Positions 1 to 40,766 of a DNA stretch of 40,766 nucleotides are shown here, in pieces. This DNA is from Candidatus Bathyarchaeota archaeon (lineage in GTDB: Archaea > Thermoproteota > Bathyarchaeia > RBG-16-48-13 > JAGTRE01). Below the pieces are notes generated by a model. It was given only the letters and a program-made list of their open reading frames with translations, had not been told where the DNA came from and did not search any database. How positions within the stretch are numbered: the stretch's first letter is position 1; the number at the start of each line of letters is the position of its first letter. The translations under genes were made by a program, and so were the position numbers. The stretch spans positions 1 through 40,766 of the forward strand of contig JAGTRE010000011.1 in assembly GCA_018396415.1 (NCBI GenBank). The letters run 5' to 3'.

Positions 1-1099
<1,099 letters not shown>

Positions 1100-1236
1100 A
1101 ATAAATGAAGTAGGCCGCTGCCGGCTGGAATTTGGCGGTTATTAAGCTGTGAGCCCATTTCAGACCTAAACGTTCCAAGCCCGAATAATATGCGGCTAGG
1201 TTTGTTCAGGTCCTCATTATTTCCCCGCACCTGGAG

Positions 1237-1284
1237 GTCGACTCAATCATCCATTAGGCGAAAGCCTTCAGCGTCAGAGTCGAC
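1237..1284 (-). repeat. Inverted repeat in the 16S leader
   Basis: GTCGACTC at 1237-1244 is matched by GAGTCGAC at 1277-1284 (8 perfect base pairs). The 32-base interval contains a second small stem, AGGC/GCCT, closed by four bases (GAAA on the plus strand). It probably forms a branched stem in the rRNA leader transcript, either for processing or for co-transcriptional folding of 16S. The role is inferred from position only. Confidence 0.5.
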
Positions 1285-1313
1285 GCCGCCACCATTTAGA
1301 TGCGGAGCTATTC

Positions 1314-1332
1314 GGATAGCCAACGGCTATCC
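1314..1332 (-). repeat. Perfect 8-bp hairpin in the 16S leader
   Basis: GGATAGCC at 1314-1321 pairs with GGCTATCC at 1325-1332 across a 3-base loop. It lies about 26 bases downstream (minus strand) of the TATA-like box at 1355-1362. The hairpin would therefore be at or near the very 5' end of the rRNA primary transcript. Confidence 0.55.
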
Positions 1333-1354
1333 AACAAGACCATTTACGCATTTT

Positions 1355-1362
1355 CTTATAAG
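1355..1362 (-). promoter_or_regulatory. Candidate 16S rRNA promoter (TATA box)
   Basis: On the minus strand CTTATAAG is preceded by the purine-rich, BRE-like GAGAAATT. A start about 26 bases downstream falls near 1332, giving a leader of about 230 nt before 16S. Other AT-rich blocks farther upstream could also serve, so this is a candidate only. Confidence 0.35.
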
Positions 1363-1624
1363 AATTTCTCTTGGTTTAAATCAATGGAAGAGCCCACAGG
1401 AAATTCTTGTTTTACGGTTTAAAGATGCCGATGGCTTACGTGTATTAAAGAAAACATGCAAAATCTCGCTAAATTAAAATCGATTTTGCATTAATTCCGC
1501 TAACATTTCCATAGCGATAGTAAAAGAGAGTAAGCTGATTAGGTAAAAGCAAATTCGAATAAGCAAAGCAATTCGTAAATGATCGTGGTGGGCCGGGAGG
1601 GATTTGAACCCTTGACCTTTCGGT

Positions 1625-1639
1625 CTCTGCAACATTGCT
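1625..1639 (-). other. tRNA-Ile intron at position 37/38
   Basis: Fifteen bases (AGCAATGTTGCAGAG on the minus strand) lie between A37 and A38. Removing them restores a 7-base loop CTGATAA closed by TTCGG/CCGAA. The expected central helix pairs 3 of 4 positions (CTG with CAG), so the motif is slightly relaxed. The very short length is within the range known for archaeal tRNA introns. Confidence 0.8.
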
Positions 1640-1663
1640 TATCAGCCGAACGCTCTAACCATG

Positions 1664-1694
1664 TTTCCCAGTACCGGAGTTAACCGAGTTACTT
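1664..1694 (-). other. tRNA-Ile D-loop intron (boundaries approximate)
   Basis: Between GCTCAG and GGTTAGAGC the minus strand has far more bases than a D-loop allows. A helix AGTA/TACT inside the insert continues into CTC/GGG pairing with the D stem, giving a relaxed bulge-helix-bulge. Cutting after G15 and before CAT leaves the D-loop AGCATGGTTA of normal length. A neighbouring register (1665-1693) pairs slightly better but leaves an oversized loop. Confidence 0.65.
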
Positions 1695-1735
1695 CTGAGC
1701 TACCGGCCCAGTCAATCTTGAGAGTTATGCTAGCC

Positions 1736-1751
1736 TATCTTAAGCCTTTCC
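1736..1751 (-). promoter_or_regulatory. Candidate tRNA-Ile promoter
   Basis: On the minus strand GGAAAGG (BRE-like) is followed by CTTAAGATA (TATA-like), centred about 31 bases upstream of the first tRNA base at 1709. That spacing suits an archaeal tRNA promoter. Confidence 0.45.
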
Positions 1752-1835
1752 TTTATTGGCGAAAACTTTAAGGTGAGAACTCTAAAGAGTCAATGTTCAT
1801 TCTAAATTTTAAGCCGCCCTCAAATTTAGTGACTT

Positions 1836-1850
1836 ACAAAATATTTAAAT
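1836..1850 (+). promoter_or_regulatory. tRNA-Ala promoter (BRE/TATA)
   Basis: ACAAA at 1836-1840 is followed by ATATTTAAAT at 1841-1850, a strong archaeal BRE/TATA pair. The predicted start about 25 bases downstream falls at about 1871, just before the tRNA at 1874. Confidence 0.6.
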
Positions 1851-1898
1851 CAACAGTTATTTCTTTCGATGATGGGCCGGTAGCTCAGCTTGGTATGA

Positions 1899-1937
1899 AT
1901 GACGCCCCTTCCCAGCTGTGGAAAGGTGTCAGTATTA
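1899..1937 (+). other. tRNA-Ala D-arm intron
   Basis: The inner helix TGACGCC (1900-1906) pairs with GGTGTCA (1925-1931), and TTCC/GGAA extends it after a small internal loop. The central helix GTAT (1893-1896) pairs with GTAT (1932-1935) with two G-U wobbles. The 3-nt bulges are GAA (cut after 1898) and TAG (cut after 1937). Joining rebuilds the D stem GCTC/GAGC. The outer helix is weak, so this is a relaxed bulge-helix-bulge. Confidence 0.8.
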
Positions 1938-1951
1938 GCGTCCGGTTCGCA

Positions 1952-1972
1952 AGATGCGATAAAATCCGAAAA
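1952..1972 (+). other. tRNA-Ala intron at position 37/38
   Basis: The central helix TTCG (positions 32-35, 1946-1949) pairs perfectly with CGAA at 1967-1970. The bulges are CAA and AAA, and GAT/ATC forms the short inner helix. Cuts after 1951 and 1972 leave the loop TTCGCAA between TCCGG and CCGGA. This is a canonical archaeal intron. Confidence 0.88.
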
Positions 1973-2068
1973 ACCGGAAGGCCGCGGGTTCGAATCCCGC
2001 CCGGTCCATCACGTATCCCCCGTAATGTTTCAACAACTTCAAAACTTTCATGTAGAGGAATAGTTTAC

Positions 2069-2107
2069 AAGCCCACTAAAATCAAGAAACTCAGATTAAG
2101 CGGGCTT
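2069..2107 (+). terminator. Imperfect hairpin between tRNA-Ala and the next gene
   Basis: AAGCCC at 2069-2074 pairs with GGGCTT at 2102-2107 and extends inward by CT/AG and AA/TT with mismatches. A moderately T-rich stretch follows. It could end the tRNA-Ala transcript or lie in the 5' leader of the MBL gene. Archaeal termination does not usually need hairpins, so the terminator label is tentative. Confidence 0.25.
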
Positions 2108-2137
2108 CTATTTCAATTACTAATTAAGGGATTTTAA

Positions 2138-2971
2138 TTGGACGCGGAATTAATTTTCCTTGGAACAGGTGGAGGTAGATTCATAACTATTACCCAGAAA
2201 CGTTGGACTGGAGGTATTCGAATTAATGTTGGAAAACTCCATATGCATCTCGATCCAGGACCTGGTGCATTAGTTCATTCTATCCAAGTGGGATTGAATC
2301 CTCAAAGATTGGGAGCAGTATTAGTATCCCATAGCCATCCAGACCATTATACTGACGCTGAAGTAATGATTGAAGCGATGACTGCAGGAATGCTAAAAAA
2401 ACGAGGAGTTCTAGCAGGCACCCACAGCGTCCTAGTTGGAAACGAGGTTTGCGGACCTGCCATCTCAAATTATCACAAACGCATGCCTAGAGAGGTAATT
2501 GAAACACGCCCCGGTCAAACATTTAAAGTTGAAGACATTGAAGTTTCGACAGTTATGGCTAAACACACTGACCCAGACACAGTTGGATTTAGATTTGCTT
2601 TACCAGAAGTGGGCGATGTAGGTTATACCTCAGACACCGAATTATTTGAAGGTATTAGCGAATCGTACCGAGGGACACGTGTTCTAATCCTCTGCACGAT
2701 GAGACCCCGTGGAATGCCGTGGAAAGGGCACATGTCGACGGAAGACGCTGTTCAAATTTTAAGTGAAGTAAAACCCGAAATTGCAATTTTAACCCATTTT
2801 GGTGCAAAGATGATTTTTGCCGGACCCCAAGGGGAGGCGAAATTCGTTGAACAGCAGACCGGGATTCCGGTCATAGCAGCAACAGATGGAATGCGAGTAC
2901 GGATTGGGAAGAAAATTCACTTTCTTACCATCAAAGGTGAACAAAAGGGACTTGCTGAGTTTCTTCGCTAA
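2138..2971 (+). CDS. MBL-fold metallohydrolase (RNase Z/beta-lactamase-like fold)
   Basis: This 277-residue protein has the metallo-beta-lactamase metal site SHSHPDH at residues 64-70 (HxHxDH). It opens with the family's first strand and Gly-rich loop (LIFLGTGGG). Later metal ligands are plausibly H in AKHTDPD, D in YTSDTE, and H in ILTHFG. Such proteins hydrolyse phosphodiesters or thioesters. The overall plan resembles RNase Z-related archaeal hydrolases, but the substrate cannot be told. There is no signal peptide or membrane segment, so it is cytosolic. The start is TTG, with AAGGGA about 7 bases upstream. It lies between tRNA-Ala and ValRS on the same strand. A function in RNA processing would fit the neighbourhood but is only a guess. 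Confidence 0.85.
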   Translation: MDAELIFLGTGGGRFITITQKRWTGGIRINVGKLHMHLDPGPGALVHSIQVGLNPQRLGAVLVSHSHPDHYTDAEVMIEAMTAGMLKKRGVLAGTHSVLVGNEVCGPAISNYHKRMPREVIETRPGQTFKVEDIEVSTVMAKHTDPDTVGFRFALPEVGDVGYTSDTELFEGISESYRGTRVLILCTMRPRGMPWKGHMSTEDAVQILSEVKPEIAILTHFGAKMIFAGPQGEAKFVEQQTGIPVIAATDGMRVRIGKKIHFLTIKGEQKGLAEFLR

Positions 2972-3014
2972 AGCAGAAAGTCTAATTGGCGATAGAAACT
3001 GTGAGGAATGCGTG

Positions 3015-3140
3015 ATGGGGATTAAAAAATGGCTTCCCACCTACGCGTTTAACCTAAACATACATCCTTATGTACATCGAAAAGTTTTTCATATCATCTC
3101 AAACCGTTTCAAACAAGCTAAGAGGTGCAATTACTGGTGA
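3015..3140 (+). CDS. Possible 41-residue small ORF upstream of valS
   Basis: ATG at 3015 (GTG at 3012 is also possible) is preceded by GTGAGG with good spacing. The frame runs 41 codons and its TGA (3138-3140) overlaps the GTG that I choose as the ValRS start, making a GTGA stop-start overlap. The product is basic and aromatic (MGIKKWLPTYAFN... to ...KRCNYW) and matches nothing I recognise. It may be a real small protein or leader peptide coupled to ValRS, or a chance frame in a 165-base spacer that must also hold the ValRS promoter. Confidence 0.25.
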   Translation: MGIKKWLPTYAFNLNIHPYVHRKVFHIISNRFKQAKRCNYW

Positions 3141-5599
3141 TTAAACCGCTTCCAAAGTCATATGACTTCCGAACAATTGAGCCGAAATGGCAGAAGAAAT
3201 GGGAAGAAGAAGACATCTACAGATTCGATTGGAATGATAAAACCAAGCCAACCTACTCCATAGATACACCTCCACCTTACCCATCCGGCGAGTTTCATAT
3301 GGGAAATGCTCTGAACTGGTGTTACTTTGACTTTGTAGCTCGTTATAAGCGAATGCGTGGACATAATGTTTATTTTCCTCAAGGCTGGGACTGCCATGGC
3401 TTACCAACAGAAGTACGCGCTGAAAAAGTATTCAACATAAAAAAGGGTGATTTACCCCCGGGAAAATTTATAGAACTGTGTATTAAGCTCACCACTGAGT
3501 ATATCGAGAAAATGAAGACTACCATGAAAAAAGTCGGTTATTCAATCGATTGGCACCTAGAATATCGAACAATGAATCCTGAGTATTATCGAAAAACGCA
3601 GCTTTCATTCATCCTCCTATACAAGAGGGGGTACCTTTACAGAACTGAACATCCGGTCAATTGGTGTCCTCGATGTGAAACCGCTATAGCTGAGGCTGAG
3701 GTCGAGTACGTCGAAAAAAGGGGTGAAATGGTTTACATAAAATTTGCAACAGAAGTTGGAAACCTATTGATCGCGACAACTCGTCCAGAACTTATTCCCG
3801 CATGCGTTGGCATCGCAGTTCACCCCGATGACCAAAGATATGTAAAATATGTTGGGAAAATGGCGGAGATCCCCCTTTTCGGTAGAAAGGTTCCAGTTCT
3901 TACAGATGAAAACGTCGATCCGAAGTTTGGCACCGGAGCGGTAATGATTTGCACTTTCGGCGACAAGACTGATGTTCACTGGCAAAAACGGTATAACTTG
4001 CCAGTGATTAAGGCAATAGCTGAAAACGGCCTTATGACTGCCGCTGCGGGAAAATATGAGGGTCTAACCCTCGAGGAAAGTAAGAAAGCCATAATCGCTG
4101 ACCTTGAAAAGGCTGGTTTGATTGAGAAAAGGGAGCCGCTTTCCCAAAGGGTAGGGACATGTTGGCGATGCCACACCCCGGTTGAGATTATTTCAAAACT
4201 TCAGTGGTTCATGAATACACGTGCTTTGGCGGATGAAGTGGTAGCGTGGACTGAAAGAATTAATTGGATACCCGAATTCGCGAAGTATCGTATGCTTGAT
4301 TGGACTCGATCTTTAGATTGGGATTGGGTGATTTCACGTCAAAGAATTTTTGCCACTCCGATTCCAGTTTGGTATTGCAGGCAATGTGGAAATACAGTAG
4401 TTGCTGAAGAAACGTGGCTTCCTATCGACCCGAGAACGACGAAACCAAAAGATCTTAAGTGCCAGAAATGCGGCTCAAATGATTTTATCGGGGAGAGCGA
4501 CGTTATGGATACTTGGATGGATTCTTCGATTACGTGCGCTGTCCACGCCGGATGGCCGGATAATCTTGAAAATTTCCATCGCTTATTCCCAGCTGACCTG
4601 CAACCTAATGGGACCGATATTATTCGCACTTGGGACTATTACCTGATGGTTCGGCACTTAGCTCTTTTCGGGCAGGCTCCCTACAAAGTTGTCCTAATCA
4701 ACGGTATGGTTCGAGGTACAGATGGAAGAATGATGCATAAGTCTTATGGAAATTACGTTGAGGCACAAGAAGTAATCAGCAAATACGGCGCTGACGCCCT
4801 TCGGCAGTGGGCTGCCGGAGGAGGCGCGACTGGCTCAGACATTCCATTTAGATGGGAGGATGTCGAATATGGATGGAAATTCATCATAAAATTATGGAAT
4901 GCTGCAAGATTCGCTAGCCTTCAATTGAGAGACTACAATCCAAAGGTTGAAAAAGTAGAACTTACTCTCCTAGATAAATGGCTTATCAGCAAACTTGAAG
5001 AAACAACAAAAAATGTTACGGAAGCATTTGAAAACTTTCAATTTAATCTTGCCATCGAAGCTATACGAACGTTCACTTGGCACATCCTTTGCGACCAATA
5101 TATCGAAACTGTTAAACACCGATTATATCGTCCAGAACAACATGGAGAGAAAAGCCGAATAGCCGTTCAATACACGTTATACCACGCAATTCATAGGGTT
5201 CTTCAACTCCTAGCACCAATATGTCCACACATCACTGAAGAGCTCTATCAGTTAATTTACGCCGAAGAAAAAGGCTATACGAGCATTCATTTATCACCAT
5301 GGCCAACAGTGAATGAGGCGCTTATCGATAAAACTGTTGAAGAGCAGGGAAATCTTGTGATTACGGTTATCGAAGAGATCCGGCGAGCAAAGGCCAAAAA
5401 TAAATTACCATTAAACGCTCCGATTAAACGACTAGAGATCCTCGCCGAAGACGATAAAGATGCTGAAACTTTAAGAAGAAACGCAAATGATATTGCAGGC
5501 ACGTGTAAAATTGGTGAGTTAAACATAAGCATGGGTAAAGAAGAAACAGGATTCCCGGTAGAAGGCTATCCCACTATTCGGTTCCTCATTGAACTTTAA
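3137..5599 (+). CDS. valS: Valyl-tRNA synthetase
   Basis: This class Ia aminoacyl-tRNA synthetase attaches valine to tRNA-Val. The HIGH motif is HMGN near residue 55, after PPPYPSGEF. The inserted CP1 editing domain follows, with zinc-type CxxC pairs (CPRCETA, CWRCHTP, CRQCGN, CQKCGS). The KMSKS region reads MMHKSYGN near residue 535: the second Lys and the Ser are kept, but the first Lys is Met. The DWDWVISRQR and AAGGGATGSDIPF signatures are typical of ValRS. I choose GTG at 3137 because AGAGGTG at 3121-3127 is a strong ribosome site 9 bases upstream; GTG at 3125 would lie inside that site. It ends at 5599, overlapping the convergent aRF1 gene by 4 bases. At about 820 residues it is a compact archaeal form. 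Confidence 0.97.
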   Translation: MIKPLPKSYDFRTIEPKWQKKWEEEDIYRFDWNDKTKPTYSIDTPPPYPSGEFHMGNALNWCYFDFVARYKRMRGHNVYFPQGWDCHGLPTEVRAEKVFNIKKGDLPPGKFIELCIKLTTEYIEKMKTTMKKVGYSIDWHLEYRTMNPEYYRKTQLSFILLYKRGYLYRTEHPVNWCPRCETAIAEAEVEYVEKRGEMVYIKFATEVGNLLIATTRPELIPACVGIAVHPDDQRYVKYVGKMAEIPLFGRKVPVLTDENVDPKFGTGAVMICTFGDKTDVHWQKRYNLPVIKAIAENGLMTAAAGKYEGLTLEESKKAIIADLEKAGLIEKREPLSQRVGTCWRCHTPVEIISKLQWFMNTRALADEVVAWTERINWIPEFAKYRMLDWTRSLDWDWVISRQRIFATPIPVWYCRQCGNTVVAEETWLPIDPRTTKPKDLKCQKCGSNDFIGESDVMDTWMDSSITCAVHAGWPDNLENFHRLFPADLQPNGTDIIRTWDYYLMVRHLALFGQAPYKVVLINGMVRGTDGRMMHKSYGNYVEAQEVISKYGADALRQWAAGGGATGSDIPFRWEDVEYGWKFIIKLWNAARFASLQLRDYNPKVEKVELTLLDKWLISKLEETTKNVTEAFENFQFNLAIEAIRTFTWHILCDQYIETVKHRLYRPEQHGEKSRIAVQYTLYHAIHRVLQLLAPICPHITEELYQLIYAEEKGYTSIHLSPWPTVNEALIDKTVEEQGNLVITVIEEIRRAKAKNKLPLNAPIKRLEILAEDDKDAETLRRNANDIAGTCKIGELNISMGKEETGFPVEGYPTIRFLIEL

Positions 5600-6867
5600 A
5601 TTGACTCAGCCTTATATCTTAAAATCGCAGCCATTCCACCAAAACTCTTTAGCAGCATTTGACCTTCCTCAGTTTCAGCGGAAATTACTTCAAGATTAGC
5701 CCCAGTTTGCTCAGCGATTTCTGCCAGTTCATCGATTAAATCCTTGACATTTTCGATTCTAAGACTAGGAGTTGAACATTTTGGACATGATTTGCCAACG
5801 AGTTCTTGTTCAAGTTTCACTAAGTCGACATGCCGTATCGTTTTTTGCTCAATATACCCACAGCTCGTGCACTTAATAGCTACACGAATCACATCCAACT
5901 CTTCAGATACGAGAAGAATTTTTACCAGCCCCTTATTAAGGGCTGACCGTATTTCGGCTTCCCCGTACATTGCGAGACCGGTATCGTGACCCAGCTCGTA
6001 AAGAAATTGCTGCACGAGGTTACGCTCCTCAATGTAGCGAACACTCCTAAGGATTTCTGATGAACGCTCTGTAATCTCACGAATTCCCTGCTCCCCTATG
6101 TAAGCCGTATCAACGACTGCGAGTATTTTCTTCTTCAACTCGTAGTGAAGATAATCACCGTCTGTGAAATCATATTTTGTCGGGCCTGGACCGCCGATAA
6201 GAACTCCTTTCAAATCAGGAGTTCCTAAGAATATTTTGTTTGCGTATTCTCCAGCGCGTTTATAAAATTCATTTAACTCTACTTCTCTAAGCCGTTCGAA
6301 ACGCCTTGCGGATTGTCCACCCGCCCTGTGCTTCGATGGAACCCCAGAAGTGATTTCACGGACAAACTCCAATCGTTTACCCTTCAGTGTAGCGTACGTC
6401 GCTCCGCTTCCATCTATAACTAGTATTCCATAGGTTTCCTTTTCCTTTAGCATCTCCTCCAGATACTCTAAGTGAAACCGGTTATCACAACGATAGATGA
6501 AAGTGTTAATAGGCTCAGGGGGGATCACAACATATATTTCAATTTCCTCGGTTCCTGGACTGCCCTTCGGAATTGCTCCGCAAAAAACTACCAATCCATT
6601 CGGCGGGGGCTCCTTGAAGAGTTTGATACGGTTTGTAACCTTCTCAATCGCGTCAAGAACATTCTTCCGAGTTGTTCGCGATTTAATGTTAGAAGCTGTG
6701 CTATACTCTTGGCGCAGATATGTAGTGACATCGCTAATCTGCTTACCCGGAGGGACATAAAGTGAAATTAACTCGGTTCCGCGACCTTCTTTGGAAGCAA
6801 GCACCTCAAGTAACCGTTTGAGTCGAAAAAGTGAAAGCGAACTACGTTCAGACACGTTTGACATCAC
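5596..6867 (-). CDS. prf1: Peptide chain release factor aRF1
   Basis: aRF1 reads all three stop codons in the ribosomal A site and triggers peptide release. Domain 1 carries the stop-codon motif NIKS (residues 60-63) and domain 2 carries AGGQ (about 182-185), which positions water in the peptidyl transferase centre. Domain 3 ends with a CTSCGY...CPKCST zinc-type element. The length of 423 residues is usual for the family. The start is GTG at 6867 or ATG at 6864. A TATA box at 6894-6900 predicts a nearly leaderless mRNA. The gene is convergent with valS and divergent from pyrH. The presence of a normal aRF1 matters for the nearby intron: nothing suggests that TAA is recoded here. Confidence 0.97.
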   Translation of the reverse strand: MMSNVSERSSLSLFRLKRLLEVLASKEGRGTELISLYVPPGKQISDVTTYLRQEYSTASNIKSRTTRKNVLDAIEKVTNRIKLFKEPPPNGLVVFCGAIPKGSPGTEEIEIYVVIPPEPINTFIYRCDNRFHLEYLEEMLKEKETYGILVIDGSGATYATLKGKRLEFVREITSGVPSKHRAGGQSARRFERLREVELNEFYKRAGEYANKIFLGTPDLKGVLIGGPGPTKYDFTDGDYLHYELKKKILAVVDTAYIGEQGIREITERSSEILRSVRYIEERNLVQQFLYELGHDTGLAMYGEAEIRSALNKGLVKILLVSEELDVIRVAIKCTSCGYIEQKTIRHVDLVKLEQELVGKSCPKCSTPSLRIENVKDLIDELAEIAEQTGANLEVISAETEEGQMLLKSFGGMAAILRYKAESI

Positions 6868-6893
6868 ACATGCATGTAAAGGTGCAACAAAGC

Positions 6894-6900
6894 CTATAAA
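6894..6900 (-). promoter_or_regulatory. Candidate aRF1 promoter (TATA)
   Basis: TTTATAG on the minus strand, centred near 6897, predicts a start near 6871, 4-7 bases before the aRF1 start codons. The mRNA would be essentially leaderless. Confidence 0.5.
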
Positions 6901-6946
6901 TCGAACTCATATATCAATTCCGGTTAATTTTTCAAGTGGAGATGCG

Positions 6947-6955
6947 CTTATAAAA
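6947..6955 (+). promoter_or_regulatory. Candidate pyrH operon promoter (TATA)
   Basis: CTTATAAAA at 6947-6955 predicts transcription from about 6977. That leaves a short leader containing the AGGA ribosome site (about 6980-6983) before the TTG at 6992. It would drive pyrH, the split zinc-ribbon gene and the winged-helix gene. Confidence 0.55.
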
Positions 6956-6991
6956 ACATGCGACCTAAAATGGCTTTACGAGGATAAAACA

Positions 6992-7666
6992 TTGAGGGTT
7001 CTAATAAAAATCGGTGGACATCTGCTTGGACCTGGGCCAGACTTGGAGAAGGTTTCTGCTTACGCCAATCTACTCGAGAAGCTGCAGCAAATGGGACATA
7101 TAATTGTCGCTGTGATCGGGGGAGGAGAGAATGCGAGAAAATATATTAATATAGCACGACAACTTGGCGCCGAGGAAGCCCTGTGCGACCAGATAGGAGT
7201 TGAAATATCCCGGCTGAATGCCAGACTAATTATCGCTAAACTCGGTAAACATGCATATGCGGAGCCCCCAACAAATGTCCACGAGTTTAGGCAAGCGTTT
7301 GAAACTGGAAAGATTATCGTTATGGGTGGACTGACCCCTGGCCATTCAACTGATGCCGTGGCTGCGATTGCAGCAGAGTTAATTAAGGCAGATATTTTGA
7401 TTCGAGCTACAGATGTCGACGGGGTCTACACGGCTGATCCTAAGAGCGACCCAACTGCAAAAAAGTTAAACAGAATCTCGCCTACGCAACTCTTAGAAAT
7501 GTCATTAACTGGAAAGTGTTGGGCCGGTGAGTACGAGTTATTCGATCCGCTTGCAGTCAAAATCATCGAACGATCGAAAATTCCAACTTGGTTTGTTAAT
7601 GGGAATAAGCTAAAAAACATTGAAGCAATTATTGAAGGGAAAAAAGTGGGAACATTAGTCCTATAA
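6992..7666 (+). CDS. pyrH: Uridylate kinase (UMP kinase)
   Basis: This 224-residue amino acid kinase phosphorylates UMP to UDP in pyrimidine nucleotide synthesis. It shows the N-terminal phosphate-binding strand VLIKIGGHLL, the GGGENAR loop, the MGGLTPGHSTDAVAA segment and TDVDGVYTADPK, all typical of the archaeal PyrH group. An upstream in-frame ATG at 6791 would add 67 residues overlapping the divergent aRF1 gene and unlike any PyrH. I therefore take TTG at 6992, which has AGGA 8 bases upstream and begins directly at the first conserved strand. It is followed after 14 bases by the intron-containing zinc-ribbon gene, probably in one operon. Confidence 0.95.
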   Translation: MRVLIKIGGHLLGPGPDLEKVSAYANLLEKLQQMGHIIVAVIGGGENARKYINIARQLGAEEALCDQIGVEISRLNARLIIAKLGKHAYAEPPTNVHEFRQAFETGKIIVMGGLTPGHSTDAVAAIAAELIKADILIRATDVDGVYTADPKSDPTAKKLNRISPTQLLEMSLTGKCWAGEYELFDPLAVKIIERSKIPTWFVNGNKLKNIEAIIEGKKVGTLVL

Positions 7667-7680
7667 CCGTAATCGGGGGA

Positions 7681-7935
7681 ATGTGCACGCCAGATAAACG
7701 CGAGAAATGGGGGCCTCACAAGCATAGCGATGGCGACTAAAAATACCATCGCGCTTAATGTGAAAACTGCGGAAAGGCCATCCCTGAAGATAAGAAGTAT
7801 TGTTCACCTGAGTGCGAAAAAGCAACTAAACAGCGAGAGAATGTAACTAAACGAACGACTCGCCTCTTCTACCTCATTTTTGCGGTTACAATGATACTTG
7901 TAGCTATCGTAATTCTCGCAGGGTGGCCCAAATGA
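7681..7935 (+). CDS. Zinc-ribbon membrane protein (DUF2116-like), split by a BHB intron
   Basis: Two in-frame exons encode a 73-residue protein: 7681-7725 (15 codons, from ATG through GPHKH) and 7759-7935 (58 codons plus TGA, beginning CENCGKAIP). The joined product has a zinc ribbon CENC...YCSPEC starting at residue 16, a basic linker, and one hydrophobic segment (LFYLIFAVTMILVAIVILAG) before the C-terminal WPK. It is thus a small tail-anchored zinc protein of the DUF2116 type. The function of that family is unknown. Without splicing, TAA at 7738 stops translation after 19 codons, and no start codon precedes the zinc ribbon in exon 2. The gene follows pyrH, and its TGA overlaps the next gene's ATG (ATGA), which argues that exon 2 is really translated. 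The family name is from memory of the pattern; the exon structure is read directly. Confidence 0.85.
7726..7758 (+). other. Protein-coding bulge-helix-bulge intron (33 nt)
   Basis: The junction folds as a complete hBHBh' motif. The outer helix is TCAC (7716-7719) with GTGA (7760-7763). The central 4-bp helix is AAGC (7720-7723) with GCTT (7753-7756). Bulge 1 is ATA (7724-7726) and bulge 2 is AAT (7757-7759). The inner 7-bp helix is GCGATGG (7727-7733) with CCATCGC (7746-7752), closed by a 12-base loop. Every helix is perfect. The splicing endonuclease cuts after the second base of each bulge, i.e. after 7725 and 7758. This removes 33 bases including both TAA codons (7738-7740, 7756-7758) and joins CAT to TGT in frame. 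Confidence 0.88.
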
Positions 7936-8219
7936 CAGAATTAACTAAAATTTTTGGTTCACGTGCGCAGACAAAGTTAATTCAGTATCTCCTTGACAAT
8001 CAAGGAAAAATTTTTAATCAAGCCGGTTTAGCTCGTTACTTAGATTTTTCCCCTTCGACCATAGCTCGAGTAATTGAGCCACTCATTCATGAGGGGATCC
8101 TCGCATACGAGCAAATTGGAGGACAAATGAAGGTAATTGCCTTAAACACAGAGAACGAGAAAACCAAGTTGCTGATAGATTTTTATGAAAAAATGAAAAA
8201 ACTTAGCACAACCATGTAA
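7932..8219 (+). CDS. Winged-helix transcriptional regulator
   Basis: This 95-residue protein has an N-terminal winged helix: LTKIFGSRAQTKLIQYLLDN, then a helix-turn-helix NQAGLARYLDFSPSTIARVI, then a wing EGILAYEQIGGQMKVIALN, and a short C-terminal helix. It is likely a DNA-binding regulator; the effector is unknown. I prefer ATG at 7932, which overlaps the zinc-ribbon gene's stop as ATGA and has GGGTGG just upstream, over the in-frame GTG at 7923. It is probably the last gene of the pyrH operon. Confidence 0.8.
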   Translation: MTELTKIFGSRAQTKLIQYLLDNQGKIFNQAGLARYLDFSPSTIARVIEPLIHEGILAYEQIGGQMKVIALNTENEKTKLLIDFYEKMKKLSTTM

Positions 8220-8344
8220 TGTAAACTAATGTATTGCAAACGAGGATCGCATCGAGCGACTTTTGTATTTACTACGGTAAAAAGAAGAGGACAGCAATTT
8301 TTGCTTCTTTCAGATTTAAATCAGTTAGGAAAAATGGGAGAACT

Positions 8345-8593
8345 ATGAATTCATCCATTGAGAAGGACATTTCCAAGGTAGTCTTCACGGTGAGAGAAAT
8401 TAATTGCAAGACCTGTGCCCTCGCAATAGAAAAACAAGTAAAGAAGTTAGATGGTGTGAAAGCCGTCAAGACTGCCATAATGCTGAACAAAGTCATTGTT
8501 GAGTATGACCCATTAAAAATCGATATTTCGACAATAAAGAGAGTAGTTAATAAAACCGGTTATTCCAGCTACTTGACCACTGCAGAAAGTTAA
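8345..8593 (+). CDS. Heavy-metal-associated (HMA) domain protein
   Basis: This 82-residue protein is a single ferredoxin-like HMA domain with the metal-binding CxxC in INCKTCALAIEK and the downstream VIVEYDPLKIDISTIKRVV...TGY pattern of copper chaperones and P-type ATPase metal domains. It probably binds Cu(I) or another soft metal. The usual GMxCxxC is VREINCKTC here, with Ile instead of Met. I choose ATG at 8345 with GGGAG 5 bases upstream; the longer frame from 8234 lacks such a site and adds non-conserved sequence. No metal ATPase lies nearby. Confidence 0.82.
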   Translation: MNSSIEKDISKVVFTVREINCKTCALAIEKQVKKLDGVKAVKTAIMLNKVIVEYDPLKIDISTIKRVVNKTGYSSYLTTAES

Positions 8594-8613
8594 CCGAATT
8601 AACTCGGTTAACT
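8588..8613. repeat. 10-bp inverted repeat across the HMA stop codon
   Basis: AGTTAACCGA (8588-8597) pairs perfectly with TCGGTTAACT (8604-8613) across 6 bases. It covers the TAA of the HMA gene. It could be an operator, an mRNA 3' end stabiliser or a terminator stem, although no T-run follows directly. Confidence 0.5.
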
Positions 8614-8886
8614 CCAACCTTATCCCAAATGGTCTAATCAAATTTGTAATTCTGTCTGCCTAGTTCTATCGATGAAAACTAAGACACGCCTATAGGAATT
8701 TCAGCAGATTAATCTTACATACGGTATGCTTATCACTACAAGATAACTGCGCTTCCTGACATAATTTAAGTTTGCCACTATAACTCCAAAGACCAAAATA
8801 ACATAATCGTAGTGCCCAGCGATCGCATCTGTTCGATTGGCACGACCATTAAAAGTCTTCTATCCGCATACTAACTAAAAATTCAG
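8614..8886. other. Intergenic region, no gene seen
   Basis: About 270 bases between the HMA gene and tRNA-Leu hold only short frames without ribosome sites, a 5-bp stem (CATAC/GTATG near 8720) and no convincing C/D or H/ACA boxes. I see nothing I can name. Confidence 0.5.
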
Positions 8887-8971
8887 TGCGGGGGGTGGGA
8901 TTTGAACCCACGAAGGCCTATGCCACAGGAGTCTGAGTCCTGCCCCTTTGACCTGGCTTGGGAACCCCCGC
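8887..8971 (-). tRNA. tRNA-Leu(CAG)
   Basis: The minus strand gives the acceptor GCGGGGG with CCCCCGC, the anticodon stem CAGGA/TCCTG and loop CTCAGAC (anticodon CAG). It also has a long class II variable arm and the T arm GTGGG-TTCAAAT-CCCAC. It is 85 bases long with no intron and no encoded CCA. A TATA box stands at 8999-9006. Confidence 0.97.
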
Positions 8972-8998
8972 GCCGTTAGGATTGAAAAAAGCAAGCAG

Positions 8999-9006
8999 AT
9001 AAATAT
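8999..9006 (-). promoter_or_regulatory. tRNA-Leu promoter (TATA)
   Basis: ATATTTAT on the minus strand with the BRE-like CGATAACA upstream predicts a start near 8977, a few bases before the tRNA 5' end at 8971. Confidence 0.55.
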
Positions 9007-9069
9007 TGTTATCGTAAGTTTCATCCAATGATTGTTAAAGTAAATCACTTAGGATATGCACTGACTTAG

Positions 9070-9897
9070 ATGGTGGTTGAGATCCAGATGGACTGGATGT
9101 CTGTACTTCGAAACATTGCGTTTGAAGTTAGGAATGTGACTCTACCCTTTTTTGGTGCGAAAGAGGCTCGAGTACCAGTCAGGCATGGAGCTGGAGGGCA
9201 TATTACAGAAAAAATTGATGCGATTGCCGAAGATATGATCGTTCGCATATTAAGACAGCTTGATGAGCCGTGCATTTTAGTTAGTGAAGAAGCCGGGACT
9301 AAGAAATTCGGCGAGAACCCAGATACATATATAGTTGTTGACCCAATTGACGGTACTACAAACGCTACACGAGGTATTCCATTTTTTGCTACTTCGCTTG
9401 CGATTTCTAATGTTCCCCGTCTTAGTGGAGTAACACACGGTCTTGTGATGGACCTATTTAGTGGAGCTACGTTTTGTGCCGAGAAGGGCCGTGGCGCGAC
9501 CCTTAAGGGAAAGCAAATTAAACCTTCTCAGGCTAGTCGCGTCGACGAAGCTGTAATCGGCGTGGATCTTAGCACACCCGGATATAGTTCTCTTCGATCG
9601 CTAATCCCTTTATTGGCAAGAATAAAGTATTCTCGCCACTTAGGTGCTAATGCTCTGGAACTGTGTTATGTGGCAGCCGGCATCTCCGATGCTTTCATTG
9701 ACATACGTAAAAAACTCCGCGTTACAGATGTTGCCGCTGCGCATTTTATCCTTAAAGAAGCTGGAGGAGTAGTAGTCACGCCTGATGGAAAAACCTTCGA
9801 TGCGGATTTGAAGCCTACTCAGCGGGTGGCATTTATCGCTGCTGCTAATCACCTTCTTCTCCAGGACATACAAAGACATATGAAAATTAATCTTTAA
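9070..9897 (+). CDS. Inositol-monophosphatase / fructose-1,6-bisphosphatase family phosphatase
   Basis: This is a Mg-dependent sugar-phosphate phosphatase of 275 residues. The metal sites are SEEAG (residues 72-76) and [12 protein letters not shown] (91-102), followed by [13 protein letters not shown] and [12 protein letters not shown], the usual WDxAA region with Thr-Asp. Archaeal members often act on both inositol-1-phosphate and fructose-1,6-bisphosphate (class IV FBPase), serving gluconeogenesis or inositol lipid and solute synthesis. Which applies here cannot be told. The start is ATG at 9070; ATG at 9088, with GGTGG upstream, is an alternative. It is convergent with the UPF0147 gene and overlaps it by 11 bases. 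Confidence 0.9.
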
Positions 9898-10168
9898 TCA
9901 TTTCCAATATCGATAAAACATTCCAAATTTGCACACGTGTATATGGTGGCATGTTAGGATCCTGCGAGATTTCGTCAAGAATGGCGATTGCATTAGAAGC
10001 GCGAACTGCTGGAGTATGTTGTTGTACCTGGAGAGCATTCATTGCATCTTTAGCAGCCCGACGGATATTTCTTGGAGTAGTTGTATCCTCGGATACCCTA
10101 CCTAGAACAGCAAGCGCTTGTTTAATCCTTTCTCCATATTCTTCTAAGCGCTTTTTACGAGCGCCCAA
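9887..10168 (-). CDS. UPF0147 family protein
   Basis: This 93-residue all-helical protein has the UPF0147 core: [17 protein letters not shown], then [17 protein letters not shown] and [17 protein letters not shown]. The family is nearly universal in archaea and its function is unknown. I take TTG at 10168 as start, with GGGGGCG 8 bases upstream. A longer in-frame extension to 10540 overlaps the zinc-protein gene on the other strand and has no family support. Confidence 0.88.
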
Positions 10169-10258
10169 AACGCTCGCCCCCAATCTAATAGTGATATTCA
10201 AATTACCAAAGCCTACTAATATACTGTATCCTAATTCTGTAACTAGAAGGCTTTGACC

Positions 10259-10606
10259 ATGGATGAAGATGTGAAAAAAATGGCTGATATGCTTCGTGCC
10301 GGAGCGACTATGCTTTCGGAACAATGCCCCAGCTGTTATTCTCCTATTTTCAAACTCCGCAGCGGAGAGTTGTGGTGTCCTAAGTGTAATAAGCGCATTG
10401 TTGTTGTCAAACAAGGTGAAGAAACGACACAAACTATCGGATCGGTTTTGCTTACAACCACCGAGGAAACCATTTTGACGAAGATTCAAGAACTTAACCA
10501 AATTATTAAACAAGAAAAAGATCCGATGCGCCTCCAACATCTTGGAGAGCTGCTTTCAACATGGCTTGAAGTTTTAGAGAAGGTGAAGCGAATTCGAAAA
10601 ATCTAA
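10259..10606 (+). CDS. Autoantigen p27 (SSSCA1)-like zinc protein
   Basis: The protein has 115 residues. A zinc ribbon [21 protein letters not shown] near the N-terminus is followed by a coiled-coil-forming helical tail rich in Glu, Lys and Leu. This layout matches the Sjogren syndrome/scleroderma autoantigen 1 (p27) family found in archaea and eukaryotes. The human protein is linked to centromeres and mitosis; the archaeal role is unknown. I choose ATG at 10259 with AAGG 8 bases upstream rather than TTG at 10253. It is divergent from UPF0147 and convergent with Hef (4-base overlap). Confidence 0.85.
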
Positions 10607-12888
10607 GTTTTTTCTTCATATTTTTCTGAAAGCAGTGTCCTTATTTTGCTAGCAATTTTTTCCCCAATACCTGGAACTTTTTTAAGTTCATCCTTAGAAG
10701 CGGTGAAAACTTTTTCTGCTGTTCCAAAGTGCCTAAGGAGCCTCTTCGCTAGTGTTCGATTAATGTTAGGTAGTCCAGCAATTAGGTACTCCTGCTGTTC
10801 AGTTATCGTAAGTGGTTTTTTCTCACTTCGAATTGGAATACTAACTTCTCTCTGAGTTTGTTCTCTCCGCGCAAGAGTTGAAAGCATTAGAGCTGAATCC
10901 CTTGAGTTTTTAGTCCATATAATCGGAATGCTAAAATCAACTAAGATGCTTGAAATTGCTCCTCGAATTGCCTCCGAAGAGATATTTCTAGCCGAATATA
11001 GCTCTTCTCCTTCTATTAGAAGTAGAGGCAATTCATATTTTTCCTTCAATTCCTTTAACTGTTGAAACAGTCTTCTATCGATGATAGAGGATGCAAAATC
11101 ATCAACTGTCTTCCTCTCGACTGCAACGCGCTCGGAGACTACGTAATCGCCAACAGCTAAAGTGACCAATTTTGCATTGACTCCAATTTTCATCAATTCT
11201 TTGACTACTTGCGAAGGCCCCTCTCTTGAATCAACATAAACAGTTAAGGGGGTTATGGGCCTGATTTCCCTGCCCTCAATTGGGGCAATGAATGTTTCCA
11301 ACTTTGGCTGTTTACGTTCGTCCTTCATCATCCCTAAAGCATCTTGCATTTCCATTAAAACCTCCCGCATTCTTCGTTCGCGAGCCTTAGCAATGTAGTA
11401 ATACGCCTCATCCTTTGTTTCCCTTGCCACAAGAATTACAATTTTTCCGGGTTGACAACGACCTGTCCTTCCACAGCGTTGTATGAAACGAATGGCACTC
11501 GGCACGTTATCGTAGAAGACCACTACGTCACATTCACTGATATCTAAGCCTTCTTCTGCCACCTGTGTTGCAACTAAAATATTGAAGTTGCCTGCCTTAA
11601 ACTCGGCTAAAAGTTTTGCTTGTTCATTTTGAGTTAATCCTCGATCATCAGGTTTGTTGGTTTGTCCTACGAATCTGACAGCTTTAATTCCATTTATAGT
11701 ATTTAGTAAATCTGTTAACGTGCGTGCCGTCTCCCGGTAATTTGTGAAAATAATAGCGCGTCTCATTCGCCCAAGGCTGAGATTTTCCTTTAGCACATTA
11801 ACGAGTTCATCCATCTTGGGATGTTCAAGTCCCTCCTGCAGTGCGATATTCGTAAGTTCAATCGCCTCTTTCATTCGGTTGTCAGAAAGTAAGGTTTTAA
11901 CAGATTTCGGTGCACCTGGTCTCATAGATAGAGACTTAAGTTTTTCAAAATAGTTGCTTAATGCAGCTAACCCTTGAGATTCTAGTAACTCTTCTGCATG
12001 AATAACCTTGATCGCTAAGAGGATATTCGTAAACGCGGTATGAAGGCTTATAGACGGGGTTGAGGTTTTATTGATTTCCTTACGTATTTCATCTTTAACT
12101 CCTAGAAGAACTTTGAGCGTTGCATCTTCACCACGAATATTTTTCATGAAACCATAATCTTTTACAAGCTTAAGTTTCTCCTTCAAGAAACTTTGGAGGA
12201 GTTGCTTTATCTCCCTGAACACTGGCGGCAAGTGAACCGGATGCCATTCGACCTGTGTTGGAACTATATAGGGGCTCACGTCTGGGCTACGTTCTGTTCT
12301 GACTTCGATGTGCTGGATGTGTAAATTGCGACAGAGCTCGTTAATTTTCTCTTTCACCGAACCCGGTGAAGCAGTTAAGCCGAGAATTAGGGTGTCTTTG
12401 CCGCACTGCATGTAACGTTCAGCTATAAATACATATGGGTAATTACCGACTGCGCGATGAGCTTCATCAAAAACAATTAGTATAACATCGTTGAGGTTGA
12501 TTGCACCCTTAACCAGATCGTTTTCTAAAGCCTGTGGAGTTGCAAAGACAACTTTACAACGCATCCAGAGCTCCGCTCTATCGGTTGGTGAAATTTCACC
12601 ACTAAGTGTGCAAAATTCAGATGAAGGAATATCTAAAATAGTCAACATAGTATTGCAATGTTGCAGAATCAATGGACGTGTTGGACTTAATATTAAGCAC
12701 TTTCCACTTGGGCGCTCCCGAAACCTTTCAGCGAGGACCAACGCCGCAATAACGGTTTTTCCCAAGCCCGTCGGGAGACATACTAATGTATTAGTGGAAA
12801 GGCAAGATTTGGCGATGTCGATTTGATATTTTCGCGGTTCGATAACACCCTTTTTTATCAACGGGTGGTTAGAAAAATCGACTTTCAT
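10603..12888 (-). CDS. hef: Hef helicase/nuclease (XPF/FANCM-like fork repair protein)
   Basis: This 761-residue protein joins an SF2 helicase to an XPF-type nuclease and acts on stalled replication forks and branched DNA. The helicase shows Walker A LPTGLGKT (about 38-45), DEAH (about 140), LTASPGS and the motif VI region FIQRCGRTGR. The nuclease domain has VDSREGPSQV and the catalytic V-ERKTVDDF near residue 590. Two helix-hairpin-helix motifs close it (LPNINRTLAKRLLRHFG and VPGIGEKIASKI). All catalytic residues seen are intact. Crenarchaea usually have only the nuclease half, so the full-length form narrows the lineage. The start is ATG at 12888; a divergent gene begins about 90 bases upstream. 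Confidence 0.95.
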   Translation of the reverse strand: MKVDFSNHPLIKKGVIEPRKYQIDIAKSCLSTNTLVCLPTGLGKTVIAALVLAERFRERPSGKCLILSPTRPLILQHCNTMLTILDIPSSEFCTLSGEISPTDRAELWMRCKVVFATPQALENDLVKGAINLNDVILIVFDEAHRAVGNYPYVFIAERYMQCGKDTLILGLTASPGSVKEKINELCRNLHIQHIEVRTERSPDVSPYIVPTQVEWHPVHLPPVFREIKQLLQSFLKEKLKLVKDYGFMKNIRGEDATLKVLLGVKDEIRKEINKTSTPSISLHTAFTNILLAIKVIHAEELLESQGLAALSNYFEKLKSLSMRPGAPKSVKTLLSDNRMKEAIELTNIALQEGLEHPKMDELVNVLKENLSLGRMRRAIIFTNYRETARTLTDLLNTINGIKAVRFVGQTNKPDDRGLTQNEQAKLLAEFKAGNFNILVATQVAEEGLDISECDVVVFYDNVPSAIRFIQRCGRTGRCQPGKIVILVARETKDEAYYYIAKARERRMREVLMEMQDALGMMKDERKQPKLETFIAPIEGREIRPITPLTVYVDSREGPSQVVKELMKIGVNAKLVTLAVGDYVVSERVAVERKTVDDFASSIIDRRLFQQLKELKEKYELPLLLIEGEELYSARNISSEAIRGAISSILVDFSIPIIWTKNSRDSALMLSTLARREQTQREVSIPIRSEKKPLTITEQQEYLIAGLPNINRTLAKRLLRHFGTAEKVFTASKDELKKVPGIGEKIASKIRTLLSEKYEEKT

Positions 12889-12981
12889 TGGTTTATTTTT
12901 CTCCCTATCACCAAATATCAGTATTGGCGGCTTCTCAAGACAAATAAGTATTTACATACAACTTGTACGACAGTGAATATA

Positions 12982-13518
12982 ATGTTAGGCAAATACGATC
13001 GATTTCCAGCTACAATCCTTCACTGTAGCGCATTGCTTTCACACAAGAATCCGATTGCAAAACTGCAGTTGCTCTTGATTCGTTCGCTCAAAGCACTTAA
13101 TGATAAAATAAATAAATACTCTGCGAGTGTCACGGATTATCTAGGAAAGTTTGAAGGCGAAATATCATTTGAGGTAGGAATAGCAGAAGGCATTTATTTT
13201 AATTATTTAGACGAAGAAGAAGTTAAGCGTTTAAGTGAGTGGGTCTCCTCACATGGGGTTTTTTCATCACTTGATATGATCCTAATCATAAGGTACCATT
13301 ATGTCCGAGGGAAAAAGCGGGTTCCTCTCAGGGCGGACAGATATCTGCTTAGATTTATTCTGCACACCAGTCGGATAGAACTATATCTTTTCCATGAAGG
13401 CGGTATTATGAGGATTACACCTGAAGAAGTTTTGGCTTTCATCGTAGATCATATAAACCATTATGCCCAGTTGGAAGGACTTGAAAAGCTCCATTTGGAA
13501 TACATTCAGACTCGTTAA
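12982..13518 (+). CDS. Conserved-looking hypothetical protein
   Basis: I do not recognise this 178-residue protein. It is soluble, with mixed alpha/beta character. Its first part has a helix rich in Leu/Lys (KLQLLLIRSLKALNDKIN), then acidic-aromatic segments (EGIYFNYLDEEEVKRLSEW), a beta-rich middle (YLLRFILHTSRIELYLFHEGGIMRITPEEV) and a helical end. No Cys pairs, nucleotide-binding or membrane motifs are seen. Start: ATG at 12982, or GTG at 12973 in the same frame; extension farther upstream would overlap hef. It lies upstream of tmk on the same strand, 86 bases away, so co-transcription is possible but not shown. Confidence 0.6.
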   Translation: MLGKYDRFPATILHCSALLSHKNPIAKLQLLLIRSLKALNDKINKYSASVTDYLGKFEGEISFEVGIAEGIYFNYLDEEEVKRLSEWVSSHGVFSSLDMILIIRYHYVRGKKRVPLRADRYLLRFILHTSRIELYLFHEGGIMRITPEEVLAFIVDHINHYAQLEGLEKLHLEYIQTR

Positions 13519-13604
13519 CTTCTTTTAAAAGATGAAAAGTGAGAGTTAACCAAGGCTTTAAGTTACTAGCACAAAGATGAAAATGCCTTTTCGAGGCGAA
13601 AAAA

Positions 13605-14216
13605 TTGCGTAAAAATCGCTTTTACGGAAAACTCATATGCCTCGAAGGAATCGATCAGGCAGGGAAAAAAAGCCAAACTTGCATACTTGCCGAGAAGTTG
13701 AGACAGGCGAATTATTCTGTTGAAGTAATAGCGTTCCCTGATTATACAACCCCCTTAGGACGCGAAATACAAGAATACCTTAAGGGTATTCGCCTGTTTA
13801 ACCCACAAGTGAGGCAAATGCTCTATGTTGCAAACCGGCTAGAAAGACTAGAAGACATAATTCACTGGTTAAAAACTGGGAGAATTATCATAGCTGATCG
13901 ATACACGCCGTCAGGATTAGCTTACGGCTTAGCAAATGGTCTTAATCTTAAATGGATGATTTCTCTGGAACATAGTTTGCCATCTGCCGACCTAGTTATA
14001 GTGCTCGATATATCACCTGAAACAGCCTTCCAACGGAGAGAATTAAAGGGAGATATTTACGAACAAGATGAAGATTTTTTACGGAGGGTCCGTACGGCAT
14101 ATCTTAAGTTAGCTAAAAAATTCGGTTGGGTTATAATTAATGGAGAAAACCCGATTGAGATTGTTTCAGAACAAGTTTGGAAGGTCGTGGCAAAGAAGTT
14201 GAGAATAAAGGGGTAG
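13605..14216 (+). CDS. tmk: Thymidylate kinase
   Basis: This 203-residue P-loop kinase converts dTMP to dTDP. It has LEGIDQAGKKSQ as the P-loop, the FPDYTTPLGREIQEYL substrate segment, the DRYTPSGLAYG motif with catalytic DR, and an Arg-containing lid (FQRRELKGDIYE). One oddity is that the P-loop reads GKK-S where GK[S/T]-T is normal, so the usual Mg-binding Ser/Thr right after Lys is Lys. The start is TTG at 13605, with GAGGCG 6 bases before. It is followed after 4 bases by an HD-domain phosphohydrolase, suggesting a joint role in deoxynucleotide balance. Confidence 0.9.
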   Translation: MRKNRFYGKLICLEGIDQAGKKSQTCILAEKLRQANYSVEVIAFPDYTTPLGREIQEYLKGIRLFNPQVRQMLYVANRLERLEDIIHWLKTGRIIIADRYTPSGLAYGLANGLNLKWMISLEHSLPSADLVIVLDISPETAFQRRELKGDIYEQDEDFLRRVRTAYLKLAKKFGWVIINGENPIEIVSEQVWKVVAKKLRIKG

Positions 14217-14220
14217 AAAA

Positions 14221-15492
14221 ATGAAGACGAAGAGGTTTTGGGGTTTTATAAAGGATCCAATCTTTGGATATATTCACTTAACTGAGACTGAGAAAAAAAT
14301 TTTAGATACACTCCCTTTGCAGCGTCTCAGGCGGATTAGGCAAGTAGCGGGATCAGAGTACGTATATCCAAGCGCGAATCATACGCGCCTAGAGCACTCA
14401 TTAGGTGTTATGCATCTTGCTGGATTACTTGCTGAAAACTTACCAGTCAATCTTCAAGAAGATGATATACAATCTTGCCGAATAGCAGGACTTTGCCATG
14501 ACGTGGGACATGGTCCTTTCTCGCATGTCTTCGAACATATTCTTGAAAAATACTATCATCAAACTCATGAAGATTTGACGGAGTGGTTGATTAGGGAGTC
14601 CGAAATTTCAGATGTCATTCGTGCCGAGGGGTTTGAGCCGGATAGAATTGGAAAGCTAGCAGTGGGGAAACTAAAAGATAGAGAAAAGCCCTATCTAAAT
14701 CAAATAATTCGCAGCGCTGTTGACTCGGATAAAATGGATTTCCTACTACGTGACTCTTATCATACAGGGGCGGAATATGGGCGAGTTGACATTTTTCGCC
14801 TCATATATACAATGGATGTTCTTGATAACAACTTAGCTGTCAATTTAACTGCTTTACCAACTTTAGAGGCTTTTGTAATTGCACGCGTTGAAGCTTTTCG
14901 AACAATCTACTTCCATCGAACAGGTCGCGCTGCCCAAGTAATGTTGGCAAGGGCTTTGGAGAAAGCTAAAGAAGCTGGGGAACTTGAATTTAAAACAGTT
15001 GAAGACTATCTGGATCTTGATGACTACACAGTTTGGGCAAGCCTAAAGAAGTGCCCTAAGTGCAAACATATAGTGGATGCACTCGAAAGAAGGCAACTGC
15101 TAAAGTGTTGCTATGAGCGAGCGTTCTACGTTAAAGACCAGCTAATTACTAGCCTATTGACAGATGAAGGATTCCGAAGTAATGTTGCTGAGCGGATTGC
15201 CTTAAAATCTAACCTTAATCCCGAAGAAGTTATAATCGATGTTCCATCACTCCCCTCTGTACCCTATCATTTAGCTCAAACTAGAGCGATGGATATTCCA
15301 TTGTTCTCTAAAACCCAAGATGGACGGAAAATCCCACGAAAAGTAACTGATCTTTCACAAATAATTGAGGTACTTCAGGGTTTCATGAATATCATTCGTG
15401 TGTATACAAAAGAAAAGTATCGAGAGAAAGTTATGACCGCTGCGGAGGAAGTGCTTGGAAGAATGCCAGTATCTACTGAAGTTTCATATTAA
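14221..15492 (+). CDS. HD-domain phosphohydrolase (dNTPase/SAMHD1-like)
   Basis: The protein has 423 residues. The HD metal site is complete: H in TRLEHSLGVMH, CHDVGHGPFSH, and D in the SDKMDFLLRDSYHTG helix. This layout is that of the dGTPase/SAMHD1 class, which cleaves dNTPs to nucleoside and triphosphate. An insert CPKC...KCC in the second half may bind zinc. ATG at 14221 follows the tmk stop by a few bases (GGGGTAGAAAATG), so the two genes form an operon. The gene is convergent with the mevalonate operon and overlaps it by 4 bases. Substrate preference is not predictable from sequence alone. Confidence 0.88.
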   Translation: MKTKRFWGFIKDPIFGYIHLTETEKKILDTLPLQRLRRIRQVAGSEYVYPSANHTRLEHSLGVMHLAGLLAENLPVNLQEDDIQSCRIAGLCHDVGHGPFSHVFEHILEKYYHQTHEDLTEWLIRESEISDVIRAEGFEPDRIGKLAVGKLKDREKPYLNQIIRSAVDSDKMDFLLRDSYHTGAEYGRVDIFRLIYTMDVLDNNLAVNLTALPTLEAFVIARVEAFRTIYFHRTGRAAQVMLARALEKAKEAGELEFKTVEDYLDLDDYTVWASLKKCPKCKHIVDALERRQLLKCCYERAFYVKDQLITSLLTDEGFRSNVAERIALKSNLNPEEVIIDVPSLPSVPYHLAQTRAMDIPLFSKTQDGRKIPRKVTDLSQIIEVLQGFMNIIRVYTKEKYREKVMTAAEEVLGRMPVSTEVSY

Positions 15493-15911
15493 TGATTATT
15501 TCTCCTTACCTTTATGATTCCAAGGCTAGATAGGACTCTAACATAGTCACCAGTTTTGATGACCTCTAGAAGAGGCTTGTTAAACTTGTCCATTAATGGA
15601 ATATTGGCTAATACAGCACCGACGGCGATTATGGCTTCGGTTTCAAGGTTAATCATCGCGGCTGGAGCTGTACCATATTTACTCATAGCGTAGATGATGT
15701 ACGAGCCGACGGTACTCCCCTTCCCTCGAGGAAAAACTAATACCTTTCCAGATATTTTACTCCCCTCAAGCTCATGACCTCGCTCAATTATCACTCCAGT
15801 TCGAGGTTCTACTCCGCCAAAAAATGAGATTGCCTCCCTTGTAACTAGGGCGGTTCCCTCAGCCTGTCCCCCAACGATTGTTCTACCTTTTAACACAATT
15901 TCTGTGGTCAT
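15489..15911 (-). CDS. Phosphomevalonate dehydratase small subunit (aconitase X swivel domain, DUF126)
   Basis: This 140-residue swivel domain completes the active site of archaeal aconitase X. The family core GRTIVGGQAEGTALVT..FFGGVEPRTG...GKVLVFPRGKGSTVGSY is clear. Its Ser in KGSTVGSY is the equivalent of the aconitase substrate-binding serine. With the large subunit it removes water from 5-phosphomevalonate to give trans-anhydromevalonate 5-phosphate in the archaeal mevalonate pathway. The start is ATG at 15911, overlapping the large-subunit stop as ATGA; the longer frame to 15971 lies inside the large-subunit gene. Confidence 0.9.
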   Translation of the reverse strand: MTTEIVLKGRTIVGGQAEGTALVTREAISFFGGVEPRTGVIIERGHELEGSKISGKVLVFPRGKGSTVGSYIIYAMSKYGTAPAAMINLETEAIIAVGAVLANIPLMDKFNKPLLEVIKTGDYVRVLSSLGIIKVRRNNH

Positions 15912-17110
15912 TGTTTTAATGCCGCCTTGACGCAAGTCTCCAACGATCCTAAGTAAATTTTGACGTTGCACGTAGTTGGAAGATAATGCGCAGCCTTACA
16001 GGAATTAGTAGCTACGGTTTTTATACCTAATTCCTCTAGTGGAGAGACAACCATACAAGTATCTTTAATGACCCTCCCTCCAGATTTCTCTATAATTGTA
16101 ACGAGTCCCCGTCTTTCCGCTGCAGCGTAAACTTCACGGGATGTGTACACCCAAACTGGGCGCTTTAGCTTTTTTCCTATAACCATTTTGGCCAGCTTTG
16201 AAATTTCAGAAAGATTACAATGAGGACATCCAATTACTACTAAGTCAAAGGCATCCACTTGGGAAAGAGTGTCAATAACTTCTTTGAAATCGCCTTTTTC
16301 AACGAAAAAAGTCTCTTTGGAGATTTCACGTTTTTCGCTTGCTACTTGGTATTCAGGAGTTATTTTAGGTATATGAAAAAGTGCAATAGATCCGGCGGTG
16401 GCAACGCTAGCACTGAAAGCTTTTAACTCTTCAAGCTTTGGCTTCTTATGGATACCAATAATAAGCGGAACACCATACCCTAATTTTTTACCTATCACAT
16501 AACCCAGTATACTATATTCAAATGTACCTTGAACAGGTGTTTCCACTCGAACAATACATGTTGGCTCACGATTCTCATCTAAGTGATAGCCATACAAAGG
16601 GGTTTTACCTATAATAGCACTCGCTAGGGCGCTTGGTCCCCCCTCGCGGTTTGTGCGCGCTCCAAGCACCGAATTTGCGTATGCAATAGCCGAAGATTCG
16701 GCCCAAGCAATATGCTCCCCAAATCCAGGTTTATTGCCAATTAAGTAGGGAGTACAAGAACAAGATGATTGAATATTCATCTTTCGGAAGGCATTAATGA
16801 TTCTAAATTGCTTCTGGGCAAATGATTGACTAACTCCAAGATCCTTCCAGTTATCTAAGTCCATGCCGGCGGGATTCAAATTGGTGCGCACACATACTCG
16901 AGCTCCCAGATTGGCAAAGTTCTCGAGAAACTCAAGGCCCGCGTCACCAATGTTTTTATAGGAAACACCCGAAATCTGGGCACTTTTTATTACCACCATT
17001 CTTTCTGCGTCGTAAATTTGACCAATTGCCATAAGCAGCTTCATAGCTAATGCTGCCGCTGGCCCGCACTCGCCTTTAAGGATCAATTCTTCTTCTTGGG
17101 TGAGGAACAA
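15908..17110 (-). CDS. Phosphomevalonate dehydratase large subunit (aconitase X catalytic)
   Basis: This 400-residue catalytic subunit of aconitase X carries a [4Fe-4S] cluster. Likely cluster ligands are among SSCSCTPYL (Cys 117, 119), VIGCPHCNLSE and the C-terminal TNSCKAAHYLP. The substrate region NSVLGARTNREGGPSALASAIIGKTP is strongly conserved in the family. The start is TTG at 17110 with GGGAGG 5 bases upstream, directly after the UbiD-type gene. Together with the small subunit it forms the dehydratase of the modified mevalonate pathway described in Aeropyrum. Bacterial relatives act on hydroxyproline derivatives, but the neighbouring UbiD-family decarboxylase supports the isoprenoid role. 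Confidence 0.92.
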   Translation of the reverse strand: MFLTQEEELILKGECGPAAALAMKLLMAIGQIYDAERMVVIKSAQISGVSYKNIGDAGLEFLENFANLGARVCVRTNLNPAGMDLDNWKDLGVSQSFAQKQFRIINAFRKMNIQSSCSCTPYLIGNKPGFGEHIAWAESSAIAYANSVLGARTNREGGPSALASAIIGKTPLYGYHLDENREPTCIVRVETPVQGTFEYSILGYVIGKKLGYGVPLIIGIHKKPKLEELKAFSASVATAGSIALFHIPKITPEYQVASEKREISKETFFVEKGDFKEVIDTLSQVDAFDLVVIGCPHCNLSEISKLAKMVIGKKLKRPVWVYTSREVYAAAERRGLVTIIEKSGGRVIKDTCMVVSPLEELGIKTVATNSCKAAHYLPTTCNVKIYLGSLETCVKAALKQ

Positions 17111-18463
17111 TTAAGCCTCCCGGCGTGTTTGGATTTTACGTAGGATCTTAACTACGTTTTCTCCTTGCATGTGTTTAGCTTTCTCAAATTTTGTAGATGG
17201 TTTGGAGAGAGGTCTAGTGGCATCTATACCTATTTTGGTCGTTAACTCAAGTTCTTGGTCGCTAGCAGGATCTAAACTTGATCCTCGAACATGATCAATG
17301 ACGAGCAGGTCTTCTTCTCCACGAAACCTAGTTGCAATTGCCCATTCAACTTGCTCCATATCGAAAACGTCTACGTCTAAGTCAACTACAATAGCATGTT
17401 TTAGGCTTTTATGAGCTGCAAACGCTGCTAAAAGGGCGTTTTTTCCATCGCCTTCATATTGCTTCTCAATTGATATAACCGCATGAAACCAGTTACAACC
17501 TCCTGACGTAAGATTTACTGCCTTGACCGGGACAACTCCCTGTACGGTTTCCAAAATTTTTGCTTCCATTGGAAGACCCATGAGCAGGCGATGTTCAAGC
17601 CCCCCGGGAAGAAGAGCCTGGTAATAAAAGTCTCTCCGCCTCATAACCCCGGTTATTTCGATGACTGGTTGAGGGCGAACTATATCATAAGTTTGTGTTA
17701 TGTCAACAAATGGACCTTCTGGAACTTCTTTCCTAGGATATAATTTACCCTCTAGCACTAATTCCGCATCAGCTGGAACATACACCTCAACATGCTCACA
17801 TTTGGTGAGTTTTAATTTGCCATCGAGTAGGGCATTAGCAATTCCATACTCGCTTACTCCGAATGGCGCCGGAGTTGCTGCAGCTAGCATTATAGCAGGG
17901 TGAAGCCCAATAGAAATCGCTACGTCAAGCGGTTTTCCTTGCGCATCTGCCATTTGATACAGCCGTTGTAAATGCCGCCCCCCTACAATCCGAATTGCAA
18001 GATGCCGTTCATCTACAACTAACAGCCTGTGAAACGAAACGTTTTCGATGCTTCCATCAGGACTAGTTGCTGTAACTATCGCTGAAGTTAGATATGGGCC
18101 AGGATCCCTTTCATAGTGAGTTAGTATCGGAATTCTTCGTAAATCTGGTTTTTCAAGAACCTCTTTCACAGAGCAATTATCGACTATCTTTGGCGGAATC
18201 GGCGCCCTTATCGCACGATATAATCGTTCATAAAAATTTTCCCTGCCAGTTTGCAGTCCGAGGTAAATTCTCTCCCTAGTGCCGCATATCCCTGCAACGA
18301 CTGGATTTTGATAATTTTTTACTCTTTCAAATAGTAGGGCTGGTCCCCCATCATTTTGCTTCATGATCGCCGCGATTTCGTACTGAGATGAAACTTCATC
18401 TTGGATGTGAATTAGATCATTAATCTTTTCGAGTTCAGAAAGGAATTGCCTAAAGTTAGCCAA
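17111..18463 (-). CDS. UbiD-family decarboxylase, probable anhydromevalonate phosphate decarboxylase
   Basis: This 450-residue UbiD-family enzyme uses prenylated FMN. It shows the family segments GGPALLFERVKN, NVSFHRL...IVGGRHL, GKLYPRKEVPEGPFVDITQTYD with conserved Glu, and CNWFHAVISIEKQYEGDGKNAL. Next to both phosphomevalonate dehydratase subunits, the expected reaction is trans-anhydromevalonate 5-phosphate to isopentenyl phosphate. The start is TTG at 18463 with GAGGTTG just upstream. All three enzyme genes are tightly packed on the minus strand and surely one operon. The prenyl-FMN maker UbiX is not in the window. Confidence 0.92.
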   Translation of the reverse strand: MANFRQFLSELEKINDLIHIQDEVSSQYEIAAIMKQNDGGPALLFERVKNYQNPVVAGICGTRERIYLGLQTGRENFYERLYRAIRAPIPPKIVDNCSVKEVLEKPDLRRIPILTHYERDPGPYLTSAIVTATSPDGSIENVSFHRLLVVDERHLAIRIVGGRHLQRLYQMADAQGKPLDVAISIGLHPAIMLAAATPAPFGVSEYGIANALLDGKLKLTKCEHVEVYVPADAELVLEGKLYPRKEVPEGPFVDITQTYDIVRPQPVIEITGVMRRRDFYYQALLPGGLEHRLLMGLPMEAKILETVQGVVPVKAVNLTSGGCNWFHAVISIEKQYEGDGKNALLAAFAAHKSLKHAIVVDLDVDVFDMEQVEWAIATRFRGEEDLLVIDHVRGSSLDPASDQELELTTKIGIDATRPLSKPSTKFEKAKHMQGENVVKILRKIQTRREA

Positions 18464-18488
18464 ATTTTCAACCTCATTATCTTTTCGT

Positions 18489-18830
18489 TTACTTTATCTC
18501 TTTTTCAAGAAGTTTTTGAGCCAACTTTAATAAGACCGGTCCTCCTTCTCCCTCACTAATTTTTTTGAGGTAGGTTGAAACAAGGACCATTTTACCGAAG
18601 GCGGTTGCTAACCGTTCAGCCAAAATTCGCGTGACAATGGTATTTCTATCGCCAAGTAACACCGAGGAAGTTGTGGGACCTTCTCCGCGTGGGGGTAGCG
18701 CCACTGAGAATGTGCCTAGCTTCGGTTCCTCACCAAAAAAGACAAATACTGCATTTTCAACCTCAAGGAAGAAGACATGAAATGCATGTCCATTTTCTTT
18801 AATCTGTTCAGCGGTAAATTTTGGGTACAA
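18489..18830 (-). CDS. Proteasome assembly chaperone 4 (PAC4)-like protein
   Basis: This 113-residue protein has a pattern close to eukaryotic PSMG4/PAC4: FHVFFLEVENAVFVFFGEEP, a variable strand, then SSVLLGDRNTI...LAERLATAFGKMVLVSTYL and a C-terminal helix KLAQKLLEKEI. PAC4 with PAC3 guides proteasome alpha-ring assembly in eukaryotes. The identification is mine from pattern memory and needs a profile search. The start is TTG at 18830, with GGAGGG 6 bases upstream. It is 25 bases before the UbiD-type gene on the same strand, so it probably heads the mevalonate operon. A PAC2-family protein is encoded at 36350-37129. Confidence 0.65.
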   Translation of the reverse strand: MYPKFTAEQIKENGHAFHVFFLEVENAVFVFFGEEPKLGTFSVALPPRGEGPTTSSVLLGDRNTIVTRILAERLATAFGKMVLVSTYLKKISEGEGGPVLLKLAQKLLEKEIK

Positions 18831-18898
18831 TGCTGACCCTCCGATATTGCATTGACCGACGAACCTAAAAACAGTTCTTAATAATTAGGACTTAATTA

Positions 18899-19567
18899 TT
18901 GGAATGCAAATTGTCGGAAAGCAAGCGGCTAATTAAAATTTTAGAACGCCTCGAGGCATTATTTCCAAACAGTTGGAAAATAGTGGTCGAAGATCCTTTC
19001 AGTGAGCTCATCAGAGCTATACTTTCCCAGAATTGCTCAGATATATTATCCACGCGAGCATTTGAGTGCCTGCGGCGAAAATTCTTGATCACTCCAGAAG
19101 TCCTAGCTAATGTTAAACCAAAGGATGTTATGCAATTAATCAGATGTGCAGGACTATACCGGATTAAAAGTCGTAGGATTGTGAATGTTTCTAAAATTGT
19201 TTTAGACCGGTTTAAAGGTAATCTAGAGGATGTATTAAAGTTACCCTTTGACCAAGCGCGTAAGACATTAATGAGTATCTCGGGCGTAGGAGAGAAAACC
19301 GCGGATGTTATGCTCTGTTTTTGCGGTGATTTTCCGGTAATCCCAATTGATACGCATATAAATCGAGTTGCAAAACGATTGGGAATAGTTAAAATTCGAA
19401 ATGCTGGATATGAAATGATTAGGTCTACACTTGAAGCATTGATTCCAGTAAAAGACTATAGGAAAGCTCATATTCTGTTGATTACGCTTGGACGAAAATA
19501 TTGTAAAGCTAGAAAACCTTCTTGCACCATCTGTCCATTAAGTGACCTTTGTCCAAAATTAATTTGA
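18899..19567 (+). CDS. nth: Endonuclease III-type DNA glycosylase/AP lyase
   Basis: This 222-residue base-excision repair enzyme removes oxidised pyrimidines. It has the helix-hairpin-helix and catalytic Lys in SGVGEKTADVMLCF, the catalytic Asp in IDTHINRVAKRLG, and a C-terminal [4Fe-4S] cluster with Cys spacing 6-2-5 (CKARKPSCTICPLSDLC). All catalytic residues are present. The start is TTG at 18899, with AGGA about 10 bases upstream. It is divergent from the PAC4-like gene and convergent with xpd, whose stop lies 2 bases beyond. Confidence 0.95.
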   Translation: MECKLSESKRLIKILERLEALFPNSWKIVVEDPFSELIRAILSQNCSDILSTRAFECLRRKFLITPEVLANVKPKDVMQLIRCAGLYRIKSRRIVNVSKIVLDRFKGNLEDVLKLPFDQARKTLMSISGVGEKTADVMLCFCGDFPVIPIDTHINRVAKRLGIVKIRNAGYEMIRSTLEALIPVKDYRKAHILLITLGRKYCKARKPSCTICPLSDLCPKLI

Positions 19568-19569
19568 AA

Positions 19570-21525
19570 CTAATTTTGTTGAAAACCAAAGAATAAAATG
19601 AGTTCTTTGGCAATAGCCCCTTCCTCATCGGGGAGCGTCTTTAGGTTTCTTCTGACCCAATCAGGTAAGTGCCTACGACAGTAAGCAGTTGAAAAGCGAT
19701 AGTCAAGGAAAATAATTGCTCCACGATCAGTGTGCGATCTGATTGGTCGTCCTGCCGCCTGTGACGCCTTTTTCAAAGCTGGCAATATATATCCAAACTC
19801 CTGCCCACGTCCTGGAAACTGATCTTCTAAATACCTAATTTCTGCCTCTACCCGTGGAGTCGGTCGCGCATATGGAACACCGGCGATTACGACAGATTCC
19901 ATTTGTTTCCCCGGAAAATCAGCCCCTTCGCTGTTGCGCCCGCCTTGAACTCCTAATAAGACTGCACCACCTTTTTCAGCATAAGCTCTGAAGCGGCGAA
20001 GCAGAAGATCATTTTTCTTGGACGACATTCCGCGCTCTTCATGCAAAAGCGGTTTGCTTATCGATTCTTCTAATCCAGTTTCTAACAATCCTTCCAGAAC
20101 CTCGTATGAAGCGGCGAAAATCCCGATATTTGCCGGAGTATAACGTGTTATTTCAGCAATTTTTTGAATCATTTTTCGGTACATCGCTTCTGATCGGTGA
20201 TCTAATGAGGTAGTCGTTCCAAGACAAACAAGTGAAAGAATGTTTTCTTCCGGAAAGGGAGAGGGAAGTATTTCGCAGATAGTGTTTTCAGGTAAACCAA
20301 CCAATTTCTGGTACGCCTCAAACGGCTCCAGTGTACCGGATATGCTAATCGTACAATAAGCCGATGAAATAATCGATTCGGTCACCTTTCTTGGGTCTAA
20401 CGCGATTATCTCTAACCGATAAGAGGGGCGCCCACGCTTCGTTTCATACTTCGATAATATATGCACAAACGCGGGATCATCAGCGGTTTCCAACCATTTT
20501 AATAAGAAATCCCCCACTTTGCGAATGCTGGAACGGGGATATTTTCCAAGTGTTAAGAGCCTTTTACAAATGATGTTTCCCGTGCTATAAAGATAGTCGG
20601 AGAAGGAGAATAAGTCGTCAAGCGCTCCCTCACTTTTAATTGTTTCGACGATAAGCTTTGGTGGAAGAGGTACCTCTTCCTCAACAGGTTCAGCTACTTT
20701 TTCAATAATTCTCTCAAGACAGCGGCAAAAAGAAGCTATATCATCGTAACCATAATTTTTAGCTTCTTGATAGGCCTGTTTAACACTGAAAATGGTAAGT
20801 TGGCTACTTGCAATGCTGGTTGCGATACCTGGCACGTTATGCGCCTCGTCTAAAATCAAGATAATCTGACCAAGTGATTTGCTGACGTATTTCAAAAAAC
20901 TATTCCGAATAACAGGGTCAAACAAATACATATAACTCAAAGCAACAACGTCGACGTTCCCAATGACTAGTTTAACCAATTCATATGGACAAAACCTCTC
21001 GATTTTACAAAGCTCATATATTTCAGAAGCCATAAATGGCCTTGACTCGATGAGTTTTTGAAGCTCAACGCATTTATCGATATTCTGATCCATACTAATC
21101 TTAAAACGGCAGCGTTCTCGCTCTCTTAGTTGTTCACAAATCTCCATGGCAGCTCTGGCATCTGGAGCATGACGAGTGATTAAAGGGTTTAGACACATTT
21201 CTTTTCGTCCGCGAACAGCTACACCAGTAACGCGTGCCTTTCGTGAGATTTCCTTAAGCTCTTCAATTACCCGCTCATGCTGTTTATGCGTCCTCGCTAG
21301 GTACAAAATCTTTAGGTCATTTTCTTTTGCTACCGGGAGAGAAGCAGATAAAACAGCAATAGTTTTACCCAGGCCTGCCGCACCCTCAGCAGCAATATGC
21401 CCGCCGGAAGAGATGGCATTGTAAACGCTTTTGATTAGTTCATTCTGGCCAGGCCTTAAAGTAGGATAAGGAAAATACTGAATAACGTCGCGTGAAAGCT
21501 CAGCGGTTTTCATCGTTCTCATCAA
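19570..21525 (-). CDS. xpd: XPD/Rad3-type DNA helicase
   Basis: This 651-residue SF2 5'-3' helicase is the archaeal homologue of the TFIIH subunit XPD. Walker A is EGAAGLGKT (about 47-55) and Walker B is ILDEAHNVPG (about 225). Between them lie the Cys residues of the Fe-S domain (MCLNP, EICEQL, RCRFK, RFCPYE, roughly residues 110-176). Motif VI lies in ASQAAGRPIRSHTDRG. It unwinds damaged or branched DNA. Start candidates are TTG at 21525 and the ATG codons directly after it. Hef, nth, RadB and XPD in one window make a repair-rich neighbourhood, but they are not one operon. Confidence 0.93.
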   Translation of the reverse strand: MMRTMKTAELSRDVIQYFPYPTLRPGQNELIKSVYNAISSGGHIAAEGAAGLGKTIAVLSASLPVAKENDLKILYLARTHKQHERVIEELKEISRKARVTGVAVRGRKEMCLNPLITRHAPDARAAMEICEQLRERERCRFKISMDQNIDKCVELQKLIESRPFMASEIYELCKIERFCPYELVKLVIGNVDVVALSYMYLFDPVIRNSFLKYVSKSLGQIILILDEAHNVPGIATSIASSQLTIFSVKQAYQEAKNYGYDDIASFCRCLERIIEKVAEPVEEEVPLPPKLIVETIKSEGALDDLFSFSDYLYSTGNIICKRLLTLGKYPRSSIRKVGDFLLKWLETADDPAFVHILSKYETKRGRPSYRLEIIALDPRKVTESIISSAYCTISISGTLEPFEAYQKLVGLPENTICEILPSPFPEENILSLVCLGTTTSLDHRSEAMYRKMIQKIAEITRYTPANIGIFAASYEVLEGLLETGLEESISKPLLHEERGMSSKKNDLLLRRFRAYAEKGGAVLLGVQGGRNSEGADFPGKQMESVVIAGVPYARPTPRVEAEIRYLEDQFPGRGQEFGYILPALKKASQAAGRPIRSHTDRGAIIFLDYRFSTAYCRRHLPDWVRRNLKTLPDEEGAIAKELILFFGFQQN

Positions 21526-21572
21526 GATAGTAGGATTAACTGCTTTTATTCCTCGCAGTTGAAAGAGATTTG

Positions 21573-22286
21573 TCAGTAACCAAAATAGAGACGCTCAGCT
21601 AAGGCCTTTGGAAGCTTCGCGTCGATAATCGCGTTGGATACTTTATCGATATCATATTCAACTCGAATATGCTCTATACTGACTACCCCGCGATTAATAT
21701 TAAGAATCATGCAACTTGCTCTTGAATCTCCATCACGAGGTTGTCCAACTCCCCCCGGATTAAGGATGTATTGATTATCCCCAACTTGCGTTAAGAATGG
21801 GATGTGAGTATGCCCAAGAACTAATATATCTGCGCCAGTCATTTCAAGAAGTTGTTTTAATATTTCTTGAGGCGTATCTGGAAAAATATACTCATCTACT
21901 AAATCACGCGGTGATCCATGACAGATAAATAATTTTAATCCTTCAACAGTTAACTTGAGGCTTTTTGGCAAATTAAGAAGAAATTGGCGATCTACGAAAG
22001 TTAATTGATTATACGTCCACCTACAACTAATTTGTGCCAATGGATTATAGCCATATGGAGTGTTCATCGCGCTATCTCTGTCATGATTGCCCATCGTTGA
22101 CTTAATATTGAGCATTTTAACCTTCGCTATTGCTTCTCGTGGCCAAGGATTGTAGTCCACTATGTCGCCAGCATGTAAGATTATGTCCACTGGTCCTACC
22201 CGTTTTAAGACCGCGTCTAGGGCTACGATGTTTGCGTGAATATCAGCTATAACTAGAACTTCCATATTGTTTGATAACGTGAACAT
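21573..22286 (-). CDS. Calcineurin-like metallophosphoesterase (YfcE/MJ0936-like)
   Basis: The protein has about 237 residues. The dimetal site is complete: IADIHAN, HAGDIVDY, MGNHDRD, CHGSPRD and GHTHIPF. These enzymes hydrolyse phosphodiesters; the substrate is unknown. The conserved part begins MEVLVIADIH at ATG 22265; ATG 22286 adds seven residues (MFTLSNN). No clear ribosome site is seen for either, so a leaderless mRNA is possible. It lies downstream of the winged-helix gene on the same strand, 41 bases away. Confidence 0.9.
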   Translation of the reverse strand: MFTLSNNMEVLVIADIHANIVALDAVLKRVGPVDIILHAGDIVDYNPWPREAIAKVKMLNIKSTMGNHDRDSAMNTPYGYNPLAQISCRWTYNQLTFVDRQFLLNLPKSLKLTVEGLKLFICHGSPRDLVDEYIFPDTPQEILKQLLEMTGADILVLGHTHIPFLTQVGDNQYILNPGGVGQPRDGDSRASCMILNINRGVVSIEHIRVEYDIDKVSNAIIDAKLPKALAERLYFGY

Positions 22287-22327
22287 GGGATTTAGGTTAT
22301 ACTAGTAAACTAAACCAGCACACTTTA

Positions 22328-22864
22328 TCAAAATCCATACGTTTTCCTTAGAGTGTAAAAGTTTCCTTGCTCAAGGATGTTCAACCATTTGCCATCAAGA
22401 TTTTCAATGTTATTGGCGACTAGGTTACCTTCTCGCGTTAAAGTTGGACGCTGACTTCTCCCGAGATTCCACCGAGGATTTCTCGGCGGCCATCGCCATT
22501 GATAAACAACGAGTTCATTCCTAGCTAAGCGTTTCAGACGGTCAATTACTGGTTTTTTGCTTTTAAACCCTAACCTGATGGCAATGTCTTTAGGGGTAAA
22601 TCTGCCTCCGCCAAGCTTAATAACGTATAGGATTTTAGCTTCGATATTCGGGCCAGGGATGGGAGTTGGGTTTATTATAAAACCTAGATTTTCAAGCCTA
22701 CGAATTGCTTCAAACACTATCTCCATGACCAAGTCCATATCCTGACCCTTCATCTTATTGGACCAAACCTCAGAGCTCTTCAAATTTTTAACCAAACTTT
22801 CTGATGATAAATCTGGCTTTAACACATCCTTATGCAACTCAACAGACACCCTGGCCCGCGCCAT
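22328..22864 (-). CDS. Winged-helix DNA-binding protein, hypothetical
   Basis: This 178-residue protein is of no family I can name. A helical N-terminal part (VELHKDVLKPDLSSESLVKNL) precedes a predicted winged helix: AKILYVIKLGG, then FTPKDIAIRLGFKSKKPVIDRL, then LARNELVVYQWRW as wing. A basic segment PRWNLGRSQRPTLTREG follows. It probably binds DNA. The start is ATG at 22864 with GGTGAT 5 bases upstream. Its promoter region contains TATA-like CATATAT near 22914-22922. A perfect 28-bp palindrome sits immediately beyond (22931-22958), so the gene is likely under specific and possibly auto-regulatory control. Confidence 0.65.
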   Translation of the reverse strand: MARARVSVELHKDVLKPDLSSESLVKNLKSSEVWSNKMKGQDMDLVMEIVFEAIRRLENLGFIINPTPIPGPNIEAKILYVIKLGGGRFTPKDIAIRLGFKSKKPVIDRLKRLARNELVVYQWRWPPRNPRWNLGRSQRPTLTREGNLVANNIENLDGKWLNILEQGNFYTLRKTYGF

Positions 22865-22930
22865 TCATATCACCATTTGGAAGGATTGTCACTATGCAAA
22901 TATATTGACTTGCAAGATATATGCTTTTGC

Positions 22931-22958
22931 ATGGATATTCTAGTACTAGAATATCCAT
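22931..22958. repeat. Perfect 28-bp palindrome, candidate operator
   Basis: The half-site ATGGATATTCTAGT is followed at once by its exact reverse complement with no spacer. It lies just upstream of the TATA-like element for the minus-strand winged-helix gene (about 22914-22922) and some 280 bases from the RHH gene start. A spacer-free symmetric site of this length suits a dimeric or tetrameric DNA-binding protein. Confidence 0.8.
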
Positions 22959-23064
22959 CGTTCCATCATTGCCAAGCGGCTCTCTTTTTTCTTTTATGTT
23001 ATGGTATAATGTTATTCTCGTAAAATAAATGGAGTGAGAGTTAAAGTAATAGGAATATCGATTA

Positions 23065-23135
23065 ATCAACTGATTATAATATATTATAAACTCTAGTATA
23101 GCGCGCAATAGTAGAGAGTTTCTAATTTAGTTGAT
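23065..23135. repeat. Nested inverted repeats
   Basis: The outer arms are ATCAACT (23065-23071) and AGTTGAT (23129-23135). The inner arms are AAACTCT (23088-23094) and AGAGTTT (23115-23121). The 16-bp palindrome 23074-23089 overlaps the left side. A structured RNA or cruciform-type regulatory site is possible, but AT-rich DNA makes short repeats likely by chance. Confidence 0.35.
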
Positions 23136-23239
23136 AAACGTGCAGGTTCGTTTAATATTATACCTTTAATACATCTATAATACAATATCTTTAATATTTA
23201 GAAAAAAATAATAAATCTATCATAAACCGGTGAGCACGC

Positions 23240-23545
23240 TTGGAAAAAGTCGGAAAACAAAAAACAACGGTGGCGCGAATTCCAGCCAAAAAAGGAGTAA
23301 ATATAAGAAAACAGGTGAAAACCATAGCATCAACTGGTATGGAAGCTCTTAAAAAATATAAGGAGTCAAAAAGTCGAGTAGCGATATCAATAAGTCTGCC
23401 GATATTATATGTTGAAGCAATCGATGAATTAGTTTTTAAAAAAATATATGACTCACGTTCTACAGCGATCCAGGATGCCATAAGGAATTTATTGCTAAAT
23501 AATTATCCAGAAATACTGAAAAAAAGACTATCTACGAGGTATTAG
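23240..23545 (+). CDS. Ribbon-helix-helix DNA-binding protein
   Basis: This 101-residue protein has a basic N-terminal tail (KKGVNIRKQVKTIAS) followed by a ribbon-helix-helix unit: strand RVAISISLP, helix ILYVEAIDELV, turn and helix SRSTAIQDAIRNLLL. RHH proteins bind DNA as dimers through the paired strands and are typical autoregulators or antitoxins. The start is TTG at 23240 with GGTGAG 5 bases upstream. No toxin-like gene is adjacent; the next gene is AbrB-like. Autoregulation through symmetric sites in the upstream control region is plausible but inferred. Confidence 0.75.
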   Translation: MEKVGKQKTTVARIPAKKGVNIRKQVKTIASTGMEALKKYKESKSRVAISISLPILYVEAIDELVFKKIYDSRSTAIQDAIRNLLLNNYPEILKKRLSTRY

Positions 23546-23600
23546 ATGTTTATCATTTAATGCTGGAACTATAGATTTTTAAACTGTGTAGTGGAAAGCG

Positions 23601-23831
23601 ATGTCGGACTCAATTATTGAATTAGAAGATTCCACTAAATTGCAAGAAGTAGTAATTCGGAAAAAGGTTAGAAAAGGATTTCTAAGGACAAAGACCTACG
23701 AAAACCGACAGTTACTAATTAAAATCCCAAAAAATATTGGAGAGAAGCTAAACTGGAAGAAGGGAGATCAACTCTTACTTACGGTGATCAACGAAGCTGG
23801 CCAGACATTCCTTCAAATCCGACGAAAATAA
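23601..23831 (+). CDS. AbrB/SpoVT-like small protein
   Basis: This 76-residue basic protein has a core RQLLIKIPKNIGEKLNWKKGDQLLLTVINEAG that resembles the swapped-hairpin AbrB fold (strand, IP, helix, KGD, strand). It is probably a DNA-binding regulator or antitoxin-like protein. The start is ATG at 23601, with GTGGAAAG just upstream. It lies 55 bases after the RHH gene on the same strand and is probably co-transcribed. Assignment to AbrB rests on pattern only. Confidence 0.6.
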   Translation: MSDSIIELEDSTKLQEVVIRKKVRKGFLRTKTYENRQLLIKIPKNIGEKLNWKKGDQLLLTVINEAGQTFLQIRRK

Positions 23832-23881
23832 CGTATTTCGTGCCCTGGAATTAATTGATTAACTATTGATATAGATCTATT

Positions 23882-25168
23882 TCAAATAAGATAGGGCTTG
23901 ATAATTTCTAACTCTCTTCCATCTTTATCAAGTTTAACTTGGCCAAATTGGACAAATGCTATTTGGCTTTTCGTGGGTGTTAATACTTTCAAACTACGTC
24001 TCTCATAGTCTATTCCGGTGAGGATCCCAAGGCCAACGAACTTACGGTTAGAATCCAATAGTGCAACTAAGAGTCCTTGTTCTTCCCCTTCAATAACCAC
24101 ATGTACTTGTTTTCCCAACCTTTCTGACAAGCCAACGAGCTTGTTCTCGATTGAGGGTTTCCTCTTCTTTAACACGATTAATATAATTGAAGAAGTTTCT
24201 TCAGCATATGCGATAGCTTGTTCCAATGTTTTTTCGATTTCTCTTGTCTTATCTAAAGTTAGTGGTCGACCTGAACCTATGTACGCGTACTCTGTCTTTA
24301 CCCAATTGAGTGGCAATGAGTGCAGAGTAGCACCTTTAAGATACTTTCGATACGCTTGCTCACGAAGCTTTTTCCGTTCTTCGCGATCTCTGCGTTTGAT
24401 GTTTGGTGAGGACTTTAAACGGGTAATTGTAAAACGAGATTTCTCTAGTTCGGTTAGTATAGGCTCAAGTTCATTCTCTTGCTGTATTCCAATTATGAAA
24501 TTTGGCTCAAGACATTTCGCTATATTGACTTTGTATTCCATTGCCCCCTCACCTTGGACCCAACCATCAGTATTGACGATGACCAGATCCGCGCCCATGC
24601 CTAGGGCTTTACTCTTTAAGGCAGTTAACCCCGAGATAATTCGGTCCACTATACCACTTGGACTAGTCAAACCTACAAAGATGATGTTTTCAGCTCTTAA
24701 CATAAAGAAATCAGTGAGAGGCGCAGATAAGCTACCTAAACTAATTGTCGTTGGAGGTCCGATGTCTGATTGACCGATATCCGCGTCAATAATGGTTACT
24801 TTAAGTCCATACTTATGGCAGTAATTTGAAAGAAAGGTACAAAATGTTGTTTTCCCACAGTCAACGGCACCGACAACCATGACTAAACAGGGCTTCTCTA
24901 AATGCTGTATAATCTTCTCTGCCGATGCTTTCCAGTCTTCAGGTATAGTGTCTCCATCTATCTCTTCTGTTGTTGCCCCTTCACCTAAAGTGAGGTTAAC
25001 AATGGCATTTTCCTCGGCAAAGAAGGGTAGCGACCTACCTCTTCTGACCAAGAGTTGGTTATTCTTGGTCAACGTTGCGCCTAATGCGCTAATTTTTCCA
25101 TTTAGAATAACGATTGAGGCTGGTCCCCCGACAAGCAATGTCTTACCTTTTTCAATGGTTCTATACAT
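23882..25168 (-). CDS. Clp1/Grc3-type polynucleotide 5'-hydroxyl kinase
   Basis: This is a 428-residue RNA/DNA 5'-OH kinase. The N-terminal domain is beta-rich. The P-loop GAVDCGKTT (residues 100-108) is followed by IDADIGQSDIGPPTTISLG (Walker B and lid region) and a C-terminal beta domain. Archaeal Clp1 phosphorylates 5'-hydroxyl RNA ends, the kind made by the tRNA splicing endonuclease. That is a fitting activity for an organism with several BHB introns. I choose ATG at 25168, which has AGAGGAG 5 bases upstream and overlaps the upstream gene by 8 bases; a start at 25207 would add 13 residues within that gene. Confidence 0.9.
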   Translation of the reverse strand: MYRTIEKGKTLLVGGPASIVILNGKISALGATLTKNNQLLVRRGRSLPFFAEENAIVNLTLGEGATTEEIDGDTIPEDWKASAEKIIQHLEKPCLVMVVGAVDCGKTTFCTFLSNYCHKYGLKVTIIDADIGQSDIGPPTTISLGSLSAPLTDFFMLRAENIIFVGLTSPSGIVDRIISGLTALKSKALGMGADLVIVNTDGWVQGEGAMEYKVNIAKCLEPNFIIGIQQENELEPILTELEKSRFTITRLKSSPNIKRRDREERKKLREQAYRKYLKGATLHSLPLNWVKTEYAYIGSGRPLTLDKTREIEKTLEQAIAYAEETSSIILIVLKKRKPSIENKLVGLSERLGKQVHVVIEGEEQGLLVALLDSNRKFVGLGILTGIDYERRSLKVLTPTKSQIAFVQFGQVKLDKDGRELEIIKPYLI

Positions 25169-25793
25169 GCCTTCTCCTCTCAATTCGTTGTCCGCTTCGC
25201 CTTGCAATTTTCATCGCTGATGCAGCATCCCGGAGACCTCTTCTGCAAGTGAATATCTCTTTAGCTGAACGCGTAGTACCACTTTCGCTTACCGATTCCA
25301 AGGCTATACTGAAGGGTAATTGCTTGTTAAGAATAGATAATAGTCTATCACGATGTGCCTCTGCCCCATCGCCAATACGCACGATTTTTTGAGTGGCATC
25401 TATTTTTGTTATAAAATTACTTATCCAAGTGGCTGCTGTCTCAGCATCGCTGAAACTGGTCATTTCGAGGTTTTTTTCATCGCCAACTACTGCAACTCCA
25501 TAAGTCTTCCCGGGATCTACCCCTACGATCACCCGGTCAAATCGACGCTTCCCTAATAAAACCCTTACAGCTTGATTTACAACTTCAGATGGGTCTTCAC
25601 TCTCATATAAAAGCACAACTGCCTTACTTGGAAGAAGATGTTCTCTGGAGGTTGTGATAATGACTTTAACGTTTGGAGGGATAGCATCGGTTGGGCGTAA
25701 ACTGAGAAAAGGAAGATGCTTCTGTTTAAGCTCCGAAACTAGTTTGTAGTATGCCCTTCCCGAAAGAGTAACGATAGCGATTTGTTCACTCAT
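25161..25793 (-). CDS. RuvC/RNase H-fold-like archaeal protein
   Basis: This 210-residue protein has a first half that is a small alpha/beta domain (VIITTSREHLLPSKAVVLLYE). The second half begins RVIVGVDPGKTYGVAVVGD, the first strand of an RNase H/RuvC-like fold with its catalytic-type Asp. It also has VRIGDGAEAHRDRLLSIL and a conserved basic C-terminus rich in Arg. Similar archaeal proteins of unknown function exist (DUF460-like). It may be a nuclease or nucleic-acid-binding protein. Its overlap with the Clp1-type kinase gene (8 bases) suggests a shared RNA or DNA processing role. Confidence 0.6.
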   Translation of the reverse strand: MSEQIAIVTLSGRAYYKLVSELKQKHLPFLSLRPTDAIPPNVKVIITTSREHLLPSKAVVLLYESEDPSEVVNQAVRVLLGKRRFDRVIVGVDPGKTYGVAVVGDEKNLEMTSFSDAETAATWISNFITKIDATQKIVRIGDGAEAHRDRLLSILNKQLPFSIALESVSESGTTRSAKEIFTCRRGLRDAASAMKIARRSGQRIERRRHV

Positions 25794-25879
25794 TGGAGAA
25801 TCACATTGGCTCTTCTCTAAGATATAAACTATTAACTGAAGGGGTTACATATTGGCTTTCTTGATGGAGGGCGGCCTTA

Positions 25880-26590
25880 GTGGCTCGACTACCACCTGAG
25901 TCTATTTCCACCGGTAGTCACTATTTTGACAGGATACTTGGAAGTGGTTTTCCAAGCGGTCGCCTAACTCTTATCTACGGCCAGGCCGGAACTGGAAAGA
26001 CAACTCTTGTTATGCAGTGTGCCGTGAACTGCGCACGGCTGGGCTTCAAAACTATCTTTGTAGATTCCGATGGGACATTTTCCGTTGCTCGACTTTCTCA
26101 GATAGCGTATCATGACATTAATGTCGTTTCTCCGTTAATCATCCTCTTTACACCAAAAGTCTTTGAGGAGCAAACTCAGATTATTGAGCAGCTAGAAAGC
26201 TTTGTCACTCACCAAGTTGCTCTTATTGCAATTGACACGATCACTTCTCTCTATCGAGTGAGACTGGGAAGTCAAAATGATACATTTTCGTTAAACCGGG
26301 CCCTTAACAGGCAACTAGCTTATCTCTTGCAGTTGGCTAGGACACATAAAATAGTAATAATCGTGACTAGTCAAGTGCGTAGTATGTTTGGAAACAAAAT
26401 AGCAGAAGAGCAGATAGAGCCGGTGGCAACCCGCGCAGTTAAATTCTGGGCGGAAATAATTGTTAACTTAAAATCTACGCAACGCCCAACAGTTAAAGAA
26501 GCTGTAGTGGAAAAGTATCTCTCTCGTGAAAGCCCTAAAGCAAAGTGCCGTTTCGCTTTAACAGACATAGGTATTAAAGATGCTGATTGA
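25880..26590 (+). CDS. radB: RadB, RecA-family recombination paralogue
   Basis: This 236-residue protein is a single RecA core without the N-terminal HhH domain of RadA, the hallmark of RadB. Walker A is GQAGTGKTTL and Walker B is VALIAIDTITSL. The L2/arginine region is VTSQVRSMFGNK, and the C-terminus includes KAKCRFALTDIGI. RadB assists RadA in homologous recombination. The start is GTG at 25880 with GGAGG 9 bases upstream. A TATA-like GATATAAAC about 50 bases before it may be its promoter. It is divergent from the RuvC-fold gene and followed by carS 27 bases later. Confidence 0.92.
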   Translation: MARLPPESISTGSHYFDRILGSGFPSGRLTLIYGQAGTGKTTLVMQCAVNCARLGFKTIFVDSDGTFSVARLSQIAYHDINVVSPLIILFTPKVFEEQTQIIEQLESFVTHQVALIAIDTITSLYRVRLGSQNDTFSLNRALNRQLAYLLQLARTHKIVIIVTSQVRSMFGNKIAEEQIEPVATRAVKFWAEIIVNLKSTQRPTVKEAVVEKYLSRESPKAKCRFALTDIGIKDAD

Positions 26591-26617
26591 TAATTCTTTT
26601 TACACGTGAAGCGATGA

Positions 26618-27103
26618 ATGATCGATTTCGATGCATTAACCATGTTTCAGGCTTTATATTATATTCTACCGGCTTACGTTGCCAATGCTGTACCCACTGT
26701 TTTTGGTGGCGGCTCCCAAATTGACTTTGGTCGAAACTTCATTGATGGACGACCATTGTTTGGACCTCATAAGACAATTCGCGGATTTTTTTCTGGTTTA
26801 ATTGCTGGAGTAATAATCGGCTTTCTTCAAGGAACGATCGTTTTAGGATTTCTATTGTCTATAGGCGCCTTGATCGGAGATTTAGTAGGTGCGTTTGCAA
26901 AGAGGCGACTAAGCATTCCATCCGGATATCCATTTCCGGTTTTTGATCAACTTGGATTTGTCGTAGCCGCATTGATATTTGGCTCGTTTCTTCTACCGCT
27001 TGAGTGGCCCAAGATTTTTTTCGTGCTTTTTTTCACTCCAATAATTCATGTATCCACAAATGCCTTTGCTTATTTCCTTAAAATAAAAGATGATCCTTGG
27101 TGA
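26618..27103 (+). CDS. carS: CDP-archaeol synthase
   Basis: This 161-residue integral membrane CTP transferase makes CDP-archaeol from digeranylgeranylglyceryl phosphate, the step before polar head group addition in archaeal lipids. The CarS signatures are clear: DGRPLFGPHKTIRGF, IGDLVGAFAKRRL and PVFDQLGFVVAALIFG. Four to five hydrophobic segments are visible. The start is ATG at 26618; ATG at 26642 would begin MFQALYY, nearer the usual family start. It shares a lipid theme with the mevalonate operon at 15489-18463. Confidence 0.93.
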   Translation: MIDFDALTMFQALYYILPAYVANAVPTVFGGGSQIDFGRNFIDGRPLFGPHKTIRGFFSGLIAGVIIGFLQGTIVLGFLLSIGALIGDLVGAFAKRRLSIPSGYPFPVFDQLGFVVAALIFGSFLLPLEWPKIFFVLFFTPIIHVSTNAFAYFLKIKDDPW

Positions 27104-27120
27104 TTTTTAAATTGTTAATC

Positions 27121-27549
27121 TCAACCGGCCATTTTTTGGCCGAGAACATATAAACCCCCGAAGAAAGCCAGTACGATCATGACCGTCCCGATAAGAAGAA
27201 GAATGGATGCCTGCCTTGGTCTATATACATATCTCGTGCTCCGGTAAGCTATAAAAAACCCAGAGATTCCGGCAACATAAAGGAACAGGGCGATTAGACT
27301 TTCGTTCAACGTTTGACGACTGATGTCGCGTGGAACATAAAAAGTCCAGTATTGCTCGGATCCTGGCATAACCGCTAGTGGTTTCTCCATTATGTCATAA
27401 ATCCCTCCACTAAGGATGAAGATTGAGGTGAGTATAAGAAGTAGTGTTATTGGCACCGACGAGGGTTTTACAAAGCGTATATGGGGAGGACGAAATCCCC
27501 CTAACCCTCTAAATGGTATTCGCCTCATGCGTCCAGTAGTTTTAGACAA
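27121..27549 (-). CDS. OSTC/Ost3-Ost6-like membrane protein
   Basis: This 142-residue protein has three hydrophobic segments: VPITLLLILTSIFILSGGIYDI, SLIALFLYVAGISGFFIAY and ILLLIGTVMIVLAFFGGLYVL. Key features match the eukaryotic OSTC/DC2 subunit of oligosaccharyltransferase: a basic N-terminus with PS before TM1, GGIYDIMEKP at its end, an extramembrane loop, then TM2 ending in RS and a final TM pair. This is pattern recognition only; no catalytic motif exists in the family. The catalytic AglB/Stt3 is encoded at 34237-36291, so an accessory role in protein N-glycosylation is reasonable. The start is TTG at 27549, with GAGGA just upstream. It lies downstream of a small zinc gene and topA on the same strand. 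Confidence 0.65.
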   Translation of the reverse strand: MSKTTGRMRRIPFRGLGGFRPPHIRFVKPSSVPITLLLILTSIFILSGGIYDIMEKPLAVMPGSEQYWTFYVPRDISRQTLNESLIALFLYVAGISGFFIAYRSTRYVYRPRQASILLLIGTVMIVLAFFGGLYVLGQKMAG

Positions 27550-27573
27550 ATCAATCTTCCTCGTAAATATTTA

Positions 27574-27819
27574 TCATTCTATCTTTTGCGGATGCGCATC
27601 GCTTAAGAGTTTACCTTGATTTCTTATAAGGACTTCAACAACCTCCACAACCCAGCGCCCAGTATAAGGGTTCCTCGCAATTTCTTTCAAATATTCCTCC
27701 CACGTAATATTCATAGCTCGTTTCCACTCTTCGAACTTCTGCAAAAGATTTTCATAAGCTCTTTTATGCGATTGGCAAAGAATCTCTTCAGACTCCTTGT
27801 TGCAGACGACGCAATGCAA
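27574..27819 (-). CDS. Small zinc-finger-like protein
   Basis: This 81-residue protein starts HCVVCNKESEEILCQSH, a CxxC...CxxH zinc-type motif, followed by charged helices (YENLLQKFEEWKRAM, EEYLKEIARN) and a hydrophobic helix VVEVVEVLI. Its function is unknown. The start is TTG at 27819, overlapping the 3' end of topA by 32 bases in another frame, with GAGGAG 10 bases upstream. It is translationally linked with topA and followed by the OSTC-like gene 24 bases later. Confidence 0.75.
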   Translation of the reverse strand: MHCVVCNKESEEILCQSHKRAYENLLQKFEEWKRAMNITWEEYLKEIARNPYTGRWVVEVVEVLIRNQGKLLSDAHPQKIE

Positions 27820-29905
27820 ATTGTTTACGCTCCTCTTTGGTTGGACATTTAGAATAAATGCAGAGATTCCATGGACGTCTATTTCTCGCTTGAACCCTAA
27901 CTATCGGCCAGTGGCAAATAGTGCAAACCTTACCCGTTGGTTTAATTATAGCAAACTGAGGTAATGGCGCAGAAGCCTCACAAAGTCCAGTCTTGTAATT
28001 CGTGCACCCAACAAACTGCTTACCAGTCTTTTTTGACCTTATGATTAATAACTTCCCAGTTTTGCATATAGGACAGTTTCCAAGAACTCTTTCCTCCAAG
28101 CGGCTAAGCCTGATTGCTTCGCTTAATCTCTCTCCGAGGGTTTTTTCATTCATCTTTAAATTTTCCAGAATTGGCTTTAAATACCCAACTGCCTCCATCA
28201 AAACATTTCTTCGGATCTCCATTCTAGTCTCTATCTTCTCCATTTTGCTCTCAAGTTCTTTAGTTAGCTCAATGGAGATAACAGTCGGGCAGATAGATTC
28301 CAAGATTTCAGTTACGTTAAAACCTAAATCTGTAACTACGATTCGCTCATCTCGAATATACCCCCGATTGTAGAGGGTATCTATAATCTCTGCCCTAGTA
28401 GCTTTGGTCCCGATACCTTGTTCTTCCATCAATTTCAGAAGACTGCTAGGGTTGTAACGCGGCGGGGGCTGAGAGAACTTATCTTCTCGCGCTATTTCCT
28501 TGATAACTATTTTTTGACCCTTCTCTAAATGTGGTAGTAAAACTTCATCGCTCTTAGAATACGGCTGATAAAATTTTAGCCATCCATCTTCTAAAATTCT
28601 TCTTCCATGGAGAAAGAAAGTATATCCATTAATAGCAATCGTTACTTTTACTCCTTGTTTTATTGCCGGATTGCTAAAAACAGCCATGAATCGCTTAACG
28701 ATCAAATCAAAAATTTTCTTTTCACCAACTTCAAGCGATCGTTCAGGCAGATTACCAGTCGGGTAGACTGCGGGGTGGGCGGGATCTTCTCTCACACCTT
28801 CATTCGGTTTCAGTGTTGTTTTAGCTAGCAACTCTGATGCAAGGTTTTGATATTCGGGATTACGCCTTAACGAAGTTAAAATTTCATCGTAACCAATAGT
28901 GGGAGGAAGCTTCTGGCTGCTGGTTCTTGGGTAAGAGATTAATGCGTCTAAGTAAAGTCGCTCAGCTATGCTGAGTGTTCGACTGGGAGTGAAACCGAAA
29001 AGTCGGTAGGCCTCCGCCTGTAGTGCCCCAATGTCAAATGGAACTGGCGGTGCCTGACGGAAAGTCCTAACTTCAATTTCCTTCACAGATGCGGTTTTGC
29101 CAGCACATGCCCTAACTATTTCATCTGCTTCGACTTTTTGTTCAATCCGTTCCCTTTCGAATTCTGCATCGTAAACAGCCCCGTTAATTTCGACTGTAGC
29201 CTTTATCACCCAAAATGGAGTTGGAACGAAAGCTTGTATTTCTCTCTCACGTTCAACCAGGAATTTTAACGTTGGACCCTGAACCCGTCCGGTGCTTAGC
29301 GTAGCATATTTTTTGCTCCAGTTATTTGCTGCTAACGTAAGCGCACGAGATAAGTTAATGCCATAAAGCCAGTCTACTTCATGTCGTGTTTGTCCAGCTT
29401 CTGCAAGAGAGAAATCTAAGTGTGGCATGAGATTATTATAAGCCTCTTCCAATTCTTTTTTCGTCAGAGTTGAAAACTTCATTCGCTTAGCATTTTTTTC
29501 AGCGTTGTTACAGGCATACTTTAATATAGTGTAGCCAATTAAACTGCCCTCAATATCATAGTCGCAACCATTGATAAAAGTGGAGGCTCCGTTAGCAAGT
29601 TTTGAAATAGTTTTCAACCAGTTTTTAGTTCGTTGCGCTCCCCGTTCTACAGCGTATTTAGGAAACCATTTAAAATTGAAAACAGGATAGTAGTTTCGTC
29701 TTCCCCTTTCTTGGGCTACTGTATAAAGATGTCCTAGTGCAGGAACTACAACGATTTTTTCATCGTTATGGTGAGCTTCATAATAGGGCACATTATATGC
29801 CACGATTTTCCTAGGTTTTTCATTATCGTCTAAAGCTTGAGCGATTCGCAGGGCCGCATCTGGTTTCTCAGCAATTATCAGTGTATATTTATCTTTGGAA
29901 CTCAC
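27788..29905 (-). CDS. topA: DNA topoisomerase I (type IA)
   Basis: This 705-residue enzyme relaxes negative supercoils by single-strand passage. The TOPRIM domain has IIAEKPDAALRIA with catalytic Glu and CDYDIEGSLIGY as the DxDxEG motif. The nucleophilic Tyr lies in LISYPRTSSQ (about residue 325). RVQGPTLKFLVERE and GIGTKATRAEIIDTL are further core segments. Two C-terminal Cys4 zinc elements follow (CPICKTGKL...CTNYKTGLC and CTICHWP...CIYSKC). There is no helicase domain, so it is not reverse gyrase. Confidence 0.95.
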   Translation of the reverse strand: MSSKDKYTLIIAEKPDAALRIAQALDDNEKPRKIVAYNVPYYEAHHNDEKIVVVPALGHLYTVAQERGRRNYYPVFNFKWFPKYAVERGAQRTKNWLKTISKLANGASTFINGCDYDIEGSLIGYTILKYACNNAEKNAKRMKFSTLTKKELEEAYNNLMPHLDFSLAEAGQTRHEVDWLYGINLSRALTLAANNWSKKYATLSTGRVQGPTLKFLVEREREIQAFVPTPFWVIKATVEINGAVYDAEFERERIEQKVEADEIVRACAGKTASVKEIEVRTFRQAPPVPFDIGALQAEAYRLFGFTPSRTLSIAERLYLDALISYPRTSSQKLPPTIGYDEILTSLRRNPEYQNLASELLAKTTLKPNEGVREDPAHPAVYPTGNLPERSLEVGEKKIFDLIVKRFMAVFSNPAIKQGVKVTIAINGYTFFLHGRRILEDGWLKFYQPYSKSDEVLLPHLEKGQKIVIKEIAREDKFSQPPPRYNPSSLLKLMEEQGIGTKATRAEIIDTLYNRGYIRDERIVVTDLGFNVTEILESICPTVISIELTKELESKMEKIETRMEIRRNVLMEAVGYLKPILENLKMNEKTLGERLSEAIRLSRLEERVLGNCPICKTGKLLIIRSKKTGKQFVGCTNYKTGLCEASAPLPQFAIIKPTGKVCTICHWPIVRVQARNRRPWNLCIYSKCPTKEERKQFALRRLQQGV

Positions 29906-29993
29906 TAATGCACCCTCTTTGCGCCTTTGAAGAGAACAAACAGAAACTTAAAATTTATGTGTAGGCGCTCCATATTTGCGAGGAAGATGAGTA

Positions 29994-30158
29994 ATGCCCC
30001 AACGTATCATTTGTGAGAACTGTGGTTCAGTCCTTTATAGTGGTATGGAGCTAAAACCTCCAGACGAGGTTAGTCAACAATATGGTGGGAAATGCCCACA
30101 TTGCGGGAAAAAACTGGTTTTTCGTCCGGAAAAAGTTGATATTAAGGTATTAGAGTAG
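29994..30158 (+). CDS. 54-residue zinc-ribbon protein
   Basis: A short gene from ATG at 29994 to TAG at 30156-30158. The protein has IICENCGSVLYSG and GGKCPHCGKKLVFRPEK, two CxxC knuckles about 24 residues apart, i.e. a complete zinc ribbon. It ends VDIKVLE. GAGG lies 10 bases upstream of the start, and TTAAAATTTAT near 29948-29958 may be its TATA box. Similar tiny zinc proteins are common in archaea; the function is unknown. It stands between divergent topA and gcvH. Confidence 0.8.
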   Translation: MPQRIICENCGSVLYSGMELKPPDEVSQQYGGKCPHCGKKLVFRPEKVDIKVLE

Positions 30159-30230
30159 AAAGCCAAAACTTTAGATATAATTTCTAAACATAAGCAAGCA
30201 AATATAGCAAAGCTTGGATGGTGATCGTTT

Positions 30231-30653
30231 GTGAAAATCGACGACTATGAAATACCGGACAATTTACATTATAGTAAAGACCATTTGTGGGCTCAAATCG
30301 ATGGGGATAAAGTTAAGGTTGGCTTAACCGATTATGCCCAAAAAGCCTTGCATGAAATTGTGTTTATAGATGTCACAGGTGCAGGACTAACGGTAACACA
30401 ATCACAGACGTTAGGGACGGTAGAATCTGTGAAAGCTGTCTCTGAGATGCTTTCACCGGTTTCAGGGGAGGTTATCGAGGTTAACGACAAAATTTCCAGT
30501 AACCCGGAACTAGTTAACAAAGATCCCTATGGTGAGGGCTGGATTGCTATAATAAAATCTCCAAACATAGATGCGGATCTAAAAAATTTAATGACTGCCG
30601 AACAATACGCAACATATGTTAAACAACTGCTTGAAGCGAGCCGCGCAACTTAA
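30231..30653 (+). CDS. gcvH: Glycine cleavage system H protein (lipoyl carrier)
   Basis: The protein has 140 residues. The lipoyl-lysine site is ESVKAVSEM (Lys 68), within the usual H-protein frame: YSKDHLWAQIDGDKVKVGLTDYAQ...VFIDVTG, LGTVESVK, SPVSGEVIEVN and DPYGEGWIAII. It shuttles the aminomethyl group between P, T and L proteins. None of these is nearby, so it may also serve as a general lipoyl carrier. The start is GTG at 30231, preceded by GGTGAT. A TATA-like TTTAGATATAAT lies about 60 bases upstream. Confidence 0.95.
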   Translation: MKIDDYEIPDNLHYSKDHLWAQIDGDKVKVGLTDYAQKALHEIVFIDVTGAGLTVTQSQTLGTVESVKAVSEMLSPVSGEVIEVNDKISSNPELVNKDPYGEGWIAIIKSPNIDADLKNLMTAEQYATYVKQLLEASRAT

Positions 30654-30671
30654 AGCATTATTAACAAACCT

Positions 30672-33600
30672 TTACGAGCACCGCTCTAAGCTTACTGTAA
30701 TACTTTCTCCTTCGATATCCCAGACTTTAAAATACATCCCCGGCGATGGGCTAAACGGTTCATCAGGCTCTAAAATTACAAGCTCCTTTATACGAACTTC
30801 CGATAAAATATAATCTTGCATTTTACGCAATAAATTCGCTGTCTCTTTCTCTCGCGGTTTAATAACAAGGTTTACATATTCTTCGATTTTAAGGTCCATT
30901 TCTTTACGCATGAGTTGAGCTCTTCTTACTACCTCTCTGCTGATAGCTTCAGCTAGCAACTCTGGCGTCATTGTCGTATCAACGTATACCACACCGTATT
31001 TTGAAGGGGCCATGGAAATATGCGGAGGTAATTCCTCTTTAACTAAAAGATCATCGGGTGTCAACTTTAATTCAGTGCCATCATCAAGTTTAAGGAGGAA
31101 AAAGCCTGCCTGCGCTAATTGGTCCTTAACTGTCTGACCATCAAGGGATTTAAGCTTCTTCGCCAATTCCGCAGTTTTACCTTTAATCCGGGGACCTAAC
31201 CTAGCGTAGTTTGGCTCAACAATTTTCTTAACAAACGTAGGTTCTTTACCTAGAGGTATAAGTGAGAGTTCTTTAGAGTTTGTTTGATCTAGAAAAACAC
31301 CGCGAAAAGTATTCAAGGCCCTATAAGTTGCGTCATCTGCGGTTGCGACATATACCTGCCTAACTGGCCATCTTAGTTTTACCTGCTTTTTCTGTCTAGC
31401 ATAAGCTACTGCAGAGGTCAAACTTCTAATAATCTCCATTTGAAGTTCAAGACTTTTATCTATGAGTTCTAGCCTTGGTTTAGGCCAATTACACATATGC
31501 ACACTTTCTGGGGCATCCGACGATGACCACCTTACTAAATGCTGGTATAGTTTCTCTGCGGTATAGGGAGCGAGAGGCGCCATTAATCTCAGGATTGTTT
31601 CTAAGGTCTCATATAATGTGGCGTAAGCAGCTAGTTTGTCGGGATGCTCCTTCTCGATCCATACTCGAGGCCTTACCAATCGAACATAGAGGTGGCTAAG
31701 ATCTTCCGTAATGAAAGTCAAAAGACTTCGAACAGCTTGGTGTAAAAGCAGATTTTCAAGGTTCTGGGTAACCTCGTTGACAAGCGATTGTGTTTTGGAG
31801 AGTAGCCAGCGATCCTCCGGCCTTAAATAATCTTTGAGTTTCTCTAGTGACCAAAGCTTTGGATCAAAATCATCTAGATCCATGTAGGTTGTTGCGAATA
31901 CAAAGACATTCCAAAGCACAGCTAACGATTTAGTGATTTGCTCCACTTCGTCAAGATCAAAATTAAGTGACTCCCAGGGCGCGGATTTACCAAGCATGTA
32001 AAGTCTTAAAGGGTCCGCACCAACTTTATCAAATGCGTCCATAGACCAAACAACATTCCCTCGAGACTTTGACATTTTTTGGCCATATTTATCAAGAATA
32101 TGCCCTTGGCATAGAACTCTCTTGTAGGGGCTTCGACCAAAAAGCATCACGCTAGTGAAAATTAATGAGTAAAACCATCCGCGAGTCTGATCTACAGCCT
32201 CGGTTATAAAATCGTAGGGGAACACTTTGTTAAAGATGGTTTTATCCTCAAGATAGTTTATACTTGCGGCGTGAGCAACGCCAGAGTCAAACCAACAGTC
32301 AACAACAAAATTTACCCTACGCATATCGCCATCACATTTAGGACATTTAAGAATAACCAAGTCAATCCAGGGGCGATGAAGTTCCAAATGTTCCGGAAGG
32401 AATTTAGCCTTCACTTTCAATTCATTTTTAGAAGCAATAACCTCACGTTCACCGCATGTAGAGCATATCCACACGTTAAGAGGAGAACCCCAGATACGTG
32501 AACGAGAGAGACACCAATCCTCTGCATTTATTAACCAATCGTAAAAACGACTTGAACCAGCCCATTCTGGTATCCAATCTACCTTCTTATTTTCATCCAA
32601 AATTAGTTGTTTAATTGGTGCAATACGGATGAACCATTGCTTATCAGTTCGATAAACTAGCGGCGAATCACATCGCCAACAAAAGGGATACTCGTGTTCA
32701 ATCGTTCCAAATTTAACTAGCAAATTCTTCTTTTGAAGATCAGAAATTATTTCTTGATCGGCATCCTTGACGAATTTACCTGTATATTTCCCCGCGTCAT
32801 CAGTGAATCGACCTCTTTGATCTACTGGGCAAAATGTTGGAAGTCCATACTTCTTACCTATTTCAAAATCCTCTGGCCCATGTGCTGGCGCTGTATGTAC
32901 GCAACCAGTTCCCTCTTCTAAAGTTACATGCTCACCGCAAATTACTGCGTGATCATACCTGCCAGTGTGACTACTATGCTTTAGAAGCTCATCAAGGAAT
33001 GGGTGCTCATATTTCAATCCTTCAAGTGTCTTCCCTACGAGTGTTTCTATTACCTCATAACTGGTTATTCCTACGGCTTGCATGACCGACTCAATTAGCT
33101 GCTCAGCAAGAATCCATACCTCATCACCAACTCTAACCCGCGCATATTTATAGTCTGGATGAATACAAACAGCTTCGTTCCCAAGAAGGGTCCATGGAGT
33201 AGTAGTCCAAATTATAATGTATTCATTTTTCTTTCCGCTCATTGGGAATTTGACATAAATTGAGGGGTCTGTTACAGTAGTATATCCCAAGGCTACTTCA
33301 TGACCAGAAAGGGGTGTTTCGCACCTAGGACAAGTTGGTACAACTTTGAAGTCTTCAACAAGCAATCTCTTCTCATCAGCTTTCTTGATAGCCCACCATA
33401 CAAACTCTATGTACTCGTCCGTCCGTGTTTCGTATGCATTATCAAAATCTAGCAACAATCCAAGCCGTTCAGACGCGTTTCTCCAGTGCTCTATATAAAA
33501 GTCAACTAGGTCCTTACACATTTCCACAAACTTCTCGAGGCCTACTCTCTCCTCTATGTCCTTTTTTGAGGTAATTCCCAGTTTCTTCTCAACTTCTAAC

Positions 33601-33878
33601 TCCACCGGAAGCCCCTGGCAATCCCAGCCAGCCTTCCTCCAAACATCAAATCCTTGCATGGTTTTCAGCCTCAGAACAACATCTTTCATCGCTCTTCCGC
33701 GCGCATGCCCCACATGCATAAATCCGTTAGTTGTCGGAGGACCTTCGAGAAAACTGAAGCATGGCTGGCTGCTTCTCAGCATCATTACTTTACGTGGAAT
33801 GTTATTTTCCATCCACCAAGTGGCAATTTCCTTTTCTACTAGTATAGGGTCATAGGGCCCCTTGATAACCTTCACCAT
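30672..33878 (-). CDS. ileS: Isoleucyl-tRNA synthetase
   Basis: This 1068-residue class Ia synthetase charges tRNA-Ile. The HIGH motif is HVGH (residues 55-58) in [16 protein letters not shown], and KMSKS is intact ([10 protein letters not shown] near residue 601). The CP1 editing domain is present ([36 protein letters not shown]). Zinc-type Cys pairs include CPRCETP, CWRCDSP, CSTCGE and [15 protein letters not shown] and [14 protein letters not shown] are IleRS signatures. The long C-terminal domain is normal for archaeal IleRS. GAGAGG precedes the ATG at 33878. It converges with gcvH. Confidence 0.97.
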   Translation of the reverse strand: [1068 protein letters not shown]

Positions 33879-34236
33879 TTTTTCCTCTCATCCAATTATG
33901 TTATATCATAAATATCGTGACAAAGGCTCTACTACCGCCTTAAGAATTACAAAAATTGTTTATACATTAAGGATTTGGGGATGTCACAGTTATTACCTCA
34001 CGCCTCCATGCAGTTACTTTTACATTTACTAATATGCGTTACGTTGATTCTTTCCTGTTAATCCTATCTAGACGGATATCTTACGAGGAAGAAGCAAACT
34101 TCAATAAAGATTTAAATGTTAGCCTTATTTGGGATGCAAAATTAGATAAGGATAAGTAAAAACAAAGTTAAACTGCATGCAAAATAAAACAACTTGAAAA
34201 AAGTTATGAAACGTCCTTTAAAGGAGAAACGTAGCA
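33879..34236. other. Intergenic region with aglB promoter
   Basis: 358 bases between divergent ileS and aglB. On the plus strand AATAAA-GATTTAAATG at 34103-34118 is a good BRE/TATA pair for aglB; the leader would be about 100 bases. AAGGAG lies 10 bases before the aglB start. On the minus strand CGATATTTATGATATAAC (about 33903-33921) may serve ileS. I see no small gene or structured RNA. Confidence 0.5.
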
Positions 34237-36291
34237 GTGCTACATTTGTCTGCGTTAAACAGGGTTGTGGAAAACTTTTTCAGTAAAGAAACACTCGCTG
34301 CCGCTGCTGATTTCTTGCGAGAAGCTCGCCTTAGAACTACGAGAAGCGCAATGCTTCATGGCTTATGTCTAGTTATAATTGCAATTATCGCATTTACCAC
34401 ACGTATACTTCCTCTTCGCTGGGGCGCCTATCTCTCAGAGTTTGATCCATATTACCATTACCGGGTCACCAATTACATAGTTTCTTATGGCTTTCAAGCT
34501 TTCTTCACTTGGTTTGATCGAATGAGTTGGTATCCTTATGGTCGTAATATTGCACTTACAACACCCCCTGGTCTTCCATTTACTGGGGCTGTTATTTACT
34601 TACTTTTGAGAAGCCTTGGACTTTCAGTAAGTGTGCTTGATGTATGCATTTACCTTCCTCCGGTTATGGGCGTAATTACATGTCTAATTGTATATTATTT
34701 CGCTCGAGACATGGGTAATAAAGAAGTAGGGCTTTTCGCTGCGCTCTTCTTAGCTTTAAACCCAGCCTACATTAGTCGAACATATTTAGGATTTTACAAA
34801 CATGAGACCATTGGAGTATTCGCAATTGTACTCGCCTCCCTGTTGTTCACAAGGTCAATAGACTTAAAACGGTCAATCATTTCTTCAACAATTTATTTCA
34901 TTGCTGCAGGGCTAACTCTTGGCTATCTGAACGTTAGTTGGGGTGCCTTCTACTATGCAGTAGATCTAATAGCACTTTTCACCCTGGTCCTTATAGCTTT
35001 ACGAAGATATAGTACCCGCCTCTTATTGTCATATTGTGTAGTAATGGTAATTAGTTTAGCACTAGCTACATCCGTCCCTCGTCCAGGTTATAGCGTTCTA
35101 TATTCAGCAGGAATTCTTCCGGTTTATATCGTACTTGTAATCCTCTGCGCCTGCGAGTTAGCACGACATGTAACATCGTTGAAAAATCGCGCCATCTTAG
35201 CAACCAGCATTATGACAATAGCAATAATCACTTTTGTTATTCTTTACACGTATGGGTTTATCTCGCCCCTAATGGGAAAAATGATTTCTGTCCTCAACCC
35301 TCTTGCCCGACTGGAAATGCCTATCGTCCAATCCGTCGCAGAACATAGACCTGCAACTTGGGCAGCGTTCTATTATGAATTTGGCATTCTCGTTTTCTTA
35401 GCGCCAATAGGCTTTCTATTTGCTGCTCAACGTCCCACCAACCAAAATCTATACGCAACCATCTTTGGAATAACGGCACTCTACTTTGCAGCATCGATGG
35501 TAAGATTAACTCTAATCCTGGCACCAGCATTCTGCATCCTTGGAGCAATAGCAACAGCTGAAATCATTAAACCGTTTATTGACATAATAAGAGGCGTTAC
35601 AATCTTTCCACGGAGGAAGGTTCGTTTTGTTTCGAGAGTGGGGCCTGAGTTTGGTGTAGTATTCATTCTTGTAATTTTCTTAATGCTTCTTCCAACATTG
35701 ATGCGAGGTATTGAAGGAGCTTACCAACCTGTGACGATTGCCTCATCCACGGTTCCAGTAAGGCAATATTATGGAGATTGGTTGGAGGCTTGCGCATGGC
35801 TGTATAGTAATACCCCCTCAGATGCGGTGATTTGCAGTTGGTGGGACTACGGGTATTATATCACAGTTCTTGCCAACCGAACATCTTTGGCAGATAACGC
35901 AACCCTAAATTCAACGCAGATAAAAAATATCGCTCTCATTTATCTATCTGATGAGATACAGGCTTTACCAATTCTTCAACGATATCATGTCTCATATGTT
36001 GTTGTGTTTACTACGATTTGGCTTGGCACGTATTATGGTGATGAAGTTAAGTGGTCGTGGATGGCAAAAATTGCGGGACTTAATGATACACAACTTGTAG
36101 ATAACGAATTGACTTCGATGTTTAGGTTGCCAATAAGCCTTCCTAATAGAAACTTTGTAATTACTAAGCTTATACTTTACGGACTTTTAACTGAGCGTAC
36201 AACGATGTATGGATTGCCTCGCCCAGACCACTTTACTTTAGTATACTCATCTTCCAATAAGTTAGTTTTTATTTACAAAGTAATTTATTAG
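34237..36291 (+). CDS. aglB: AglB/Stt3 oligosaccharyltransferase
   Basis: This 684-residue membrane enzyme transfers a lipid-linked glycan to Asn in N-X-S/T sequons on the outer face of the membrane. The N-terminal half has about 13 hydrophobic segments, with the first acidic loop SEFDPYYHYR and a later TYLGFYKHET loop. The catalytic sequon-binding motif is WWDYGYY near residue 534, in the soluble C-terminal domain. LADNATLN and the final FRLPISLP/LVYSSSNKLVFIYKV are family-like. The start is GTG at 34237 with AAGGAG upstream. It would use the OSTC-like protein (27121-27549) if that proves real. Confidence 0.95.
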   Translation: MLHLSALNRVVENFFSKETLAAAADFLREARLRTTRSAMLHGLCLVIIAIIAFTTRILPLRWGAYLSEFDPYYHYRVTNYIVSYGFQAFFTWFDRMSWYPYGRNIALTTPPGLPFTGAVIYLLLRSLGLSVSVLDVCIYLPPVMGVITCLIVYYFARDMGNKEVGLFAALFLALNPAYISRTYLGFYKHETIGVFAIVLASLLFTRSIDLKRSIISSTIYFIAAGLTLGYLNVSWGAFYYAVDLIALFTLVLIALRRYSTRLLLSYCVVMVISLALATSVPRPGYSVLYSAGILPVYIVLVILCACELARHVTSLKNRAILATSIMTIAIITFVILYTYGFISPLMGKMISVLNPLARLEMPIVQSVAEHRPATWAAFYYEFGILVFLAPIGFLFAAQRPTNQNLYATIFGITALYFAASMVRLTLILAPAFCILGAIATAEIIKPFIDIIRGVTIFPRRKVRFVSRVGPEFGVVFILVIFLMLLPTLMRGIEGAYQPVTIASSTVPVRQYYGDWLEACAWLYSNTPSDAVICSWWDYGYYITVLANRTSLADNATLNSTQIKNIALIYLSDEIQALPILQRYHVSYVVVFTTIWLGTYYGDEVKWSWMAKIAGLNDTQLVDNELTSMFRLPISLPNRNFVITKLILYGLLTERTTMYGLPRPDHFTLVYSSSNKLVFIYKVIY

Positions 36292-36349
36292 AGTGATTGA
36301 CATTTCCATAAAACCAAATCTAAATCTCAGGGAAAAACCTTTCATTAGG

Positions 36350-37129
36350 TTAGCTGATATATGTTATTCTTTCTCCTTCGGGTTTACGGCGTGTTCTTTC
36401 AAAAAATTCTAGCTTCTTTTCAACTTCCTCAACTTTCCTTAAAGCCTCACCTGATTTCTGAATCTCACATTCTAAATCGCTTATATCGATATCTAAATCG
36501 AGAAATTTTTGTAATACGTTTATGACATTTTTCGCAGCCTTGGGATCCGCCATGTAACCTGTTGTTTCAGCTAGAAGACAGATGGCATTTATATGCCAAA
36601 ACTTGGCAAGCCCAACTAACAAACCTGCTGTGCCAACTATAGGGGTTCCAGGTGGACCGATGCTAACGCCTATCTCTACCAGCCTGTCCAATAAGTTTTT
36701 GCTGCTTGCTACACCAATTACCCTTGGCTCTTTGGTGACACATGCAGCCGCATATCCACCGACGGTTAGAATGGTCTTCACATTATGCCTCTCTGCAAAT
36801 GAGAGAATTTTGTTGGCAATATCGTATTGACCATCGAGAGTTTGGGCTTGGCTGTCGCCTGTCAGAAGTATAAGGTCGTTCTTTCCTGGTATCTTATTCT
36901 TCCAGTAGAAAAATTCGCCGCGAAGGAGTCTTGCGCTTCCATTTTGGTCAACAATTACATGATACGGAAAAAATGGAGAATATAGATCCGCAAGTTTTTG
37001 CGCCCTAAGCTGTCTTATCAAATAGGTAACAGTGATTTTTCCAACGGATCCTAAACCCGGGAGACCCTCTATTAAAAGAGGATTTTTTAAGGTTACCTTA
37101 GTCTTTTCCCGAATGATAGTCTGTTTCAT
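36350..37129 (-). CDS. PAC2-family proteasome assembly chaperone
   Basis: This 259-residue PAC2/PbaB-family protein is related to eukaryotic PAC2. It shows LLIEGLPGLGSVGKITVTYLI, a beta strand LILLTGDSQ, TILTVGGYAA and GPPGTPIVGTAGLLVGLA. The C-terminus is a charged helix ending TYIS, roughly like but not exactly the HbYX tail that docks into the proteasome alpha ring. ATG at 37129 overlaps the nop10 stop (ATGA). This position after nop10 in the ribosomal operon is common in archaea. Confidence 0.92.
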   Translation of the reverse strand: MKQTIIREKTKVTLKNPLLIEGLPGLGSVGKITVTYLIRQLRAQKLADLYSPFFPYHVIVDQNGSARLLRGEFFYWKNKIPGKNDLILLTGDSQAQTLDGQYDIANKILSFAERHNVKTILTVGGYAAACVTKEPRVIGVASSKNLLDRLVEIGVSIGPPGTPIVGTAGLLVGLAKFWHINAICLLAETTGYMADPKAAKNVINVLQKFLDLDIDISDLECEIQKSGEALRKVEEVEKKLEFFERTRRKPEGERITYIS

Positions 37130-37296
37130 TTAGTAAGGGCTTCCTCCTTCAGTGCACGCCTATATTTTCCATAACGGTCTTCAATAGAAAATTTTCCAGG
37201 ATGCGGAATGGAGAGTGGACCGCCACAATATGGGCACTTATCGTGAGGCAGAGTATACCGACCACATGATTTGCACTTTCTCAAAAGCCAACCCAA
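37126..37296 (-). CDS. nop10: Nop10, H/ACA RNP subunit
   Basis: This 56-residue protein starts GWLLRKCKSCGRYTLP and continues KCPYCGGPLSIPHPGKFSIEDRYGKYRR, the complete Nop10 zinc ribbon and Cbf5-binding linker. It helps pseudouridylation guided by H/ACA RNAs. The start is TTG at 37296, 13 bases after the aIF2alpha stop; it ends with TGA overlapping the next ATG. Confidence 0.95.
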   Translation of the reverse strand: MGWLLRKCKSCGRYTLPHDKCPYCGGPLSIPHPGKFSIEDRYGKYRRALKEEALTK

Positions 37297-37309
37297 TACA
37301 AAACGCCTA

Positions 37310-38101
37310 CTATGCCTCTAATCTTTTAAAAGTACCATAACCGCCTCCTGCTTTAACCACATTAATAGCGGTCTCAACAACTCCTTGAAGCAGTTTCTCA
37401 GCTTCCTTGTAATTTCTCGCGGAAACTTCGACTCTATAACGAGGTGCACCTACAACATACATTTCCACTGTCGCTTCTCGTGGCCTCTTAAAATTCTTAG
37501 CGGAAATTAATGCTTTACGAATAACTTCTACGCCATTAGGCTGGGGGCAAGTTAATTCAAGTATCCCCTTAACTTTGACCTTTGGAATCTGAATCTTTGC
37601 CTTCGCTATTTCTGCCAAAACCGTTGCATAGTTTTGGGGAATCCCCAACTTAACTAGCGCAACTTCTCCCCGTTCTGAAGCGTCTTCTAAACCTTCGTAC
37701 AGTCCACCATAGTGTTCTTCAATCTTCACCCCTGCAATTTGATATATCTCGCTAAAAGAAAAACCCAGCTTCTCGGCGGCCATTTTTAGCAAAGCCTCAG
37801 CTTTTCGCGCGCGCTTCCATTCGAACAGCTTTTCTTTTTTCTCTCTTCCAGTCACCCTTCTTAACGAAAGGTCAACATGTCCCTTCTCAGCATCTACCCG
37901 GAGGACTTTTAAAACAACTTTCTGTCCTTCTCGGACATGATCGCGAATATTTCTCACCCAGCTGGAGGAAACCTCAGATATATGTAATAACCCTTCCTTC
38001 CCGTATTCATCTAAGGTAACGTAAGCTCCGTAGGGTGTAATCTGCGATACCGTTGCAACTACTAAATCGCCTGGTTCTGGGAATTCACTCTTACTCCCCA
38101 T
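37310..38101 (-). CDS. eif2a: Translation initiation factor aIF2 alpha subunit
   Basis: This 263-residue subunit of the initiator tRNA carrier aIF2 has three domains. The N-terminal S1/OB fold is DLVVATVSQITPYGAYVTLDEYGKEGLLHISEVS. The helical middle domain includes LSLRRVTGREKKEKLFEWKRARKAE. The C-terminal alpha/beta domain (VEMYVVGAPRYRVEVSARNYKEAEKLL) binds the gamma subunit. The Ser of eukaryotic phospho-control lies in a region not strictly conserved here. ATG at 38101 has GGGGGC upstream. A TATA box at 38134-38142 could give an internal promoter with an 11-base leader. Confidence 0.96.
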   Translation of the reverse strand: MGSKSEFPEPGDLVVATVSQITPYGAYVTLDEYGKEGLLHISEVSSSWVRNIRDHVREGQKVVLKVLRVDAEKGHVDLSLRRVTGREKKEKLFEWKRARKAEALLKMAAEKLGFSFSEIYQIAGVKIEEHYGGLYEGLEDASERGEVALVKLGIPQNYATVLAEIAKAKIQIPKVKVKGILELTCPQPNGVEVIRKALISAKNFKRPREATVEMYVVGAPRYRVEVSARNYKEAEKLLQGVVETAINVVKAGGGYGTFKRLEA

Positions 38102-38133
38102 TTGGTAGCCCCCGCAACCTAAAGTAGATTCAC

Positions 38134-38142
38134 ATTTAATAT
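38134..38142 (-). promoter_or_regulatory. Candidate internal promoter before aIF2alpha
   Basis: ATATTAAAT on the minus strand with AGTAAA upstream predicts a start near 38112, 11 bases before the aIF2alpha ATG. The 119-base gap after S27e is the largest in this otherwise tight operon. Confidence 0.45.
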
Positions 38143-38220
38143 TTTACTCACCGAGGCAATTTTGATTTAATTGAAGTTTAGTCGAATTGCACTAAAGGAG
38201 TTAGAGTAACGACTAACACC

Positions 38221-38427
38221 TTACTCCAAAATATTCACGATTTCTCCCTTAATGTTGGCTTTCCCTCCAGTGGATTCGGCAAGCACGCCGCCACACACAT
38301 TACAATGAATAGACATACTAGCATAATTAAACATAATTTGTTCATTTCCACATTCGGGACACTTTACTCTAATGAAGCTGCTTTTGGGTCTCGGAATAAT
38401 TTCAATCCACTTTACCACAAGCCTCAC
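38221..38427 (-). CDS. rps27e: Ribosomal protein S27e
   Basis: This small-subunit protein has the Cys4 zinc site VKCPECGNEQIMF...IHCNVCGGVLAESTGGKA, diagnostic of S27e. GTG at 38427 gives 68 residues but is only 3 bases after the L44e stop and within the AAGGTGAGG ribosome site. GTG at 38418 (65 residues, MVKWIEIIPRP) has correct spacing and is the likelier start. Confidence 0.95.
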   Translation of the reverse strand: MRLVVKWIEIIPRPKSSFIRVKCPECGNEQIMFNYASMSIHCNVCGGVLAESTGGKANIKGEIVNILE

Positions 38428-38430
38428 CTT

Positions 38431-38709
38431 TTACGCTGTAATTTCCAATTTTCGGAGCCTTAGTCCACGCCTCTGAACCACGTAGCCGCATGCTTTACAC
38501 GCAAGTTTTAAACTCATTTTTTTCGTTGTTTTTGCAAATCTTCTTTGCTCTTCCACGCGTTGACCACCATACCCACGTTGCTTCCGCGCGTATCTTCGAT
38601 TACCAATAGCTAATGCTCGATCCTTCCCTTTTTTATATAGTGTAACCGTGTGTTCAGTGTGTTTCTTACACCTAGGACAATATGTTGAGATCAGTTTCGG
38701 AGCTTTCAT
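38431..38709 (-). CDS. rpl44e: Ribosomal protein L44e
   Basis: This 92-residue large-subunit protein begins KAPKLISTYCPRCKKHTEH, has the basic GNRRYARKQRGYGGQ core and ends CKACGYVVQRRGLRLRKLE. Both zinc CxxC pairs are present. Its ATG shares bases with the GINS stop (one-base overlap at 38709). It is followed by S27e, the usual archaeal order. Confidence 0.96.
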   Translation of the reverse strand: MKAPKLISTYCPRCKKHTEHTVTLYKKGKDRALAIGNRRYARKQRGYGGQRVEEQRRFAKTTKKMSLKLACKACGYVVQRRGLRLRKLEITA

Positions 38710-39266
38710 TACTCTTCAACCTCTAATTTCATAACTACACCTTGCTTAAGAAGAGCTTCAACATTTTCCACAGGCAATCTTGCAACATCCTCTGGTTTAA
38801 ATGGACCATAGGTTTTCATATCTGTACCTATAATGGCTGGGATTTCTCGGAGGAATCTGACTAATATCTTTTTTGGCTTTGCTAAGATTACCTCTCTTAA
38901 TTCGGGTTGCCGCCCACTAACTATTGCTGTAGTTAACTTCCCACGGGCTTTAATAAGTGAAGCTATGTTGGCCAGTAGTGCTTCTTCCTCTAGAGTTAAT
39001 TTTCCATCGAGTTTTGCGCCTTCAACGAGGGTTTCTTGAAGAATTTTTTGGCTTCTCAGATGAAGCAAGTCCGAGATTAATTTCTGTGCGTATTTAAGTT
39101 CCTTAGCAAGTAGTTTGGTCCTCAACGATCGCTCATCTAACATTCGTTGCTCTTCAGTTAGGCCTTTAATGTAAAGACTTATGGCGTTGTAAAATTCATT
39201 CGGAAGCGCCTGTAGTTTGCGGTTTTCCTTTTCTCGCTTCCAAGCTTGGTAGAGCTCATCATACAT
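38709..39266 (-). CDS. GINS complex subunit (Gins51-type)
   Basis: This 185-residue subunit belongs to the replicative helicase complex CMG. The N-terminal helical A domain (ELYQAWKREKENRKLQALP...FYNAISLYIKGL) is followed by a small B domain at the C-terminus (KILVRFLREIPAIIGTDMKT, then YGPFKPEDVARLP). The A-then-B order marks the Gins51 (Sld5/Psf1-like) class. It lies directly after priS, six bases away, a common archaeal arrangement linking helicase and primase expression. Confidence 0.88.
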   Translation of the reverse strand: MYDELYQAWKREKENRKLQALPNEFYNAISLYIKGLTEEQRMLDERSLRTKLLAKELKYAQKLISDLLHLRSQKILQETLVEGAKLDGKLTLEEEALLANIASLIKARGKLTTAIVSGRQPELREVILAKPKKILVRFLREIPAIIGTDMKTYGPFKPEDVARLPVENVEALLKQGVVMKLEVEE

Positions 39267-39272
39267 TGTTGA

Positions 39273-40520
39273 TTACCTCACGATGTTGGCAACCTTTTTA
39301 CAGAGGAGAAGCATTGCAGCGGCTGTTGGCAATTCAAGAACCTGTTCTCTATATGGACCGTAAACCTCATTACCAATCCGGAATTGGTGTGCTTCAATAA
39401 CTTTAACAGTTAGCATCCCAGTCTTAAATGCTACTGCCTCACTTAAAGGATCAAAGTTTTCAAGTTGTTTTACCGAGATTTCTGTTACTTTTAAACCGGT
39501 CTTACCGTGTAACGTGTTAGGCAACCGGATTAACCGATGAATATCTGTCGTTACCACAGTATCGATGTTCACCGCTTGACATTTTATGGCTCGTGCGACG
39601 ATCTTTTCCCAGGTTTTTATCCCTAGTCCTTTAATGGCATCCCAGGGACCTCTCTTGTGCCAACTTTCTAGAATTAAATTTCTATATTCAATTAAAGCAT
39701 CAATGACCTGCTTTTTTATGTCATGAGAGTTTTCAAATTGTTCAGGTGTAATATCCATGAGGAAATCATAAACGCCTCGGGCGATTCTCCCTCGCCAACC
39801 TGGGTCATGGAGGTCGGGACCAACAATTATTTGAGTTCTTTTCCAACCTCGCTCATCCAGCCCATGAAGCCGTGGATTAAGTCCCGTTCCCATGACATAA
39901 TCTACAATTTCTTTTCTAGCCAGTTGATCCAGAGTTTGCACAATTTGACTCTCGATATGTACATGGTAACCTCTATGCCCGGAAAAACAAACAGAAATAT
40001 CATCAGAGGAAAAACCAAAGTCACTTTGCAGTATATCAGTAAGTTTCATAGTTTCAATCTTAGCTGCTTCTAGACACGTTTCACATAACCAGCTTCTTTC
40101 TTCAAATTTTTGAGCCCCACACCTCGGGCAGAAATCAGGTTGGCGCCCTTTTCCAAGTTCACCACAAGATTGGCAGACCCATAAATCATGTTCTGTTTTA
40201 CAGCGAGTCTCTATATGGTCCGCATCTATGTCAAAAATTAAATCTGCGCCAATCCAGCCTTTGTTTTCCATACTTTCCTCGGGCCGCTCATAGTAAGCAG
40301 CTGAGAAATATGCATCTGAAGGGACAGTTAGTACCAAGTATTGCTGAAGGTCAACGGGATTTCTAAAGCTCTTATGTCTTACCATCATTCTCTCTTTAAA
40401 TAAGATAAAACCAAACTCACGTTTCTCGATTGCCAAAGGGGGTTGAATATTAGGTGCTTGGATACGATAGTATTCAGCAAATTTATTGCGAATAAACTCA
40501 TCTACTTCGTCTTTGTTCAC
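39273..40520 (-). CDS. priS: DNA primase small (catalytic) subunit PriS
   Basis: This 415-residue primase catalytic subunit makes RNA primers. The metal-binding motif is LIFDIDADH (about residues 95-102). A zinc element VCQSCGE...CPRCGAQ...LCETC follows, then the nucleotide-binding SGHRGYHVHIES segment. ATG at 40520 overlaps the priL stop by 4 bases (ATGA). No lesions are visible. Confidence 0.95.
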   Translation of the reverse strand: MNKDEVDEFIRNKFAEYYRIQAPNIQPPLAIEKREFGFILFKERMMVRHKSFRNPVDLQQYLVLTVPSDAYFSAAYYERPEESMENKGWIGADLIFDIDADHIETRCKTEHDLWVCQSCGELGKGRQPDFCPRCGAQKFEERSWLCETCLEAAKIETMKLTDILQSDFGFSSDDISVCFSGHRGYHVHIESQIVQTLDQLARKEIVDYVMGTGLNPRLHGLDERGWKRTQIIVGPDLHDPGWRGRIARGVYDFLMDITPEQFENSHDIKKQVIDALIEYRNLILESWHKRGPWDAIKGLGIKTWEKIVARAIKCQAVNIDTVVTTDIHRLIRLPNTLHGKTGLKVTEISVKQLENFDPLSEAVAFKTGMLTVKVIEAHQFRIGNEVYGPYREQVLELPTAAAMLLLCKKVANIVR

Positions 40521-40766
40521 GAACCTTTCCTACCTCCCAGTTTTATAGTCTTCAACTTTCTCCGATAGTACGTGAGCGGATGTCTAACACTTCGACAGAT
40601 TTCATCGGGACCTAGACATAAACCGTGTGTGCGCAAAGTATCGCAATTCGGAGAGGTATATTTTGTCCGTGATCCTCTTTTGCCTGCTATATGTTCCACT
40701 TGGTATCTCGTCATTTTCTCGTCAAAATCGGATAAGCTGCTAAATAATTTAACAACACTATCGACA
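40517..40766 (-). CDS. priL: DNA primase large subunit PriL, C-terminal fragment (5' end beyond window)
   Basis: The minus-strand frame stays open from the window edge and ends at 40517. It encodes the last 82 or so residues of PriL: KLFSSLSDFDEKMTRYQVEH, then YTSPNCDTLRTHGLCLG, EICRSVRHPLTYYRRKL and the end GGRKGS. Three Cys in these segments match ligands of the C-terminal [4Fe-4S] cluster. An internal ATG at 40714 is not the start: the conserved sequence continues upstream of it. Confidence 0.93.
   Translation of the reverse strand, partial: VDSVVKLFSSLSDFDEKMTRYQVEHIAGKRGSRTKYTSPNCDTLRTHGLCLGPDEICRSVRHPLTYYRRKLKTIKLGGRKGS

Follow-up and report, generated by a model that had tools for sequence, protein, structure and literature searches.

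A Bathyarchaeia tRNA-Ala(CGC) gene with a predicted D-arm intron between positions 23 and 24, and the D-arm introns of related alanine tRNA genes

The locus described here raises the question of whether a tRNA-Ala gene with an interrupted D-arm encodes a functional tRNA, and how its insertion relates to the D-arm introns of other archaea. It lies in a stretch of 40,766 nucleotides (the window, contig C11) of genome G000, a 1.39 Mb assembly in 30 contigs that is 96.3% complete. The closest named records to the ValRS encoded in the window are Candidatus Bathyarchaeota MAGs, at 63%, and the organism is therefore placed in the class Bathyarchaeia. On the minus strand, positions 1-1098 belong to a 16S rRNA gene that extends beyond the window edge (Rfam). 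The alanine gene spans positions 1874-2008 on the plus strand and is matched by the Rfam tRNA family RF00005 over its full 135 nt (model positions 1-71) with 42.6 bits, the gathering cut-off being 29; ARAGORN, run on the window, did not call it. The motif AATATTTAAA (1840-1849, plus strand), 25-34 nt 5' of the tRNA, is on sequence a possible TATA box.

A first-pass annotation of this DNA had read the gene as a tRNA-Ala(CGC) with one intron in the D-arm and one at 37/38, observing that the 3' D-stem strand GAGC is missing from the unspliced D-arm and proposing that a 39-nt intron is removed between GA and GC to leave a 75-nt product with G3:U70. The missing strand is evident from the sequence, and the remainder of this reading is borne out by Rfam, by the sister and related genes described below and by a splice solver of our own, which scores the BHB motif and the cloverleaf jointly. 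The solver sometimes turns one intron into two nested ones with the same product, and the solution with the fewest introns was taken. It placed introns at 1899-1937 and 1952-1972 and returned a product of 75 nt with anticodon CGC and G3:U70, in which the D-arm reads GCTC...GAGC. The predicted exons on the plus strand are 1874-1898 (mature positions 1-23), 1938-1951 (positions 24-37, with the anticodon at 1948-1950) and 1973-2008 (positions 38-73); according to the solver and the flank sequence, CCA is not encoded at the 3' end. The G3:U70 pair is an alanine identity element, and together with the NGC anticodon of the spliced sequence it assigns the product to tRNA-Ala.

The 37/38 intron (21 nt, 1952-1972, plus strand) sits at the canonical position and has a 4-bp central helix TTCG/CGAA (1946-1949 with 1967-1970), 3-nt bulges CA↓A (1950-1952) and AA↓A (1971-1973; arrows mark the predicted junctions) and an inner helix GAT/ATC, and its length, helix and bulges are exactly as first annotated. 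When the cuts were held fixed, 7 of 20,000 letter shuffles reached 4/4 central and at least three inner pairs. The D-arm intron (39 nt, 1899-1937, plus strand, between positions 23 and 24) likewise has two 3-nt bulges and a 4-bp central helix at its junctions, as the definition of a BHB asks. The exon strand GTAT (1893-1896) faces an intron strand GTAT (1932-1935), with the four pairs G.U, U-A, A-U and U.G, so that both terminal pairs are G.U, and the bulges are GA↓A (1897-1899) on the 5' side and TA↓G (1936-1938) on the 3' side. Inside them the solver, the fold and the comparison with relatives give a hairpin at 1900-1931 (arms 1900-1906 and 1925-1931) with a helix of 7 bp, TGACGCC/GGTGTCA; with cuts fixed, 4/4 central and at least six inner pairs occurred in 2 of 20,000 letter shuffles. 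Only two pairs, one of them G.U, make up the outer exon helix, and the D-arm BHB is therefore of a relaxed form; the strict hBHBh' form, as defined in the part of PMC7714728 available to us, calls for two or more Watson-Crick pairs in the outer helices.

The sister genes in the same genome provide a template for the spliced D-arm. In the Ala(GGC) gene (L008) the 18-nt D-arm GCTCAGCTTGGTATGAGC is uninterrupted and identical to that predicted for spliced Ala(CGC), and the Ala(TGC) gene (L006) has an uninterrupted D-arm, GCTCAGCTCGGTATGAGC, that differs from it by one base. Both sister genes have an intron elsewhere according to the solver, at 45/46 in the GGC gene and at 37/38 in the TGC gene. 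Intronless 75-nt Ala genes with a like D-arm layout are found in other Bathyarchaeia. A pattern for the 5' half of tRNA-Ala matched three sites in G000, those of Ala(CGC), Ala(UGC) and Ala(GGC), among the matches listed, and by this pattern the genome therefore has one gene per alanine anticodon. The first-pass annotation had named another intact Ala(CGC) gene, combined with a lack of expression of this one, as a finding that would speak against its reading, and no second such gene was found by this pattern among the matches listed.

Taken together, these data favour the interpretation that 1874-2008 is the single functional tRNA-Ala(CGC) gene of G000, with a non-canonical 23/24 and a canonical 37/38 BHB intron that would be spliced by an alpha-beta endonuclease, and we assign this interpretation a probability of about 0.93. 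The exon boundaries, the motifs, the sibling and related genes and the enzyme genes on which it is built come from sequence and comparison; from these we infer that the gene is expressed, cleaved and ligated, and in what order the steps would occur. It might be argued that the true junction of the D-arm insert is slightly shifted, so that splicing would give a longer or differently paired D-arm. On paper the solver allows, for example, a 37-nt intron with a 77-nt product, and a product with GAAC scores higher in a position-only profile. With such cuts the BHB is weakened or lost, having few inner pairs or a central helix of 3/4, or else the C11:G24 pair is broken, whereas the 23/24 cut yields the very D-arm present in the sibling GGC gene and works in eight further genes, so that we consider another junction improbable. 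The position-only profile, built from 39 intronless Ala genes, favoured other cuts by up to 5.7 bits (107.7 versus 102.0) and left the 75-nt product of the 23/24 cut outside its top six; pairing does not enter into this profile, and its best product accordingly has a C11-A24 mismatch. Having failed to pick the right junction, the profile was rejected as a junction finder.

The weakness of the D-arm BHB in isolation, where the minimum-free-energy fold of the precursor pairs up its 3' bulge, could also be taken to mean that an insertion broke the D-arm and is left unspliced there, the gene being a pseudogene or a decayed copy. The T-arm and acceptor are intact, however, the 37/38 intron is canonical, this is the sole CGC gene that the 5'-half pattern revealed, and an insertion is found at the equal place in seven families with changes that preserve the hairpin. 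We therefore regard decay as highly improbable.

If the gene is a functional one spliced at 23/24, the D-loop nucleotides 19-21 (GUAU) of the precursor would pair with the GUAU in the 3' part of the D-arm intron, and the intron would close its own hairpin, which would leave two 3-nt bulges. A heterotetrameric endonuclease may then cut both D-arm bulges as well as the 37/38 BHB, and the exons would be joined by a ligase, presumably RtcB, the D-stem GCUC/GAGC forming only after this joining, as in the sister tRNAs. The candidate enzyme is encoded by two separate PF01974 genes, alpha (L031, 193 aa) and beta (L032, 178 aa). The alpha product is similar to crenarchaeal alpha subunits (2cv8 is the best match, at 1.1e-40; 3p1z_B, 3.1e-40) and retains the Tyr/His/Lys triad, whereas in the beta product Ala replaces the His of the triad, as expected of a structural subunit. 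The alpha product also contains a loop, PKPR, whose KPR aligns with K44-P45-R46 of Aeropyrum pernix 3p1z_B, and thus has the equivalents of K44 and of the basic residue 46. As far as the available text of the cited papers goes, K44 is conserved in the Crenarchaea-specific loop and this loop is tied to broad specificity (PMC12397907, PMC6379350), and a basic residue at 46 is conserved there as well (PMC12397907). In its two subunit genes, its alpha triad and loop residues and its beta subunit without the His, G000 resembles the crenarchaeal (alpha beta)2 endonuclease with this loop as portrayed in the same portions of these papers (A. pernix 3p1z; PMC12397907, PMC6379350), the resemblance here being known from the genes. 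On this basis an (alpha beta)-type endonuclease that carries a broad-specificity loop is predicted for G000.

It had further been proposed in the first-pass annotation that D-arm introns are uncommon and mark lineages with such an enzyme. G000 does have the genes for it, but D-arm introns turned out to be frequent in the Ala genes of one half of the class, and the loop is not confined to their carriers. PF01974 was matched in 28 of the 29 genomes searched, and the triad and a K-P-K/R loop were present in 27/27 aligned alpha subunits, 12 of them from genomes with a CGC gene lacking a D-arm intron. With the loop in all these alpha subunits, including those of lineages without D-arm introns, the introns therefore do not mark the enzyme; the Crenarchaea-specific loop is compatible with D-arm introns and not predictive of them. 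Beta-subunit scores, taken from the second PF01974 gene of 24 Bathyarchaeia genomes other than G004 and G006, fell into two groups that follow the tree: approximately 45-58 bits in the half rich in Ala D-arm introns (11 genomes of families f6, f14, f18, f19, f21 and f23) and 76-88 bits in the 13 genomes of the other half. The catalytic subunit hardly changes, and it would seem that intron content cannot be predicted from the type of endonuclease alone.

Within its own genome the Ala(CGC) gene is not exceptional. Of 31 Rfam tRNA matches in G000, the 21 that cover the full gene, the Ala gene of the window among them, were solved, and the ten left out were partial or odd or, in one case, without a locus. 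At least one intron was needed in 18 of the 21, the three genes solved without an intron being Val CAC, Pro TGG and Leu CAG. D-arm introns besides that of Ala(CGC) were seen in tRNA-Leu(UAG) (L018 1501-1634; G000:C4:121296-121429), with introns of 32 nt in the D-loop and 17 nt at 37/38, and in a tRNA-Ile(GAU) of the window (1589-1709, minus strand) that lies between the 16S rRNA gene and the Ala(CGC) gene and has a spliced length of 75 nt. The latter has a 31-nt D-loop intron after position 15 (1664-1694; central helix with 3/4 pairs) and a 15-nt 37/38 intron (1625-1639), and was called neither by ARAGORN nor by Rfam at gathering score. Given these other D-arm introns and an intron-rich tRNA set, the Ala(CGC) case is therefore ordinary for its genome. 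In L034, L035, L143, L150, L153 and L158, too, such an Ile gene lies near the Ala gene. When the D-arm intron of Ala(CGC) was compared with 22 other introns of G000, no notable similarity was seen (best z 1.5). Elsewhere in the genome, on contig C5, the intron near 25/26 of Val(GAC) (L020) resembles the anticodon-stem intron of Leu(GAG) (L022), with a local score of 11 and a z of 7.6 against 100 shuffles, the best of 253 pairs; the likeness of these sequences might possibly reflect intron transposition inside G000.

A strict search pattern written for an intron at 23/24 picked out nine genes. They come from 8 of 256 Bathyarchaeia genomes, belonging to families f1, f4, f5 (two genomes), f7, f18, f19 and f23, and a reversed control pattern gave no match. 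A looser version of the pattern, run on 398 sampled genomes of the phylum, matched just two, G000 and G032, which are both Bathyarchaeia. The 5' bulge GA↓A and the exon strand GTAT are constant in the nine genes, two of which (both from G013) have one identical intron, and the intron strand is GTAT in five and GTAC in four. The pairs that close the inner helix vary on both strands: the first pair is UA in six and CG in three, the second GC in six, GU in two and AU in one, and the third AU, GC or CG in two each and unpaired in three. The inner helix is broken early in G004, G006, G003 and G032.

Three adjacent D-arm sites are in use among the alanine genes of the class. We classified 132 genes (124 Ala, 7 Ile and 1 other), and 62 of the Ala genes have no D-arm intron. 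The CGC genes comprise 14 with an intron at 21/22, 7 at 23/24 and 30 with none; the UGC genes 22 at 21/22, 1 at 23/24 (to which the UGC gene of G013, found later by the strict pattern, adds one) and 23 with none; and the GGC genes 12 at 21/22, 6 at 22/23 and 9 with none. These counts are a sample and no census, as they rest on 117 of 256 genomes fitting one 5'-half pattern, among the matches listed; the loci were an initial 30, a further 80 stretches picked by eye for genus spread (three of which came from matches of an earlier search) and the loci of the earlier search. The counts include six corrections made by eye: L209 is a CGC gene with a 23/24 intron, L040 and L041 are 21/22 and L162 is 22/23, all three with 3/4 central pairs, L243 is a CGC gene without a D-arm intron, and L220, with a CAC anticodon, is not Ala. 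The L034 entry that reads CTC is a tRNA-Ile gene. Along a common D-loop the BHB register differs from site to site: mostly TGGT or CGGT pairing with GCCR/GCTG for 21/22, GGTA with TACT for 22/23 and GTAT with GTAY for 23/24. In the sampled families f10 (with the exception of G176), f13, f20, f22 and f25, the absence of a D-arm intron is the rule.

The two G013 genes, Ala(CGC) and Ala(UGC), share one 22-nt D-arm intron that is equal letter for letter, but are unlike in the anticodon arm and the 37/38 intron. The flanks of these genes (L034 and L286) also agree, over about 13 nt on the 5' side and about 15 nt on the 3' side. Judged from the sequences, the shared intron may be due to a duplication or to a two-tract gene conversion. 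We infer, with less assurance than for the splicing itself, that D-arm introns can be copied between isoacceptor genes.

How old the 23/24 intron is was considered on an aRF1 tree, a single-gene, midpoint-rooted tree of 29 genomes matched out of 30 asked (G083 was unmatched), of which 25 were labelled; the 23/24 label of G003 was taken from its UGC gene, and G018, G078, G007 and G014 were left unlabelled. The tree puts G000 with f7/f8, outside its order by taxonomy codes. The three D-arm states require four changes on it, a count that does not separate gain from loss, and 23/24 appears on both sides of the midpoint root. This would fit an intron that is old in Bathyarchaeia and was lost or replaced by 21/22 in several families, which we hold with some reserve. 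With splicing as described, the 23/24 introns may instead stem from repeated independent insertion at a hot spot rather than from an ancestor. Their sequences diverge widely outside the motif, the adjacent sites 21/22 and 22/23 are in use in other lineages, the CGC genes of family f18 have both 21/22 and 23/24, and the identical CGC/UGC intron of G013 demonstrates copying, and against these points stand the small number of changes and the position of 23/24 on both sides of the root; we consider repeated insertion a serious possibility that falls somewhat short of an even chance. A fuller history of an ancestral intron can be proposed very tentatively, and we think it rather unlikely to be correct in all its parts: the D-arm of tRNA-Ala would be an intron hot spot of long standing, the 23/24 intron would have been present in an early member of Bathyarchaeia, its site would later have shifted by one or two nucleotides at a time (23/24, 22/23, 21/22) through re-registering of the BHB central helix along the near-invariant D-loop, and copying among CGC, UGC and GGC genes would have been followed by loss in the intron-poor half of the class, with the broad-specificity endonuclease retained.

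Non-canonical tRNA introns in archaea are known to include D-arm introns, as the accessible part of PMC12397907 states, and 673 non-canonical introns in 217 archaeal genomes are reported in that of PMC8450103. Short introns away from 37/38, together with a canonical intron in one gene, liken Ala(CGC) to the Thermoproteales and other non-canonical BHB introns, with up to three introns per archaeal tRNA gene (Sugahara 2008, as related in the portions seen of PMC4090602 and PMC8450103). The sites named in the available text of PMC4090602 are 20/21, 22/23, 25/26, 29/30, 30/31, 45/46, 53/54, 56/57 and 59/60, in an open list that ends in 'etc.', whereas the site here is 23/24 and the lineage Bathyarchaeia. 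The nearest parallel in position is tRNA-Thr(GGU) of Caldiarchaeum subterraneum, which according to the excerpted text of PMC3293823 has introns at 24/25 and 45/46, and so shares with Ala(CGC) a D-stem intron, there one nucleotide further on, a second intron and an intron-rich genome; however, the tRNA differs, and the gain was in that case ascribed to an integrated mobile element. The G013 genes recall the intron transposition of Thermoproteales (Fujishima 2010, as cited in the available parts of PMC4090602 and PMC4033280), where near-equal introns are found in different tRNA genes of one genome, although in G013 the genes are isoacceptors of one amino acid and their flanks are partly alike, so that duplication or gene conversion is possible. 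In the open-access literature, which formed the scope of our search, no paper on Bathyarchaeota tRNA introns was found. Taken alone, the Ala(CGC) gene is one more archaeal non-canonical tRNA intron, and the pattern in its relatives is more useful: three adjacent D-stem sites, intron-free sisters, one intron in two isoacceptors and the probable antiquity of the 23/24 intron are what make the case interesting. This set of alanine genes makes the gain, movement and loss of BHB introns testable in one well-sampled class.

ValRS (window positions 3125-5599) was dropped as a species marker in favour of aRF1. Its matches form a close group and a distant one, and there seem to be two distant ValRS types in Bathyarchaeia, with 56-66% and 37-45% identity to that of the window. 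The groups suggest either two ValRS types or transfer, and genome G230 has one ValRS match in each identity range.

Follow-up and report, generated by a model that had tools for sequence, protein, structure and literature searches.

The question raised by this locus is how a short gene, interrupted by 33 bases that hold two stop codons, could give rise to a protein of the DUF2116 family. The window, meaning the whole stretch of DNA that was analyzed, is 40,766 nucleotides long and corresponds to contig C11 (JAGTRE010000011.1) in the genome of a Candidatus Bathyarchaeota archaeon (GCA_018396415.1). This genome is a draft of 30 contigs with 96.3% completeness and 3.3% contamination. We compared the locus with those of genome G003, from the same taxonomic order, and genome G013, from the same class. 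The gene and its neighbors are laid out as follows.

6791-7666, + strand: upstream neighbor, amino acid kinase family (start uncertain); also upstream in G003 and G013
7681-7725, + strand: exon 1 of the DUF2116 gene (MCTPDKREKWGPHKH); aligns with the N-terminus of the syntenic orthologues
7726-7758, + strand: candidate intron of 33 nt, bulge-helix-bulge (BHB) type; in-frame TAA codons at 7738-7740 and 7756-7758; homologues lack it
7759-7935, + strand: exon 2, with a Cys4 treble clef, a basic linker, a membrane helix, and a TGA end; matches the PF09889 profile
7932-8219, + strand: downstream neighbor, HTH protein; also downstream in G003 and G013

Directly after exon 1, the insert reads AGC GAT GGC GAC TAA AAA TAC CAT CGC GCT TAA. 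Exon 2 then opens with TGT GAA AAC TGC and closes with TGA at 7933-7935, and this stop overlaps the start of the HTH gene as ATGA at 7932-7935. Scanning exon 2 in frame upstream of its four cysteines gave no ATG, GTG, or TTG codon. When 7726-7758 is excised, an open gene of 73 codons is left. The preliminary description had two exons in the same frame split by 33 bases with two TAA codons, and an exon 2 that has no start of its own and overlaps the next gene as ATGA; all of this can be read directly at 7726-7758 and in the sequence that follows.

The bases in and around the insert, at 7716-7763, form an hBHBh' motif in which every helix pair is Watson-Crick. Its parts are the following.

7716-7719 / 7760-7763, + strand: outer helix TCAC/GTGA, 4 bp, seen in the sequence and the fold
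7720-7723 / 7753-7756, + strand: central helix AAGC/GCTT, 4 bp, seen in the sequence and the motif scan
7724-7726, + strand: 5' bulge ATA; predicted cut at 7725/7726, after the second bulge base, following PMC2738675
7727-7733 / 7746-7752, + strand: inner helix GCGATGG/CCATCGC, 7 bp, seen in the fold
7757-7759, + strand: 3' bulge AAT; predicted cut at 7758/7759

The minimum-energy fold also contained the BHB, but with one A-U pair slid, giving an outer helix of 5 bp and a central helix of 3 bp. The remaining pairs are identical in the 4-bp and the slipped 3-bp registers of the central helix, and the canonical motif and the correct reading frame come together in the 4-bp register only. The 57-nt segment was more stable than each of 200 shuffled sequences (z = -3.3). 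We then asked how often a perfect motif (outer and central helices of 4 bp each, an inner helix of 7 bp or more, and an intron of up to 150 nt) occurs on both strands of the 1,382,451 bases of the genome. Three were observed, in the DUF2116 gene, in the gene for aEF-2, and at a place resembling a tRNA T-arm, against about 0.25 expected from eight first-order Markov genomes, which held two in total. Mirror-image motifs could not serve as a control, since each of them is a true motif when read from the opposite strand; the comparison was made with different bulge sizes and with simulated genomes. Relaxed motif scans were swamped by chance matches under a score of about 35, and no introns are claimed from them. 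Coding-potential scores alone could not tell true candidates from false ones.

Other kinds of intervening sequence do not fit the insert. At 33 nt it is too short for the catalytic core of a group I or group II self-splicing intron, and Rfam at gathering thresholds gave no match at the site. An intein was likewise rejected here, as the 11 codons of the insert include two stops and are not open in frame.

Joining the exons at the predicted cuts gives a 73-residue protein that matches PF09889 (DUF2116, a probable treble clef) at 8.4e-16 and 58.1 bits, with a curated cut-off of 26.8 bits; exon 2 by itself scores 43.9 bits. In an alignment of eight proteins, the invariant sites are M1, H13, H15, C16, C19, C30, and C34, and the four treble-clef cysteines of the joined protein (C16, C19, C30, and C34) are all among them. 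The splice junction, CAT^TGT, falls between invariant H15 and C16, within the HxH|C..C motif, and the stretch of the joined protein that spans it is WGPHKHCENCGK. The orthologues in G003 and G013 have no insert and are open throughout, and the N-terminus of the G013 orthologue that matches exon 1 is MSKQRREKWGPHSHC. Both genomes share the order aminoacyl-tRNA synthetase, aRF1 (on the other strand), amino acid kinase, DUF2116, and HTH with the window. The DUF2116 product is a predicted zinc-binding, membrane-anchored domain, encoded beside amino acid kinase, release factor, and HTH genes. The same intron was not found in close relatives among the GTDB contigs, and none of the relatives examined belonged to the same family.

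These results bear out three parts of the preliminary description. Its complete and perfect hBHBh' motif, with helices of 4, 4, and 7 bp and two 3-nt bulges, is present pair for pair. A cut after base 2 of each bulge, which it proposed would join CAT to TGT and restore the zinc protein, raises the profile score from 43.9 to 58.1 bits. Finally, the homologues it pictured, reading through HKH-C..C without the 11 codons, exist as the syntenic orthologues.

Could the gene simply be dead? A pseudogene broken by a 33-nt insertion and now decaying, with an incidental hairpin, would fit the two stops within the insert, the small size of the gene, and its no more than moderate conservation. Against this, the invariant residues are all kept in both exons and are restored exactly by joining, the gene order is conserved, and the edges of the insert fall exactly where the tRNA splicing endonuclease (EndA) would cut a motif that is seldom found in perfect form. 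The same kind of interruption is moreover found in aEF-2, aIF5B, and PyrG (see below), three genes that can hardly be dead. We regard a pseudogene as very improbable.

We are instead highly confident that the DUF2116 insert is a protein-gene intron that would be removed by the tRNA splicing endonuclease, with ligation of the exons, a reading drawn from sequence. The interrupted pre-mRNA would be transcribed from the DUF2116 gene, and its bases 7716-7763 would fold into a canonical bulge-helix-bulge. EndA would cleave at 7725/7726 and 7758/7759, following the second base of each 3-nt bulge, and RtcB would ligate CAT to TGT and would probably circularize the 33-nt intron. The mature mRNA would then be translated into the 73-residue DUF2116 treble-clef protein with its C-terminal membrane helix. 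Unspliced mRNA would yield only a 19-residue stub, and therefore splicing would be required for the protein. Given this stub, splicing may possibly have a regulatory role as well.

The genome encodes the machinery for such a reaction. It has two EndA-family proteins, with genes at C10:24216-24470 and C2:137318-137575, one of which keeps the catalytic Tyr, His, and Lys (nearest solved chains 2cv8 and 3p1z), while in the other Ala and Ser replace the catalytic His and Lys; both assignments are our own, from alignments. A pair of one apparently catalytic and one degenerate EndA is arranged as in the (alpha-beta)2 enzymes. Endonucleases of this type accept a broad range of substrates (PMC6379350), and a link between them and pre-mRNA introns has been made (PMC2738675). 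The RtcB ligase is present at C2:90883-93678 as a single open frame of 1032 codons. About 480 codons of this RtcB frame belong to an in-frame insert that is probably an intein.

Cleavage by EndA need not by itself imply an intact message. The enzyme might cut the motif as a regulatory or processing site, with the ends left unjoined or joined only sometimes, so that the intron would be mainly an off-switch. There is precedent in the Haloferax HVO_1309 mRNA, whose 5' UTR holds a BHB cut by EndA (PMC7714728), and a negative regulatory role has been proposed for the cbf5 intron (PMC2738675). We nevertheless consider this unlikely for the DUF2116 gene, as its coding sequence is whole after joining only, RtcB is encoded, and the remaining introns of the genome interrupt essential genes.

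Splicing of the DUF2116 gene would not stand alone in this organism. Five other genes contain at least seven comparable inserts, and with the one in DUF2116 the genome's total comes to at least eight in six genes. Those outside DUF2116 are listed here, with ^ marking the point of interruption.

C3:71148-71192: aEF-2 intron, 45 nt, IIAH^VDHGKTT
C3:71313-71344: aEF-2 intron, 32 nt, EEQKRQ^MTIKAAN
C3:71426-71458: aEF-2 intron, 33 nt, IDTP^GHVDF
C1:121055-121084, minus strand: CTP synthase (PyrG) intron, 30 nt, within the Tyr codon of KIDPYLNVDAGT
C5:38206-38242, minus strand: HypD intron, 37 nt, at MHVCGTHEAT
C3:39644-39676, minus strand: aIF5B intron, 33 nt, REPGEL^TQHIGAS, with one additional unpaired base in the stem
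C3:6914-6931: Cbf5 insert, 18 nt, relaxed motif with a short inner helix, GGTL^DPYVTG

The aEF-2 introns sit in GTPase motifs, and after joining the protein is full length and scores 902.7 bits against the aEF-2 equivalog; joined aIF5B scores 847.9 bits. At the CTP synthase site, the relatives that cover it are mostly uninterrupted, and the match in G004 holds stops. At the HypD site, all relatives from the class with a match covering it are unbroken. The Cbf5 insert splits the codon of the catalytic Asp, and a cut between bases 1 and 2 of this codon is one of two placements that restore it. This insert lies at the exact position of the proven crenarchaeal cbf5 intron (PMC2738675) and provides a positive control within the genome. 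There may be more introns than those listed, as scans for relaxed motifs are unreliable and one comparison genome was used only in part. Two further candidate interruptions were dropped: one on C10 near 18,930, at a masked run of N, and one on C8 near 8,407, which looks like a plain frameshift. The preliminary description had presented the locus as a new DUF2116-like example of a very rare type of intron. The example stands; what was underrated is its extent, with at least five further protein genes interrupted in the same genome.

The number of sites also bears on the quality of the assembly. It is a draft, and 33 bases could in principle have been placed in an intact gene by a sequencing or assembly error. 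Such an error would not place a perfect hBHBh' exactly on a conserved junction, and still less would it recur at eight sites spread over six genes, and we attach almost no probability to an artifact.

Similar inserts are found in other genomes of the class. An aEF-2 insert of 29-54 nt at QIR^NIGIIAH is present in 13 other genomes of the class (L139-L151), and the window's genome lacks it. In the 11 inner helices tabulated for this site, the first four pairs are Watson-Crick everywhere and comprise 1, 2, 3, and 4 pair types, respectively, a pattern of compensatory change. Another aEF-2 insert, at HGK^TTM, occurs in G026. In G013, a radical SAM gene is interrupted by a 32-nt intron with a perfect motif (L291:2576-2607) at SCNFTCP^WCQNHD, within CxxxCxxC. 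For cbf5, judged from match coordinates only, the gene is split into two parts close to residue 73 (the catalytic Asp) in 46 of the 96 class genomes with a match, and 8 further genomes, not counting the window's own, have an added length of 18-30 nt. The aEF-2 genes of L153 and L154 have long, open, in-frame insertions at VDHGK, near the intron sites of others, and these are probably inteins.

Short hairpins in reading frames can also be dealt with by the ribosome. Translational bypassing is seen in T4 gene 60 and in the byp elements of yeast mitochondria, and several short inserts with stable hairpins in the reading frames of one genome could be explained by ribosomes that skip each hairpin, here of 33 nt, without any RNA splicing. 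Three observations make this extremely improbable in our view. The geometry is specific to EndA and is not that of a mere hairpin: in a graded score that allowed G-U pairs, the 3/3 bulge geometry gave five motifs at 42 or above, and each of ten other geometries gave between zero and two. The cbf5 insert lies at a position where RNA splicing has been proven in other archaea. Lastly, many of the inserts in relatives alter the frame.

Taking aEF-2, aIF5B, PyrG, HypD, Cbf5, the radical SAM gene, and DUF2116 together, we think it likely that the class has a true complement of pre-mRNA introns removed by the tRNA machinery, with several per genome, up to three per gene, and repeated gain at different sites in essential genes. 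Because the insertions fall in the best-conserved motifs, a preference shared with inteins, targeted spread is suggested over an origin in place.

The window and the rest of the genome also hold tRNA and rRNA features. An Rfam tRNA gene of 135 bases at 1874-2008 (+ strand) and a tRNA-like place at 1586-1709 (- strand) are both far over the normal length of a tRNA and probably hold introns. Strong BHB motifs in T-arm-like sequence (GGTTCAA^...) were seen at C5 25738-25771 (minus strand) and C17:15155-15186, and are probable introns at unusual tRNA positions. A partial archaeal 16S rRNA gene occupies 1-1098 (- strand) at the contig end. Against primers MCG528 and MCG732, with what we take to be their sequences, this gene has one and three mismatches, respectively. 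It has one mismatch to the Bathyarchaeia probe MCG493, with the sequence given in PMC10477458. A named Bathyarchaeota aEF-2 fragment showed only about 50-55% identity to the aEF-2 of the class.

Introns of this kind have practical and evolutionary consequences. Genes of this lineage are systematically mispredicted at these inserts, such that aEF-2, aIF5B, PyrG, HypD, and Cbf5 appear truncated or split. By comparing related species, one can test how mRNA introns are gained, lost, and spread outside eukaryotes. If the reading given here is true, tRNA splicing enzymes are needed for translation factors as well as for tRNAs.

The closest known system is the pre-mRNA intron of cbf5, reportedly described by Watanabe in 2002. 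BHB introns of 16-44 nt occur in the cbf5 pre-mRNA of Desulfurococcales and Sulfolobales (Yokobori 2009, PMC2738675). Like the DUF2116 intron, they are short BHB introns, lie where the protein is most strongly conserved, and are cut after bulge base 2. Their hosts have a heteromeric EndA, and the present genome has two EndA paralogues. Unlike the cbf5 motifs, which are mostly relaxed, the DUF2116 motif is canonical; its intron is in no relative examined, and is one of at least eight that this genome has across six genes. Archaeal tRNA introns, including those at non-canonical positions, have the same BHB motif and presumably the same enzymes, whereas the DUF2116 product is an mRNA with no tRNA context. 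Haloferax HVO_1309 (PMC7714728) is also an mRNA with an EndA site, but the site is in the 5' UTR and no frame is restored. Inteins, like these introns, occupy the most conserved motifs of aEF-2. They are, however, stop-free, in frame, and removed from the protein, while the inserts described here have stops or a frameshift together with a BHB. As of 2020, the cbf5 intron was the only additional archaeal BHB intron previously reported, apart from that study's own 5' UTR site (PMC7714728), and we found no report of coding-sequence BHB introns beyond cbf5 in the literature searched, which excluded preprints and took in few subscription papers. The DUF2116 intron is new, and the number of introns, both per genome and per gene, exceeds the descriptions that we found in the literature.
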